Source of the DNA: Alphaproteobacteria bacterium
GTDB taxonomy: Bacteria; Pseudomonadota; Alphaproteobacteria; UBA7887
NCBI GenBank assembly: GCA_030739735.1
Contig: JASLYQ010000019.1
Span: 1-58,659, forward strand
Direction: 5' to 3'
DNA length: 58,659 bases
The position numbers were made by a program, and so were the translations under genes. Positions 1-58,659 of the stretch are shown here, piece by piece. Within the stretch, counting starts at the first letter, position 1. Every line of letters begins with the position of its first letter. The notes under the pieces were generated by a model. That model was not told where the DNA came from, searched no databases, and was given only the letters and a program-made list of their open reading frames with translations.

Positions 1-216
1 ATTGGGTTATTTTTTTATTGGGTGGATAAAAGACATATCCACCGCGTTTTTTGGAGCACTGCGAAATGGGGAGGGACTACCGAATAGCAGGATTTTTTAA
101 TTCCGTAAGACCAAAACTTGCCCGTGAATGTACCGGTAAGAAATACAAAGGGTGTTGAGTAGGGATTGCCCCCCTAACCAGAACTGCCAACGATTTCGTA
201 ATCTATAAAATCAAGG

Positions 217-233
217 TACTGGTACTTCCAGTA
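217..233 (-). terminator. Weak hairpin just after int
   Basis: A 6-bp inverted repeat (TACTGG / CCAGTA, 5-nt loop) lies two bases beyond the integrase stop codon. On the minus strand it is followed by a T-rich stretch (TTGATTTTAT). It may end int transcription, but the stem is short and the T-run is broken. The rest of positions 1-235 is AT-rich and shows no gene. Confidence 0.35.
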
Positions 234-235
234 TC

Positions 236-1552
236 TCAATCTAAAAACAACGCATCCACCTCATCCATCGTGCTTTTTGTGCGGGTGATGTAATCCGTCA
301 TCTTCTCCGTCTGTATCTGCCCATAGTGTTCTTCAATGTATTTCACACTGCACCCCATTACCTTGGACAAGGTGAAAACATCCACATTCCCCAGTTGCAA
401 TCTGTAAGTCGCATAAGTGTGCCGGAGTGAGTAGTAGGTGTAATCTTCTGGAAATTCTGTGATACCACTCTCTGCCCGTATCACATCCCACAGACGATAA
501 AGTGTCTTTTTGCTAACCGCCTCACTCGTATCAAAACCTGCAAAGACAAAATCCTGTGGATGCAGATGCTTGCTGTAGGTTTTGATGCGCCCAAAAATAT
601 CACCCCGCATCCCGATTGCTGTTCTGTCTTTCCTTACTTTGGACAGTTCTGCCGGGATACGAATATGGACATTTGGGTAGTTGGTTCTTTCATCAGTTGA
701 TGGTGGGGATTTCTTAACCTGCACAAAATTCCATTTAATGCGTCTTGCCTCGCCAAAACGCATACCAGTATTTGCAAGAATGAGAATGAAATCACGAACC
801 AACTGCCGTTCATACACTTCTCTTTCGTTGTCTAAATTCTTATGCCAGTTGCGTAGATAGGTATAGAGAACCCGATACTCTTCCCTTTGCATTGCATTAC
901 GGTATGCAACGATTTTCCTTATCTCACTCCACACTGGAATTTGGGACTGATTTGCATACCCCTTTTCCATTGCCCATTTGTACATATGACCAATGGTTGC
1001 CCTCTCATTGATGAGAGTCACATTTCGTACCTCTGGGTTTATCCTTTTTCGGTACGCATAATAATCTTTGTATTTGTGCCTCTGGATATTATCCAGTTTG
1101 GTATTCGCACCAACAAATTTTAATAGGTGCTTCACTTGGGATGAAATGGTTGTCCGCCTGCCTTGCGTTATAAAACCGCCATCAACCCTCTGTTGCTGGA
1201 ATTCCAAATATTCCTCAACACACCTACCCATCGTGATTGAAAATATCTTATTTCCAACTTCCTTCTGCCCCATCATTTGGTAGTAAATTTTCCGTGCTTT
1301 CTCCTTTGCTAAATCCAAATCTCTGGTACGCATGGATTTACGGAAATGCCTTTTCTCATCACTGACCCAGACACGCATCTGCCAAATTTGATTGGATTGC
1401 TTGGTGCGCATGAGTTTCACCGCACCGTCTAAAATCTCAACCTCTTGGGTATAGAATTCTGTCTTGGGATTTGATGCTGATGGTGGGTTTTCACCAAGTG
1501 CTAAATCACCGTGCATTTGTTCGTTTTGCGGTTCTGTACTCATGTGAATCAA
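236..1552 (-). CDS. Tyrosine recombinase / phage-type integrase
   Basis: This is a site-specific tyrosine recombinase of 438 residues, expected to integrate and excise the element whose end fills the left edge of the window. An N-terminal arm/core-binding region (about residues 45-190) precedes the catalytic domain. The first catalytic Arg lies in NTGMRFGEARR, the RHT box is at about 377-379 and the Tyr nucleophile at about 410 in EEHYGQ. The usual LGHS motif reads MGCS, so the second His is replaced by Cys; other integrases also vary here. The upstream-most start is TTG at 1552, with AAGGG four bases before it. An ATG at 1543 is possible but lies 13 bases from that Shine-Dalgarno. The gene is AT-rich, unlike the GC-rich neighbour guaA. 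It is transcribed in the same direction as guaA and lies just downstream of it, the usual layout for guaA-targeting islands. Confidence 0.92.
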   Translation of the reverse strand: MIHMSTEPQNEQMHGDLALGENPPSASNPKTEFYTQEVEILDGAVKLMRTKQSNQIWQMRVWVSDEKRHFRKSMRTRDLDLAKEKARKIYYQMMGQKEVGNKIFSITMGRCVEEYLEFQQQRVDGGFITQGRRTTISSQVKHLLKFVGANTKLDNIQRHKYKDYYAYRKRINPEVRNVTLINERATIGHMYKWAMEKGYANQSQIPVWSEIRKIVAYRNAMQREEYRVLYTYLRNWHKNLDNEREVYERQLVRDFILILANTGMRFGEARRIKWNFVQVKKSPPSTDERTNYPNVHIRIPAELSKVRKDRTAIGMRGDIFGRIKTYSKHLHPQDFVFAGFDTSEAVSKKTLYRLWDVIRAESGITEFPEDYTYYSLRHTYATYRLQLGNVDVFTLSKVMGCSVKYIEEHYGQIQTEKMTDYITRTKSTMDEVDALFLD

Positions 1553-1564
1553 TAATCCCTTAAG

Positions 1565-1581
1565 TTTGAATCTACTTTGAA
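1565..1581 (+). repeat. Direct repeat copy 1 near int start
   Basis: First copy of the 17-bp sequence TTTGAATCTACTTTGAA. It lies between the int promoter and the int start codon. The second, identical copy begins 50 bp to the right. The spacing and position suggest a protein-binding site pair, such as integrase arm sites or an operator. Confidence 0.8.
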
Positions 1582-1607
1582 ACCTTCAAACCTAAACCAT
1601 TGATTCT

Positions 1608-1637
1608 AATATACTTTGAATCTACTTTGAATGTCTA
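1608..1637 (-). promoter_or_regulatory. Putative int promoter
   Basis: Reading leftwards on the minus strand, a -35 hexamer TAGACA (1632-1637) and a -10 hexamer TATATT (1608-1613) are separated by 18 bp. Each matches the sigma-70 consensus at five of six positions. The second 17-bp repeat fills almost the whole spacer, so anything bound there would block RNA polymerase. Assignment is by eye. Confidence 0.5.
1615..1631 (+). repeat. Direct repeat copy 2 inside int promoter
   Basis: Second perfect copy of the 17-bp repeat, located between the putative -35 and -10 boxes of int. Together with copy 1 it brackets the transcription start region. This fits autoregulation by the integrase or control by an element-encoded repressor or excisionase. 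Confidence 0.8.
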
Positions 1638-1700
1638 TAAAAATTGTTAAGTAATTGTTTTTATTGACTATTATAAACTACGGATTACTCCCACTCGATC
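1632..1700. other. Putative att junction at guaA 3' end
   Basis: Base composition changes abruptly from AT-rich to GC-rich at the guaA stop codon (1685-1687). The integrase gene begins about 130 bp away. The 3' end of guaA is an established attachment site for genomic islands, so the crossover core should lie in the last bases of guaA. The duplicated core at the other end of the element is outside this window, so the exact core cannot be fixed. No terminator for guaA is visible here, which fits displacement of the native downstream sequence. Confidence 0.5.
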
Positions 1701-3238
1701 GTGCTCGGTGGCTTCGAGGTCACGTCGTAGACTACTCGGTTGACGCCGCGTACCTCGTTAACGATGCGGTTGGCGGTGCGCGTGAGGAAGCTGTGGTCGA
1801 AGGGGTAGGTGTCGGCCGTCATACCGTCGGTCGAGGTGACGGCGCGCAGCGCGCACACATGCTCGTAAGTACGCGCATCGCCCATCACACCGACGGTGCG
1901 CACCGGCAGCAATACGGCGAAGGCTTGCCAGATAGCGTCGTAAAGGCCAGCGGCACGGATCTCTTCAAGGTAGATGCGGTCAGCTTGGCGCAAGATCGTC
2001 GCGCGGTCTTCGGTCACCTCGCCGGGAATTCGGATGGCAAGCCCCGGCCCCGGGAAGGGGTGGCGGCCGAGCATGGTCTCGGGGAGTCCAAGCTCGCGGC
2101 CCAGCACACGCACCTCGTCCTTGAACAACTCGCGCAGGGGCTCAATAAGTTGCAAACGCATGCGTTCTGGCAGACCACCCACATTGTGGTGCGACTTGAT
2201 GGTATGACTCGGCCCGCCAGCAAACGAGACAGACTCGATAACGTCCGGGTAGAGCGTACCCTGGGCGAGAAAATCGGCACCGTTGATTTTGCCCGCCTCT
2301 TCCTCGAAGACATCGATGAAGGTGGCACCGATGATCTTGCGCTTGGCCTCCGGATCGGTGACGCCGGCGAGTTTGTCGAAGAATTGGGCAGCCGCATCCA
2401 CATGCACCAGCGGTGTGTTGAAACGGTCGCGGAACAACGTTTCCACCTCATTCGCCTCGCCTTCGCGCAACACGCCGGTATCAACGAAGACGCAGGTTAG
2501 GCGCGTGCCGATGGCCTCGTGGATCAACGCCGCAGCAACCGAGGAATCGACCCCGCCCGATAACCCGCAGATCACGCGCCCATCGCCCACCCGTTCACGA
2601 ATCATAGCCACTTGGGTATCGCGATAGGCCGCCATAGTCCAATCGCCGGCACAGCCGGCAACGGCATGGGTAAAGGCGCCGAGTAACGCCGTGCCGTACG
2701 GCGTGTGCACCACTTCTGGGTGGAACTGAACGCCGTAATAGCGGCGCGCATCGTCGGCGATCGCGGCAAAGGGCGCGCCCTCGGAGGTGGCTACGGCGCG
2801 GAAGCCTTGCGGAAGCTCGGCCACATGATCGCCGTGGCTCATCCAGACTTGCTCACGGTCGCCTTTTTCCCAGACACCATCGAACAGCGCACAGTCATCC
2901 ACGACATCGACGAAGGCGCGGCCAAACTCGCGATGCCCAGTTCCGACGACGCTGCCACCGAGTTGCTGCACCAAGGTCTGCTGACCGTAACAGATTCCAA
3001 GAACAGGGACGCCGAGTTTAAAGACGGATTCCGGCGCGCGGGGTGCGTTCTCCAACGTGACCGAGTCCGGGCCCCCGGAAAGAATGATCGCCCGTGGCGC
3101 CGCGCCAGTGAGCGCATCCGCCGCATTTTGGATAGGCACGATCTCGCAGTAAACACCGGATTCGCGGATACGGCGGGCGATAAGTTGGGTGACTTGGGAG
3201 CCAAAATCGATAATCAGGATACGGTCGGACACGGGCAA
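1685..3238 (-). CDS. guaA: GMP synthase (glutamine-hydrolysing)
   Basis: Converts XMP to GMP using ATP and glutamine in the cytoplasm, the last step of guanine nucleotide synthesis. At 517 residues it has the normal family length. A class I glutamine amidotransferase domain comes first, with the nucleophile Cys in GICYGQQ and the His in QFHPEV. The ATP-pyrophosphatase domain follows with the P-loop GLSGGVDSS, then the dimerisation domain ending in STIEWE. The start is non-canonical: TTG at 3238, with GAGG five bases upstream; GTG at 3232 is the alternative, and no ATG fits. The coding end appears intact despite the inserted element, as expected if the element restores the 3' end on integration. 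Confidence 0.97.
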
Positions 3239-3787
3239 TCAAGCCTCGGCTTCAAGGGCAACGCGCGACGGAGCAGAACTGCCCGTATCCCTTGGCTGTG
3301 AACATGGGCGAAACGTAGCCCGGGCGGACGCCCACACGCAACTACAGATTTGAAAGCTGAGTGCAGGCCACAATTGCAAGACCATTGGCGCAATGCCGTA
3401 CTGGCCACCGTAGAGAAAGCAACGCGAGTGACGGTCGACCTCCGCCGGCACGGTGCTGCCGGCCCTGTTAGTTTGCATCCACCACAAGAGCTCTGCTGGC
3501 AAGGCACTGCGGCAGAGCAGCGCCTTCTGTGTCAACCTCCAGGCCTCGAATCAGAGCATCTCTCAGTCTCCTTCAGCGGCCGTGGCACGGCAACAAGTTC
3601 GCGGCGGCGAACTGGACACCGGATATAACCGCTGCGCCACGGCTTATGGGAGCTCTCGCAACATTCGATTGCGCCGTGACGAATAGTCATAGTATCGGCA
3701 CGCATTTTATCATCTTCGAGGCCGCAGTTTCGCGGCTTGGATAGCACCCTTACTTTACGCGCGCGGCAGCTATCAGAAATTAGTAAC
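3239..3787. other. Gene-poor interval upstream of guaA
   Basis: About 550 bp with no gene I can support. The open frames here are short, overlap on both strands, lack good ribosome-binding sites and resemble no family I recognise. No tRNA-like fold or strong hairpin was seen. The guaA promoter should lie at its left end. Confidence 0.5.
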
Positions 3788-4504
3788 CTAAGCCCAGCCG
3801 CCCGAAAATGGTATGACCTGGGCCGTTATCCAGTCGGCGCGGTCGGATGCAAGAAACGCGACCAACGCGCCGAGCTCGTCGGGCTTGCCGAGACGGCCGA
3901 GCGGGATCGGGCGGACGATTTTCTTCAGCGTATCCGGATCGCCGACCACCTCGGACGGAAAATAATCTGGATTCTCAACATAGTTGGGTGCCACGGCATT
4001 GACCTGAATGTTATGCGGTCCGAGCTCCTTGGCAAAGGTTAGCACCATCGCGTTCGCCGCCCCACGCGCGGTCACATACATGGAATAGTTGGGTAGACCA
4101 TGAAACGGCGTTGCGGAGGTGACGAAGACGATCTTCCCTGCACTGCGCGCCTTCATACCGGACACCACGGCGGCGGCAAGAGCGTAGGGCGCCTCGACCA
4201 TTACCTCGAGCCCCGCCCGCATGTCGGCAGGATCCGCCTCTTCCACCTTGGCGCGGATGGCGGGAAAGGCATCATTGTTGATAAGCACGTCGATCTGGCC
4301 GTGGCTGCGTACGACCTCATCGACAATCGCCGCGGGTTCGCGCGCGGAGACCATGGCGAGGTCGGCCGGCAATGCACCCGCCGCCTCATCGCCAAGCGGT
4401 GCGCAACCGAGGACAATGGCGCCGTCCTCGGTTAACGCCCGCTTTACAGCCGGCCCGGCAAAGCGGCCAGGGTTGCTAAGTAAGACAATTCGTTTGTCAG
4501 ACAT
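3788..4504 (-). CDS. Halohydrin dehalogenase-like SDR protein
   Basis: A 238-residue protein of the short-chain dehydrogenase fold, but its key residues match halohydrin dehalogenases rather than NAD(P)-dependent reductases. The catalytic pattern is S-X12-Y-X3-R (Ser130, Tyr143, Arg147); ordinary SDRs have YxxxK. The N-terminal Gly-rich cofactor motif is replaced by S-X4-F-X-G (Ser10, Phe15, Gly17), close to the T-X4-F/Y-X-G pattern that forms the halide pocket in HheA/B/C enzymes. The local sequences TSATPF and PNY...DYFP also resemble HheC. Such enzymes turn vicinal haloalcohols into epoxides and release halide, without NAD. The start has a strong Shine-Dalgarno (GGGAGGAG). A NIPSNAP gene follows upstream on the same strand with a 33-bp gap. 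The activity is inferred from motifs; a generic divergent SDR is the alternative. Confidence 0.72.
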   Translation of the reverse strand: MSDKRIVLLSNPGRFAGPAVKRALTEDGAIVLGCAPLGDEAAGALPADLAMVSAREPAAIVDEVVRSHGQIDVLINNDAFPAIRAKVEEADPADMRAGLEVMVEAPYALAAAVVSGMKARSAGKIVFVTSATPFHGLPNYSMYVTARGAANAMVLTFAKELGPHNIQVNAVAPNYVENPDYFPSEVVGDPDTLKKIVRPIPLGRLGKPDELGALVAFLASDRADWITAQVIPFSGGWA

Positions 4505-4537
4505 TGATAAGCTCCTCCCGAGTCCGCTACGCGGTAA

Positions 4538-4858
4538 CTATTCGACAGGATGGAAAGGTGCCGGGATCAAGATCTTCGATTCCATTTTTTTTAACATCGG
4601 CCGGACCTGCGGCGTAAACTCGATCCATTCCGGGCGCGAAGTCAGCTCGGCACGGCGCTCCGCGCGATCGTTGAGGCTGTCGTAGGCCCACATGTGAACG
4701 ATCTGGTTGAGTGGGCCGATGTCCGTATAAAAATAGCCGTATCTGTGACCCAGGATCTCTTTTTGCAAATCCACCACCGTGTTCTGATAGACTTTTAGCC
4801 ATTCGGGGTGACTACCGGGTTGCAGGTCATAAGTGCGCATCTCGACGATCTTCGACAT
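4538..4858 (-). CDS. NIPSNAP family protein
   Basis: A 106-residue protein of the NIPSNAP family (dimeric alpha/beta barrel fold). It opens with a typical IVEMRTYDLQPG and has the aromatic-rich core GYFYTDIGPLNQIVHMW. The start ATG at 4858 has GGGAGGA eight bases upstream; the longer frame to 4888 lacks a better site. The molecular function of bacterial NIPSNAP proteins is mostly unknown. Many sit beside degradation genes and are thought to bind or modify small hydrophobic compounds. It is transcribed just before the halohydrin dehalogenase-like gene, so the two probably form an operon. Confidence 0.88.
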   Translation of the reverse strand: MSKIVEMRTYDLQPGSHPEWLKVYQNTVVDLQKEILGHRYGYFYTDIGPLNQIVHMWAYDSLNDRAERRAELTSRPEWIEFTPQVRPMLKKMESKILIPAPFHPVE

Positions 4859-4971
4859 ATCGTAGGTCCTCCCTGGATTTTGTTTCACCGGTCACGATTT
4901 CAGCCGACTGGAGCCTTGTCAACGCGATCGGCGAAGGCTAAGAGCGCATGTCCCGAGCGAAGGAGAGCCCC

Positions 4972-5961
4972 ATGACCGAGACCTACAGGGCGTTGGTTGT
5001 CGACAAGGACGGCGACGGCGCATCGCTGGGCATCCAGGAACGACAAACGACAGACCTCCTAGGGGGTGACGTCACTATTCGCGTTGCCTATTCCAGCGTC
5101 AACTATAAGGACGGGCTGGCGACCCTGGCTAAAGGGGGGGTGGCGCGCAAGCACCCGCTGGTGCTCGGCATCGATCTCGCGGGAACGGTCGAGCGCTCGA
5201 GCGATTCGCGCTTCGCCACAGGCGACGAGGTCCTGGTCACCGGCTTCAATCTCGGCGTCGCCCATGATGGCGGCTTTGCCGAGTTGGCCAGGGTCCCGGG
5301 CGACTGGATCGTGGCCAAGCCCGACGGTCTGACTTTGCGGGAATGCATGGCGCTGGGGACAGCGGGCTTTACCGCTGCGCTGGCGATCCGTGAGCTGGAG
5401 GCGCGCGGCCTGGCCCCCGCTGCCGGTCCCGTTCTGGTCACCGGCGCCACCGGTGGCGTCGGCTCGCTTGCCGTCTCCATGCTGTCCCGGCTCGGCTATG
5501 ATATCGTCGCCTCGACCGGCAAGAGCGATGAGCACGACTACCTCCGCAGCCTGGGCGCAAGCACCATCCTCGACCGCGACGAGGTGTCGGCGGAGACCCG
5601 ACCGCTGGGTAAGGAGATCTATGCCGCCGCCATCGACCAGGTCGGCGGCACGACGCTGCCCTGGCTGCTTGCCCATCTGCGATATCGCGGCGCCGTAGCT
5701 TGCACAGGGCTCACCGGCGGGTTTGCCTATTCGTCGACCGTGCTGCCCCTGCTGCTACGCGGGGTCTCGATCCTGGGTATCGATTCGGTGATCTGCCCGA
5801 TGGCCGAGCGCCCCGATCTCTGGCAGCGCATGGCCGGTGAGATCAAGCCCGACAGCCTCGCCGAGACCATCGCCGTCGAGACCGACCTCGACGGCCTTCC
5901 GGAGGTGCTCAGCCGCATCCTCAAGGCCGAAATACGCGGCAGGACGGTGGTCAAGCTTTAG
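4972..5961 (+). CDS. acuI: Acryloyl-CoA reductase (NADPH), AcuI/YhdH type
   Basis: A 329-residue medium-chain dehydrogenase/reductase of the AcuI/YhdH group, which reduces acryloyl-CoA to propionyl-CoA with NADPH and so detoxifies or assimilates acrylate and 3-hydroxypropionate. Recognisable parts are the N-terminal SSVNYKDGLA, LGIDLAGTV, and the nucleotide-binding VTGATGGVGS. No structural zinc cysteine cluster is seen, as expected for this group. The ATG at 4972 is preceded by GGAGAG; an upstream ATG at 4948 lacks this. It is divergent from the NIPSNAP / dehalogenase pair. Its last 11 bases overlap the convergent gene that ends at 5951. The substrate is inferred from family resemblance. Confidence 0.88.
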   Translation: MTETYRALVVDKDGDGASLGIQERQTTDLLGGDVTIRVAYSSVNYKDGLATLAKGGVARKHPLVLGIDLAGTVERSSDSRFATGDEVLVTGFNLGVAHDGGFAELARVPGDWIVAKPDGLTLRECMALGTAGFTAALAIRELEARGLAPAAGPVLVTGATGGVGSLAVSMLSRLGYDIVASTGKSDEHDYLRSLGASTILDRDEVSAETRPLGKEIYAAAIDQVGGTTLPWLLAHLRYRGAVACTGLTGGFAYSSTVLPLLLRGVSILGIDSVICPMAERPDLWQRMAGEIKPDSLAETIAVETDLDGLPEVLSRILKAEIRGRTVVKL

Positions 5962-6493
5962 GCGGGCTCAGCACCAGGCCAACGATCGTTATGGCGATCA
6001 GAATCGTGGTGGCGATCAGGCCGACCCGCCGCCGCCATGGGCTGGTCCAGGGCTTGAAGCGAAAAATGCCACGGCCTTTGTGGCGCGGAAGCACAAGCCA
6101 AGCGTCATCGCTGACAGCCTCGTAGTCCACGTCGATTTTACCGTCGACCGCTTTTCGCGTCGCGGTCGACGAGACCAGTCCGCGCTCGGTGAGCGCCGCG
6201 AGTGCCGCCGCCTCCGTCTCCGCCGATTCGCCGACCGCGATGCCCATAGCAAAGCCGTGTTCATCGCCGAGCATAGCTGTCAGATCCCAGCGCGTGCGCA
6301 GGGCACAGCGCAATGCCGCCAGGGGTGAGACGAAGGCCACCGACAGACGCTCGTCATCGCGCCGCCAGGCACGACCGCCAGCACGCGCAATGCGCAGGGT
6401 GAGCGAGGAATTTGCTGCATCCGCGAGGGCAGGTGGCAGGCCTTGATCGCACACCACCAGCACAGCTTTCGCCGATTTCTCCCGATTGCCCAT
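5951..6493 (-). CDS. Tail-anchored protein with decayed cyclase-like domain
   Basis: A 180-residue protein of unknown function. Residues about 25-140 show the pattern of class III nucleotidyl cyclases: GGRAWRRDDERLSVAFVSPLAALRCAL resembles the strand with the conserved GDG and the following helix (quoted motif in parts: GGRAWRRDD, SVAFVSPLAALRCAL), and MGIAVGE resembles the strand ending in HVGE. The metal-binding aspartates and substrate residues are not clearly kept, so catalysis is unlikely. A single hydrophobic helix near the C-terminus (VGLIATTILIAITIVGLVL) after a basic stretch would anchor it to the inner membrane with the domain in the cytoplasm. It overlaps the end of acuI by 11 bp in convergent orientation and is divergent from the alpha/beta hydrolase. 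The cyclase relation is by eye only. Confidence 0.65.
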   Translation of the reverse strand: MGNREKSAKAVLVVCDQGLPPALADAANSSLTLRIARAGGRAWRRDDERLSVAFVSPLAALRCALRTRWDLTAMLGDEHGFAMGIAVGESAETEAAALAALTERGLVSSTATRKAVDGKIDVDYEAVSDDAWLVLPRHKGRGIFRFKPWTSPWRRRVGLIATTILIAITIVGLVLSPPKA

Positions 6494-6577
6494 GTCTCCG
6501 GTCTAACACGCGTGTGCGAAAGGGTCGATCCGGCAACGCTGCTCGGGTATGAGAGGGGCCGAGGAGGATCGCTAACC

Positions 6578-7438
6578 ATGCTCTACCGCGACTACAAAAC
6601 CCTCGACGAGATCGACGCCCACTACAATCTGACTATGGCCGTACCCGAAGCCGGCGCGATCACCGAGCGCTGGACGAGCGATAGCTCCAAGGCACGCGAT
6701 AGCTTGGAATCAGTGCTCAGCGTGCCCTTCGGGCCGACCCTTGAGGAATATCTCGACATCTTCCCGGCCAAGCCCGAAGGCGGCAAGGCGCCGGTCCACC
6801 TCTTCATCCATGGCGGTTATTGGCGTCGCTTCACCGCCCAGGACTTCAGTTTCATTGCCCCAGAGCTGGTGGCAGCCGGCGCCTGCGTGGTGATCAACAA
6901 TTATGCCCTTTGCCCCACCGTCTCGTTGGCTGAGATCGTGCGTCAGAGCCGCGCCGCGCTGGCCTGGACCTACAAGAACATTGCCGATTACGGTGGCGAC
7001 CCCGAGCGCATCACCATCTCCGGCCATAGCGCCGGTGGCCACCTGACAGCGATGATGCTAGCCACCAACTGGGCCGGCGACTATAGCCTGCCTGGAGACC
7101 TCGTAAAGGCCGCCTGCGCCATAAGCGGCGTCTTCGACCTGCGCCCCCTGCCCTATACTTTCGTGCAAGCGGCGGTGCAGCTTGGCGCGCATGACATCGC
7201 GCAGCTCAGTCCCATCGACCACATTCCCGCCACCGCGCCGCCGCTGACGGTTGCCATCGGTACCGCCGAGACGGGCGATTTCGTGCGCCAGAGCCATGAC
7301 TTCCACGCCGCCTGGACCACTGCCGGGCATGAGGGCGACTATTTGCCGATCGAGGGCGAGAACCATTTCTCGGTGCTGGACGGTTACGGTGACCCGGCAA
7401 GCCCACTGTTTGCAGCAATAAATGGCCTTTTTACGTAA
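6578..7438 (+). CDS. Alpha/beta hydrolase, arylformamidase-like
   Basis: A 286-residue cytoplasmic hydrolase of the esterase/arylformamidase type. The oxyanion-hole motif HGGYW is at 78-82 and the nucleophile elbow GHSAGGH places Ser at 151; the catalytic His is probably in ENHFSV near the C-terminus. This HGGxW plus GxSAGG combination is typical of kynurenine formamidase-like enzymes and related carboxylesterases. The ATG at 6578 has GAGGAGG ten bases upstream; the open frame extends further 5' but without a site. The Bat-type operon begins five bases after its stop, so co-transcription is possible. Substrate cannot be told from sequence; no other tryptophan-degradation gene is nearby. Confidence 0.85.
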   Translation: MLYRDYKTLDEIDAHYNLTMAVPEAGAITERWTSDSSKARDSLESVLSVPFGPTLEEYLDIFPAKPEGGKAPVHLFIHGGYWRRFTAQDFSFIAPELVAAGACVVINNYALCPTVSLAEIVRQSRAALAWTYKNIADYGGDPERITISGHSAGGHLTAMMLATNWAGDYSLPGDLVKAACAISGVFDLRPLPYTFVQAAVQLGAHDIAQLSPIDHIPATAPPLTVAIGTAETGDFVRQSHDFHAAWTTAGHEGDYLPIEGENHFSVLDGYGDPASPLFAAINGLFT

Positions 7439-7443
7439 GTTGT

Positions 7444-8442
7444 ATGCGTCGCTGCACCACATATGTCACCGCCTTTGTCGCCCTGCTCTCAGGGCAGGCG
7501 GTGGCGGAGGACCCGGTGCCGCAAGTGCTTGAATCCAACTTCCGCAGCGCGCACATCAGCGTCACCGCCGACCGCACGGTAACCGCCATCGTCGATCCGG
7601 TGCAGGTCTCGATCTCGGTTGAGACGCCAGTCGGCCTGGCCATAGCTTTGCCCAGCGGCAAGGGCGCAATGGGGCCGTTCCGGGTGCTCAGCGAACGTGA
7701 CGAGGGGCCCTTCTGGACGGGCGAGGGGCGGCAGCGCTGGGAGCGCCATTACACACTGCGCGCCATTGCCGCCGGCGAGCAACAGCTGCCGTCACTGCCG
7801 GTGCTGGTCGAGGACGAGAATACTATCAACCATTTCGCCTGCGTACGCATGGACCGCTGCGGCGGCGAATTGATGCCCGCGGGCAGTAAGATGCGGCGGC
7901 TGCGCACGCGACCGCTGCTACTGAGCGTCACCTCCGTGCTGCCCGACGACGCCGTACCGACACGGCCCAAAGGCGTGGCGCCGCCGCTCGAGCTTATCGC
8001 ACCATCCTCCTTGCCGTCTCTCGCTAAGATACTCGGTGTTCTCGGCATCGTGGCGGTCGGTGCCCTGGCGCTGGCCATCTTCCTGAAACACAAACTCAGC
8101 GCAACCTGCGGCGTGCGGGCGCGACGCCATGCCCACAACCTGGCGCTAGCCGCGCTTAAGCGCCTGGCCGGGCTCGATGCCGCGCGCGTGCATGAGTTTC
8201 ATGCCCGCCTCTCGGCCATCCTGCGCACCTACCTAGCAGGGCGCTTTGGCCTGCCAGCAAGCAAGCGCACCACGGAAGAGATCCTGCTCGCCACCAAGAC
8301 AGCACCTCATGACGCTCTCGGTCCGACCCTCAGCCAATGCGACCGAGTCAAGTTCGGCCGAGGCCGACCGACCGAATCCGATATGCGCGCAAGGCTTCGC
8401 GCGGCCGAGGCCTTTGTCGAAGAAACGGCGGCCGAAGCATGA
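7444..8442 (+). CDS. BatD/DUF4381-like membrane protein of Bat operon
   Basis: A 332-residue protein with a signal peptide (AFVALLSGQAVA), a periplasmic beta-rich region (about 20-190), one membrane helix (about 195-220, LGVLGIVAVGALALAIFL) and a cytoplasmic helical tail. This architecture matches the BatD / DUF4381 proteins that accompany von Willebrand proteins in MoxR-Bat operons, thought to support envelope integrity or complex assembly. The region before the helix is rich in proline and basic residues. Its stop overlaps the next start (ATGA, 8439-8442), showing tight coupling to the BatA gene. Family assignment relies on layout and neighbours as much as on sequence. Confidence 0.7.
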   Translation: MRRCTTYVTAFVALLSGQAVAEDPVPQVLESNFRSAHISVTADRTVTAIVDPVQVSISVETPVGLAIALPSGKGAMGPFRVLSERDEGPFWTGEGRQRWERHYTLRAIAAGEQQLPSLPVLVEDENTINHFACVRMDRCGGELMPAGSKMRRLRTRPLLLSVTSVLPDDAVPTRPKGVAPPLELIAPSSLPSLAKILGVLGIVAVGALALAIFLKHKLSATCGVRARRHAHNLALAALKRLAGLDAARVHEFHARLSAILRTYLAGRFGLPASKRTTEEILLATKTAPHDALGPTLSQCDRVKFGRGRPTESDMRARLRAAEAFVEETAAEA

Positions 8443-9461
8443 CTTTCGACGATCCCACCGCTCTGATCCTGCTGCTGGCAGTGCCGCTGCTACTGTTGCT
8501 CAAGCACGGCCAACGGCGCCGCGGCTCCATCGGCTTTCCGACCACGGCGCCGCTGCTCACCTTGCCGCGGAGCGCGCGCATGCGTCTTGCCGCCGCCATG
8601 CCATGGTCCCGGGGGCTGGCCCTGGCGCTGGCAGTAATAGCCGTGGCCGATCCACGCTGGGGCCTGGAATCGTCTCGTGCCTACCAGGAGGGCGTCGCCA
8701 TCATCGTCGTCGTCGACATTTCCAGCAGCATGCTCGCCGAGGACCTGCAAACCACCGCCGAGCGCGCCACACGGCTGGGCGTTGTCAAGACCACCTTGCG
8801 CAGCTTCGTCAACGGCCGCGGGCCGGACAGCAAGGGGCGCGAAGGGGACGCGCTGGGCCTCGTCACCTTCGCCCGCTATGCCGATACGGCAAGCCCGTTG
8901 ACCCTCGACCACGACGCCTTTCTAGCTACGCTCGATGCGGTTGAAATCGTCGTTGTGCCGCAGGAGGACGGCACCGCCATCGGCGATGCCATGGTGATGG
9001 CGACCGATCTGCTGCGCAAAGCCGAGGCCGACAGCAAGGTGATGGTGGTTCTGACCGACGGTAACAACAATGCCGGCACCGTCCACCCAATGGACGCGGC
9101 CTGGGTGGCAAAAACCTTCGACATCACCGTGCATACCATCGGCGCCGGCACGCACGATGCCGCGCCCACGACGACGGTCTCGGCGGAATCCGGCACGCGG
9201 ACCATGGCAACGCCCGGATTCCTTGACCACTTTTTGCTCAAGGAGATCGCCAATACCACGGGCGGCCAAGCCTTCCGCGCCACCGACGGCACCGTTCTGG
9301 CCGAGATCTACAGCGAAATCGACAAGCTCGAGACATCGACGCAGGTGATCGAGCAATACCAGCGCTCGGTGCAGATCTTCCCGGCCTTCCTGGGTCTCGC
9401 CCTGTTGCTGCTATTACTTGAGGCGATGCTCGGCAATACTGTCTTGCGCATGACGCCGTAA
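8439..9461 (+). CDS. BatA-like von Willebrand factor A protein
   Basis: A 340-residue inner-membrane protein. Two N-terminal hydrophobic helices (about 8-22 and 58-71) are followed by a von Willebrand A domain with the metal-binding MIDAS motif DISSS at 93-97. A closing membrane helix lies near the C-terminus (FLGLALLLLLLEAML). This is the BatA layout, with the VWA domain exposed to the periplasm and able to bind partner proteins through a divalent metal. The start overlaps the previous stop (ATGA). The BatB-like gene follows six bases after its stop. Role in stress tolerance or protein assembly is known only for relatives. Confidence 0.88.
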   Translation: MTFDDPTALILLLAVPLLLLLKHGQRRRGSIGFPTTAPLLTLPRSARMRLAAAMPWSRGLALALAVIAVADPRWGLESSRAYQEGVAIIVVVDISSSMLAEDLQTTAERATRLGVVKTTLRSFVNGRGPDSKGREGDALGLVTFARYADTASPLTLDHDAFLATLDAVEIVVVPQEDGTAIGDAMVMATDLLRKAEADSKVMVVLTDGNNNAGTVHPMDAAWVAKTFDITVHTIGAGTHDAAPTTTVSAESGTRTMATPGFLDHFLLKEIANTTGGQAFRATDGTVLAEIYSEIDKLETSTQVIEQYQRSVQIFPAFLGLALLLLLLEAMLGNTVLRMTP

Positions 9462-9467
9462 GGAAAA

Positions 9468-11324
9468 ATGCACTTCGACGCCCCATTGCTCTCCGTTTTG
9501 CTGTTGCTAGCACCGCTGGTGCTGGCACTGACGGCCCATGGCATCCGGCGCCGGCACCAAGCGCGCACGGCCTTTCTCGGCAGTGACGAGACCAGCGCTC
9601 AGGATGCCGCCCGTGACCGCCGCCGCTGGACCAAAGCTAGCATACTGGCCACCGCCGTGGCCTTGTTGGTGGTCGCAGTTATGGGGCCGCGCTGGGGCGA
9701 CAGCGTCGAGGACGCACCGCGCACCGGGCGCGATATCATCTTCCTGCTCGACATCTCACGCAGCATGCTGGCCGAGGATGTCGTTCCGAGTCGCTTGGAG
9801 GCGGCCAAGGCGGCTATCGCCGACATGGTTGAGGTGATTAAGGATAGGGGTGGTCACCGTCTCGGCCTGGTGACTTTCGCCGGCCGCGCCACCCAGCACA
9901 GCCCGGTCACGCTTGACCACGCTTTCTTCCTCGACCGATTGGATGGGGTTCGCGGTGGCGCGGCACTGCGGCGTGGCAGCCTGATCGGCAACGCTATTGG
10001 CAAGGTGCTGCGGGAGCTGGAGCCCGGCGCTTCGCCCTATACCGACGTCATCCTGATCAGCGACGGAGAGGACCATGGCGGCACGACCCTGTCGGCGGCC
10101 CGCGAGGCGGCACGCCTCGGCGTCACCCTCTATCCTATCGGCATCGGCAATCCCCTGACCGGCGCCAGCATTCCCCTGACCAGCACAACCGGCGAGCGTG
10201 CACCCCTGATGCATAACGGCGAGCCGGTGATGACTAAGCTACAGGAGCCCCTGCTACGCCAGATCGCGGGCATCACCGACGGCGTCTATGTGGCGGCGCG
10301 CACCGCACCAGTGGATCTCGGCAAGCTCTATCGCGATGCCATCTCGCTCAAGCGCGGACGCGAACTCGAGGGCCTGGCCCAGACCAGCGCCGGTGAGTTT
10401 TTCCGCTGGCTGGCGCTAGCCGCGGTGCTGCTGCTGGCACTGGAGATGCTGCTCGACGAGCAACCGCGTCCGGCGGCACAGGCGGGGTCCCGTTATTCGC
10501 CCACATTGGCCGCCGCAGTGCTGCTGCTGTTCGGACTCACCGGCTTCGCCGATTCCGACTCTCCCTACGACGCCGTGGCGCGAGGCAACGCTTTATATGC
10601 GGAGGAGCGCTACGAGGAGGCCGCCACGCTCTATGCCGCCGCACGCACGAAGCTTCCAAACGAACCGTTGGTGGCCTTCAACATCGGCGTCGCACGCCTC
10701 CAGGCTGGCGATCCGAAAGCGGCCGAAGCAGCGCTCTCAGCCGCGTTTAATACTGATGACACTAGGCTCGCTGCCCTCACTCACTACAATCTCGGTAATG
10801 CTCGCTACGTGCAGGCACTCGACGTGCGCGAGACCTCGGTAGAGGATGCCGTTAGCTTTATCGAGCAGGCCATGGAGAGTTACCGTGCCGCGCTCTCGCT
10901 ACAGTCGGATATGGAAAACGCCATGTACAATCTCGAGCTAGCCTATCGTTTACTCGACGATTTATCTGATGAACGTAGTCAGAGCGGGGCGCCACAGGAA
11001 CAGGAATCGCCTCAGGCGGCGGGCAAGCCCGGCGAGGCCACGGGGGCCTCCGGAAACCAACCCGGCCCCGGCGCCCAGCCCGTAACGGACCAGTCGGTGC
11101 AGAATCGTACGGGCGAAGCCAGCAAAGCGGCGCCAAAGGCTCTACCCAGCGAGGACAACTCCTCAAGCGGTAGCCCTGGCGCCGGCGCCCGCTTCACCAT
11201 GACCCGGGAAGAGGCCGAGGATCTCATCGACCTGGTACAAAGCAAGACCCGCGAAGCCGAACGCCAGCGCCGGGAATGGCAGGACGCGCGCCTGCGCGAC
11301 CCCAAAGTGGAGCGGCCCTGGTAG
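9468..11324 (+). CDS. BatB-BatC fusion: VWA domain plus TPR repeats
   Basis: A 618-residue protein that joins two usually separate Bat proteins. Residues 1-320 are BatB-like: two N-terminal membrane helices, a VWA domain with MIDAS DISRS at 95-99, and a third helix (about 307-325). A second hydrophobic stretch at about 343-362 (LAAAVLLLFGLTGFADS) resembles the old signal peptide of BatC, and is followed by TPR repeats (about 370-490) in the periplasm. The tail is a low-complexity Gln/Ser/Pro-rich linker and an acidic-basic helix. AAGGAA lies just before the ATG. It ends the operon; no clear terminator follows. VWA and TPR both mediate protein contacts, so this is likely a scaffold. Confidence 0.88.
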   Translation: MHFDAPLLSVLLLLAPLVLALTAHGIRRRHQARTAFLGSDETSAQDAARDRRRWTKASILATAVALLVVAVMGPRWGDSVEDAPRTGRDIIFLLDISRSMLAEDVVPSRLEAAKAAIADMVEVIKDRGGHRLGLVTFAGRATQHSPVTLDHAFFLDRLDGVRGGAALRRGSLIGNAIGKVLRELEPGASPYTDVILISDGEDHGGTTLSAAREAARLGVTLYPIGIGNPLTGASIPLTSTTGERAPLMHNGEPVMTKLQEPLLRQIAGITDGVYVAARTAPVDLGKLYRDAISLKRGRELEGLAQTSAGEFFRWLALAAVLLLALEMLLDEQPRPAAQAGSRYSPTLAAAVLLLFGLTGFADSDSPYDAVARGNALYAEERYEEAATLYAAARTKLPNEPLVAFNIGVARLQAGDPKAAEAALSAAFNTDDTRLAALTHYNLGNARYVQALDVRETSVEDAVSFIEQAMESYRAALSLQSDMENAMYNLELAYRLLDDLSDERSQSGAPQEQESPQAAGKPGEATGASGNQPGPGAQPVTDQSVQNRTGEASKAAPKALPSEDNSSSGSPGAGARFTMTREEAEDLIDLVQSKTREAERQRREWQDARLRDPKVERPW

Positions 11325-11586
11325 CGCCAGGTCAGTCGCAAGGCGCGCGTCATGGCAGGCGGAACGTTAGCCGATACCGTTAAAAGCTATTGATCAGCAG
11401 ACGAAACTCTGCATTGGGTTCGTTTCGAAATTTACTTTACCACAAGGGGATCATAGCGCTAGCTCGTGAGACTATCGATCGTCAGTAGTTCTTTGATAAA
11501 CATTTGGTACCTAATTAAAAAATAATTAATGCTCTTTGCCAAATCAATGTTGTGGACTCGGGGGTCGTTATGCAGTACTGAATTCG

Positions 11587-11592
11587 GTATAC
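11587..11592 (+). promoter_or_regulatory. Possible GntR/FCD operator (GTATAC)
   Basis: The palindrome GTATAC fits the short GT-(N)-AC core recognised by FCD-type GntR regulators. It lies 22 bp before the GTG start of the regulator gene and overlaps a TATACT sequence that could be a -10 box. A wider CAGTA / TACTG inverted repeat brackets it (11573-11594). Autorepression is the simple reading, but this is inference. Confidence 0.35.
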
Positions 11593-11613
11593 TGTATGCA
11601 AGGAGGCTTACAG

Positions 11614-12282
11614 GTGCGCACCATTGAAAGTCCGCCGGGGCTTGTGGAGCAAGCCTATGCGGCGATTCTCGACTCCATATGCGACGGCCAGCTGCCGCCG
11701 GGGGAGCGGCTGACCCAAGCCGAGATCGCGGGACGGCTCAATGTCTCGCGCCAACCGGTGGGGCAAGCCTTGGGGTTGCTCAAGGCCCAAGGCTTCGTTT
11801 GCGATGCCGGTCGCCGCGGGCTAAAGGTGGCGCCGTTGTCGGCCGAGCTGGTGCACCAGCAATATGAATACCGTGCCGCCGTCGATGCCCTGGCCGCCGC
11901 AAAAGCCGCGGAGCGCCATACCGAGGCAGACCTAGCACAAGGTCGCGCCATCCTGGCGCAAGGCCGTAGCGTTCTTGCCGAGGGCGCGCTGGCGCAAGTC
12001 ATCGAAATCGAGACCGCCTTTCACGGCTGGATTTACGAAACCGCTGATAACCCCATCATCGTCGAGGCCATGGAACGGCTCTGGGCCCACGCGCGGCGCG
12101 TCATCGGCGCCGTCCTAGAGATGCCGGGAGACTGGCCGCAGCGCGTCTGGCAGGAGCATCTGACCATCTTCCACGCCGTCGCGGCGAGCGATGCCGATCT
12201 TGCGGCTGAGCTTGCCCGTGCCCATGTCGAGGCGGCGCGGCTGGCCTTAACCGAGAGCATTGGCAGAGGCGCACATGACTGA
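11614..12282 (+). CDS. GntR family regulator (FCD type)
   Basis: A 222-residue transcription factor. The N-terminal winged helix-turn-helix (about 5-70) shows the GntR signature in [30 protein letters not shown] and GLLKAQGFV. The C-terminal all-helical FCD domain (about 80-215) carries candidate metal/ligand His residues (FHGWIYE, HLTIFH). Relatives sense small organic acids or acyl-CoAs. The start is taken as GTG at 11614 because AGGAGG lies seven bases before it; ATG at 11596 is less well placed. It overlaps hcmB by eight bases, so it is the first gene of the mutase operon and its likely regulator. The inducer is probably a hydroxy acid or its CoA ester. Confidence 0.9.
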
Positions 12283-12688
12283 CACCCCCACTATTCGCGT
12301 GCTGATCGCCAAGGTCGGCCTCGACGGCCATGACCGCGGTGTCAAGGTCGTGGCGCGCTGCCTGCGCGATGCCGGCATGGACGTGATCTATACCGGCCTG
12401 CACCGCACCCCGGAAGAGACGGTGACTGCAGCGGTCCAAGAGGACGTCGACGTGCTCGGCATCAGCCTACTTTCGGGCGCGCACATGACCATCTTTCCGC
12501 GCATACTCGAGCTGCTGAAAGAAGCGGATGCCGACGACATTCTGCTCGTCGGCGGCGGCGTCATGCCCGACGAGGATATTCTCGCACTCAAAGACATAGG
12601 CGTCGCGGCGACCCTGCTGCAGGACACACCGCCGACGGTTATCGTCGAGACGATCCGCAATCTTGTCGCCGAACGAGGGGCGCGCTGA
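12275..12688 (+). CDS. hcmB: 2-Hydroxyisobutyryl-CoA mutase small (B12-binding) subunit
   Basis: A 137-residue free-standing cobalamin-binding domain. The DxHxxG motif (Asp17, His19, Gly22 in GLDGHDRG) supplies the His that coordinates cobalt. The SLLSGAH and [10 protein letters not shown] segments that hold the nucleotide tail are also present. In methylmalonyl-CoA mutases of most bacteria this domain is fused to the large subunit; a separate subunit is typical for HcmAB and IcmAB. It overlaps the regulator gene upstream and shares one base with the ligase gene downstream (TGATG). The Hcm assignment rests on the large subunit at the end of this operon. Confidence 0.9.
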
Positions 12689-14109
12689 TGGAAGACTGGC
12701 ATTTTCCCCCGTCCTATGATGAGACATATATGCCAGCAGCCGACGCCCGTCATTGGTTTCCTGAGCGAGAGTGCATGGATCCGGGTGCGCGTGACGCCGC
12801 CATCGTCATACGTTTGCGCGAGGTCATGGAACATGCTTGGAAGAACGCTCCTTTCTATCGCCGCAAGTGGGACGACGCGGGCGTACACCCCTCACACATC
12901 ACCTCGCTAGAGGCCTTCGAAAAAGTGCCCGTGGTGACCAAGGCCGACCTGCGCGCTGCGCAAGCCGCGCATCCGCCTTTCGGTGACTATCTTTGTATCC
13001 AACCGGACGATGTGCACCATATACACGGAACTTCTGGCACCACCGGCCGGCCGACCACCTTCGGCATCGGCCGCGACGACTGGCAGGCGACAGCGGACGC
13101 GCATGCGCGTATCCTTTGGGGCATGAGCGTGAGACCCGGCGACATACTGTTCGTCGCCGCCATCTTCTCGCTCTATCTGGGCTCCTGGGGGGCCATGCTG
13201 GGAGGTGAGCGGCTAGGCTGTCGCGTCTTCCCCTTCGGTGCCGGTGCCGGCGGCATGACGGCGCGCGCCGCATCCTGGCTCGATGCCGTAAAGCCGCAGG
13301 CCTTCTACGGCACGCCGTCCTATGCCCTGCACTTGGCAGAAGTAGCACGCGAGGAAGGCTACGAGCCGCGCGACTTCGGCCTCAAGGTGATGTTCTTCTC
13401 TGGTGAGCCCGGCGCCTCCATCCCCGGCGTGCGCGACCGCATCGCCGAAGCTTATGGCGCCACGGTCTTCGATTGCGGCACCATGGCCGAAATGATGCCA
13501 TTCATGAGCGCCGCCGGCAGCAAGGAGGCGAGCGAGGGCATGTTGCTGTGGCAGGACATCGTCTATCACGAGGTCTGCGACCCTGGGAGTTACGCCCGCG
13601 TGCCCTTTGGCAGCCGTGGCACGCCAGTCTATACTCACCTGGAGCGCACCTCCCAACCCATGATTCGTTTGCTGTCTAACGATCTTACCCACTGGGTCGA
13701 CGGCCCCAGCCCCTGTGGACGCACCTACCCGCGCTTACCCGATGGCGTCTACGGCCGAATCGACGATATGTTCCAGGTGCGTGGCGAAAACATCTATCCC
13801 TCCGAGATAGATGCCGTGCTCAACACCATCGACGGCTATGGCGGCGAGCACCGCATCATCATTAGCCGCGAAGGCGCCATGGACGAGCTACTGGTGCGGG
13901 TTGAGCCTAGCGAGGTGGCGGCACCCGATTTCGGCGAGCGCTGCGCCGCCGGCCTGCTCAGGGTGCTCGGCGTGCGTACCCAGGTGGAAGTGACAGACGC
14001 GGGCGAGTTCCCGCGCACGGACTTCAAAGCGCGCCGCGTGATCGACGACCGCCATTTGTTCCGCACGCTCGCCGCCAGCCTGGATGAGGGAGACAAGGAT
14101 GGTGCCTGA
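12688..14109 (+). CDS. hcl: Acyl-CoA ligase, probable 2-hydroxyisobutyryl-CoA synthetase
   Basis: A 473-residue AMP-forming CoA ligase of the phenylacetate-CoA ligase (PaaK) branch. The ATP-binding loop GTSGTTGRPT is at 114-123, and YGRIDDMFQVRGENIYPSEID (in parts: YGRIDDMFQVRG, NIYPSEID) marks the hinge and C-terminal domain. It would activate a short hydroxy acid to its CoA ester for the mutase encoded two genes downstream. In characterised 2-hydroxyisobutyrate degraders a ligase named Hcl is clustered with hcmA, hcmB and meaH, which is the set seen here. The start overlaps the hcmB stop (TGATG). The substrate is inferred from context; the family itself is broad. Confidence 0.85.
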   Translation: MEDWHFPPSYDETYMPAADARHWFPERECMDPGARDAAIVIRLREVMEHAWKNAPFYRRKWDDAGVHPSHITSLEAFEKVPVVTKADLRAAQAAHPPFGDYLCIQPDDVHHIHGTSGTTGRPTTFGIGRDDWQATADAHARILWGMSVRPGDILFVAAIFSLYLGSWGAMLGGERLGCRVFPFGAGAGGMTARAASWLDAVKPQAFYGTPSYALHLAEVAREEGYEPRDFGLKVMFFSGEPGASIPGVRDRIAEAYGATVFDCGTMAEMMPFMSAAGSKEASEGMLLWQDIVYHEVCDPGSYARVPFGSRGTPVYTHLERTSQPMIRLLSNDLTHWVDGPSPCGRTYPRLPDGVYGRIDDMFQVRGENIYPSEIDAVLNTIDGYGGEHRIIISREGAMDELLVRVEPSEVAAPDFGERCAAGLLRVLGVRTQVEVTDAGEFPRTDFKARRVIDDRHLFRTLAASLDEGDKDGA

Positions 14110-15064
14110 CGACGCCTTGGCGCTCGTGCCACGTTTGCTGGCCGGCGAGACCCGCGCCATTGCGCGGCTCATGACCTGCGCCGAGACCGGCAACGACGCC
14201 AGCCGCCCAGCCCTCGCGCAGGCCTATGCCCATGGTGGGCGCGCTCATGTCATCGGGCTCACCGGCGTGCCTGGCTGCGGCAAGTCGACGCTAGTCCGGG
14301 CGCTCACCGTCGCCTTGCGCGAGCGGGGGCGCAAGGTCGGGGTGGTCGCGATCGATCCCTCAAGCCCATTCTCCGGCGGTGCCATTCTCGGCGACCGCAT
14401 CCGCATGGCCGATATCGCCGGCGATCCCGGTATCTTCATCCGCTCCATGGCCTCGCGCGGAGCCTTGGGTGGGCTCGCCCGCACAAGCCTCGACGCGGTG
14501 GACCTGCTTGATGCGGCAGGCTTCGATCCAGTCATCATCGAGACCGTCGGTGTAGGCCAGGACGAAGTGGAAATCGTACACGTCGCCGATACCACGGTGG
14601 TGGTCTCCGCCCCCGGTCTCGGCGACGACATCCAGGCCATCAAAGCGGGTGTCTTGGAGATCGCCGACATCCACATGGTGAGCAAGGGCGACCGGCCGGA
14701 CGCCGACAAGACCGTGGCCGAACTCAAACAAATGCTGATGTTGGGCGAGTTGAAACAAGAAGGCTGGGCAGTGCCAGTGCTGGCAACTAGCGCGCTGACC
14801 GGCCACGGCATCGACAAACTGCTCGGCCTGATTGATGCCCACCGCACCCATCTCCAGGACAGCGGCACGCTAGCGGCGCGGCGGCGGCGCAGCGCCGAGA
14901 CCCGCACCCTCAAGATCGCCGAAGGCATCATCCGTGGGCGCTACGCCGCCGGACGCGGGGCCGAGGCACAGGCAATCATCGACCGCGTTAGCGCGCGGAA
15001 GTTGGACCCACACGGGGCAGCCCTGGCATTGTTAGACATTCTCAACCAGGGAAACACAGCATGA
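14099..15064 (+). CDS. meaH: MeaB/ArgK-type G-protein chaperone of the mutase
   Basis: A 321-residue SIMIBI-class GTPase that guards B12-dependent acyl-CoA mutases by gating cofactor loading and release. The P-loop GVPGCGKST is at 56-64, followed by DPSSPFSGGAILGDRIRM (18 residues) and ETVGVGQDE, both signatures of the MeaB/ArgK family. The guanine-specificity motif usually read as NKAD appears here as SKGD, a small departure. The start ATG at 14099 overlaps the end of the ligase gene by 11 bases and has AGGGAG upstream. Its stop overlaps the hcmA start by four bases (ATGA). The symbol follows the equivalent gene of known hcm clusters. Confidence 0.9.
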   Translation: MVPDDALALVPRLLAGETRAIARLMTCAETGNDASRPALAQAYAHGGRAHVIGLTGVPGCGKSTLVRALTVALRERGRKVGVVAIDPSSPFSGGAILGDRIRMADIAGDPGIFIRSMASRGALGGLARTSLDAVDLLDAAGFDPVIIETVGVGQDEVEIVHVADTTVVVSAPGLGDDIQAIKAGVLEIADIHMVSKGDRPDADKTVAELKQMLMLGELKQEGWAVPVLATSALTGHGIDKLLGLIDAHRTHLQDSGTLAARRRRSAETRTLKIAEGIIRGRYAAGRGAEAQAIIDRVSARKLDPHGAALALLDILNQGNTA

Positions 15065-16764
15065 CCAAGGCGAGCGCTATTCCCGACGGCATGGCTTTGG
15101 AGCAGCTTGAACAGGCCTGCGCCGAGTGGGAGCGCGAGGACGTGGCGGCCTTCTTGGCGCGCCAGCCCGAGTCGCGAAACAGCTATCACACTACCTCGGG
15201 CTTCGACCTCAAGCGCACCTATACGGCACTCGACGTGGCCGACACACCACTCAATGATATCGGCCTGCCGGGGCGCTATCCCTTCACCCGCGGCCCATAC
15301 CCGACCATGTATCGTGGTCGCCTCTGGACCATGCGTCAGATTGCCGGCTTCGGCACGGGCGAGGACACAAATGCGCGCTTCCGTTATTTGCTCACGCAAG
15401 GCCAGAGCGGATTGTCGACCGATTTCGATATGCCGACGCTGATGGGCTACGACTCTGACCACGCTATGAGCCACGGCGAGGTTGGCCGCGAGGGCGTGGC
15501 GATCGATACCATCGACGACATGGAAAAGCTTTTCGACGGCATCGATCTAACCAAGATCTCTGTCTCGCTGACCATCAATCCGAGCGCCTGGGTGCTCTAT
15601 GCCATGTATATCGCGTTGGGCAAACGCCGCTGCTACGATCTGAACGACCTTTCAGGCACCATCCAGGCGGACATCCTCAAGGAATACATCGCACAGAAGG
15701 AATGGATCTATCCGATCCGCCCCTCGGTACGCCTGGTTCGCGACTGTATCGCCTATGGCGCCCGCCACATGCGCCGCTACAACCCGGTCAACATCTCCGG
15801 CTACCACATCTCCGAAGCCGGCGCGACGCCCGTACAGGAAGCCGCTTTCACCATGGCCAACACCATCGCCTACGTGGAGGAGGTGGTGGCCTCAGGCCTG
15901 TCGGTGGACGAATTTGCGCCACGTCTTTCGTTCTTCTTCGTCAGTCAGGCGGACATGTTCGAGGAGGTGGCGAAGTTCCGCGCCCTGCGCCGCGTCTATG
16001 CCAAGATCATGAAGACACGCTTCGGCGCACAAAAGGCAGAATCGATGCGGCTCCGCTTCCACGCCCAGACGGCAGCGGCAACGCTGACCAAGCCGCAATA
16101 CCAGGTGAATTTGGTACGCACCGCCTACCAGGCTCTCGCTGCCGTGCTGGGGGGTTGCCAGAGCCTGCACACCAACGGCATGGACGAGGCATTCACCATC
16201 CCCACCGAAGAAGCCATGCGGCTCGCACTGCGCACTCAGCAGGTGATGGCGGACGAGAGCAACATCACCGCCGTAGTCGATCCATTAGGTGGCTCATATT
16301 ATGTTGAACATTTGACTACGCGTATGGAGCGTGAGATCTTCGCCATCCTCGCCAAGGTCGATGATATGGGTGGCGCCATCAAGGCCATCGAGGCCGGTTG
16401 GTTTCAACGCGAGATCGCCGATTCGGCTTATGCTGAGGCGCTGAGGCGAGAGAGCGGCGAGCAGACCGTGATCGGCATCAATAAATATGTCGAGACCGAT
16501 GAGGCCGACCCCGGAATCGAGGTCCACCCGTACGACCCCGAGACCGAACGCCACCAGATCGCCGCCCTGCACAAGACCCGCGCCGAGCGTGACAACGCAA
16601 AGGTGGAAGCGCTGATGCAGAAGCTACGCGAGGTGGCGACGGACGAAGCAGCGAACATCATGCCCGTTACCATAGAACTTGCCGAGGCCCGAGCGTCGAT
16701 GGGCGAGATCGTCGAGTGTCTGAAGGAAATGTGGGGTGGCTATCGCGAGGTGCCGGTTTTTTGA
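15061..16764 (+). CDS. hcmA: 2-Hydroxyisobutyryl-CoA mutase large subunit
   Basis: A 567-residue TIM-barrel catalytic subunit of a coenzyme B12-dependent acyl-CoA mutase, lacking the fused B12 domain. Two residues set the substrate. The active-site Tyr of methylmalonyl-CoA mutase (RQYAGF) is Ile94 here (MRQIAGFG), and the Ala of SVAFDLPT is Asp121 (STDFDMPT). Ile and Asp at these positions, 27 apart, are the hallmarks of HcmA (Ile90/Asp117), which interconverts 2-hydroxyisobutyryl-CoA and (S)-3-hydroxybutyryl-CoA. The C-terminus GGYREVPVF also fits. The gene ends the operon. The product would enter central metabolism as 3-hydroxybutyryl-CoA. A related short-branched mutase is the alternative; methylmalonyl-CoA mutase is unlikely. 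Confidence 0.93.
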   Translation: MTKASAIPDGMALEQLEQACAEWEREDVAAFLARQPESRNSYHTTSGFDLKRTYTALDVADTPLNDIGLPGRYPFTRGPYPTMYRGRLWTMRQIAGFGTGEDTNARFRYLLTQGQSGLSTDFDMPTLMGYDSDHAMSHGEVGREGVAIDTIDDMEKLFDGIDLTKISVSLTINPSAWVLYAMYIALGKRRCYDLNDLSGTIQADILKEYIAQKEWIYPIRPSVRLVRDCIAYGARHMRRYNPVNISGYHISEAGATPVQEAAFTMANTIAYVEEVVASGLSVDEFAPRLSFFFVSQADMFEEVAKFRALRRVYAKIMKTRFGAQKAESMRLRFHAQTAAATLTKPQYQVNLVRTAYQALAAVLGGCQSLHTNGMDEAFTIPTEEAMRLALRTQQVMADESNITAVVDPLGGSYYVEHLTTRMEREIFAILAKVDDMGGAIKAIEAGWFQREIADSAYAEALRRESGEQTVIGINKYVETDEADPGIEVHPYDPETERHQIAALHKTRAERDNAKVEALMQKLREVATDEAANIMPVTIELAEARASMGEIVECLKEMWGGYREVPVF

Positions 16765-17038
16765 ATACTCCAAAGGTGTGTGGCCAGTAGCCGTCGCCGC
16801 CTTCTATTCCTTCGGTTCTGGCAAACAATTCTAGCCAGTGCTTACACTTGCTAGAGCACCTTTCAACCATACGCGATCATTGATAGCCCAGCTCGCCCTA
16901 CTGGATAGATGCGCCGTACCGTTTGGTTGAGTCCCCATATGACCGGTGCGTCGTTCCTATCCGAAAAGCTGTCTCGGGCTATCAAAGGGTCCATATTACT
17001 GAGCCTCTCTATAAGACGTAGACCGTTATCGAACCGCT

Positions 17039-18937
17039 CTACCCCCTGCCGTGAAAGTGGTCGTATATGGTCTTGGCAACGGTCTTGCTAATACCATCTA
17101 CCGTCTCAAGGTCGATAAGGCCCGCCTCTGCAACGCCCTTCGGCGAGCCAAAGCGGTGGAGGAGGGCGCGCTTGCGCTTGGTGCCGATACCGGAAATTTC
17201 GTCTAGCTCTGAGCGTGCCAAGGCGCGTGCGCGACGGGCGCGATGGCTGCCTATGGCGAAGCGATGGGCCTCGTCGCGCAAGCGCTGGAGAAAATAGCTG
17301 ACAGGGCTGTTGGGGCGCACCAGGAAAGGCTGGCGGTCCGGCATATGGATGCGCTCGCGCCCGACGGCACGATCCGGCCCCTTGGCGATGGCGGCAACTC
17401 CGATGCCGCCCTCGCCGACACTGACGCCGAGATCGGCGAAGGTGGCGAGTGCACTCGACAACTGCCCGGCGCCGCCGTCGATCAGCACCAGGTCCGGCCA
17501 TTGCCCGTTCGCCCCCTCCGGATCTTCCTTGTTAAGCCGTGTGAAGCGCCGCGTCAGCACCTCGCGCATCATGGCATAGTCGTCGCCGGGCGCGAAACCG
17601 CCGGCACCGCTGCCCTTGATGTTGAACTTGCGATAGGCGCCCTTGATCGGGCCCTCGGATCCCGCCACGACCATAGCACCGACGGCGCGGCTACCGGAGA
17701 TATGGCTGTTGTCGTAGACCTCGATGCGCTGCGGCGTGGCCTCAAGTCCAAACATTTCGGCGACGCTTTCGAGCAGGCGGCGCTGGGTGACGCTCTCAGC
17801 CAGCCGTCTGGCCAAAGCCTCGCGAGCATTGGCAACCGCTTGGTGAACCAGGCGACATTTATCGCCTCGCTGTGGCCTGATCACCTGGACCCGACGCCCG
17901 GCGCGCAGACCGAGAGCTTCGCCCATTAGCGCCTGACCCTCAACCTGGTGGCTGAGCAACACCCGCCGCGGCGCCTCGCGGCCGTCGTAGAACTGAGAGA
18001 CAAAGGCGCCGAGCACGGCTGCCGCATTGTCGTCACGGCCGTGGCTCGGATAGTGCGCACGGTTGCCGTAATTACGCCCACCGCGGAAGAAGAACACCTG
18101 GATGCAGGTCTGCCCACCGTCCTGGTAGGCGGCGATGACGTCGGCATCGCCCACAGCATCCACGTTAATGCCCTGGTGTGCCTGGATATGGGCGAGGGCG
18201 CGAATACGGTCCCGCAGCACCGCCGCTGCCTCAAACGCAAGGGCGTCACTTGCCGCTTGCATGCGCTCGGCCATGCGCTTCTGCACCGCCTGGCTGCGCC
18301 CGGCGAGAAAGTCGCCGACTTGGGCTACAATCTCGTCATAGTCCTTGGCCGAAACCTTGCTGGCACAGGGGCCTACACAGCGCTTGATCTGATATTGCAG
18401 GCAGGGCCGGATGCGGCTCGAGAAGACGCTGTCAGAGCAGGTGCGCAGCGGAAACGCGCGTTGCAAGGCGTTGAGCGTGCGGTTGACGGCACCCGCCGAG
18501 GCAAAGGGGCCAAAATAGCGCCCGGGCTTGGAGCGCGCGCCGCGGTGTTTGAGGAGCTGTGGCCAGTCATCATCACCGGTGAGCAGGATATAGGGGTGCG
18601 ACTTGTCGTCGCGCAGGACGATATTGTAGCGCGGCTTGAGCAGCTTGATCAGATTGGCCTCAAGCAGCAGCGCCTCAGCCTCGGTATGGGTGCTGATGAC
18701 CTCGACCGAGGCAGTTTCCGCAATCATGCGGGCGATGCGTACCGACTGGCGGACCGGGTTGGCATAGGAGGCGACGCGCTTGCGTAAGCTGCGCGCCTTG
18801 CCGACATAGAGCACGTTGCCCTTGGCACCGAGCATGCGATAAACGCCGGGGACCGACGGCAGCCGCCGCACGGTATCGCGGATAACCGGCGCGCCGCCGG
18901 GAAGGGAGCTTTGCTCACTCATAGCTGTGCTCGCCAT
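17039..18937 (-). CDS. uvrC: Excinuclease ABC subunit C
   Basis: A 632-residue nucleotide excision repair nuclease that makes the 3' and 5' incisions after UvrB loading. In order: GIY-YIG nuclease (about 25-105; VPGVYRML...NVLYVGKA), a Cys-containing region (CLQYQIKRCVGPC), the UVR domain that binds UvrB (about 215-250), the RNase H-like 5' nuclease (YDNSHISGS; VLIDGGAGQL) and a C-terminal helix-hairpin-helix pair. Length is normal. ATG at 18937 is used; ATG at 18922 is also possible. folB lies upstream on the same strand but 350 bp away, so uvrC probably has its own promoter. Confidence 0.96.
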   Translation of the reverse strand: MASTAMSEQSSLPGGAPVIRDTVRRLPSVPGVYRMLGAKGNVLYVGKARSLRKRVASYANPVRQSVRIARMIAETASVEVISTHTEAEALLLEANLIKLLKPRYNIVLRDDKSHPYILLTGDDDWPQLLKHRGARSKPGRYFGPFASAGAVNRTLNALQRAFPLRTCSDSVFSSRIRPCLQYQIKRCVGPCASKVSAKDYDEIVAQVGDFLAGRSQAVQKRMAERMQAASDALAFEAAAVLRDRIRALAHIQAHQGINVDAVGDADVIAAYQDGGQTCIQVFFFRGGRNYGNRAHYPSHGRDDNAAAVLGAFVSQFYDGREAPRRVLLSHQVEGQALMGEALGLRAGRRVQVIRPQRGDKCRLVHQAVANAREALARRLAESVTQRRLLESVAEMFGLEATPQRIEVYDNSHISGSRAVGAMVVAGSEGPIKGAYRKFNIKGSGAGGFAPGDDYAMMREVLTRRFTRLNKEDPEGANGQWPDLVLIDGGAGQLSSALATFADLGVSVGEGGIGVAAIAKGPDRAVGRERIHMPDRQPFLVRPNSPVSYFLQRLRDEAHRFAIGSHRARRARALARSELDEISGIGTKRKRALLHRFGSPKGVAEAGLIDLETVDGISKTVAKTIYDHFHGRG

Positions 18938-19287
18938 GACCGCACTATCCCCACAGTCGAGTATCGGGTCAATGTGGCAAAAGCGAGGGAATATAGGGGC
19001 TCACCACAAGCTAGTGCAACTATCCACCAAACCTGTGGAAAACTCAGTGTAAAATCTAGCTAATACAAGTGTTAAGGGAAGGATACACTTTGATTAAACC
19101 AATTTGCCTAATTTCTAGGCAAAATTATCAACCTATTGATTCCTAAGAATAAATAATATGGAAGTTTGATTCTCTTATGGGTCCGTTTGGAATGCGGGAC
19201 GCTGTCGTGGCAAAAATAGAATGGCAAATACACGCTGTGAACAAATTTCCTTGAGAACTCTGACCTGAATGAACTGAAAATCGTTGG
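18938..19287. other. AT-rich intergenic region with hairpin and DnaA-like box
   Basis: A 350-bp stretch, visibly AT-rich against its neighbours, with no gene. It holds a perfect 8-bp inverted repeat with 5-nt loop (TTTGCCTA 19103-19110 / TAGGCAAA 19116-19123). It also holds one match to the relaxed DnaA box TTWTNCACA on the minus strand (19034-19042) and two weaker ones (around 19020 and 19125). It should contain the uvrC promoter. Confidence 0.5.
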
Positions 19288-19698
19288 TTAATTGGCGCAG
19301 GACCGTTCAATTTCGACGCCAACCACGGCCTCGTCGCTCAACACGTCAAGCTTCTCTACCTGAACGTTTACACGCGTAACTCGCGAGTCGGCCAGGCACA
19401 TATCGGCGACGCGCTCAGCTAGACTCTCGACCAAATTTATGTGCCCTTCGGCAACGATAGCGCGAATGCCAGCAACGACGTCATCATAGCTCACCACCTC
19501 GGCAATGCGGTCGTTATGAGGCGCATCAGGCTCGGCGATGTCGAGGGTGACGGCAAGCGCTACGCGCTGGCTGCGGCCGCGTTCGTGCGGGTGGATACCG
19601 ATGGCGCAGTCGATAACCAGGTTGCGCACGAACAGCCGCCGGGAATGGGTCTTGGCAGACGGCGTTGCGATGGGATGGAGCTTGCCTCGGGTCTGCAT
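19288..19698 (-). CDS. folB: Dihydroneopterin aldolase
   Basis: A 136-residue enzyme of folate synthesis that cleaves 7,8-dihydroneopterin to 6-hydroxymethyl-dihydropterin and glycolaldehyde. The family pattern is clear: LFVRNLVIDCAIGIHPHERGRSQ (in parts: VRNLVIDCAIGIHPHE), YDDVV, and HINLVESLAERVAD, with Glu for substrate binding. Its start codon lies immediately beside the stop codon of the pteridine-reductase-like gene (no gap), so the two are translated from one message and both act on pterins. Confidence 0.95.
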   Translation of the reverse strand: MQTRGKLHPIATPSAKTHSRRLFVRNLVIDCAIGIHPHERGRSQRVALAVTLDIAEPDAPHNDRIAEVVSYDDVVAGIRAIVAEGHINLVESLAERVADMCLADSRVTRVNVQVEKLDVLSDEAVVGVEIERSCAN

Positions 19699-20466
19699 CT
19701 ATTCCAGGTCCGCGTCGTTTGGGGGTGCGTTGCGCCAGCCGAGATGCTGGCCGCTATCGAGAGCGATCATTTGCCCTGTCAGGGATCGCGCGTCCAGGAT
19801 AAAGCGCAAGGCATGGCAAATCTCATCTACCGAGACAGCGCGGGCGAGCGGCGTGGCGGCAACCTGTCTGGCGAATGCGCCCTCGTCCTGGTACGCGCTG
19901 GGCAATGTCGGGCCGGGGCCGATACTCATGACGCGGATGCGCGGCGCGAACGCCATAGCCAGGGTCTGGGTGAGGGTCCAGAGGGCCGACTTGCTCACGG
20001 TGTAGGACAGGAAGTGGGGCGTCAGGTTGACGACGCGCTGGTCAAGCAGGTTGACGATGACGCCCTCGCGCTCGGAGGGCAGGGCCGCGGCGAAAGCCTG
20101 AGCGAGTACGAGCGGGGCGCGCAGATTCACCACCATATGCGCGTCCCAGCTTCGACGATTCACCGTCGCGGCGGAATCGTATTCGAAAAGCGAGGCGTTG
20201 TTGACCAGGCAGGTGACGGGGCCAAGCGCCGATGCCGCCGCGACCAGCCCGGCGGTGGCTTCCTCGTCCGCGAGGTCGGCAGCGAAGGCGCGTGCTTGCC
20301 CGCCAGCCGCCTCGATCTCAGCCACCACTGCGGCCGCGGCCTCATCCGAGCGGCGATAATGGACGGCGACAGAGTAGCCGTGCTCAGCGGTTGCCATAGC
20401 AATAGATTTACCGATGCGCTCTCCGGCACCGGTGACTAAGGCCACCCCCTTACTCTTGTCTATCAT
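19699..20466 (-). CDS. folM: FolM-like pteridine reductase (SDR family)
   Basis: A 255-residue short-chain reductase. The cofactor motif reads TGAGERIG; the Arg is typical of NADPH-dependent pteridine reductases. The catalytic region LLDQRV...SYTVSK has Asp in the usual Ser position, with Tyr and Lys kept, which matches FolM/PTR1-type dihydromonapterin and dihydrofolate reductases. Being directly upstream of folB supports a pterin role. ATG at 20466 overlaps the preceding stop by four bases (ATGA). The longer open frame upstream lies within the membrane-protein gene and is a shadow. Confidence 0.85.
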   Translation of the reverse strand: MIDKSKGVALVTGAGERIGKSIAMATAEHGYSVAVHYRRSDEAAAAVVAEIEAAGGQARAFAADLADEEATAGLVAAASALGPVTCLVNNASLFEYDSAATVNRRSWDAHMVVNLRAPLVLAQAFAAALPSEREGVIVNLLDQRVVNLTPHFLSYTVSKSALWTLTQTLAMAFAPRIRVMSIGPGPTLPSAYQDEGAFARQVAATPLARAVSVDEICHALRFILDARSLTGQMIALDSGQHLGWRNAPPNDADLE

Positions 20467-21703
20467 TTCCGACCCACGAGTAAGACCGTTGTCATCGCCG
20501 CGGCGAGCCATAGCGCGGCCAACCACCAGGTCTGCCATACGCCATAGGAAAAACTCGAAAGCGCAACTGCTACCAAGATGGCGGCAGACGCCGCCGCCGC
20601 CGGCAGACGCCGCGGCAAGCCGCGCGCCACGCCCAGCAGCAGGCCGCCGCAGAGCAAGGCGAACAGCGCCGCGCCCGGCAGTCCAAGCTCGAGCCAAAGC
20701 TGCAGCGGTGCGTTATGGGGATGCAGCGGCAGGGCAGTCATCTCACCATAGGGCTGGAATGGCAAGGAACGGTCGAACTGCACGATGTAGGTATCGGCGC
20801 CGGGGATTGAGCGCGAGGCATCGAGACCCCAGCCCGTGAAGCGGCGCTCGAGAATGCGGTCCGAGACGAAGCGCCAGATGTAGATGCGGTGCACCGCGGT
20901 CGCGGAGATCTGGCTTACCCATTCGTAGGCGACATTGGGCGAGAGCACCGTAATCGGCAGTATCGGAGCGGCCATGGTTCCCAGCGCGACAAGCGCTGCG
21001 AGCCCACGCGTGGCTATACCTGGCGCTACCACAACGACGACAAAGACGACAGCGCCAACCACGAAGGCGACCTCAGCCGAGTTGGACTCGAGCAACAGCA
21101 AGACGCTTATCAGCGCCACTATCAGGAGCAACGCCGCGCCGCGCACGGCGCCTTTTCCGCTGTCGCGCGCACGTTGCCAGAGCCAGGCAACGGCGGGCCA
21201 GACCATCAGCACAATCACGGTCGCGCCTCGGTTCAACCCCGCCACGCCGTAATAAGCGGGATCGTCGTGAATGGCCTTGCGTAAGGCGCCGTTGCCCAGA
21301 GCATCCACCGCCATTACCGCTAGCGCCAACGCGATGCCCAAGCACAACGCGGCACCGATGCGATCACGATAGGGCTGCTCCAGGGCAAGCGTGCCGGCGA
21401 CCAGAAACAGCCCGACGGCGCTAATAAAGGCGAGCTTAACAAGCCGCGCACGTGCCTGGTCAGGAAACTCGGCCCACAGGCTGTCAATGGCAGCCCAGAC
21501 AAGCATCGCCGCCAAGGCAAATGCGGCCCAGCGCAGCACCTGTGGCAGGCGCTCGCCTACAGCCGCATAGACCGGCAGCGCCGCCAGCGCGGCAATCAGT
21601 GCCAGCGCTGCCAACGCCTTCGGGACCAGGACGGCGAACGGTGCGAACAGAAAGGCCGCCAAAGTTAGCACCGCCACCCAGATGCGAATGAAAATATCGC
21701 TCA

Positions 21704-21704
<1 letters not shown>
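20463..21704 (-). CDS. O-antigen ligase / polymerase-like membrane protein
   Basis: A 413-residue polytopic membrane protein with about ten or more hydrophobic helices. A large polar loop near residues 260-340 (VSQISATAVHRIYIW...GWGLDASRSIPG...HPHNAPLQLWLELGLPG, quoted in pieces) carries the Wzy_C / WaaL motif with His-Asn-Leu/Ala-like residues. Such proteins join or polymerise undecaprenyl-linked glycans on the periplasmic face. It sits between uvrB and folM, overlapping each by a few bases (ATGA at 21702-21705 on the minus strand). The exact glycan is unknown; no other O-antigen gene is adjacent, though fcl and gmhB-like genes lie 3 kb away. Confidence 0.85.
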
Positions 21705-23884
<2,180 letters not shown>

Positions 23885-23896
23885 TGGGGTGGGTGC

Positions 23897-24595
23897 TTAG
23901 AACGCCTGCCCCAAAGCTTTCGTAAGAAACTTCATCAGCGGCGTCGCAGCATGGAAGGTGTCAGTCACTTCGTTAAGGAAGCCGGGCGTGAGCGCGATCT
24001 TTCTGTCTACGCGGCGCATAGCAAAAAAGGTCTTGCGCTTGAGATCTTCAATATGGGGGTGGTCGGCGTCGTAGCCGCGGGGCGGGCGCACGAGGCCATC
24101 TCCGCCGATGCCGCCAAAGGTCTCATTTAAGCGCTTGTTGGTGACTACCCGCTTCCAGCCAGAGCGGTCCTCGTCGATGGCGTTGCGGATGGCGCCAAGG
24201 GCCGCACCGGGCGGCAGCCAAATGCCACCGCCGATGCGCACGTCGTTGGGGGCTAGGTGCACATAGTAGCCCGGCGTATGGACGTCCCGGGTGCGGATCT
24301 CGTGGCGGAAGTGGCACGAGGCATGCTCCTTGTATGGGCGCCTGTCTTTCGAGAAACGCACATCGCGATATATGCGAAACATTGAGCCACCATTGGCGCG
24401 CGGATCGGCCACAAAATGCAGCGAGATCTTGCGTAGTCTGGGCGCCATGGTCGCGATGAAGGCGACCATGGGGCTCACCACCTCATCCTGGTAGCGCACC
24501 TTGTTGTTGGCAAACCAGTCGCGGTTATTGTTCACTGCCAACTCCTCCAAGAAAGCGAAAAAGATTGGCGAAAAATGGATGAATGCACCTGTCAT
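23897..24595 (-). CDS. DUF2461 family protein
   Basis: A 232-residue protein of the DUF2461 (TIGR02453) family, function unknown. The start matches family openings (F..FL.EL..NN.R.WF..NK..Y). Other typical pieces are FRIYRDVRFSKDRRPYK and GYYVHLAPNDVRIGGGIW (18 residues). ATG at 24595 is chosen because homology begins here; the open frame continues 27 codons upstream with unrelated sequence. It stands alone, upstream of uvrB on the same strand and divergent from fcl. Confidence 0.88.
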   Translation of the reverse strand: MTGAFIHFSPIFFAFLEELAVNNNRDWFANNKVRYQDEVVSPMVAFIATMAPRLRKISLHFVADPRANGGSMFRIYRDVRFSKDRRPYKEHASCHFRHEIRTRDVHTPGYYVHLAPNDVRIGGGIWLPPGAALGAIRNAIDEDRSGWKRVVTNKRLNETFGGIGGDGLVRPPRGYDADHPHIEDLKRKTFFAMRRVDRKIALTPGFLNEVTDTFHAATPLMKFLTKALGQAF

Positions 24596-24820
24596 GGCGG
24601 CAGCGCTCCGTATGAGACGGTGTTGCGGAGATCGCAACGAATCGATCCAATGTACAAATACTGTGTTGAATCGCATGCACGATCAGTGTCTTGAGTCGAT
24701 GATTGCCTTTTCGCCGGATATGCGACCTGCTCACCATCGACTCAATGCGTATGCTACAGTGTTCAATTCCAAGCTTGCTCTTTGGGTGCTAGACTCGCCG
24801 CAAGAAACAAGGAGCGGACA

Positions 24821-25777
24821 GTGACGTTCGACCTAGCGGGTAAGCGGGTTTGGGTGGCGGGCCACCGGGGCATGGTGGGTTCGGCACTGTTGCGCCGGCT
24901 GGCGAACGAGGATTGCGAGGTGCTGACCGTTGGGCGCGAGCGCGTAGATCTTCGCTGCCAGGCGGATGTCGAGGCCTGGATGGTCGAGGTGCGGCCCGAT
25001 GCAGTGTTAGTGGCTGCGGCAACCGTCGGCGGCATTTATGCCAACTCAACGCGGCCAGCAGAGTTCCTATATGACAATCTGGCGCTGGAAACCAATATCA
25101 TCGAAGCGGCGAGGCACAGCGGGGTTGCTAAGTTGCTGTTCCTTGGCTCAAGCTGTATCTATCCGCGTGATGCCGACCAGCCCATGGCTGAGAGTGCTCT
25201 GCTCAGCGGCCCACTCGAGCCGACAAACGAATGGTACGCTATCGCCAAGATCGCTGGACTCAAGCTTTGCGATGCTTATCGTCGGCAATATGGCTGCGAT
25301 TTCATCTCTGCCCAGCCGACTAACCTCTATGGCATTAACGACAATTTTGACCTTCGGCAAAGTCATGCGCTGCCAGCACTGCTGCGAAAGGTGCACGAGG
25401 CCAAGGCCCGCGGCAAGCCAAACTTCGAGGTCTGGGGTACGGGCACGCCGAAGCGCGAATTTCTCTATGTGGACGATCTCGCTGATGCCCTGGTGCACCT
25501 GATGAAAGTCTATTCCGACGAAGGTCCCGTCAATGTCGGCACGGGCGAGGAAGTTACCATCCGCGAACTTGCCGAGCGGGTGGCGGAAACTGTCGGCTTC
25601 GATGGTGATCTCGTCTTCCTTGCGGATAAACCCGACGGCACGCCGCGCAAGCTGGTCGACAACAGCTTGCTAGCCTCGCTTGGCTGGCACGCCGAGACCG
25701 ACCTGGCGGAGGGCCTACGCAAGACCTATGCCTGGTATCTGGAGAGCGTGGCACCAGGCCTGATGGCGGCGAAGTGA
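24821..25777 (+). CDS. fcl: GDP-L-fucose synthase
   Basis: A 318-residue extended SDR that epimerises and reduces GDP-4-keto-6-deoxymannose to GDP-L-fucose with NADPH. Diagnostic are VWVAGHRGMVGSAL, the active-site LGSSCIYPRDA, and the YAIAKIAG Tyr/Lys pair. The start is GTG at 24821, with AAGGAG 7 bases upstream. The next gene overlaps by four bases (GTGA). GDP-mannose dehydratase (gmd), which makes the substrate, is not in the window. The product feeds O-antigen or exopolysaccharide. Confidence 0.95.
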   Translation: MTFDLAGKRVWVAGHRGMVGSALLRRLANEDCEVLTVGRERVDLRCQADVEAWMVEVRPDAVLVAAATVGGIYANSTRPAEFLYDNLALETNIIEAARHSGVAKLLFLGSSCIYPRDADQPMAESALLSGPLEPTNEWYAIAKIAGLKLCDAYRRQYGCDFISAQPTNLYGINDNFDLRQSHALPALLRKVHEAKARGKPNFEVWGTGTPKREFLYVDDLADALVHLMKVYSDEGPVNVGTGEEVTIRELAERVAETVGFDGDLVFLADKPDGTPRKLVDNSLLASLGWHAETDLAEGLRKTYAWYLESVAPGLMAAK

Positions 25778-26406
25778 TCATCGAGACCGGCCTCTGGGCC
25801 GAGCCGCTTGCAAAGCCGAACCCCCTCCCCATTCCCGCGCTGTTTGTCGACCGAGATGGGGTTCTGATCGAAGATTCCGGATATCTCGGCGACCCCGCAG
25901 GCGTGAAAATGATTGAGGGTGCAGCACACACCCTCGCCGCCTGCAATGCGGCCAGCGTGCCGGTGGTGATGGTAACAAATCAATCCGGTATCGGGCGCGG
26001 CTACTACAACTGGGCTGATTTTGCTGCGGTCCAAGCCCGCATGCGGGCGCTGTTGGAGACGAACGGAGCCCACATCGATGGCGTCTATGCCTGCGCTTAT
26101 CACGCCGAGGGCCAAGCGGACTTTGCCATCGCCACCCACTCCTGGCGCAAGCCTGGTGACGGCATGCTGCGCGCCGCGGCAGCCGCCCTCAGCCTCGACC
26201 TGACGCACTCCTGGATCATCGGCGATCACGCCAAGGACATGGCGGCCGGCCGGGCAGCCGGCCTCGCCGGCGGTGTCCACGTGCTAAGCGGCCACGGTCA
26301 GGCCGAGCGCGCCGCCGCGCTGGCAGTGTCCGGCAAAGCGTATCCGGTAGAAACGGTGGCGACGATCGCCGATTGCCTTTCGCTTGCCGAGCGGCTGGCG
26401 ATCTAG
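25774..26406 (+). CDS. HAD-type heptose bisphosphate phosphatase-like
   Basis: A 210-residue haloacid dehalogenase-superfamily phosphatase of the GmhB / histidinol-phosphatase group. The nucleophile motif is FVDRDGVLIED, motif II VTNQSGIGRG, motif III KPGDGML and the Mg-binding GDHAKDMAAG. GmhB removes the 7-phosphate of D-glycero-manno-heptose 1,7-bisphosphate for lipopolysaccharide core or GDP-heptose. The zinc loop is altered: a Cys-x-x-His remains (CAYH), but the later Cys-x-Cys before RKP is replaced (THSWRKP). It starts with GTG overlapping the fcl stop, so both serve the same glycan pathway. Substrate uncertain. Confidence 0.82.
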   Translation: MIIETGLWAEPLAKPNPLPIPALFVDRDGVLIEDSGYLGDPAGVKMIEGAAHTLAACNAASVPVVMVTNQSGIGRGYYNWADFAAVQARMRALLETNGAHIDGVYACAYHAEGQADFAIATHSWRKPGDGMLRAAAAALSLDLTHSWIIGDHAKDMAAGRAAGLAGGVHVLSGHGQAERAAALAVSGKAYPVETVATIADCLSLAERLAI

Positions 26407-26483
26407 GGTGTTACCGGGGATGCCCCACAGCGGCTTGTCAGATGCTTTTCCCATATGAGGAAGAGAGACAGTCAATAACGACC

Positions 26484-26815
26484 ATGTTCGACCGCTATAG
26501 CCGATTCGCGACGGTCAGCCAGATCGTCTCGGCGTTCTATGATCAGGTGATGAATACGCCTGGGCTTGATGGATACGCCTGAGCTAAGACATTATTTCGA
26601 GCATACCAATATGGCCGTCTAATCTGACCATTAGACAAAGTCCATCGTGTCGGTAATAGGTGATCCACCCAGCTACAGTGTTGATCAATCAGAGCGGGCG
26701 CGACAGAGAAAAATCTAGATACACCACCTGTCAGACGAATAAAATCGATTCTAAGTTCTGCAGGAAGATGCCTAGCTACTCCTCAGCATATCCAGACAGT
26801 CTCAACATCATAACT
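26484..26815 (+). pseudogene. Decayed truncated hemoglobin (group 1 type)
   Basis: The first 32 codons read as the start of a group 1 truncated hemoglobin (FATVSQIVSAFYDQVMNTPGLDGY) before a stop at 26580. After a roughly 19-bp disruption the homology resumes in another frame at 26593: YFEHTNMAV, then DH-TK and GDPPSYSVDQ, matching the family pattern YFE.VDM..LIDHQTKF and GGPASY. Stop codons interrupt this part (for example TAA near 26620 and TAG near 26632). The distal helices are only faintly recognisable. The proximal His would sit in the DH-TK segment. The gene is dead: no intact oxygen- or NO-binding protein can be made. Recognition is by eye. Confidence 0.6.
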
Positions 26816-26833
26816 TTAGCCCTCCCCATCCCC

Positions 26834-28183
26834 TCATGCCGCGGCGTCTAGCGCGTCGCCAAGCACGTTAGCGATGGTGTCGATGTGCGCACGCTCGACA
26901 ATCAACGGCGGCGACAGCGCCACGGTGTCTTGCGTGGTGCGCACCAAGAGCCCATTGTCGAGACAATCGAGGAAGGCATCGAAAGCACGCGCGCCCACGG
27001 CGCCGGGACGCGATTCAACCTCGATGCCAGCGACCAACCCAATATTGCGAATATCGATGACGTTGCATCGGTCAGCCAGAGAATGTACCGCTTCCTCCCA
27101 ATAGGGAGCGAGCGCCGCTGCCCGGTCGAAGAGTTCCTCCCGGCGATAGATATCGAGCGTGGCGAGACCTGCCGCGCAAGCCAGCGGGTGGCCAGAATAG
27201 GTATAGCCGTGGAACAGCTCGATGGCCTGTTCCGCATTGGCCAGCAGCGCATCGTGAATGCCCTTGCGCATTACCGCCGCGCCCATCGGCACGGCCGCAT
27301 TGGTGAGCCCTTTGGCGATAGTCGCGATGTCTGGAATCACATCAAAATGCTCGCAGGCGAAGGCGGCACCGAGGCGGCCGAAGCCGGTTATCACCTCGTC
27401 AAAGATCAATAATATGCCGTGATGATCACAAATCTCACGCAACCGCTCCAGATAGCGGACCGGCGGCACCAGGACGCCGGTCGAACCCGACATGGGCTCA
27501 ACTATCACCGCCGCGATGCGATCGCCACCGTGCAATTGCACCAAGCTTTCCAGGTTGTCGGCGAGATGCGCGCCCCATTTTGGCTGACCGCGACAGAATG
27601 TATTGTGCTCGGGCGCATGGGTGTGGGGCAGATGATCGACTTGGCCAAGCTGGTTGCGGAACTGGCGCCGGTTGGCCCCAATGCCGCCAACGGACATGCC
27701 GCCGAAGCCGACGCCGTGATAGCCGCGCTCGCGTCCGATCAGTATGGTGCGGGCGGGTTCGCCATTAGCCTGGTGGTAGGCGAGCGCGATCTTGAGAGCT
27801 GTATCGACCGCTTCCGAGCCCGAATTGGTAAAGAAGACGTGGTCAAGATCGCCGGGGAGCAGCGCAGCGACGTGCGAGGCAAGCTCGAATTCCAGCGGAT
27901 GCCCCATTTGGAAGGCGGGCGCGTAGTCCATGCGCTCGCTCTGGGCATGGATCGCCTCGCTGATCTCGCGCCGGCCATGTCCGGCATTGACGCACCAAAG
28001 GCCCGAAGTGCCGTCAAGAATACGGCGGCCGTCGCTGGTCTCATAGTACACGCCTTCGGCGCCGACGAATAATCGCGGCGCCTGCTTGAACTCCCGATTG
28101 GCCGTAAACGGCTTCCACAGTGCGTCAAGGGTATTGGGCGTGGCCAAGGCGGGAGCCTCAGCTTCAGTCGCAATATCGCTCAT
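26834..28183 (-). CDS. Omega-amino acid:pyruvate aminotransferase
   Basis: A 449-residue class III PLP aminotransferase. It closely follows the beta-alanine:pyruvate transaminase pattern: LWKPFTANR near the start, SGLWCVNAGHGRREI, FFTNSGSEAVDTALK, RGYHGVGFGG, HLPHT, and VEPMSGSTGVLVPP. The PLP Lys is in IATIAKGLTNAAVPMG. It moves the amino group of beta-alanine or similar omega-amino acids to pyruvate, giving malonate semialdehyde and alanine. The Shine-Dalgarno region lies just upstream of the ATG at 28183. No obvious operon partner: DUF3775 lies 116 bp upstream on the same strand, a globin remnant downstream. Confidence 0.9.
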   Translation of the reverse strand: MSDIATEAEAPALATPNTLDALWKPFTANREFKQAPRLFVGAEGVYYETSDGRRILDGTSGLWCVNAGHGRREISEAIHAQSERMDYAPAFQMGHPLEFELASHVAALLPGDLDHVFFTNSGSEAVDTALKIALAYHQANGEPARTILIGRERGYHGVGFGGMSVGGIGANRRQFRNQLGQVDHLPHTHAPEHNTFCRGQPKWGAHLADNLESLVQLHGGDRIAAVIVEPMSGSTGVLVPPVRYLERLREICDHHGILLIFDEVITGFGRLGAAFACEHFDVIPDIATIAKGLTNAAVPMGAAVMRKGIHDALLANAEQAIELFHGYTYSGHPLACAAGLATLDIYRREELFDRAAALAPYWEEAVHSLADRCNVIDIRNIGLVAGIEVESRPGAVGARAFDAFLDCLDNGLLVRTTQDTVALSPPLIVERAHIDTIANVLGDALDAAA

Positions 28184-28299
28184 CGTTTGTCTCCGTATGG
28201 CGTGGAAATAGATTTACGACCGTGCCGCTTTCCGAATGGTAAACAATCGGGTCATGATCTGACAGATTGTGGCGACGATTATAATGCAACGCAGCTGCT

Positions 28300-28719
28300 C
28301 TAGGCTTCGTAGTCGTATCCGAGAGTTGCCAGCGCCTCCTCCAAATAGTCGCCGAGCAGGGGAATGCCGAGCAGATAGATGTCTGTGTGATCGGAGCGCG
28401 CATCGCGCGCCGCGTCCAGCGCCTCCGACCACTCGACTGCGACGAAATCGCCCCGTCCCATCCAGACCAACGCCACCAAATTGATCTGTTCCTCCTCGTT
28501 GAGGGCGTCAATAAACGCCATCAGTTCGTCGCGCACGGGATCAGTGTGATAGGTCTCGATGCCGTCTTCAATGTCCTCGTCTAGCTCGTCGCCGGTCGCT
28601 TCGGCGGTTTTCTCAGAGTCGATTTCTTCCAGCCTGGCGTCGTGAGCGCGCACGTGAGTGATAAAATTACAGACTTTCTCGACCGAGATGCCGAGCTCGG
28701 TTTCGCTTTTGTCGCTCAT
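28300..28719 (-). CDS. DUF3775 family protein
   Basis: A 139-residue acidic protein of the DUF3775 family, function unknown. The conserved C-terminal part is clear: ELMAFIDALNEEEQINLVALVWMGRGD (in pieces: IDALNEEEQ, LVALVWMGRGD), then YLLGIPLLGDYLEEAL. The ATG at 28719 has AGAGG before it and begins a typical MSDKSETELGIS; the 51 codons of open frame upstream look non-coding. It is divergent from the small membrane ORF at 28885. Confidence 0.85.
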   Translation of the reverse strand: MSDKSETELGISVEKVCNFITHVRAHDARLEEIDSEKTAEATGDELDEDIEDGIETYHTDPVRDELMAFIDALNEEEQINLVALVWMGRGDFVAVEWSEALDAARDARSDHTDIYLLGIPLLGDYLEEALATLGYDYEA

Positions 28720-28884
28720 TGCACCTCTAACCTTGTTCGGAGCCTCAGTGACCGAAACCATGCGCATCTCGAAAGTACAGGTCAAACGGTAATCAGCAAA
28801 AAATTGCACGGGCCACTCTTGACGAAAGCGGTAGCGCAAACCACCCTTATTTTTTCTGGGAATATGAAGCACTAGGAAGCGGCC

Positions 28885-29004
28885 ATGACCACGATTAGCC
28901 CTGACAGCCCTTTGAGGATCTCAACCAGAATTCCACTCGCAATGACCCTGATCGGACTGCTTTACATCGTGGGCGCCGTGCTGCTGGCGGATGGTTCCCA
29001 CTAG
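28885..29004 (+). CDS. Small single-helix membrane protein
   Basis: A 39-residue open frame with a 20-residue hydrophobic helix (LAMTLIGLLYIVGAVLLADG) after a polar N-terminus. AGGAAG lies about six bases before the ATG. I do not recognise the family. The helix and ribosome site favour a real gene, but small hydrophobic frames occur by chance. It is divergent from the DUF3775 gene. Confidence 0.45.
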   Translation: MTTISPDSPLRISTRIPLAMTLIGLLYIVGAVLLADGSH

Positions 29005-29312
29005 GGAGGTCGCTACTCGCTGGCGTCAACAAGCGCAAGCGAGGTCTCGAACTTGACCAGGATCGCTTCCAGGTCGGACCGTGGAACGGCAGTGACGTTC
29101 GCGTCCGATGTGCTCTCAGAACTGGTAGCGGCCTGCGGAACGGTGCAGGTGAAGAGCGCCGGCTCAGTGGTTTGCCTTAATAACTTCTCGGGAGGCACTG
29201 AACGCCTTGACGCGTTCCTGATGTCAGTATGGCTGGGGGCGCCAGTACGCCACATGCGAGCAACGCCTCCGCGTTTCACTCGCAGGTTAGCAATGGGGGC
29301 GTAAGAGTGACC
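29005..29312. other. Interval with no supported gene
   Basis: About 308 bp downstream of the F0 operon. Short open frames occur on both strands but none has a good ribosome site, family signature or compositional support. No terminator-grade hairpin was seen for atpF. Confidence 0.4.
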
Positions 29313-29801
29313 TCAGTTTCTTAGCCGACTGGCCAGCCCCGCTGCGATCGCCTCGTCGACCAGCGCGTCGGAGCGCGCGTCATCCATACTTTCAGCGATC
29401 ACCCGCCGCGTCGCGGCGATGGTCACGTCGACCACGTTGGCGCGGATCTGCTCCAGCGCTCTCACCTTGGCCTGGGCGATCTTATCGGTGGCTGACTTGC
29501 CGCGGCGCTCAAGCGCCGATTCGAGGTCGGCCTTGGCCTGCTCGGTCTCGATGCGCGCGGTCTGCTTGGCCTGCTCGACGATGCCTTCGGTCTCCTTGAC
29601 CGCGTCACGCTGCTGGCGCTGATAGCCGGCGAGCAGGGTCTGAGCCTCCTCGCGCAACGCCACCGCGCGCTCCAGTTCGCTCTTTATCGCCGCAGCGCGG
29701 CCGTCGAGCATACCGGTGATCATTGCCCAGGCCTTTTTGCCGACCGCGGCTATGAAAACCACGAAAGCGATGAGCACCCATAACTCAGGATCATGAAACA
29801 T
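29313..29801 (-). CDS. atpF: ATP synthase F0 subunit b
   Basis: A 162-residue stator subunit. One N-terminal membrane helix (LWVLIAFVVFIAAVGKKAW) is followed by a long charged coiled coil (about 30-155) that reaches to F1. It overlaps the b' gene by one base in an ATGA-type junction. Last gene of the F0 operon; the F1 genes are not in the window, as is usual in alphaproteobacteria where F0 and F1 operons are separate. Confidence 0.94.
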   Translation of the reverse strand: MFHDPELWVLIAFVVFIAAVGKKAWAMITGMLDGRAAAIKSELERAVALREEAQTLLAGYQRQQRDAVKETEGIVEQAKQTARIETEQAKADLESALERRGKSATDKIAQAKVRALEQIRANVVDVTIAATRRVIAESMDDARSDALVDEAIAAGLASRLRN

Positions 29802-30292
29802 CAGGCGCGCATCTCCATCTCGGTATCAACGGCCTTGGCCAGTGCGTCTTGCGATACCTCGGCCCCGAGCAACTTGGCGGTCGCAGCCTGTGCTGCGGCC
29901 ACGGCGACGTCGCGCAGGCCCGTGCGCACCTCGGCCACGGCCTCGGCGATACGAGCCTCCTCCGTCGCGGCGCGGGTATCAAGCTCGATCTCGAACGCGG
30001 CCTGGCGCTTAGCCGCCTCAGCCATCATCTCCTCACGCGCCGCGGCGGCGATCGCCTGTGCCTCGGCGCTAGTCTTGGCCATCGTCGCTTCGTAGGCAGC
30101 CAGCGCCTCTGCCGCCTCCTCGCGCATGCGCGTCGCCGTCTCCAGATCGCCCGCGATACGCTCCTGGCGCTGCTCCATCGCCTCGGCAATACGCGGCAGA
30201 GCCACGCGGGCCATCACGCAATAGAAAGCACCAAAGGTAATCGCCAACCACACCAGTTGCGGCATATAGTCGGCAAAATCCATTTGCGGCAT
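29801..30292 (-). CDS. atpG: ATP synthase F0 subunit b'
   Basis: A 163-residue paralogue of subunit b, found in alphaproteobacteria, cyanobacteria and chloroplasts, where b and b' form a heterodimeric stalk. A membrane helix (LVWLAITFGAFYCVMARVAL) near residues 13-32 precedes an Ala/Glu-rich coiled coil. It lies between the c and b genes, the standard order. Some annotations name this gene atpF2 or atpX. Confidence 0.93.
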   Translation of the reverse strand: MPQMDFADYMPQLVWLAITFGAFYCVMARVALPRIAEAMEQRQERIAGDLETATRMREEAAEALAAYEATMAKTSAEAQAIAAAAREEMMAEAAKRQAAFEIELDTRAATEEARIAEAVAEVRTGLRDVAVAAAQAATAKLLGAEVSQDALAKAVDTEMEMRA

Positions 30293-30329
30293 AGCGTTCT
30301 CCCCGTTTCCGGGATCTTTGCTCGGCCGC

Positions 30330-30572
<243 letters not shown>

Positions 30573-30605
30573 TCAAGGTCACAAAAGTAAGGTCCGGCCT
30601 GCCCA

Positions 30606-31340
30606 TCAGTGATGCAGATGCACCGAATCGCTGATGTAGAGGCAGGTCAGAACGGCGAAGACATACGCCTGCAGGAACGCGATGATGGTCTCCAGCGCGA
30701 ACAACAGGACGATGAAGATAAACGGCGCGAAGCCGAACAACCCGAGCGCCACGACAAAGCCAGCGAAGACTTTGATCATGGTGTGGCCGGCCATCATGTT
30801 AGCGGCCAGCCGCACCGAGAGACTGATCGGACGTGAGAGATAAGAGATGAACTCGATCGGCACCAAGAGCGGCGCCAGGGAGATGGGCACACCAGGGGGC
30901 AAAAACAGCGAGAAGAACCTGGCCCCGTGGCGAACGATACCGAGTATGGTTACGCTGACGAAGATCACACCGGCGAGCGCGAAAGTGACTATGATGTGGC
31001 TGGTGACGGTGAAGCTATACGGGATCAGGCCAAGCGAGTTGCAGAACAGGATGAACATGAACAGCGTGAAGACGAAGGGGAAAAACTTGCGCCCTTCCGA
31101 GCCGACGCTATCGCGCACGGTCTTCGCAATCAGCTCGTAACTCATCTCCGCTAAGAGCTGCCAGCGCCCCGGTACCAGCGCGTTGCGCTTCGGGCTCAGG
31201 GTCAGAAATGCCGACATTAGCGCGACGCCGATAACCATCATCAGCGAGGAGTTGGTGAACGACACATCAATACCGCCGATGTGCATTTCCACCAGGCGAT
31301 GAATCGCGAACTGCTCGAGTGGGCTATGTCCGGCGGCCAC
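30606..31340 (-). CDS. atpB: ATP synthase F0 subunit a
   Basis: A 244-residue membrane stator subunit with about five to six helices that forms the proton half-channels. The essential Arg lies in ISLSVRLAANMMAGH, where it faces the c-ring Glu. N-terminus HSPLEQFAIHRLVEMHIGG (in part) matches the family. It lies between atpI and atpE in the usual order. Confidence 0.97.
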   Translation of the reverse strand: MAAGHSPLEQFAIHRLVEMHIGGIDVSFTNSSLMMVIGVALMSAFLTLSPKRNALVPGRWQLLAEMSYELIAKTVRDSVGSEGRKFFPFVFTLFMFILFCNSLGLIPYSFTVTSHIIVTFALAGVIFVSVTILGIVRHGARFFSLFLPPGVPISLAPLLVPIEFISYLSRPISLSVRLAANMMAGHTMIKVFAGFVVALGLFGFAPFIFIVLLFALETIIAFLQAYVFAVLTCLYISDSVHLHH

Positions 31341-31370
31341 CGCTTCTTTCCTATTTTCTGGCTGGCGGCC

Positions 31371-31712
31371 TCAAGCGCTGGGGCCGCCGTCCTCGTCCTT
31401 TTCCTCGGCAGCGGTGCCGAGGCGCACTGCCGTCCGATACGCATTCAACGTTCCGGCTGCCATCCCGAGAGCTAAGAAAAGCAGCAGCATCCAGGGCCGC
31501 GTGCCAAGAAGCGTATCCAGGCCCCAACCCAATATTGCGCCGACAAACACCGCCGACGCCATTTCAGTCGCCAAACGGAGAGCCTGTCCCATCGACGTGC
31601 CCCGGGAGGAGGCGGTCTTGGCGGATTCGTGTTTGCTACGGGCCTCTTTCAGACGTCTATCAAGATCCTCCAGAGATGGAGGCGGCAGATCATCCCCATC
31701 GTCTACCGTCAT
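31371..31712 (-). CDS. atpI: ATP synthase assembly protein AtpI
   Basis: A 113-residue membrane protein that helps c-ring assembly and ion uptake. A charged N-terminal region (about 1-45) precedes two membrane helices (AVFVGAILGWGLDTLL and WMLLLFLALGMAAGTLNAY). ATG at 31712 is preferred: AGAGG is six bases upstream. A GTG at 31733 would add seven residues. First gene of the F0 operon. Confidence 0.9.
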   Translation of the reverse strand: MTVDDGDDLPPPSLEDLDRRLKEARSKHESAKTASSRGTSMGQALRLATEMASAVFVGAILGWGLDTLLGTRPWMLLLFLALGMAAGTLNAYRTAVRLGTAAEEKDEDGGPSA

Positions 31713-31762
31713 CGGCATCCTCTGCCCCGCCACCAGCGAAGCGGCGGCGAAAAAGCGGGTGC

Positions 31763-31791
31763 AACATAGGGTTTGACCCTGAACCTGTCAA
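31763..31791 (-). promoter_or_regulatory. Promoter of the F0 ATP synthase operon
   Basis: On the minus strand a perfect -35 box TTGACA (31786-31791) and a -10 box TATGTT (31763-31768) are spaced by exactly 17 bp, about 50 bp before the atpI start. This is the best sigma-70-like promoter seen in the window and fits a highly expressed operon. Confidence 0.7.
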
Positions 31792-31846
31792 GAACCAGTC
31801 GCACCATCATAAGTTATTGATATAAAGGACAAAGTGTGGACGCCAA

Positions 31847-34800
31847 TTACTCGACGGCCTGCAACAGCCCGGCCTCGCACATATCCACCGAGACCAGCTG
31901 CGACACGCCGCGCTCGCCCATGGTGACGCCGAACAAGCGGCGCATGCGGGCCATGGTTAGGCGATGATGGGTGACCACTAGGAATCGCGTGGCCGAGCTC
32001 TTGGCGATCTCCTCCACCAAATTGCAGAAACGGTCGACATTGGCGTCGTCCAGCGGCGCATCAACCTCGTCGAGCACGCAGATCGGCGTCGGCTTAGTCA
32101 GGAACACGGCAAACAGCAGCGCCAGGGCCGAAAGCGCCTTTTCACCGCCCGACAGCAGGCTAAGATTTTGCAGCCGCTTACCAGGTGGACTCGCCATAAC
32201 CTCAAGACCGGCCTCCAGCGGATCGTCGTCGCCGACCAGGTCGAGATGCGCCCGGCCACCACCGAAAAGACGCTCGAAAAGGGTCTGAAAATGGCCGTTA
32301 ATCTGGTCAAAGGCGGCGAGTAAACGCTGGCGCCCTTCGCGATTGAGCGAGGCGATACCGCCGCGCAGCTTAGCGATAGCGGCCGTCAGGTCATCGCGCT
32401 CGCCGACCATGATTTCGATCTGCGCGGCGAGTTCAGCAGCTTCCGTATCGGCGCGCAGATTGACCGCACCCATGGTCTCGCGCTCGCGCTGCAAGCGCTC
32501 GACAGCGCGTTGCAGCTTCGCGGTGTCTTCAAGCGCATCGACCGATTTGACCTCGGCGATCTCCAGCAGCGCCTCCGGCTCCGCCTGGAAGCGCTCCTGG
32601 ATGTGCTCGGCCTCGACTTCGCCGAGCGAGCGCGCTTGGTCGCGCACGCCTTCGCCGCGCACGCGCTTTTCGCGGGCTTCGGCCATGGTCTCGTTTGCGG
32701 CTTTCAGCGCAGCATCGGCATCGCGCAGGGCCGTCTCGGCTTCCGCCAGACGGTCAGCAGCGTCGCGGCGCGCTGCTGCCGCAGCATCAATGCGTTCGCC
32801 GATGGCATCGCGCCACGCCATCAACCGCGTAGGCTCGGCCTGAAGGCCTTGCAGGCGCTCGCCGGTCGCGGTCTTGCGTTCCTCCAGCACGGCGATTCGC
32901 TCGGCCGCGGCAGTGGCGCGCCGGCACCAGGCGCCACGGTCGGCAATGATCACGGCCAGTCGCGCGGCCCGCGCTTCCGCTTCGCGCACCAGACGCTCAT
33001 GCGCCCTGGCGCGGGTATCCACTGTGACCCGCTGACCGGCAAGGCTTTGCCGCAAGGCTTCCAGCGGCGCCCGCAGGGCGTCCAACGGCTCAGCCTCGGC
33101 ACGCTCGCTCCGACAGGCTCGGAGTGATTGTGCACTGTCGTCGCGATCGCCCGTCAGGCGGGCTGCGGCTTCGACTAGGGCGGCATCGCGCGAGCGATCA
33201 GCAGCGACTGCCTCGCTGGCCTCGGCATGGGTGGCGCGTACCGCATCGAGATCGCGGTTCGCTTCACGGGCGGCGTTGCGGACCTCAGCCTCGTCGCGGC
33301 GCGCGGCCTCATAGGCCACCTGGGCCCCACCCAGGACCGCGGCAGCCGCACTGACAGCGGCCACGGCCTGTTCCTCGCACTCCTCCAGCGCCGGCACCTC
33401 GGCTAGCAACGATTCGAGATGCTGGCGACGGCGCAGCCGCGCCGCGGCGCCGGCATGAGAATCGGCCGCACTGGTAAAACCGTCCCAGCGCCAGAGATCG
33501 CCGCCGCGACTGACTAATCTCTGGCCTTGTTTGAGCTCACCCTGCAGCCGCGCGCCGTCCGCAACCTCGACCAGGCCAACCTGGGCGAAGCGCCGCTCAA
33601 GCGCCGCCGGCACTTCGAGAAAATCCACCAGAGGCTCAACTCCGTCCGGCAAGGAGGGGCCGTCAGGTCGGCTGCCAAGATCGCGCCAATGCGCAGCAGC
33701 AGCCGGGTCGATCGAAGCCATGAGGTCGTCGCCAAGGGCGGCACCTAGCGCCAGCTCCAAGCCCTCCAACACAGAGATACCGTCGATCAGTGGCTTGCCT
33801 ACATCGGCGTGATCATGATCAAGGGCAGCAGCTAGCGCATCCGCTTCGGCCGTAGTGCGCTGGCTCGCCATCTCGGCCTCACGCAAGGCCTCCCGCGCGG
33901 CGCGTTCCGTGGCCTCGGCGCCGGCCCGGCCCGCGTCGGCTGCGGCAAGTTGTTGCTGGCTCTCCTCCAGGGTGGCATGGGCAGCTGCCACCGTCTCACG
34001 GGCACCGGCAAGCCTCACTTCGGCTGCGCTGAGCGCGGTCGCATCGGCAAGGCGCGCGGCGATAGCGGCGCGCTGCCGGGCCACTTCTTCATTTTCGGAA
34101 TCGAGCGAGGCCAGACGCACCTCAAGCTCCTCCTGGCGGCGCGCCAGATCGGCATAGCGGACTTCCGCAGCGGCGACTGTGGCGGTGCACCCGGCAAGCT
34201 CACGGTCTACGGTTTCTAGCGTTGCACGCTCCTGGTCGAGATTCGCCGCCGCAGCATCCTGCTCGCCTGCTGCGCCTTCTGTCTCGCTCTTGAGCGTCGT
34301 CGCCTCATCGGCAAGCTGGCGCGCCGCGGTCTCGGCCTCTGCTGCCAAAGCCTCTTCGCGCACAAGATCGCGGGCCAGCATCTCTAGCTGTGCCTCACAT
34401 TCGGCCGTGGCCGCGGCGAGGCGGCGTTCCTCGTCAGCGACCGCCTCGCCTTCGACCTCAAGGCGATGCAGCGCCGCAGCTGCCTCAGTCTCGACCCGGC
34501 GCAGTTCGGGCAGGCCCTCGTCTATACCAGCGTGATGGGTGGTCGCCTCGGCAGCAATGCGCGTGGTTTCGGCGACGACCTGCTCGACGTCGCCCATGGC
34601 CGCCTCAGCCTCAGCCAGATCGTCCCATGCCTCCTGCCAGCGGCGATAGAACAGAGCAGCCTCAGCCTTGCGCAGACGCCCGCTCAAGGAGCGGTAGCGC
34701 GCGGCCTGGCGAGCCTGGCGCTTGAGCGCCTGCATTTGCGCTTCTAGCGCCGCGATAACGTCTTCGAGGCGATCCAGATTGGTCTCTGCCGCGCGCAGGC

Positions 34801-35347
34801 GAAGCTCGGCCTCGTGGCGCCGCGTGTGCAGGCCGGTAATGCCCGCCGCCTCTTCTAGCAGATGGCGGCGCTGGGACGGCTTAGCGCTAATGAGTTGGCC
34901 GATCTGGCCTTGGCTGACGAGCGCTGTAGAGCGCGCGCCACTCGCCGCATCGGCGAATAGAATCTGCACATCTCGGGCACGCACCTCGCGGCCATTTATG
35001 CGGTAATTCGAGCCCGAGCCGCGCTCGATGCGGCGCGAGACTTCAAGCTCGGGGTCCTCGTTATAGGCGGCCGGCGCGTCGCGCTCGCGATTGTCGAGCA
35101 CCAGCGAGACCTCGGCCAGATTGCGTGCTGGACGCTCGGCGGTGCCAGCAAAGATGACATCGTCCATCTCGCCACCACGAATTTGCTTGGCGGAGGTCTC
35201 ACCCATCACCCAGCGGACCGCCTCGACTAGGTTGGACTTGCCGCAACCGTTGGGCCCGACAATGCCGGTCAGCCCAGGCTCGATGACCAGGTCAGTGGGC
35301 TCGACGAAGGATTTGAAGCCAACGAGTTTCAGACGCGTGAATTGCAA
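31847..35347 (-). CDS. smc: Chromosome segregation protein SMC
   Basis: A 1166-residue ATPase that folds and segregates the chromosome with ScpA/B. The N-terminal head has Walker A GPNGCGKSN at 31-39 and the opening FKSF typical of SMC. Two long coiled coils flank a hinge (about 510-640, around KPLIDGISVLEGLE). The C-terminal head carries the signature LSGGEKALSALAL and Walker B CVLDEVDAPLDDAN. The coils are Ala/Glu/Arg-rich, which creates long antisense open frames. It starts 68 bp downstream of the DsbA-like gene on the same strand. Confidence 0.97.
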   Translation of the reverse strand: MQFTRLKLVGFKSFVEPTDLVIEPGLTGIVGPNGCGKSNLVEAVRWVMGETSAKQIRGGEMDDVIFAGTAERPARNLAEVSLVLDNRERDAPAAYNEDPELEVSRRIERGSGSNYRINGREVRARDVQILFADAASGARSTALVSQGQIGQLISAKPSQRRHLLEEAAGITGLHTRRHEAELRLRAAETNLDRLEDVIAALEAQMQALKRQARQAARYRSLSGRLRKAEAALFYRRWQEAWDDLAEAEAAMGDVEQVVAETTRIAAEATTHHAGIDEGLPELRRVETEAAAALHRLEVEGEAVADEERRLAAATAECEAQLEMLARDLVREEALAAEAETAARQLADEATTLKSETEGAAGEQDAAAANLDQERATLETVDRELAGCTATVAAAEVRYADLARRQEELEVRLASLDSENEEVARQRAAIAARLADATALSAAEVRLAGARETVAAAHATLEESQQQLAAADAGRAGAEATERAAREALREAEMASQRTTAEADALAAALDHDHADVGKPLIDGISVLEGLELALGAALGDDLMASIDPAAAAHWRDLGSRPDGPSLPDGVEPLVDFLEVPAALERRFAQVGLVEVADGARLQGELKQGQRLVSRGGDLWRWDGFTSAADSHAGAAARLRRRQHLESLLAEVPALEECEEQAVAAVSAAAAVLGGAQVAYEAARRDEAEVRNAAREANRDLDAVRATHAEASEAVAADRSRDAALVEAAARLTGDRDDSAQSLRACRSERAEAEPLDALRAPLEALRQSLAGQRVTVDTRARAHERLVREAEARAARLAVIIADRGAWCRRATAAAERIAVLEERKTATGERLQGLQAEPTRLMAWRDAIGERIDAAAAARRDAADRLAEAETALRDADAALKAANETMAEAREKRVRGEGVRDQARSLGEVEAEHIQERFQAEPEALLEIAEVKSVDALEDTAKLQRAVERLQRERETMGAVNLRADTEAAELAAQIEIMVGERDDLTAAIAKLRGGIASLNREGRQRLLAAFDQINGHFQTLFERLFGGGRAHLDLVGDDDPLEAGLEVMASPPGKRLQNLSLLSGGEKALSALALLFAVFLTKPTPICVLDEVDAPLDDANVDRFCNLVEEIAKSSATRFLVVTHHRLTMARMRRLFGVTMGERGVSQLVSVDMCEAGLLQAVE

Positions 35348-35415
35348 GGCATGTCCGCCGTATAACTAGATGGGCAAAGTATAGAAACCCAGCGCAGGCT
35401 GGACAACAGCGCCGC

Positions 35416-36003
35416 TCAGCCGCCGGCCGCCTCGATCATCCGGGCGAGGTCTTCCTCGCTGGGAACACCGGTGACCGTCTCGCCGTTGATGACCAAGCTT
35501 GGAGTCGATTCCACCTTGTGCTCGGATACACCCGTCTGGCGCGATTGCAGAACCGCCATCTGCACCGACTGATTTGCCATGCAGAGGTCGAACTCGCCAC
35601 TGCCCATGCCGGCGAGTCTGGCGAGCTTCTTCAGCCGGTCGCCCGCATCCTCGAAGAAGGCCCAGTTCTCTTGCTGTCGGAACAAGAGATCGAGAAAGGC
35701 AAAATAGCGCTCAGGTCCGGCGCAGTGCGCAGCCATGGCGCCCCATAGCGCCGGCGCATTGAGCGGAAAGTCACGAAACTCGAGACGCACCTTGCCCGTG
35801 TCGATGTAGGTCTCCTTGAGCCAGGGCAAGCGTTGAGTGTGAAAATTAGCGCAGTGGGAGCAACTCATGGAAGCATATTCAACGATGGTCACTGGAGCAT
35901 TCGGATCACCGATCGACTTAAAACTGGTATCAATGCCATCGGCGGTCGCCGGTCCAGCGATCGCAAACAGGGCGAGAACGGCGAGAACGACGGCGTGGCG
36001 CAT
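35416..36003 (-). CDS. DsbA-family periplasmic thiol oxidoreductase
   Basis: A 195-residue secreted thioredoxin-fold protein. A signal peptide (VVLAVLALFAIAGPATA) precedes the active site CSHC in YASMSCSHCANFH; the cis-Pro loop is STPSLVINGE. DsbA relatives of this clade (DsbA_4/ Com1-like) catalyse or isomerise disulfides in the envelope. ATG at 36003 is chosen: GGAG lies eight bases before it and the signal peptide starts here. Together with smc, the DciA-like gene and mutY it forms a gene order common in alphaproteobacteria. Confidence 0.9.
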   Translation of the reverse strand: MRHAVVLAVLALFAIAGPATADGIDTSFKSIGDPNAPVTIVEYASMSCSHCANFHTQRLPWLKETYIDTGKVRLEFRDFPLNAPALWGAMAAHCAGPERYFAFLDLLFRQQENWAFFEDAGDRLKKLARLAGMGSGEFDLCMANQSVQMAVLQSRQTGVSEHKVESTPSLVINGETVTGVPSEEDLARMIEAAGG

Positions 36004-36067
36004 GATAAGTCTCCGCTGAATCATGGTCGCAGATAGATGGGACCGAAATCCGAAAAGTGCAAGTAAA

Positions 36068-36520
36068 TCAGTCTTTGGCCGCAACCTCTGCGCCAAGGCG
36101 CAGCAAGGCCTTGCGCAGGGCGTCATCCTCAATATCAGCCAGCACCGCAGCAAGGTTCGACGGCGACGGTGGGCTTTCGCGCGGCCTTTCCGTTGCCTTG
36201 GGCTGAGGCAGTGGCGCCTGGCGGAAGCGCAGGCGGGTCACCGCACGGAAGCCAAAATAACCAGCGATTCGCTCGAGCATCTGCGGCTCAAGATGTTGCA
36301 GGGCGAGCGCTACGCTGCCGGAAGCGCGAATCGTCAACACGCCGTCGGCGGAGAGCCGCTCCGGCACACAGCGCCCGGCGAGCGCATCGCCGACGATCGC
36401 CTGCCAGTCGGTGATCACCGCGGCACGGTGAAAGCCGCGCGCAGCAAAAGCCGCGCGGGTAAGTCCGGGCACCAGTCTGGCAGTGGTGCGCATTCCTGCC
36501 CTCTTCTTCGCGGCGCTCAT
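36068..36520 (-). CDS. DUF721 / DciA-like protein
   Basis: A 150-residue protein of the DUF721 family, to which the helicase loader DciA belongs. The core (about 28-95) reads WQAIVGDALAGRCVPERL...GVLTIRASGSVALALQH, with the typical W..IVG and L.V...S..wa.eL pattern. An Ala/Pro-rich linker and a helical tail follow. DciA recruits replicative DnaB in bacteria without DnaC. It is divergent from mutY with a 36-bp gap. The DciA role is inferred from family; identity within DUF721 is uncertain. Confidence 0.85.
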   Translation of the reverse strand: MSAAKKRAGMRTTARLVPGLTRAAFAARGFHRAAVITDWQAIVGDALAGRCVPERLSADGVLTIRASGSVALALQHLEPQMLERIAGYFGFRAVTRLRFRQAPLPQPKATERPRESPPSPSNLAAVLADIEDDALRKALLRLGAEVAAKD

Positions 36521-36556
36521 CGGCTACCTTTGTACGGTGATTACGGAACGAAAGCG

Positions 36557-39393
<2,837 letters not shown>

Positions 39394-39621
39394 GAAGGGC
39401 ACTATAGCGTCAGAACAGCGAGAGGTGGTCCGTCGGCACGCGGAATTGGCTCCAATCAAGCTGTGATTCTTCTGGGCGTAGGCCATCACGGTCGCGGGTG
39501 GCGCCGCGGCCCTTGCGAACGGTTCTGGCATCAGCCTTAAACATGCTTCACGGTAGAAAATCAACGGGAACACAACAAGACCAGTTACCCAACTCGCCTA
39601 ACTGCCTGTAGGCTGGCGGCA

Positions 39622-40302
39622 ATGAGCAGCTTGGCGGAGCTTGGCGTCAGTGTCGTGATCCCGACGCTGAACGCGGCTGAAACCTTACCCACGACCTTGG
39701 CGGCGCTGGGCAATGCCGAGATCGTAGTCGCTGACGGTGGTTCATCGGACGCCACCGTTTCACTTGCCGAGGCGGCCGGCGCGAAAGTGGTCAGAGCTCA
39801 GACGGGTCGCGGCCAGCAACTCGTCGCCGGCGCTGAGGCTGCAAGCGGTGCCTGGCTGCTCTTCCTGCATGCCGATACCGTGCCGCAGAGTGCTTGGCTG
39901 GAGCAGGTCGTAGCCTTCGTCACCTATCCCGTAAATGCCCGGCGCGCAGCAGCTTTTCGCCTTGCGATCGACCTGCCGGGTGCCGGCGCGCGGCGCCTCG
40001 AGCGCTGGGTCGCATGGCGCAGCCGGGTGCTGGCTCTGCCATATGGCGACCAGGCCTTGCTTATGGCCAAACCGTTCTACCGCGAGGTCGGCGGCTATCG
40101 CCCCCTGCCGCTAATGGAGGACGTAGACTTGGTGCGCCGTATCGGCAGCGCCCGCCTGGTGATGCTGGAGTCGACGATGCTCACCTCGGGGTGGCGCTAC
40201 CGGCGATCGGATGTGCTACGACGGGGCCTGCGCAACTTTGCCTGCCTCGGGCTCTATTTCCTCGGCATGCCGCCGCGCTTCATCACGCGGCTCTACGGCT
40301 AA
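39622..40302 (+). CDS. GT2 glycosyltransferase (TIGR04283-like)
   Basis: A 226-residue family 2 glycosyltransferase. It opens with VSVVIPTLNAAETLPTTL, followed by VVADGGSSDAT and FLHADT (the DXD-like acidic motif). This small GT2 type is annotated as an arsenosugar-pathway enzyme (TIGR04283), but many copies occur without arsenic genes, as here. It overlaps the next gene by one base (TAATG), and the two families are very often paired, implying a joint substrate. ATG at 39622 lies 15-20 bases after a CTGTAGG-like region; no strong Shine-Dalgarno. Confidence 0.88.
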   Translation: MSSLAELGVSVVIPTLNAAETLPTTLAALGNAEIVVADGGSSDATVSLAEAAGAKVVRAQTGRGQQLVAGAEAASGAWLLFLHADTVPQSAWLEQVVAFVTYPVNARRAAAFRLAIDLPGAGARRLERWVAWRSRVLALPYGDQALLMAKPFYREVGGYRPLPLMEDVDLVRRIGSARLVMLESTMLTSGWRYRRSDVLRRGLRNFACLGLYFLGMPPRFITRLYG

Positions 40303-40880
40303 TGCGCCATCTCGTGATCTTCGTCAAAGCGCCGCGGTTAGGCGCCGTGAAGACGCGCCTCGGCCGCAGCATCGGCCAGGTCGCAGCGACGCGCTTCTAC
40401 CGCCGTATCAGCCAGAGAACAATCAAGGGGCTTGTCGGTAGGAATTGGCAAACATGGCTTGCGGTCTCGCCGGATGCGGATCTGCACGGTGCTTTCTGGC
40501 CACGGGGCATCAGGCGGCGGCGCCAAGGCCCTGGCGACTTAGGCCAGCGCATGGCGCGCGCCTTTCGCGAGCTGCGGGGACCGGTGGTCGTGGTCGGGAG
40601 CGACATACCGGGCCTGCACGCGCGCCATGTTGAAGCAGCTTTCCGGGAGCTCGGGCGCGTCGGCGCCGTGTTCGGCCCGGCAGTGGATGGCGGGTTCTAT
40701 CTGGTGGGCTTCGGCAAGGCGCCGCGATACAATCTATTTTGTGGCATTGCCTGGTCGCAACCGGACACCTTGGCGGCGACCCTCGCCGCTCTTGCGCCTC
40801 AGCGAGCTGCGTTGCTAGAGACCTTGGAAGACATCGACGACGTGGTCGCCTATCGCCGCGCTATTGCAAGCCTTCCATAA
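40302..40880 (+). CDS. DUF2064 / TIGR04282 glycosyltransferase-like protein
   Basis: A 192-residue nucleotidyl/glycosyltransferase-fold protein. It begins LVIFVKAPRLGAVKTRLG, the family signature, with GDLGQRMARAF, VVVGSDIPGL and FGPAVDGGFYLVG later on. It is usually encoded beside the GT2 of the previous gene. Its start overlaps that gene (TAATG). The last 20 bases overlap the convergent moaB. Substrate unknown. Confidence 0.88.
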   Translation: MRHLVIFVKAPRLGAVKTRLGRSIGQVAATRFYRRISQRTIKGLVGRNWQTWLAVSPDADLHGAFWPRGIRRRRQGPGDLGQRMARAFRELRGPVVVVGSDIPGLHARHVEAAFRELGRVGAVFGPAVDGGFYLVGFGKAPRYNLFCGIAWSQPDTLAATLAALAPQRAALLETLEDIDDVVAYRRAIASLP

Positions 40881-41397
40881 GCCGCGGCATCAACTCGACG
40901 AAATTACATGGCGTTTGGCGGCTGTCTAGCTGGTGGACGAGTATGTCGTCCCAGGCGTCCTTGCAGGCTCCAGGCGAACCCGGCACCGCGAACAGATAGG
41001 TGCCACCGGCTACCCCCGCGGTGGCCCGCGACTGAATGGTTGAGGTCTTGATCTTCTCATAGGAGAGCATGCGGAACATCTCGCCAAAACCTGGCACCGA
41101 TTTCTCGTAGATTGATTCGAAGGCCTCGGGCGTAACATCCCGCCCCGTCACGCCGGTGCCACCAGTGGCGATCACCACATCGACTTGCGCATCGTCGATC
41201 CAGACCTCCAGCTTGGCCGCGATGGCCTCAACATCGTCCGTAACAATAGCGCGGTCGGCGAGTACGTGCCCAGCCGCCTGCAGGCGGTCAACCAGGGTTT
41301 GGCCGGACCGATCATCGTCCAGCGTGCGGCTGTCCGACACTGTGAGGATAGCAATGTTGACTGCAAGGAAGGGCCTCGGAGAATCGATCTTGGACAT
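40861..41397 (-). CDS. moaB: Molybdenum cofactor protein MoaB
   Basis: A 178-residue MoaB/Mog-fold protein of molybdopterin adenylylation. The signature VIATGGTGVTGRDVTPEA and GTYLFAVPGSPGACKDAW (18 residues) are clear; NIAILTVSDSR is the typical opening. ATG at 41397 has AGAAGG seven bases before it. Its first 86 bases lie inside the end of the lytic transglycosylase frame on the same strand. No other Moco gene is in the window. Confidence 0.93.
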   Translation of the reverse strand: MSKIDSPRPFLAVNIAILTVSDSRTLDDDRSGQTLVDRLQAAGHVLADRAIVTDDVEAIAAKLEVWIDDAQVDVVIATGGTGVTGRDVTPEAFESIYEKSVPGFGEMFRMLSYEKIKTSTIQSRATAGVAGGTYLFAVPGSPGACKDAWDDILVHQLDSRQTPCNFVELMPRLMEGLQ

Positions 41398-43228
41398 AGT
41401 GTAGCCTTCTCGAAGATTTACGCGCGTTTGCCAGCTTGTCAGGCGCAGCAAGGGTCGGCCAGCGGCCGGCCACGAGCGCGTTGAGGCTGTGTGGCCGCTC
41501 GCCAAGACGGTCACGGTAGATCCACAGGTTTGCCAGCACGTGACGGATGAAGCGCCGCGTCTCGCGGAACGGCACGTTCTCGATGAACATCAGCGGGTCG
41601 TCCTCGCCGTCCATCCGTGCCAGCCACTCACCAAGCCGGCTGGGGCCCGCGTTATAGGCCACGAGCAGGCGCAGGAGATTGCCGTTGACGTGCTCATGCT
41701 CGAGCAGGTAGCGGACATATTTCTGGCCAAGAGACAAGTTGAGGTCGGGCGCGAAGAGCGCGTCCACAGCACCATTGCGATAGCGGCGATCCTCGGCAAT
41801 ATGGGCTGCCGTGCGCGGCATGAGCTGCATCAACCCGCGGGCGCCTTTCTTGCTGCGGGCGCGCGGCTCGAAAACCGATTCCTGCCGTACCAGGGCTAGG
41901 ATCAAGGCCTGGTCGATGCGAAAGCCTTCGGCCGGTCGCCAGGCCGGCAGCGGATAGAGAGAGCGCAAGTGGCGCCTGCCGTCGGCGGCCGCGAGCTGGC
42001 TGCCGAGGCGGACCTGGATGCCGGGCAAAGCAAGGACATCAGCGAGCGCCAGAATGGCCGGCGCCGCCTCGCGGCCGAGCCGGGCATAGAGTTTGCGGCC
42101 CTCCTGCTCGGCTAGCGCGGTCTCACCGACCTCGGCAAGCGCGATGGCGCGCCACGTGCCGGGCGCGCCGTCGAGCTCGTCCAGCATTGCCTGGCTGAGG
42201 CGCGGCGGCTCCCAGGAGAAGTTCGGTGCCACGAACAGCGAGGCTTGCGCAAGCTGGCCGTACATAGTGCGCGGATGGGTTGCCGCAAGGCGCAGCATGC
42301 GCGTCGTCGCCGCTGTATTGCCCTGCCGAGCGAAGGCGCGCGATGCCCAGTAAGCACCACCAGAGACCAGGATTGGATCGGACTCCGATTCCGCAAGCCT
42401 GGCGAAATGACGCAAGGCGCCCGCAACATCGCCGAGGCGCCAGGCCGCGAGCCCGGCCATCCAGCACGGCTCGCCGATACGCTCGCCCGAGCGGGCCGCA
42501 GCGGGCTCGGCGATGGCCCGCGCCTCAGCACTGCGTCCAGCGACGAAATAGCCGCGGGCGATTGTGGCGGCGAGGGCGTCCTGCTCAGCCGCACTCAACA
42601 GAGCGTTCATGCCATCAGCGAAAAGTCTGGCCTCGGCCTCGCCGGGCTTGCCCTTGCGCACAAGGCGCAAGACCTCGCGGCGCACGGCCTTGGCCGCTTT
42701 GCGCCCCGCACGATCGAGATCGCGCCTTGGCAGGGCCGGCTTTATATATTCGGCCATCTCGCCGATACCCCGGAGCGTACCTGCGACCGGCTCGCGCGGC
42801 AGCGCAACGCCCTCAGGCCTCCTTTTCAGGGCCAGGCGGTGGATGCGCGCCGCGCCCGGATGGTCCGCATAGAGCGCCAGCCAGCCCGCGAGTTCGGCAT
42901 AGGAGGAGCGGTACTTGGTCGGATGCATATAACGCTGGAACAGCACGTGACCCATGAGCACCGTATTGTCGAGCGCCTCGATCAGCGCGTCCGCATCTTC
43001 CCAGGCACCGCCTTGCTGCAGCACAAAAATGCCGCGATAGCGCTCCCGATCCAAGCCGCCGAGGACCGCAGGCAAATGAGCGACGCGGTCGAGCGCAACA
43101 ACGGTGCTGCTGAGCGCTGCCACGCGTTCCTCCGCCGCCACGTCCTGGCCAGCAGCAGCACCGCCGCCCAGGATCATGGCGAGCACTGCAATCGCCGCAG
43201 CCGACCGAAATGTTGCCACAAGCGCCAC
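41312..43228 (-). CDS. slt: Soluble lytic murein transglycosylase
   Basis: A 638-residue periplasmic enzyme that cleaves peptidoglycan with 1,6-anhydro ring formation. A signal peptide (AIAVLAMILGGGAAAG) is followed by a long alpha-helical superhelix like Slt70 (about 40-430) and the SLT lysozyme-like domain: catalytic Glu at about 450 (LVRQESVF), GLMQLMP, and VAYNAGPSRLGEW. The last about 30 residues (from LHYVQDRF) look unrelated to the family and come from reading into the moaB start in another frame, so an ancestral stop may have been lost. Family symbol is approximate. Confidence 0.92.
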   Translation of the reverse strand: MALVATFRSAAAIAVLAMILGGGAAAGQDVAAEERVAALSSTVVALDRVAHLPAVLGGLDRERYRGIFVLQQGGAWEDADALIEALDNTVLMGHVLFQRYMHPTKYRSSYAELAGWLALYADHPGAARIHRLALKRRPEGVALPREPVAGTLRGIGEMAEYIKPALPRRDLDRAGRKAAKAVRREVLRLVRKGKPGEAEARLFADGMNALLSAAEQDALAATIARGYFVAGRSAEARAIAEPAAARSGERIGEPCWMAGLAAWRLGDVAGALRHFARLAESESDPILVSGGAYWASRAFARQGNTAATTRMLRLAATHPRTMYGQLAQASLFVAPNFSWEPPRLSQAMLDELDGAPGTWRAIALAEVGETALAEQEGRKLYARLGREAAPAILALADVLALPGIQVRLGSQLAAADGRRHLRSLYPLPAWRPAEGFRIDQALILALVRQESVFEPRARSKKGARGLMQLMPRTAAHIAEDRRYRNGAVDALFAPDLNLSLGQKYVRYLLEHEHVNGNLLRLLVAYNAGPSRLGEWLARMDGEDDPLMFIENVPFRETRRFIRHVLANLWIYRDRLGERPHSLNALVAGRWPTLAAPDKLANARKSSRRLHYVQDRFSEALPCSQHCYPHSVGQPHAGR

Positions 43229-43434
43229 CCGCGACCCTCGCTTTTGCCTAAAATTTGTCCAAAATTAAGCTGGCCTTATAGGGGGGACTCGCGATGGCCG
43301 CAAGAACGGTGATTAAGCTGCCAAATCGTTCCAAATTCAAACCAAACGTGGTTTGTCATAGCGATATCAAATGATTGTCGGAGCCCCCTCAGAGAGCTTG
43401 CCAACACTACAGACTTACTTTTTTTAATTTCCCG

Positions 43435-44226
43435 CTAAGTTTTGGCCAGCCTGTCGCGAACCGCCAAAAGATCGCGCCAGGCAAGTCGCTTTTGCGCGGG
43501 TTGGCGCAGCAGGTAGGCGGGATGGAACATCGCCGTCGCTGGAATCGGCGCGGCGCCGGGTAGCATGATCTCGTACCACTTACCACGCAGCCGGGTAATG
43601 CCTTCCGAGCACCCGAGCAACGCCTTGGCTGAGATGCCGCCAACGCAGACCACCAGTTTTGGCCCTGCTAGCACCATGTGGCGGTCGACAAAGGGGCGGC
43701 AGAGTGCGATCTCCTCGATGCTTGGCGAGCGGTTACCGGGCGGCCGCCAGAACAGCATGTTGGTGATGTAGACGCTGTCGCGGTCGCGCCCGATCGCCGC
43801 TAACATGCGATCAAGCAACTGCCCGGCCTTGCCTACAAAGGGCAGACCACGGCGGTCCTCCTCGGCACCCGGCGCCTCGCCGATTAGCATCAGGTCGGCT
43901 TGCGGGTTGCCATTAGCGAAGACCGTGTTCTTGGCAGTCGCCTTTAGAGCACAGCCGTCGAAGGCGGCAACGGCCTCTGCCAGCGCCGTAACGCTGTCGG
44001 CCGCCTCGGCCGCAGCGCGGGCTTGATCCATGAGGTCGTTAGTAGGCGTAAGCGCAGGCGCCGCGGCGGGCACCCGACGGGTTTTCGGCTGCGGCTCGGG
44101 CTCAGGAGGGACTGCGACCAGCCGGTCGCGCGGCGTATCGTCGAGCGCCTCGTCGGCCCCGACCCCGATCAGCCAGGCAAGGGCGGATAGCGCGCCGGCG
44201 AGATCGCCGCTCGCCTGTCCGGCCAT
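43435..44226 (-). CDS. Uracil-DNA glycosylase, family 4
   Basis: A 263-residue glycosylase that removes uracil from DNA. Motif 1 GEAPGAEEDRRGLPFVG, KAGQLLDRML, ITNMLFWRPPGNRSP and motif 2 HPAYLLRQPAQK are typical of family 4 (UDGa). Cys in DGCALK, EIALCRP and VVCVGG could be cluster ligands, but the first CxxC pair of the family reads as a single Cys, as in other alphaproteobacterial members. An Ala/Pro-rich extension of about 80 residues precedes the domain. ATG at 44226 is used; a small gene ends ten bases upstream on the same strand. Confidence 0.9.
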   Translation of the reverse strand: MAGQASGDLAGALSALAWLIGVGADEALDDTPRDRLVAVPPEPEPQPKTRRVPAAAPALTPTNDLMDQARAAAEAADSVTALAEAVAAFDGCALKATAKNTVFANGNPQADLMLIGEAPGAEEDRRGLPFVGKAGQLLDRMLAAIGRDRDSVYITNMLFWRPPGNRSPSIEEIALCRPFVDRHMVLAGPKLVVCVGGISAKALLGCSEGITRLRGKWYEIMLPGAAPIPATAMFHPAYLLRQPAQKRLAWRDLLAVRDRLAKT

Positions 44227-44236
44227 ACTCGCAGGA

Positions 44237-44428
44237 TCAGATGGCGCTGAAAGGGATCGGCTTGCCGGCCGCGTCCTTGACCACCTTGCCGCCTTCGTCC
44301 TGGGCCGCCACATAGCGCCCATGGCCGACGAAGGAGCCAACATAAAGCACCGGCTTCACCTTCTTGCCCTGATAGTCCTTCTCCGCGCTCTGAAGCTGAC
44401 GGCGAGCCGGATTGTTCTTGCTGGCCAT
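44237..44428 (-). CDS. Small basic hypothetical protein
   Basis: A 63-residue protein I cannot assign. It starts MASKNNPARRQLQSAEKDY, has a Gly/Tyr-rich middle (VLYVGSFVGHGRYVAAQ) and ends PIPFSAI. AAGGAG lies ten bases before the ATG at 44428. It sits ten bases upstream of the uracil-DNA glycosylase gene on the same strand, so it is probably co-transcribed. No membrane helix or signal peptide. Confidence 0.7.
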   Translation of the reverse strand: MASKNNPARRQLQSAEKDYQGKKVKPVLYVGSFVGHGRYVAAQDEGGKVVKDAAGKPIPFSAI

Positions 44429-44587
44429 AACTTCGCTGTCTCCTTGGGCTGAGCGTGGTGTTTCCCATGGGTTGAGCGTGGTGTTTAGCGCCAACGGCAT
44501 AGGAAGGTCAACCTTCGGCCACGTGGACTTCGCGACCAGGAATGGCTATCTAATAGGGAATTCAGCGACAATGTGAGGCCTTGCCCC

Positions 44588-46396
44588 ATGCGCCCCCTGG
44601 TCATATCCACTGCAAAGCGCCGACGCCACGCGTTGCGGACGGTGGCGGCCATGTTCGCCGTTGTGCTCCTGGCCACCGCTTGTGCCAACACCGGCGGCAA
44701 CGGCCGGGGAAATACGGCGGACGAGGCGAATATTGACGCGGCGCTCGCGCCTGCAACAGACAACGGTGATCTGCCAGCAGTAACCTCCGGTCTCGGCAGC
44801 TATCTCGCGGCACGGTATGCGCGACACAACAATGACAGCGCTGCCATCGCCCACTACATCGGCCGGGTCTTGGCCGACGACCCTGCCAATCCGGAGCTGC
44901 TGTCGCAAGCGCTTTCGGCATCACTGTCGGAACGCGACATGCTGGGCGCTGTGGACTATGCGGTGCGCCTGCAGGAAGTGGATGAAGAAACGCGAGTTGC
45001 CGGCATTGTTCTGGCGGTAGACGCCATCGGCAAGGACGACGCCGCTGCCGCCCTCGGCCATCTGCAGGCCGCGCCCAAGACCGGGCTAAATAAATATCTC
45101 ATCCCGCTGCTGACCGCATGGTCTCTGGTCGACTCCGACGCAGGCGAACCCATGACAGCGCTGGCAGAGCTCGGCAGGACCTCCGCCTTCGCCAGCACCC
45201 GCGATTTTCACATCGGGCTGATCGGTGATGTCCTTGGCAACCAGCAAGAGGCGGAGACCGGTTATGCTGGCGCGCTCAGCGCGCTTCACGGTGGCTCGCT
45301 ACGTGTGGTGCTGGCCGCGGCTGGCTTCTACCAGCGTTCCGGGCGAAACGACGAGGCGCGCGCAATCTACGATTCCTATGTCGACCAGAACCCGGACACG
45401 ACATTCCTCGATAAGGCCTACAGCACGCTCGTGACCGGCGAGGCCCCGGCATTGCTGGTGGCTGACAGCGCGGAAGGCTACGCCGAGGTCTTCTACGGCA
45501 TTGCCACCTCGTTGTTTCAGGAAAACGCCGTCGCAGCGGCGACAACCTATGTCCAGATGGCGCTCTATCTGCGCCCCGACATGGATGCGGGGTTGATGCT
45601 GCTTGGCGTTATCATGGCCTCCGCCGAGCGCTATGAGGAGGCGGTCGAAGCCTACACAGCGCCGACGGAGGGCGACGCCTTGACCTGGCATCTGCGCCTG
45701 AGCGCCGCCGGCGCCCTGGCGGAGCTAGAGCGCATCGACGAGGCGGCCGAGCTTTTGCGCCGCATGGCGCTAGAGCGTCCGGAGCGCGCCGAGCCGCTGA
45801 TCACCCTGGGCGACATGATGCGCAGCCGCAGCCGTTGGGAGGACGCGGTCGAGGCCTATGACGCGGCCTTGGCACGCATTCCAACCCTCGACCAGCGACA
45901 CTGGACATTGCTGTATGCCCGCGGCATCGCACTGGAGCGCTCCAAGCAATGGCCGCGCGCCGAGGCCGATTTTCTCCAAGCGCTCAAGCTCGAGCCAAAC
46001 CAGCCTTTGGTGCTCAACTACCTTGGCTATAGTTGGGTCGAGAAAGGCCTTAACCTCGACCATGCCAAGACGATGATCGAGACCGCCGTCGAGCAAAGGC
46101 CCGACGACGGCTATATCGTCGACAGCCTGGGCTGGGTGCTATATCAGCTCGGCGATTTCGAGGGCGCCGCCGAGCATTTGCAACGCGCGGCCGAACTGCG
46201 GCCCTCCGATCCGGTGATTATCGATCATTACGCGGACGGCCTCTGGCGCGTCGGACGGCGCGAGGAAGCGCGCTTTCAATGGCGCCGCGCGTTATCTTTC
46301 GGGCCAGATGACGATATCGCCGATAGCTTGCGCCACAAGATCGCCAACGGCCTTGAACCGTTGCCGCTGCAGGGCGACAAGCCCGAGGACCTGTAG
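44588..46396 (+). CDS. TPR-repeat lipoprotein
   Basis: A 602-residue protein with a lipoprotein signal (AVVLLATAC, Cys lipidated) and about ten or more TPR repeats across residues 60-590, such as [14 protein letters not shown] and [18 protein letters not shown] (in pieces). Such proteins are scaffolds at the outer or inner membrane. GAGG lies nine bases before the ATG at 44588; an upstream GTG would add five residues. Two bases separate its stop from the putative CTG start of ispE, so the two are translationally close; TPR lipoproteins next to ispE are common in alphaproteobacteria. Confidence 0.88.
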
Positions 46397-46398
46397 CT

Positions 46399-47274
46399 CT
46401 GACGCACCGCTTCAGCGAGCCAGCCCCGGCCAAGATCAACCTGTATCTACACGTTACCGGCCGTCGCGACGATGGCTACCACCGGCTCGACAGCTTGGTG
46501 GTATTCACAGAACTCGGCGATCGGCTGAACGCCGTGGCGGCGGACTACCTCTCGCTAACCGTCGCCGGCCCTTACGCCACCGCCCTCAATGAGACCGCAG
46601 CCGAGGACAATCTGGTGCTGCGCGCGGCGCGCGCCCTGGCTGAAGTTGCCGGAGTCACGCCCCGTGCCGCCATCACCCTAGAAAAGCACTTGCCCGTCGC
46701 GGCCGGCATCGGCGGCGGCTCGGCCGGTGCGGCGGCGGCCCTGCGCCTGTTGTCGCGCCTTTGGCAAGTGACGCTAACCGATGACGACATGCACACTATC
46801 GCAGCCGAACTCGGGGCCGACGTGCCGGCCTGTTTACGCTCGCGTGCCGTGAGTCTCAGCGGCGTCGGCGAGCAGCTGACACCCCTTACCGCGGCGTTGC
46901 CTCGCTGCGCGTTGCTATTGGTGAACCCGCGTGTGCCGCTCTCGACGCCAGCGGTCTTCGCCGCCCGCAATAACCCCTTTTCAGCCCCTGCCCCGCTCAC
47001 GGAAATACCGCGAGACGTTGCCGGCCTTGCCGCGGCACTCAAGCAACGTCGCAACGATCTTGAAACACCCGCCCGCCAACTCGCGCCGGTCATCGGCGAG
47101 GTTCTGGCCGCCATCAACGCAACAGCCGACTGTCTGCTCGCGCGCATATCTGGCAGCGGTGCAACATGCTTCGGATTATTCGCAACGCTCGAAAAGGCAC
47201 GAGCGGCCGAACACGACCTCAGCGCACGATATCCGGAATGGTGGAGTGCCACGCCTGCACTCTTTAGTTGGTGA
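46399..47274 (+). CDS. ispE: 4-(cytidine 5'-diphospho)-2-C-methylerythritol kinase
   Basis: A 291-residue GHMP kinase of the MEP isoprenoid pathway. The N-terminal [20 protein letters not shown] (family start) and ATP-binding [16 protein letters not shown] are unmistakable. No ATG, GTG or TTG exists in frame between the stop at 46354 and the conserved APAKIN segment; the first internal ATG/GTG would remove the conserved N-terminus. A CTG at 46399 gives [14 protein letters not shown] and has GAGGA nine bases before it, two bases after the TPR stop codon. CTG is therefore the likely start, an unusual choice. An upstream re-initiation or coupling is also possible. Confidence 0.9.
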
Positions 47275-47298
47275 CAATTTTCGATTATAGGCTTGGCC

Positions 47299-48888
47299 TC
47301 AATAGCCGAGCGCGCAACCGTCTTTGCGAGGCTCGGAGCCTGCTGTGAGTACGCTCGAGTCCCAGTCGATAGTGATGGCCTGGCCACCACCGACTGGAAA
47401 ATCTACTTCCACGATCTCGTGACCGAAGTCGGCCAGCGCCTTGCGCACATCGTCCGGTACGCCATGCTCGACCAGAAGCTCGCGGCCGATGGCGAAGACA
47501 CGTGGAAAATCCAGCGCTTCCTGCGGGCTCATGCCGTAGTCAAGCATGTTGGTCAGCAGGTGCACGTGGCCGATCGGCTGATAGTGCCCACCCATGACGC
47601 CGAAAGGCATCATCACGCGACCATCCCGCATGGCCATACCGGGGATGATGGTGTGGAGCGGTCGCTTGCCGGGCGCGACGCAACAGGGGTGGCTCGGATC
47701 GATGACGAAGCCCGAGCCGCGATTGTGGAATGTGACGCCGGTTTTCTCGCTGACTAAGCCCGATCCCCAGGAGTGGAACAGGGAGTTGATGAAAGAGACC
47801 GCATTACGGTCAGCGTCCACCACACAGAGATAGACCGTATCGCCATGTGGCGCCGTGCCGGGTGGGGGCATATCCGTCAAGGCGCTATCGCGGCTAATCA
47901 ACGCTCGCAGATCATCGGCATAGGCGGTAGAGAGCAGATGCTCGACCGGCACCTTGGTGTGCTCCGGGTCAGCAAGCAGGGCGTCACGATCACGATAAGC
48001 GAGACGCGCCGCCTCGGCCTCCAGGTGGAAGCGCTCGGCGCCAAGTGGATCGAGCGCCGCCATATCGAAGCCAGAGAGCATGTTGAGCATCATCAGAGCG
48101 ACGACGCCCTGGCCGTTGGGCGGGCATTCGTAGATCGTCGTGCCACGGTAATCGGTCTTGATCGGCGTGACGTAATCGGCCCGCGCAGCGGCAAAATCGT
48201 CGAGGGTCTGTAAGCCGCCGTGGCTCTGCAACGAGGCCACCATGTCCTTGGCAACGGGGCCCTGGTAAAAGGCATCGCGCCCACCCTCGGCGATAGCGCT
48301 CAAGGTCTCAGCCAGCGCCGGCTGGCGGTGGACCTCGCCCGCCAACGGCGCTCGCCCATCAGGCAGGAAGACGCGGCGCGCAGCATCGGTCGCATCGAGC
48401 TTGTCGAACTGCTGCGCCCAGACCGCGGCGATGACCTCGTGCACCACATAACCGTCTCGGGCATGGGCGATGGCAGGCTGCAGAACCCGATTCAGACCCA
48501 GCCTACCATGGTCATCGGACAGGGTCTGCCAGGCCGCGATGGCCCCGGGAATCGAGACCGCATGGGGCGAGCGAAAGTCGATCTCGCTGATACCGTTGTC
48601 GCGATACCATTCGACCGTGGCTGCAGCCGGCGCACGCCCCGAGCCATTGAGCGCGATGACCTGGCCGTAGCCGCTCGGCACATAGAGCGCAAAGACGTCG
48701 CCGCCAATGCCCGTCGACTGCGGTTCGACCACGGCCAGCACGGCGGCCGCCGCGATCGCAGCATCGATGGCGTTGCCACCCTCGCGCAACATGTCGAGCG
48801 CTGCCAGTGTCGCCGCTGGGTGCGAGGTGGCGGCCATGCCGTTGCGGGCATGGACGTTCGAGCGTCCGGGCAGATGCAGATCGCGCAT
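47299..48888 (-). CDS. Gamma-glutamyltransferase family protein
   Basis: A 529-residue Ntn-hydrolase that probably cleaves itself into two subunits. The new N-terminal Thr should be in HGDTVYLCVVDADRNAVSF (in parts). STGIGGDVFALY and INSLFHSWGSG are family features. There is no signal peptide at the start MRDLHLPGRS, so it may act in the cytoplasm, unlike most Ggt; a GTG 12 bases upstream does not add one. Many proteins of this clade are of uncertain substrate (glutathione, acylases). It is convergent with ispE and divergent from the TRAP operon. Confidence 0.88.
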   Translation of the reverse strand: MRDLHLPGRSNVHARNGMAATSHPAATLAALDMLREGGNAIDAAIAAAAVLAVVEPQSTGIGGDVFALYVPSGYGQVIALNGSGRAPAAATVEWYRDNGISEIDFRSPHAVSIPGAIAAWQTLSDDHGRLGLNRVLQPAIAHARDGYVVHEVIAAVWAQQFDKLDATDAARRVFLPDGRAPLAGEVHRQPALAETLSAIAEGGRDAFYQGPVAKDMVASLQSHGGLQTLDDFAAARADYVTPIKTDYRGTTIYECPPNGQGVVALMMLNMLSGFDMAALDPLGAERFHLEAEAARLAYRDRDALLADPEHTKVPVEHLLSTAYADDLRALISRDSALTDMPPPGTAPHGDTVYLCVVDADRNAVSFINSLFHSWGSGLVSEKTGVTFHNRGSGFVIDPSHPCCVAPGKRPLHTIIPGMAMRDGRVMMPFGVMGGHYQPIGHVHLLTNMLDYGMSPQEALDFPRVFAIGRELLVEHGVPDDVRKALADFGHEIVEVDFPVGGGQAITIDWDSSVLTAGSEPRKDGCALGY

Positions 48889-49003
48889 AGCAAGTCTCAC
48901 TCACGAGTGTGTTGCGACCCGTCTAGAGCATTTCCGCGGGCTTTGGAACCGGGCCTTCGCAAGGCGCAAGCTTTTCTTCATAATCGCCACGGGAGAAAAT
49001 CAT

Positions 49004-49990
49004 ATGAGACAACATGCGATGTTTGCCGCGGCCCTCGTAGCGGGTCTGGCGCTGGCCGGAGGCGGCCGGGCAGAGGAGGTGCTACGGGCGACGTCGATGT
49101 TGCCGCTTGGCACAGTCTACAGCCAGAGCTTCATCAGCTTTATCGAACGGGTGAATATGGAGGCCGCGGGCGTGGTGCGCATCAACCTGCTCGGCGGGCC
49201 TGAGGCGCTGCCGACGGCGGAGCAAGCGAATGCGGTGCGCAGCGGCATCGTCGATATGATCTACGGGCCGTCCAGCTACTATCCAGGCGACGTGCCCGAG
49301 ACCGACGCCTTCGTCGGCGGCAATGTCCCGCCGGCCGAACTGCGCGAGAACGGGGGCATGGCGCTGCTCAACGAGATCCACCAGCAAAAACTCAACGCCT
49401 ATCTGCTCTCCCATCCGGAAGGCAGCCTCGGCTTTCACATCTACCTCACGCAGCTGCCCGTACTAGATGCGGCCGGGTTGCCCGATCTCGACGGCCTGCG
49501 CGTCCGCGGCGCGCAACTCTATCGCGAATTTTTCATGGGCCTCGGCGCGACCTACGTCAGTATCAAGGTGCCGGAGGTCTATACCGCGCTCGAGCGTGGC
49601 ACGGTGGCTGGTATCGGCTGGCCTTCCGTCGGCTTGATGGATCTCTCCTGGGATAACTTTCTGACCCACCGCATCGACCCGCACTACTTCCAGGGCGACA
49701 TCGTCATTCTGGTCAATCTCGATCGCTGGAACGCCATGGACGAGATCGCACGCAACGCCTTGCGGGAACTCGGACTGGCCCATGAGCAGCGCTCCTACGC
49801 CGTGTTCACCGATCTGGGGCTGGAGGAAGATGCGGAGATGCAGCGGCGCGGTATCGAAGTGGTGACACTATCGGACGCGGCTGCCAAGAAATACCGCCGC
49901 CAAGCCTATGAAACCGCCTGGGCGCGGCTCAAGTCGCGCGACGACACCCACTACGAGGCGCTGCGTCGCCTGTTCTATCGCGAGGAGTGA
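49004..49990 (+). CDS. TRAP transporter substrate-binding protein (DctP family)
   Basis: A 328-residue periplasmic receptor. Signal peptide AALVAGLALAGGGRAEE; then an all-alpha/beta TRAP fold with the typical LRVRG (Arg for carboxylate) at about 163 and the helix hinge FTDLGLEEDAE region. GGGAG lies eight bases before the ATG. It opens the operon that continues with aldolase, SnoaL-like, CoA-transferase and crotonase genes. The membrane subunits dctQ/dctM are not in the window, so this receptor is orphan here. The ligand is likely the organic acid handled by this operon. Confidence 0.88.
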   Translation: MRQHAMFAAALVAGLALAGGGRAEEVLRATSMLPLGTVYSQSFISFIERVNMEAAGVVRINLLGGPEALPTAEQANAVRSGIVDMIYGPSSYYPGDVPETDAFVGGNVPPAELRENGGMALLNEIHQQKLNAYLLSHPEGSLGFHIYLTQLPVLDAAGLPDLDGLRVRGAQLYREFFMGLGATYVSIKVPEVYTALERGTVAGIGWPSVGLMDLSWDNFLTHRIDPHYFQGDIVILVNLDRWNAMDEIARNALRELGLAHEQRSYAVFTDLGLEEDAEMQRRGIEVVTLSDAAAKKYRRQAYETAWARLKSRDDTHYEALRRLFYREE

Positions 49991-49996
49991 CCGCAC

Positions 49997-50770
49997 ATGC
50001 GTTCCAATCCGGTCAAAGAGAAGCTAGCCCGCGGTGAGACCGCGTTCGGTACCATGGTGTTTGAGTTTGCCAACCCCGGCACGGCCACGGTGCTGGCCGG
50101 CGCCGGCGCGGAATACGTGATTTACGACATGGAACACAGCGGCATCTCCGAAGAGGAGATCAAGCGCCAAATCGCCTATTGCCGCGGTCAGGACATCGTG
50201 CCGCTGGTGCGACCGCCCGACAAATCCTACGCTACCACGGCGCGCCTGCTCGATATCGGCACCATGGGCTTGGTGTACCAGATGGTCGAGAGCCGCGAGG
50301 AAGCGGAGACGATCGTCTCCTGGGCGCGCTATCCGCCGCGCGGCGTGCGCGGCGCCATGTTCGGCGGCGCCCACGACGACTACAGCGGTGGCAATGTATC
50401 GGCCAAGATGGCGAGTGCGGAAGCACGCACCATGGTCATTGCCCTGATCGAGACTGTCAAAGGCGTCGAAGCGGTCGACAATATTCTGGCGGTGCGAGGA
50501 ATCGATGCGGCCTATGTAGGCCATTACGACCTCTCGCTCACTATGGGTATTCCGGGCGAGTTCGACCATCCGGATTTCGACGCTGCCATCGGCAAAATCG
50601 TCGCCGCCTGCCGCAAACATAACAAGCCGGCGGGCTGCCTAGCCCCCAATGTGGAATGGGGCCGCGCCTGGATGGCGCGCGGCTTCCGCATGGTAGCCTA
50701 TTCGATCGATATCGCGCTGCTCGGCGGTGCGCTGCAGGCGGGCATCGCCGGCCTCAAGGCCGAAGACTAA
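49997..50770 (+). CDS. HpcH/HpaI-type aldolase
   Basis: A 257-residue class II aldolase of the HpcH/HpaI/citrate lyase fold. Typical residues are in YDMEHSGIS (His base), PLVRPP (Arg), VIALIETVKGVEAV (Glu, metal ligand) and VGHYDLSLTMG (Asp, metal ligand). Enzymes of this group cleave or make 4-hydroxy-2-oxo acids, often releasing pyruvate or acyl-CoA. Starts seven bases after the TRAP receptor stop, so co-transcribed. Confidence 0.9.
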   Translation: MRSNPVKEKLARGETAFGTMVFEFANPGTATVLAGAGAEYVIYDMEHSGISEEEIKRQIAYCRGQDIVPLVRPPDKSYATTARLLDIGTMGLVYQMVESREEAETIVSWARYPPRGVRGAMFGGAHDDYSGGNVSAKMASAEARTMVIALIETVKGVEAVDNILAVRGIDAAYVGHYDLSLTMGIPGEFDHPDFDAAIGKIVAACRKHNKPAGCLAPNVEWGRAWMARGFRMVAYSIDIALLGGALQAGIAGLKAED

Positions 50771-50786
50771 CCACTGGGAGGATCAG

Positions 50787-51197
50787 ATGGACACAGCCTA
50801 TGACGAGATCAGCACGACCCTTGCCAACTATTTCGACGGCTTCTACGAGGGCGATATTGAGGCATTGAAAAGCATCTTCCACCCCGCCTGCCACCTTTAC
50901 GCCGCAACCGATGGGGCCCTGCAAGACGATCCCATGGAGGCCGTTTATGCACGCGTTGCGGGGCGCGAGGCGCCAGCAAAATCAGGCCAGAAGCGTCAGG
51001 ATTGCATTCTTTCGATCGACAAGTCGGGCGCCGAATCGGCGCTAGCGCGGGTGCAGATTGCCATCGGGGCGAAGCTGTTTACTGACTATCTCAGTCTGCT
51101 CAAGCTCGACGGCCGCTGGCGAATTATTTCCAAGACCTACACCTACATCCCCATCGCGGTCGAAGTGGAAGACGGCGTCGCAGCGGCGGCGGAATAG
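50787..51197 (+). CDS. SnoaL / NTF2-like protein
   Basis: A 136-residue protein of the NTF2-like fold (lumazine-binding / SnoaL type). The pattern LANYFDGFYEGDIEALKSIFHPACHLY (in parts: YFDGFYEGDIEALKSIFHP) and LLKLDGRWRIISKTY is the family mark. Members can be isomerases, cyclases or binding proteins. GGGAGG precedes the ATG. It is between the aldolase and the CoA-transferase, so likely acts on the same pathway intermediate. Confidence 0.82.
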   Translation: MDTAYDEISTTLANYFDGFYEGDIEALKSIFHPACHLYAATDGALQDDPMEAVYARVAGREAPAKSGQKRQDCILSIDKSGAESALARVQIAIGAKLFTDYLSLLKLDGRWRIISKTYTYIPIAVEVEDGVAAAAE

Positions 51198-51199
51198 GC

Positions 51200-52390
51200 A
51201 TGAGCGAGCCTCGTCTGCCCCTTGAAGGCATCTTCGTTCTCGATCTGACCCGCGCGCGGGCCGGACCCACGGCCGTGCGCCATTTAGCCGACTGGGGCGC
51301 CGACGTGATCAAGATCGAGGCACCCAGCGAGCCCGGCAACGAGGGGTTAGGCGGTGCCCGCGACGGGCCCGACTACCTTAACCTACACCGCAACAAGCGC
51401 GCCATGACCCTCGATCTGAAGAGCGGGGAGGGCAAGGAAATATTCCTCAAACTCGCTGATCGCGCCGACGTAGTGGTGGAAAATTTTCGCGCCCGCGTGA
51501 AGCACCGGCTCGGCATCGATTACGAGACGTTGAGCGCGCGCAACCCGCGCCTCATCTATGGCAGCATCTCCGGCTTCGGCCAGAGCGGACCCTACAAGGA
51601 CCGCGCCGGAGTAGACCAAATCGCGCAAGGGTTGGGCGGCCTGATGTCGATTACCGGCCTGCCCGGCCAGGGGCCAGTGCGCGTCGGCATTCCCGTGGCT
51701 GATCTTTCGGCCGGCAATTATCTTGCCATGGGTATCCTGTTAGCGCTGTTCAACCGCGAGCATACTGGCCAGGGCCAGTGGGTACATACCTCGCTGCTGG
51801 AGGCGCAGATCGCCATGCTCGACTTCCAGGCCGCGCGCTGGCTGATCGACTCCGAAGTGCCGCCGCAAGCCGGGAATAACCACCCGACGGGCATCCCCAT
51901 GGGCGTCTTCCCGACTGCCGACGGTGCCCTCAACATCGCCGCCGCAGGCGATGTGCTGTGGCAACGCTTCCTCGGCGTCGTTGAAGCACCGGAGCTGGCC
52001 GACGACGAGCGCTTCATCAATGGCGATGCACGATCGAAGAACCGCCATACTCTCAACGACATGTTAGGCGAAATCACCGCGAAAAAGCCGAGTGCGTACT
52101 GGATAGAAGCCATGAACGTGGCGGGCGTGCCCTGTGGGCCTATCAACTGCATCGACGAGACTTTCGCCGATGCGCAGGTGCGTCACCTCGGTATCGCCGT
52201 GCCTATGAGTCACCCGGAGCACGGCAATATGCATGTGGTCGGTCAGGCAGTGCATCTAACCGGCACGCCACAGCCCGAGCAGGTGCGCCGACCCACCCCC
52301 AGCATGGGCGGCGACACCGATGCTATTCTTGCCGAACTTGGCTTCGACGACGCGGCGATTACCGATTTACGCACACAGAGAGTAATTTGA
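51200..52390 (+). CDS. Class III CoA-transferase (CaiB/BaiF family)
   Basis: A 396-residue enzyme that moves CoA between acyl groups via an Asp anhydride. The catalytic Asp is residue 168 (PVADLSAG). GIFVLDLTRARAGP and VENFRARV are typical of the family. It starts two bases after the SnoaL stop and overlaps the crotonase gene by one base (TGATG). The acyl donor is unknown; a formyl/oxalyl or small organic acid is possible. Confidence 0.9.
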   Translation: MSEPRLPLEGIFVLDLTRARAGPTAVRHLADWGADVIKIEAPSEPGNEGLGGARDGPDYLNLHRNKRAMTLDLKSGEGKEIFLKLADRADVVVENFRARVKHRLGIDYETLSARNPRLIYGSISGFGQSGPYKDRAGVDQIAQGLGGLMSITGLPGQGPVRVGIPVADLSAGNYLAMGILLALFNREHTGQGQWVHTSLLEAQIAMLDFQAARWLIDSEVPPQAGNNHPTGIPMGVFPTADGALNIAAAGDVLWQRFLGVVEAPELADDERFINGDARSKNRHTLNDMLGEITAKKPSAYWIEAMNVAGVPCGPINCIDETFADAQVRHLGIAVPMSHPEHGNMHVVGQAVHLTGTPQPEQVRRPTPSMGGDTDAILAELGFDDAAITDLRTQRVI

Positions 52391-53196
52391 TGGCGGAGAT
52401 GCTGACCCTCGATACCGACCTCATGATTGCCCGCAAGGATGCCGGCATAGGCTGGATGATCTTCAACAATCCTGAGCGCCGCAACGCGCTCAAGCTGGAG
52501 ATGTGGCAGGCGGTCTCCAAGATTATCGCCGATTTCGCCGCTGACGATACTGTGCGCACCGTTATCATGGCAGGTGCCGGCGACAAGGCCTTCGTCTCGG
52601 GCGCCGATATCTCCGAATTCGAGAAGCACCGTGACTCGGCAGAAGCAGAAGAGGAATACAACCGCGTCACCGCCACTGCCCAGGAGGCGCTCGGCAGATT
52701 GGAGAAACCGCTGGTGGCGATGATCCGCGGCTTTTGTGTCGGCGGTGGCCTAGCGGTCGCCTTGCAGGCCGACATCCGCATAGCCAGCGACGATTCGCAG
52801 TATGCCATCCCTGCCGCACGCCTCGGCCTCGGTTACGGCTTCACAGGCCTGCGCAAGCTCTCAACCCTGGTCGGCCCGGCCATGGCTAAGGAGATCCTCT
52901 TCACGGCGCGGCTCTTCTCTGCCGAGGAGGCCCTGCGCATGGGCCTGATCAACCGGCTGGTGTCGGCGCCGGACCTCAAAGCCACTGTGCGCCAGCTGGC
53001 AGAGGGCATCGCCGATAACGCGCCGCTTACCGTGCGCGCCGCCAAGGTGGCCATCGGTGAAGTGCTCAAGGATCCGGATAATCGTGACCTCGAGGCCGTA
53101 GAGCACCAGGTGCGCGCCTGCTTCGATAGCGAGGACTATACGGAAGGCCGCACGGCTTTCATGGAAAAGCGCCGGCCACAGTTCAAAGGGCGCTGA
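52390..53196 (+). CDS. Enoyl-CoA hydratase/isomerase family (crotonase)
   Basis: A 268-residue crotonase-fold enzyme for acyl-CoA. The oxyanion hole is formed by AFVSGADISEF and GFCVGGGLAVAL. The second catalytic Glu of true hydratases appears to be in AKEILFTAR, but the first (PEI) is PAA here, so simple hydration may not be the reaction. ATG at 52390 overlaps the CoA-transferase stop. It ends the operon. Confidence 0.88.
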   Translation: MAEMLTLDTDLMIARKDAGIGWMIFNNPERRNALKLEMWQAVSKIIADFAADDTVRTVIMAGAGDKAFVSGADISEFEKHRDSAEAEEEYNRVTATAQEALGRLEKPLVAMIRGFCVGGGLAVALQADIRIASDDSQYAIPAARLGLGYGFTGLRKLSTLVGPAMAKEILFTARLFSAEEALRMGLINRLVSAPDLKATVRQLAEGIADNAPLTVRAAKVAIGEVLKDPDNRDLEAVEHQVRACFDSEDYTEGRTAFMEKRRPQFKGR

Positions 53197-53331
53197 GGCG
53201 TCAATCTAGCTCGATCGGAGCGGAATCACGCGCGACAAAGTAATTGGGCCGCACAAAGATTTTGCCGTGATTACCGCAAGAACTGACATTGGCGATGGTG
53301 CTGGCGCCTTCGGTTCGTGTATGCGTAGGTG

Positions 53332-53439
53332 ATGGTACATCTCAAGGTTTTTGCCATCGCCGCAGCGATCGGGCTCACCGCTTATGGCGGCGTACTGCTG
53401 TTGATCGCCTTGTTTCGGGTGCTGGGCCTGCAGGAATGA
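53332..53439 (+). CDS. Possible small single-helix membrane protein
   Basis: A 35-residue frame with a strong hydrophobic helix (VFAIAAAIGLTAYGGVLLLIAL) flanked by a basic N-terminus and a short tail. A weak AGGTG lies right before the ATG. Family unknown; small hydrophobic frames may be chance. Confidence 0.4.
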   Translation: MVHLKVFAIAAAIGLTAYGGVLLLIALFRVLGLQE

Positions 53440-53820
53440 TCCTGCCCGACGGGCCAGAGCAGGCCGAGACGCTCGCTCCCCGCTCCGCCTGCAACCTGTG
53501 TCAGCTATCTTGAGGGTCGTTCAGGTGAGGGCGCCCTACGACAAGAGGCAAATGTCGCTGCCGCACCAGATGTAGCGGAGCTTGCCGGATCGCCAGAAGG
53601 TAGGTCAAATCTCAATAGATTTCGCCCAATACCAAAGGGCGTAAAAAATCGCAACTTAAGCGCTTACCTCAAGTTGGGGGTTCAAGAGCTCATTTCTTGC
53701 GATGGTTTTGTCTACAAGATGCAGACACTTTTGTTCAATAGGGTAGATCAATACTCTTCCAAAATTCTACTCTAACTGGAACACCGCCGATAGCGAACTG
53801 GGAGAATAATCTGTGCCCCG
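53440..53820. other. Intergenic boundary into AT-rich segment
   Basis: About 380 bp with no supported gene. Composition shifts from GC-rich to AT-rich near 53.6 kb, marking the edge of the segment that holds the lipoprotein, methyltransferase and autotransporter genes. No integrase, direct repeat or tRNA edge was recognised. Confidence 0.5.
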
Positions 53821-54654
53821 TCAACACCTTGGAATGTCGCGGCTAAGCTGTCGCCACACACCAAGCCATCCATCTGCGTGACCAACTCCGGAAATGAGTA
53901 TCTTTTTGGCACAGGTCCCGCCCCCGACCGCTTTTACAAAGGCACTTGAAACCCACGCCGGAACTACCTTGTCTTCACTTCCAATATAATGAATTTGCGG
54001 GAGTAATTTTACCATTCCAGCCACTGCGATGGGGTTCAGGGACCCCCGCAACGGTGTCACACGTTTCGCCTTATTCAGCGCTGCGTGGTCGAGATTACCA
54101 CCAATCGTTCGCAGTGAAAGAACATCTGTTCGCCGAGCCGCTAGCAATACCGCAATGGCGCCACCCCCGGAAAATCCCACTAAATGGAAGCCTTCACTAT
54201 CATATTTTTCGGTTATTCCATCCAGTATCTGGACGTAGCTTGAAATAACAACCTCAGAGAAACGATGGCTCGTCCAGTATTTATCGTCGCAAATCTCTTC
54301 CTCTGATAGATCAATGTATTGGCAGGGTCTAGCAATATAAATAACATTTTTGGCGTCATCCATTGTAGCCATTACCAACAGCATCGGTTTTGTCGGTGTT
54401 GGGTTAGATGAGACCGTACGGCGGTTTACCCAGGCAAACCCATCGCCCTCAATATAAAGTGTAACAGGCACCTTTTTTTGAATGAGTTTCGAAAATCCGG
54501 CTAAACGAAATGTATCTGTACTGATCGCGAACGGGGAAAACCCCGCTTCTTTTGCGACAATCATAGCAGCGTCCCTACGGGCTTCCAAGGACTTGACGCT
54601 ACATCCTGTAATTGTAACTAAAATCAATAGAATTCCGATTAAATGTCGACTCAT
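53821..54654 (-). CDS. Putative lipoprotein with alpha/beta hydrolase fold
   Basis: A 277-residue protein with a lipobox (LVTITGC) at the N-terminus, so it is anchored in the envelope. The hydrolase elbow GFSGGGAI gives a Ser nucleophile; the distal GVGHADGW gives His and GSEDKVVP gives the Asp. It resembles an esterase or lipase-like hydrolase; substrate unknown. The sequence is AT-rich compared with the core, fitting recent transfer. The ATG at 54654 lies six bases downstream of the methyltransferase stop. Confidence 0.8.
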   Translation of the reverse strand: MSRHLIGILLILVTITGCSVKSLEARRDAAMIVAKEAGFSPFAISTDTFRLAGFSKLIQKKVPVTLYIEGDGFAWVNRRTVSSNPTPTKPMLLVMATMDDAKNVIYIARPCQYIDLSEEEICDDKYWTSHRFSEVVISSYVQILDGITEKYDSEGFHLVGFSGGGAIAVLLAARRTDVLSLRTIGGNLDHAALNKAKRVTPLRGSLNPIAVAGMVKLLPQIHYIGSEDKVVPAWVSSAFVKAVGGGTCAKKILISGVGHADGWLGVWRQLSRDIPRC

Positions 54655-54660
54655 ATTTTA

Positions 54661-56229
54661 TTACTTCTTTTTAGTCAGCAGCGCATTGGCCCCGAACAAA
54701 GCCAACTGTGTTTCTACATATTTCGATAGATATTCTTTCAGCTCATCCGTGTTTGGTTTTATCTGTGTGCCGTCCATACTTACCGTAAATTTACCGCTCT
54801 TTACATGCGCTCTAAGGGCGTCAACGATCTGTTCCTTGGTATTTTCACCGTTAACATATTGCATAAAAAAACGTTGATCATCTGTAAGTCCGCCGACGGT
54901 TTCATGTCTCATATTTGGCAACCTCGCCTCATTTTGGGCAATAATCTGCGCGGTTTTGAAGACTTCCGGTTTATCGGCAATTTCTTTCGTAAAACACGGA
55001 GGGGCTGTCGTAATTGAAAGAACCCCGCTAAATATAAATTGCAATACGGTTGCGTTGAGTTCGGTGCGAATGAAATCCTTGGGAACGTCTTCTAGAATCG
55101 GGAATGCAAGTTCAACGATCTCATCAAGTGTCTGAGGAACAGGCGCCGCCTTGACCATCTGCAGATAGCAAACGCACGCGATCCGGCCGGTCATGGTGGC
55201 TTTTTGATCCTGACGTGCCATGCCCACAAGGTCGAGCGCTTCGATAGACTTTTCCGTTTCGGCCTGGATTGGTTGTTCAAGTCCATAGTTAGCGATCAAA
55301 CGCAACCCGGCAACACTCTCGGGGGACAAAGTTCGGTTCAGGCTGACACCTTCTTTGGCCAACAGGGTCATACGGAAGCGGCGATTGCTTATAAAATCAA
55401 CATACTGTTCCTGGCGGACGGTATCGTTTATTTGAGACAGGATATCGGCAACGGCATCCGTCTGGTTTCCCAGATACATGGAAGGCAAATCGGCCTCGGC
55501 GAGGTACGTCAGGCCATATTTCCCAGCCTTATCCATGAATTCATAGAAGTAACTCGGTTCGTTGACGGCCTCCAAGTGGTCATGCAATAGATAGTTGTCA
55601 TCAAGTTCTTGCAGAATCTTGATTTCGTTCTCTAACGTCTTTTTATAGGGGTCACTCGCCGTTTTGATGTTTTCGGAAACAAAGTTCAGCATGCGGCGTG
55701 CTTCGAATACTTTTTCGTCCAGATCGTCAAAATTCTTACCGTGATAACGCATCATATCGCGGATCGTCTTTACGGCGTTCCATCCAGGTAATGTGTTGTA
55801 GCTGATATAGGCGATGCCGTTATGCGACAAGTTTTCACCACAAATTTCCAGCAATCGTTCTTGAACATCGCTTGCCACCCATGAGTAGAAGCCATGGGCG
55901 ATGATATAGTCGAATTTTCGTCCTTTGAGGTCTATATCGAGAATGGATATTTCTTCCAGATCCAGGTTTTCAAGACCCAAGGCTGTCGCTGTTTTTCGCG
56001 CCCGATCTATCTGGTTTTTCGACAGATCGACGCCCAGAAAACCGGAATCCGGGTAACGCGCCGCCAATGGGATAACATTGCCGCCGCTGGCGCAACCAAT
56101 TTCAAGTATTTGGGAGTTTCTTAGCTCCGGCGGAACCATGCCAAACAATATGGCGATTGCGCTCAGACTTTCGGGTGCTGAATATCTGTAGCAATTGCTG
56201 GGATATGGTGCTGAGTCATATGTCGTCAT
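54661..56229 (-). CDS. SAM methyltransferase with regulatory domain
   Basis: A 522-residue protein. The N-terminal class I methyltransferase domain (about 15-190) has motif I EIGCASGGNV and motif II GVDLSK. The middle part (about 200-330) matches the methyltransferase regulatory domain (MethyTransf_Reg, PF10119), and a C-terminal helical region follows. Members are of unknown function; some are thought to act on protein or cell-envelope substrates. ATG at 56229 is used, with GGTGGG upstream; a GTG 12 bases before is possible. It lies between the autotransporter and the lipoprotein hydrolase, so the three may be functionally linked. Confidence 0.88.
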   Translation of the reverse strand: MTTYDSAPYPSNCYRYSAPESLSAIAILFGMVPPELRNSQILEIGCASGGNVIPLAARYPDSGFLGVDLSKNQIDRARKTATALGLENLDLEEISILDIDLKGRKFDYIIAHGFYSWVASDVQERLLEICGENLSHNGIAYISYNTLPGWNAVKTIRDMMRYHGKNFDDLDEKVFEARRMLNFVSENIKTASDPYKKTLENEIKILQELDDNYLLHDHLEAVNEPSYFYEFMDKAGKYGLTYLAEADLPSMYLGNQTDAVADILSQINDTVRQEQYVDFISNRRFRMTLLAKEGVSLNRTLSPESVAGLRLIANYGLEQPIQAETEKSIEALDLVGMARQDQKATMTGRIACVCYLQMVKAAPVPQTLDEIVELAFPILEDVPKDFIRTELNATVLQFIFSGVLSITTAPPCFTKEIADKPEVFKTAQIIAQNEARLPNMRHETVGGLTDDQRFFMQYVNGENTKEQIVDALRAHVKSGKFTVSMDGTQIKPNTDELKEYLSKYVETQLALFGANALLTKKK

Positions 56230-56273
56230 CTTGTTTCCCACCTAATGAACTGAGAAGTTTTAGGCATATTTGC

Positions 56274-56303
56274 AAAAAAGCCCCGGGATATTATCCCGGG
56301 GCT
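56274..56303 (-). terminator. Rho-independent terminator of autotransporter
   Basis: An 11-bp perfect stem (AGCCCCGGGAT / ATCCCGGGGCT) with a 3-nt loop is followed on the minus strand by six T. It lies 30 bp after the autotransporter stop codon and separates it from the methyltransferase gene, so those two are probably separate transcripts. Confidence 0.88.
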
Positions 56304-56333
56304 CTAATTTCAAGAGGATATTTTCGAGGCTAT

Positions 56334-58659
56334 TTAGAAGCTGACTCCTAGTTGCACGATTGCAGAGTGACCAACGTAGTCGTCCTTGAAGTCTGCGTCG
56401 TAGGCCAAACCTACTGACCATCCAGCCTGATAATATGTGGCGCCGACTCCGACGTTAGCACCTAATTGGGCGACCTCGGCGCCCGTAACCTTAAAGGCAG
56501 CCCCTCCACCAGTATATGTTGCTGTCGCCGTTGCTTCGTCGCCTGCTATATCGTAGCTGACACCGGCCCTGGCCGTAGGTGTCCAAATCCCGTTCTCGGA
56601 CTTGATCTGTGTGTGAATCTGGCCACCCACTGATGCAAGTATAACATCCACATCGTCGGGATTCATTATCAGGTTCAAATTTCCTGCGCCGGTTTCAGTG
56701 TAGCTATCCGACGATACCCGGGTCCAGGCCAGTCCAGCGGTCGGGGTAAAGAAGGTTCCCCCATCGCTAATTTGCATCGGCATACCGCCGCCAATATTAA
56801 CCATATACTGGTTGGAGTTATAAGATGCCGACGCTATACGGTTCACGCCACCGAACGCCACGCTGCGGCTGCTGTCGGTATCACTTCGGGCATAACCGAC
56901 AGAGCCTACGATATAGTGGCTGTAGGTTGTGTAATCACCGTACAAGGTAACCTGGTAGCTGTCTATGCTCAGCTGCGAGTTGCCCGTTCCCGCTCCATCC
57001 ACATCCGTGTTGGACCACGCTAACGCGCCACCGAGGCGGACACCATCGGAAACCTCGGCATCAAAACCACCGGAAAGCCCGTATGTGTCGGCATCAAAGC
57101 CTGCGACGCCGTCGTGAGTGTCCTGCCTGGCAAGGTTGCCGAAAGGTTTAAGCCAAAAGGCCTTGGAATACGCAGATCCTTCACCAGTCGAGAAACCCAG
57201 TTCTTCGATAGAAGCGTATTGTTTACCAGAGTCAGAGCGGAGAGATGCTAGGCGACCGGACGCGACCCCGACGACCTGGGCGCCGGATCCGACCGCCGCC
57301 GATGACCCTGCGGTCAAAGTATCCGCCTGGACGGCAATTTGTTCAGCCATTGACGTCGCAGCCGCGCCACCGGCGGTCAGTACCGTATTAAACGCTTCTA
57401 GTGCAGTCGCGTCACCAGTTGCGATAGCCGTGTTGGCATTGTCCAAAGCGGTCGCTTCATCCGTTGAAATGCCCAAAGCAGACGCAATCGTTGCGGACGA
57501 CTTCGCGGTTGCGGTAACAATGATGTCATCGTCACCAGCATCAGCGGCTGCCGTGTAGGTTGCCAATGTGTTGGCGTTAAATGTGATGTTTGCAATATCC
57601 GCCGCCGCCGCACCGGCATTGCCCGTCTCTGTGGTCAGAGTGATCGTCCCGGTGTTGAAAGTTTGCGGCATATTGACCGTGATGGCGCCGGCGGCAAACG
57701 CGGCGCCGTTGACATGCGAGAACACCGTTTCACCAGCGATGATGCCGTTTCCAAGGGTAATGGTGGTGCCCGTGGCCGCGGTCAGAGCACCGGTCAGCGT
57801 GACGGCATCTTCATAAGTCGAAGTGCCCGTGGCATTCAGGGTCAAGCTTGTGGATTTGACCGTGGACTTGAAGATGACGGTCGAGCCGGCGCTTGTCGTA
57901 ATATCGACAAGCTCATTGTCCGCCGCAGCCGAGTTGGTACCAATCGCGCTGTTGAAGGTCACGATGGCATTTGCGCCAAAGGTTATATCTTCCGTGCCAC
58001 CCGCACCGGCGCTGATCGCCGCACTTACTGTCTGAAGTGTCGTGCCGCTGAAGTTCAATTGTGCGTCGGCAATGTTCAGGACCACATCCTTGGCAAAGAG
58101 ATTGCCGGTGATGTCCAAACCACCAGCATGGCCGATCGTGACCTGATCAAGGTCAGCCGTCGATGAACCAATTGAACCGGTCACCGTCAAGGCGCCGCCA
58201 GCCGTGGTGACAACACCTTCATTGTCCGCCGCCGCCGTGATGTTACCGGTCAGGGTATGGGCCGCCGTAAAGGCAGCCGTCGCCACGCCACCGGCACCAG
58301 CGGCACCACCGGCGTTTGCACCGGAAGCCGTTCCGGCTGAACCGTCGGTGCCATCATTAAGAGCGATGTTGGCAGTACTTGTTGCGCCGCCAAAATCGAG
58401 CGTTGCGGCACCACCAGCGACACCAGCGACACCGGCAATAGCCGAACCAGCGTCGCCACCATCACCGCCGGCACCGCCGGCGATGGTGATTGTCGAGGTG
58501 CCGGCAGCCTGACCGGTTATTGCCGCATTATCGATGGTCAAGCTTACAGCACCACCCGCGGTACCCGCGCCACCGGCTGCATCCGAGGCAGCCGCGCCGC
58601 CGTTACCGCCGGCGCCACCGGCTAGATTGATGGTCGCGAATTCAGCATCATCACCCGAC
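56334..58659 (-). CDS. Autotransporter, C-terminal part (5' end cut)
   Basis: At least 775 residues of a type V secreted protein; the frame stays open to the window edge, so the N-terminus and signal peptide are missing. The C-terminal part (about the last 280 residues) is a 12-stranded autotransporter beta-barrel: KAFWLKPFGNLARQD near its start, GLSGGFDAEV, alternating aromatic strands, and a terminal strand ending in valine-Gly-Val-Ser-Phe (VQLGVSF). The passenger is Gly/Ala/Thr-rich with repeats such as GGAGGNGG and GGAGGDGG, followed by beta-helix-like repeats rich in TTG, NIT, GAL. It would be displayed on the surface, perhaps for adhesion. AT-rich neighbours and low complexity suggest an acquired or fast-evolving gene. 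Confidence 0.92.
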   Translation of the reverse strand, partial: SGDDAEFATINLAGGAGGNGGAAASDAAGGAGTAGGAVSLTIDNAAITGQAAGTSTITIAGGAGGDGGDAGSAIAGVAGVAGGAATLDFGGATSTANIALNDGTDGSAGTASGANAGGAAGAGGVATAAFTAAHTLTGNITAAADNEGVVTTAGGALTVTGSIGSSTADLDQVTIGHAGGLDITGNLFAKDVVLNIADAQLNFSGTTLQTVSAAISAGAGGTEDITFGANAIVTFNSAIGTNSAAADNELVDITTSAGSTVIFKSTVKSTSLTLNATGTSTYEDAVTLTGALTAATGTTITLGNGIIAGETVFSHVNGAAFAAGAITVNMPQTFNTGTITLTTETGNAGAAAADIANITFNANTLATYTAAADAGDDDIIVTATAKSSATIASALGISTDEATALDNANTAIATGDATALEAFNTVLTAGGAAATSMAEQIAVQADTLTAGSSAAVGSGAQVVGVASGRLASLRSDSGKQYASIEELGFSTGEGSAYSKAFWLKPFGNLARQDTHDGVAGFDADTYGLSGGFDAEVSDGVRLGGALAWSNTDVDGAGTGNSQLSIDSYQVTLYGDYTTYSHYIVGSVGYARSDTDSSRSVAFGGVNRIASASYNSNQYMVNIGGGMPMQISDGGTFFTPTAGLAWTRVSSDSYTETGAGNLNLIMNPDDVDVILASVGGQIHTQIKSENGIWTPTARAGVSYDIAGDEATATATYTGGGAAFKVTGAEVAQLGANVGVGATYYQAGWSVGLAYDADFKDDYVGHSAIVQLGVSF

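Follow-up and report, generated by a model that had tools for sequence, protein, structure and literature searches.

A probable A/C-type halohydrin dehalogenase encoded next to NIPSNAP and YhdH/AcuI-family genes in an alphaproteobacterial contig

Halohydrin dehalogenases (HHDHs) interconvert halogenated alcohols and epoxides and are used for making chiral epoxides and beta-substituted alcohols. Automatic annotation conceals these enzymes among the SDR proteins. The locus analyzed here, near the start of a 58,659-nucleotide alphaproteobacterial contig (the whole stretch of DNA that was analyzed, referred to below as the window), raises the question of whether one of its genes encodes an ordinary SDR oxidoreductase or, as a preliminary description had proposed, a new member of the HHDH family, and what reaction such an enzyme might serve. 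The relevant features are listed below, with the start codon at position 4504 as the reference point for the motif 1 coordinates.

3788 to 4504, minus strand: predicted HHDH of the A/C-type clade, 238 amino acids (sequence search, trees, and model)
4454 to 4477, minus strand: motif 1, SNPGRFAG (S-x4-F-x-G), codons 10 to 17, replacing the NAD(P) glycine-rich loop
4064 to 4117, minus strand: motif 2, SATPFHGLPNYSMYVTAR, codons 130 to 147 with Ser130, Tyr143, and Arg147 (sequence and aligned relatives)
3956 to 3988, minus strand: PNYVENPDYFP, predicted halide-pocket loop, codons 173 to 183 with N174, Y175, Y181, and F182 (aligned relatives and HheC positions)
4538 to 4858, minus strand: NIPSNAP-family protein, 106 amino acids (Pfam PF07978, E 3e-30)
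4948 to 5961, plus strand: oxidoreductase of the YhdH/AcuI (acrylyl-CoA reductase) family, divergently oriented and probably starting at 4972 (TIGR02823)

Signature residues and predicted structure

The HHDH open reading frame begins with an ATG codon preceded by a ribosome-binding-like sequence, GGGAGGAG; a scan for promoters and terminators revealed no convincing sites. The motifs listed in the preliminary description are all present in the translation with correct numbering: Ser130, Tyr143, and Arg147 form an S-x12-Y-x3-R triad, S10, F15, and G17 form the S-x4-F-x-G motif at residues 10 to 17, where the glycine loop TGxxxGxG is absent, and the TSATPF (129 to 134), PNY (173 to 175), and DYFP (180 to 183) stretches are in place. 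The query thus lacks the classical signature of NAD(P)-dependent SDRs, which combines that loop with Y-x3-K. These residues are no chance matches, since an alignment of 36 relatives shows S130, Y143, R147, N174, Y181, F182, and P183 to be invariant and F15 and G17 to be nearly so.

In the alignment with HheC, the query is identical at F12, G14, D80, S132, Y145, R149, P175, N176, and Y177. At the HheC positions T7, F12, G14, N79, D80, S132, Y145, R149, P175, N176, Y177, and Y187, the corresponding query residues are S, F, G, N, D, S, Y, R, P, N, Y, and F, respectively, the final Phe being shared with HheA2, HheB, and HheD2, whereas the first ten are T, G, G, N, A, S, Y, K, P, and G in three ordinary SDRs from the genome of the query. 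Judged by this alignment, the predicted halide-pocket residues are kept in the query.

An AlphaFold model, built with an input of 36 sequences (one plasmid-collection row was left out), had a pLDDT of 90.1 and a pTM of 0.89, and its best structural matches were the "dehalogenation enzyme" 6a41 (Z 32.4, 1.9 Å) followed by HheC mutants (Z 30.7). Because the Z-scores of HHDHs (30 to 32) and ordinary SDRs (29 to 30) are barely apart, the fold alone does not decide between them, and the model goes no further than being consistent with the assignment.

By analogy with characterized HHDHs, Arg147 would lower the pKa of Tyr143, which would remove the hydroxyl proton from a vicinal halohydrin whose oxygen is held by Ser130; the alkoxide would then displace the halide to yield an epoxide, and the halide would lie next to Phe15 and the PNY...YF loop, in the position taken by NAD(P) in SDRs. 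In the reverse direction, the epoxide would be opened by halide, azide, cyanide, nitrite, or similar anions.

Placement among halohydrin dehalogenases and SDRs

In a phmmer search against all solved structures in the PDB, the top match was 6a41 (E 5e-63, 216 bits, ~47% identity), followed by HheC (131 to 134 bits), HheA and HheA2 (~126 bits), and HheD2 (121 bits), with HheD8 also placed ahead of HheB (~88 bits); the best ordinary SDR scored ~85 bits.

Two trees were built with reference sequences taken from PDB chains or confirmed against them. The first included HheA, HheA2, HheB, HheC, HheD2, HheD8 (8xxb, a triple mutant), HheG, and 6a41, together with the haloalcohol dehalogenase from a Microbacterium plasmid (L101), 32 dereplicated relatives, and 14 ordinary SDRs. 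With all columns used, the query fell in the A/C clade (SH-aLRT 98) and the SDRs lay across a branch with a support of 98. In the second, more careful tree, six SDRs from the genome of the query were added and both motif regions were removed; the split between HHDHs and SDRs was recovered with 99/90 and the A/C clade, including the query, with 98/94. HheG has a very long branch and an uncertain placement, and the position of the query inside the A/C clade does not settle the branching order that would distinguish subtype A (HheA versus HheC). The grouping of the query with HheA, HheA2, and HheC, away from ordinary SDRs, bears out the family proposed in the preliminary description, as do the search, the pocket residues, and the predicted structure.

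An ordinary NAD(P)-dependent SDR whose glycine-rich loop and Lys had been lost by drift would have the overall SDR fold seen here, and the top NCBIfam matches of the query are indeed SDR oxidoreductase models only, although all of them score far below their own cut-offs, a result that fits the annotation of such genes as SDRs. In the query, however, the loop and the Lys are replaced jointly with halide-pocket residues in a combination that is conserved in dozens of relatives, and the query still groups with the HHDHs once the motif columns are removed from the tree, so that drift from an ordinary SDR appears highly improbable. Family membership and the active-site residues are backed by sequence, tree, and model, and we put at about 90% the probability that the query is a cofactor-independent HHDH of the A/C-type clade, its reaction being that expected from the characterized relatives.

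Serine in motif 1 and distribution of the family

The published mining pattern, T-x4-F/Y-x-G, begins with Thr, where the query has Ser, a deviation that the preliminary description had entered as a caveat. Read literally, the query departs from the pattern at this residue, but the substitution probably does not count against an HHDH. The closest orthologue, which comes from a second genus of the same family and is 67% identical to the query, has T-x4-F-x-G, so that Ser has probably arisen recently in the lineage of the query. In saturation mutagenesis of HheC and HheG, Ser was the only residue that could take the place of this Thr in both enzymes, giving the active mutants T7S and T13S, and two natural HHDHs vary at this position (PMC11976700). 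The HheC T7S mutant had a kcat on 1,3-dichloro-2-propanol of 1.37 versus 1.84 per second and a higher enantioselectivity in the azidolysis of epichlorohydrin (E 57 versus 22) (PMC11976700). Given the Thr of the orthologue, the active Ser mutants, and the natural variants, the motif 1 Thr is not strictly defining for HHDHs. The Ser of the query corresponds to the T7S mutation with its higher enantioselectivity, and the existence of a natural Ser-motif enzyme indicates that a pattern allowing Thr only, and Phe or Tyr only, overlooks likely members.

Among 80 relatives listed from named public genomes, motif 1 takes the form T-x4-F in 73, T-x4-W in 4, S-x4-F in 1 (L025), and M-x4-F in 1 (L061), and the remaining one (L051) has lost its N-terminus, and motif 1 with it, at a contig end. 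The T-x4-W-x-G subgroup consists of L033, L034, L036, and L039, with a Trp in place of the Phe or Tyr permitted by the published pattern; L036 carries the label "Candidatus Kuenenia" and is probably a mis-binned contig. In L061 (positions 2692 to 3408), Met replaces Thr (MNVKKFIG) and the S-Y-R triad is intact.

The S-x12-Y-x3-R triad is found in all 80 listed relatives, which makes the query one of a large alphaproteobacterial group. Within the family and order searches, an HHDH gene was found in 2 of 9 genomes, the second genome (L021/L002) being the only other one of the family that has it. One genome (G035) encodes, besides an A/C-type HHDH, a second HHDH-like protein of the B/D type (L127, positions 1 to 1101; contig C91) with the motif 1 sequence TCADIYMG and an S-Y-R triad. 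The HHDH of the window is a genuine but ordinary addition to a known family that is widespread in related alphaproteobacteria.

Genomic neighborhood, possible role, and closest known systems

The NIPSNAP gene precedes the HHDH gene on the same strand, its stop codon being separated from the HHDH ATG by 33 nucleotides, and is a probable operon partner, presumably co-transcribed. The divergent gene had been named acuI. Its divergent position stands and it passes TIGR02823 (YhdH type; 427 bits, cut-off 297), but it scores 360 against the AcuI equivalog model NF051456, below the cut-off of 440, so that acuI holds as a family-level name only. Elsewhere in the window, a tyrosine-recombinase-like ORF (236 to 1552, minus strand; Pfam Phage_integrase, E 3e-9) lies near the contig start, next to an ORF (1685 to 3238) that we take from its sequence to be guaA-like, and this region is possibly the edge of an integrated element. 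A PaaK-like CoA ligase gene and a gene for a methylmalonyl-CoA mutase N-terminal domain share the plus strand at 12688 to 16764.

The NIPSNAP and AcuI-type neighbors bear on a reading in which the protein has the ancestry and active site of an HHDH but its physiological reaction is the removal of epoxides through ring opening by another anion (nitrite, cyanide, or thiocyanate), or else some other conversion of a natural intermediate, within a pathway that also involves the NIPSNAP protein and the AcuI-type reductase. The NIPSNAP-HHDH pair and the divergent AcuI-type gene are kept in the second genus (L021/L002). A Pfam search of the genome, with alpha/beta-hydrolase-fold types that lack EHN outside its scope, gave no EHN or LEH match, and in the absence of an EHN- or limonene-type epoxide hydrolase there is no obvious partner pathway, a point against the HHDH assignment. 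In the literature, only two known HHDH genes adjoin an epoxide hydrolase, and other physiological functions have been considered conceivable (PMC4989007). In contrast, a sister genus has close relatives of the NIPSNAP gene (55 to 59% identity) in four genomes, G004, G006, G007, and G008, in which no HHDH was found. There, an AcuI-type gene adjoins NIPSNAP divergently in G007, G004 has only a short reading frame resembling an AcuI-type N-terminus beside it, and G006 and G008 have a different long reading frame on that side. Across the 80 HHDH relatives no conserved neighborhood was found, the neighbors being lineage specific; those in Sneathiella are presumably purK and purE genes, to go by their sequences. 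With varying neighbors and NIPSNAP genes that occur without HHDH, the link may be incidental, and a search for papers linking NIPSNAP and dehalogenases returned no relevant title. A functional link of HHDH with these two genes is possible, and a different physiological reaction is conceivable but less likely than not; such a reaction would in any case allow for HHDH activity in vitro, and this reading partly coincides with the assignment to the A/C-type HHDHs that we prefer.

A broader proposal, which we regard as quite unlikely, is that alphaproteobacterial A/C-type HHDHs serve a pathway other than the degradation of man-made halohydrins, for example one in which a natural epoxide or halohydrin intermediate is handled with NIPSNAP and an AcuI-type reductase, and that the motif 1 variants (Ser in the query, Trp in some relatives) tune the choice of anion. 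The broad set of alphaproteobacterial HHDH genes offers a route towards the natural role of these enzymes.

The closest known system, by both sequence and structure, is 6a41, which its depositors called "dehalogenation enzyme"; a literature search found no paper on it. This protein shares with the query the triad, the aromatic residue in motif 1, N174/Y175, and the YF pocket residues, but has Thr in motif 1 and Ser in place of Pro173, and it forms a long branch of its own with Reyranella-type sequences, being very close to such proteins as L057. Parvibaculum lavamentivorans and Tistrella mobilis are both alphaproteobacteria. Each is the source of a characterized A-type HHDH, HheA3 and HheA5, respectively (PMC4989007). 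These two enzymes, absent from our trees, may belong to the same alphaproteobacterial group as the query. HheC from Agrobacterium radiobacter AD1 (1pwx) shares the A/C clade and nine pocket residues with the query at ~36% identity, but the query has Phe for Tyr187 and Ser for Thr7 and lacks the C-terminal extension. HheA and HheA2 (4z9f and 1zmo), at ~35% identity, resemble the query in their A/C clade membership, compact C-terminus, and YFP loop.
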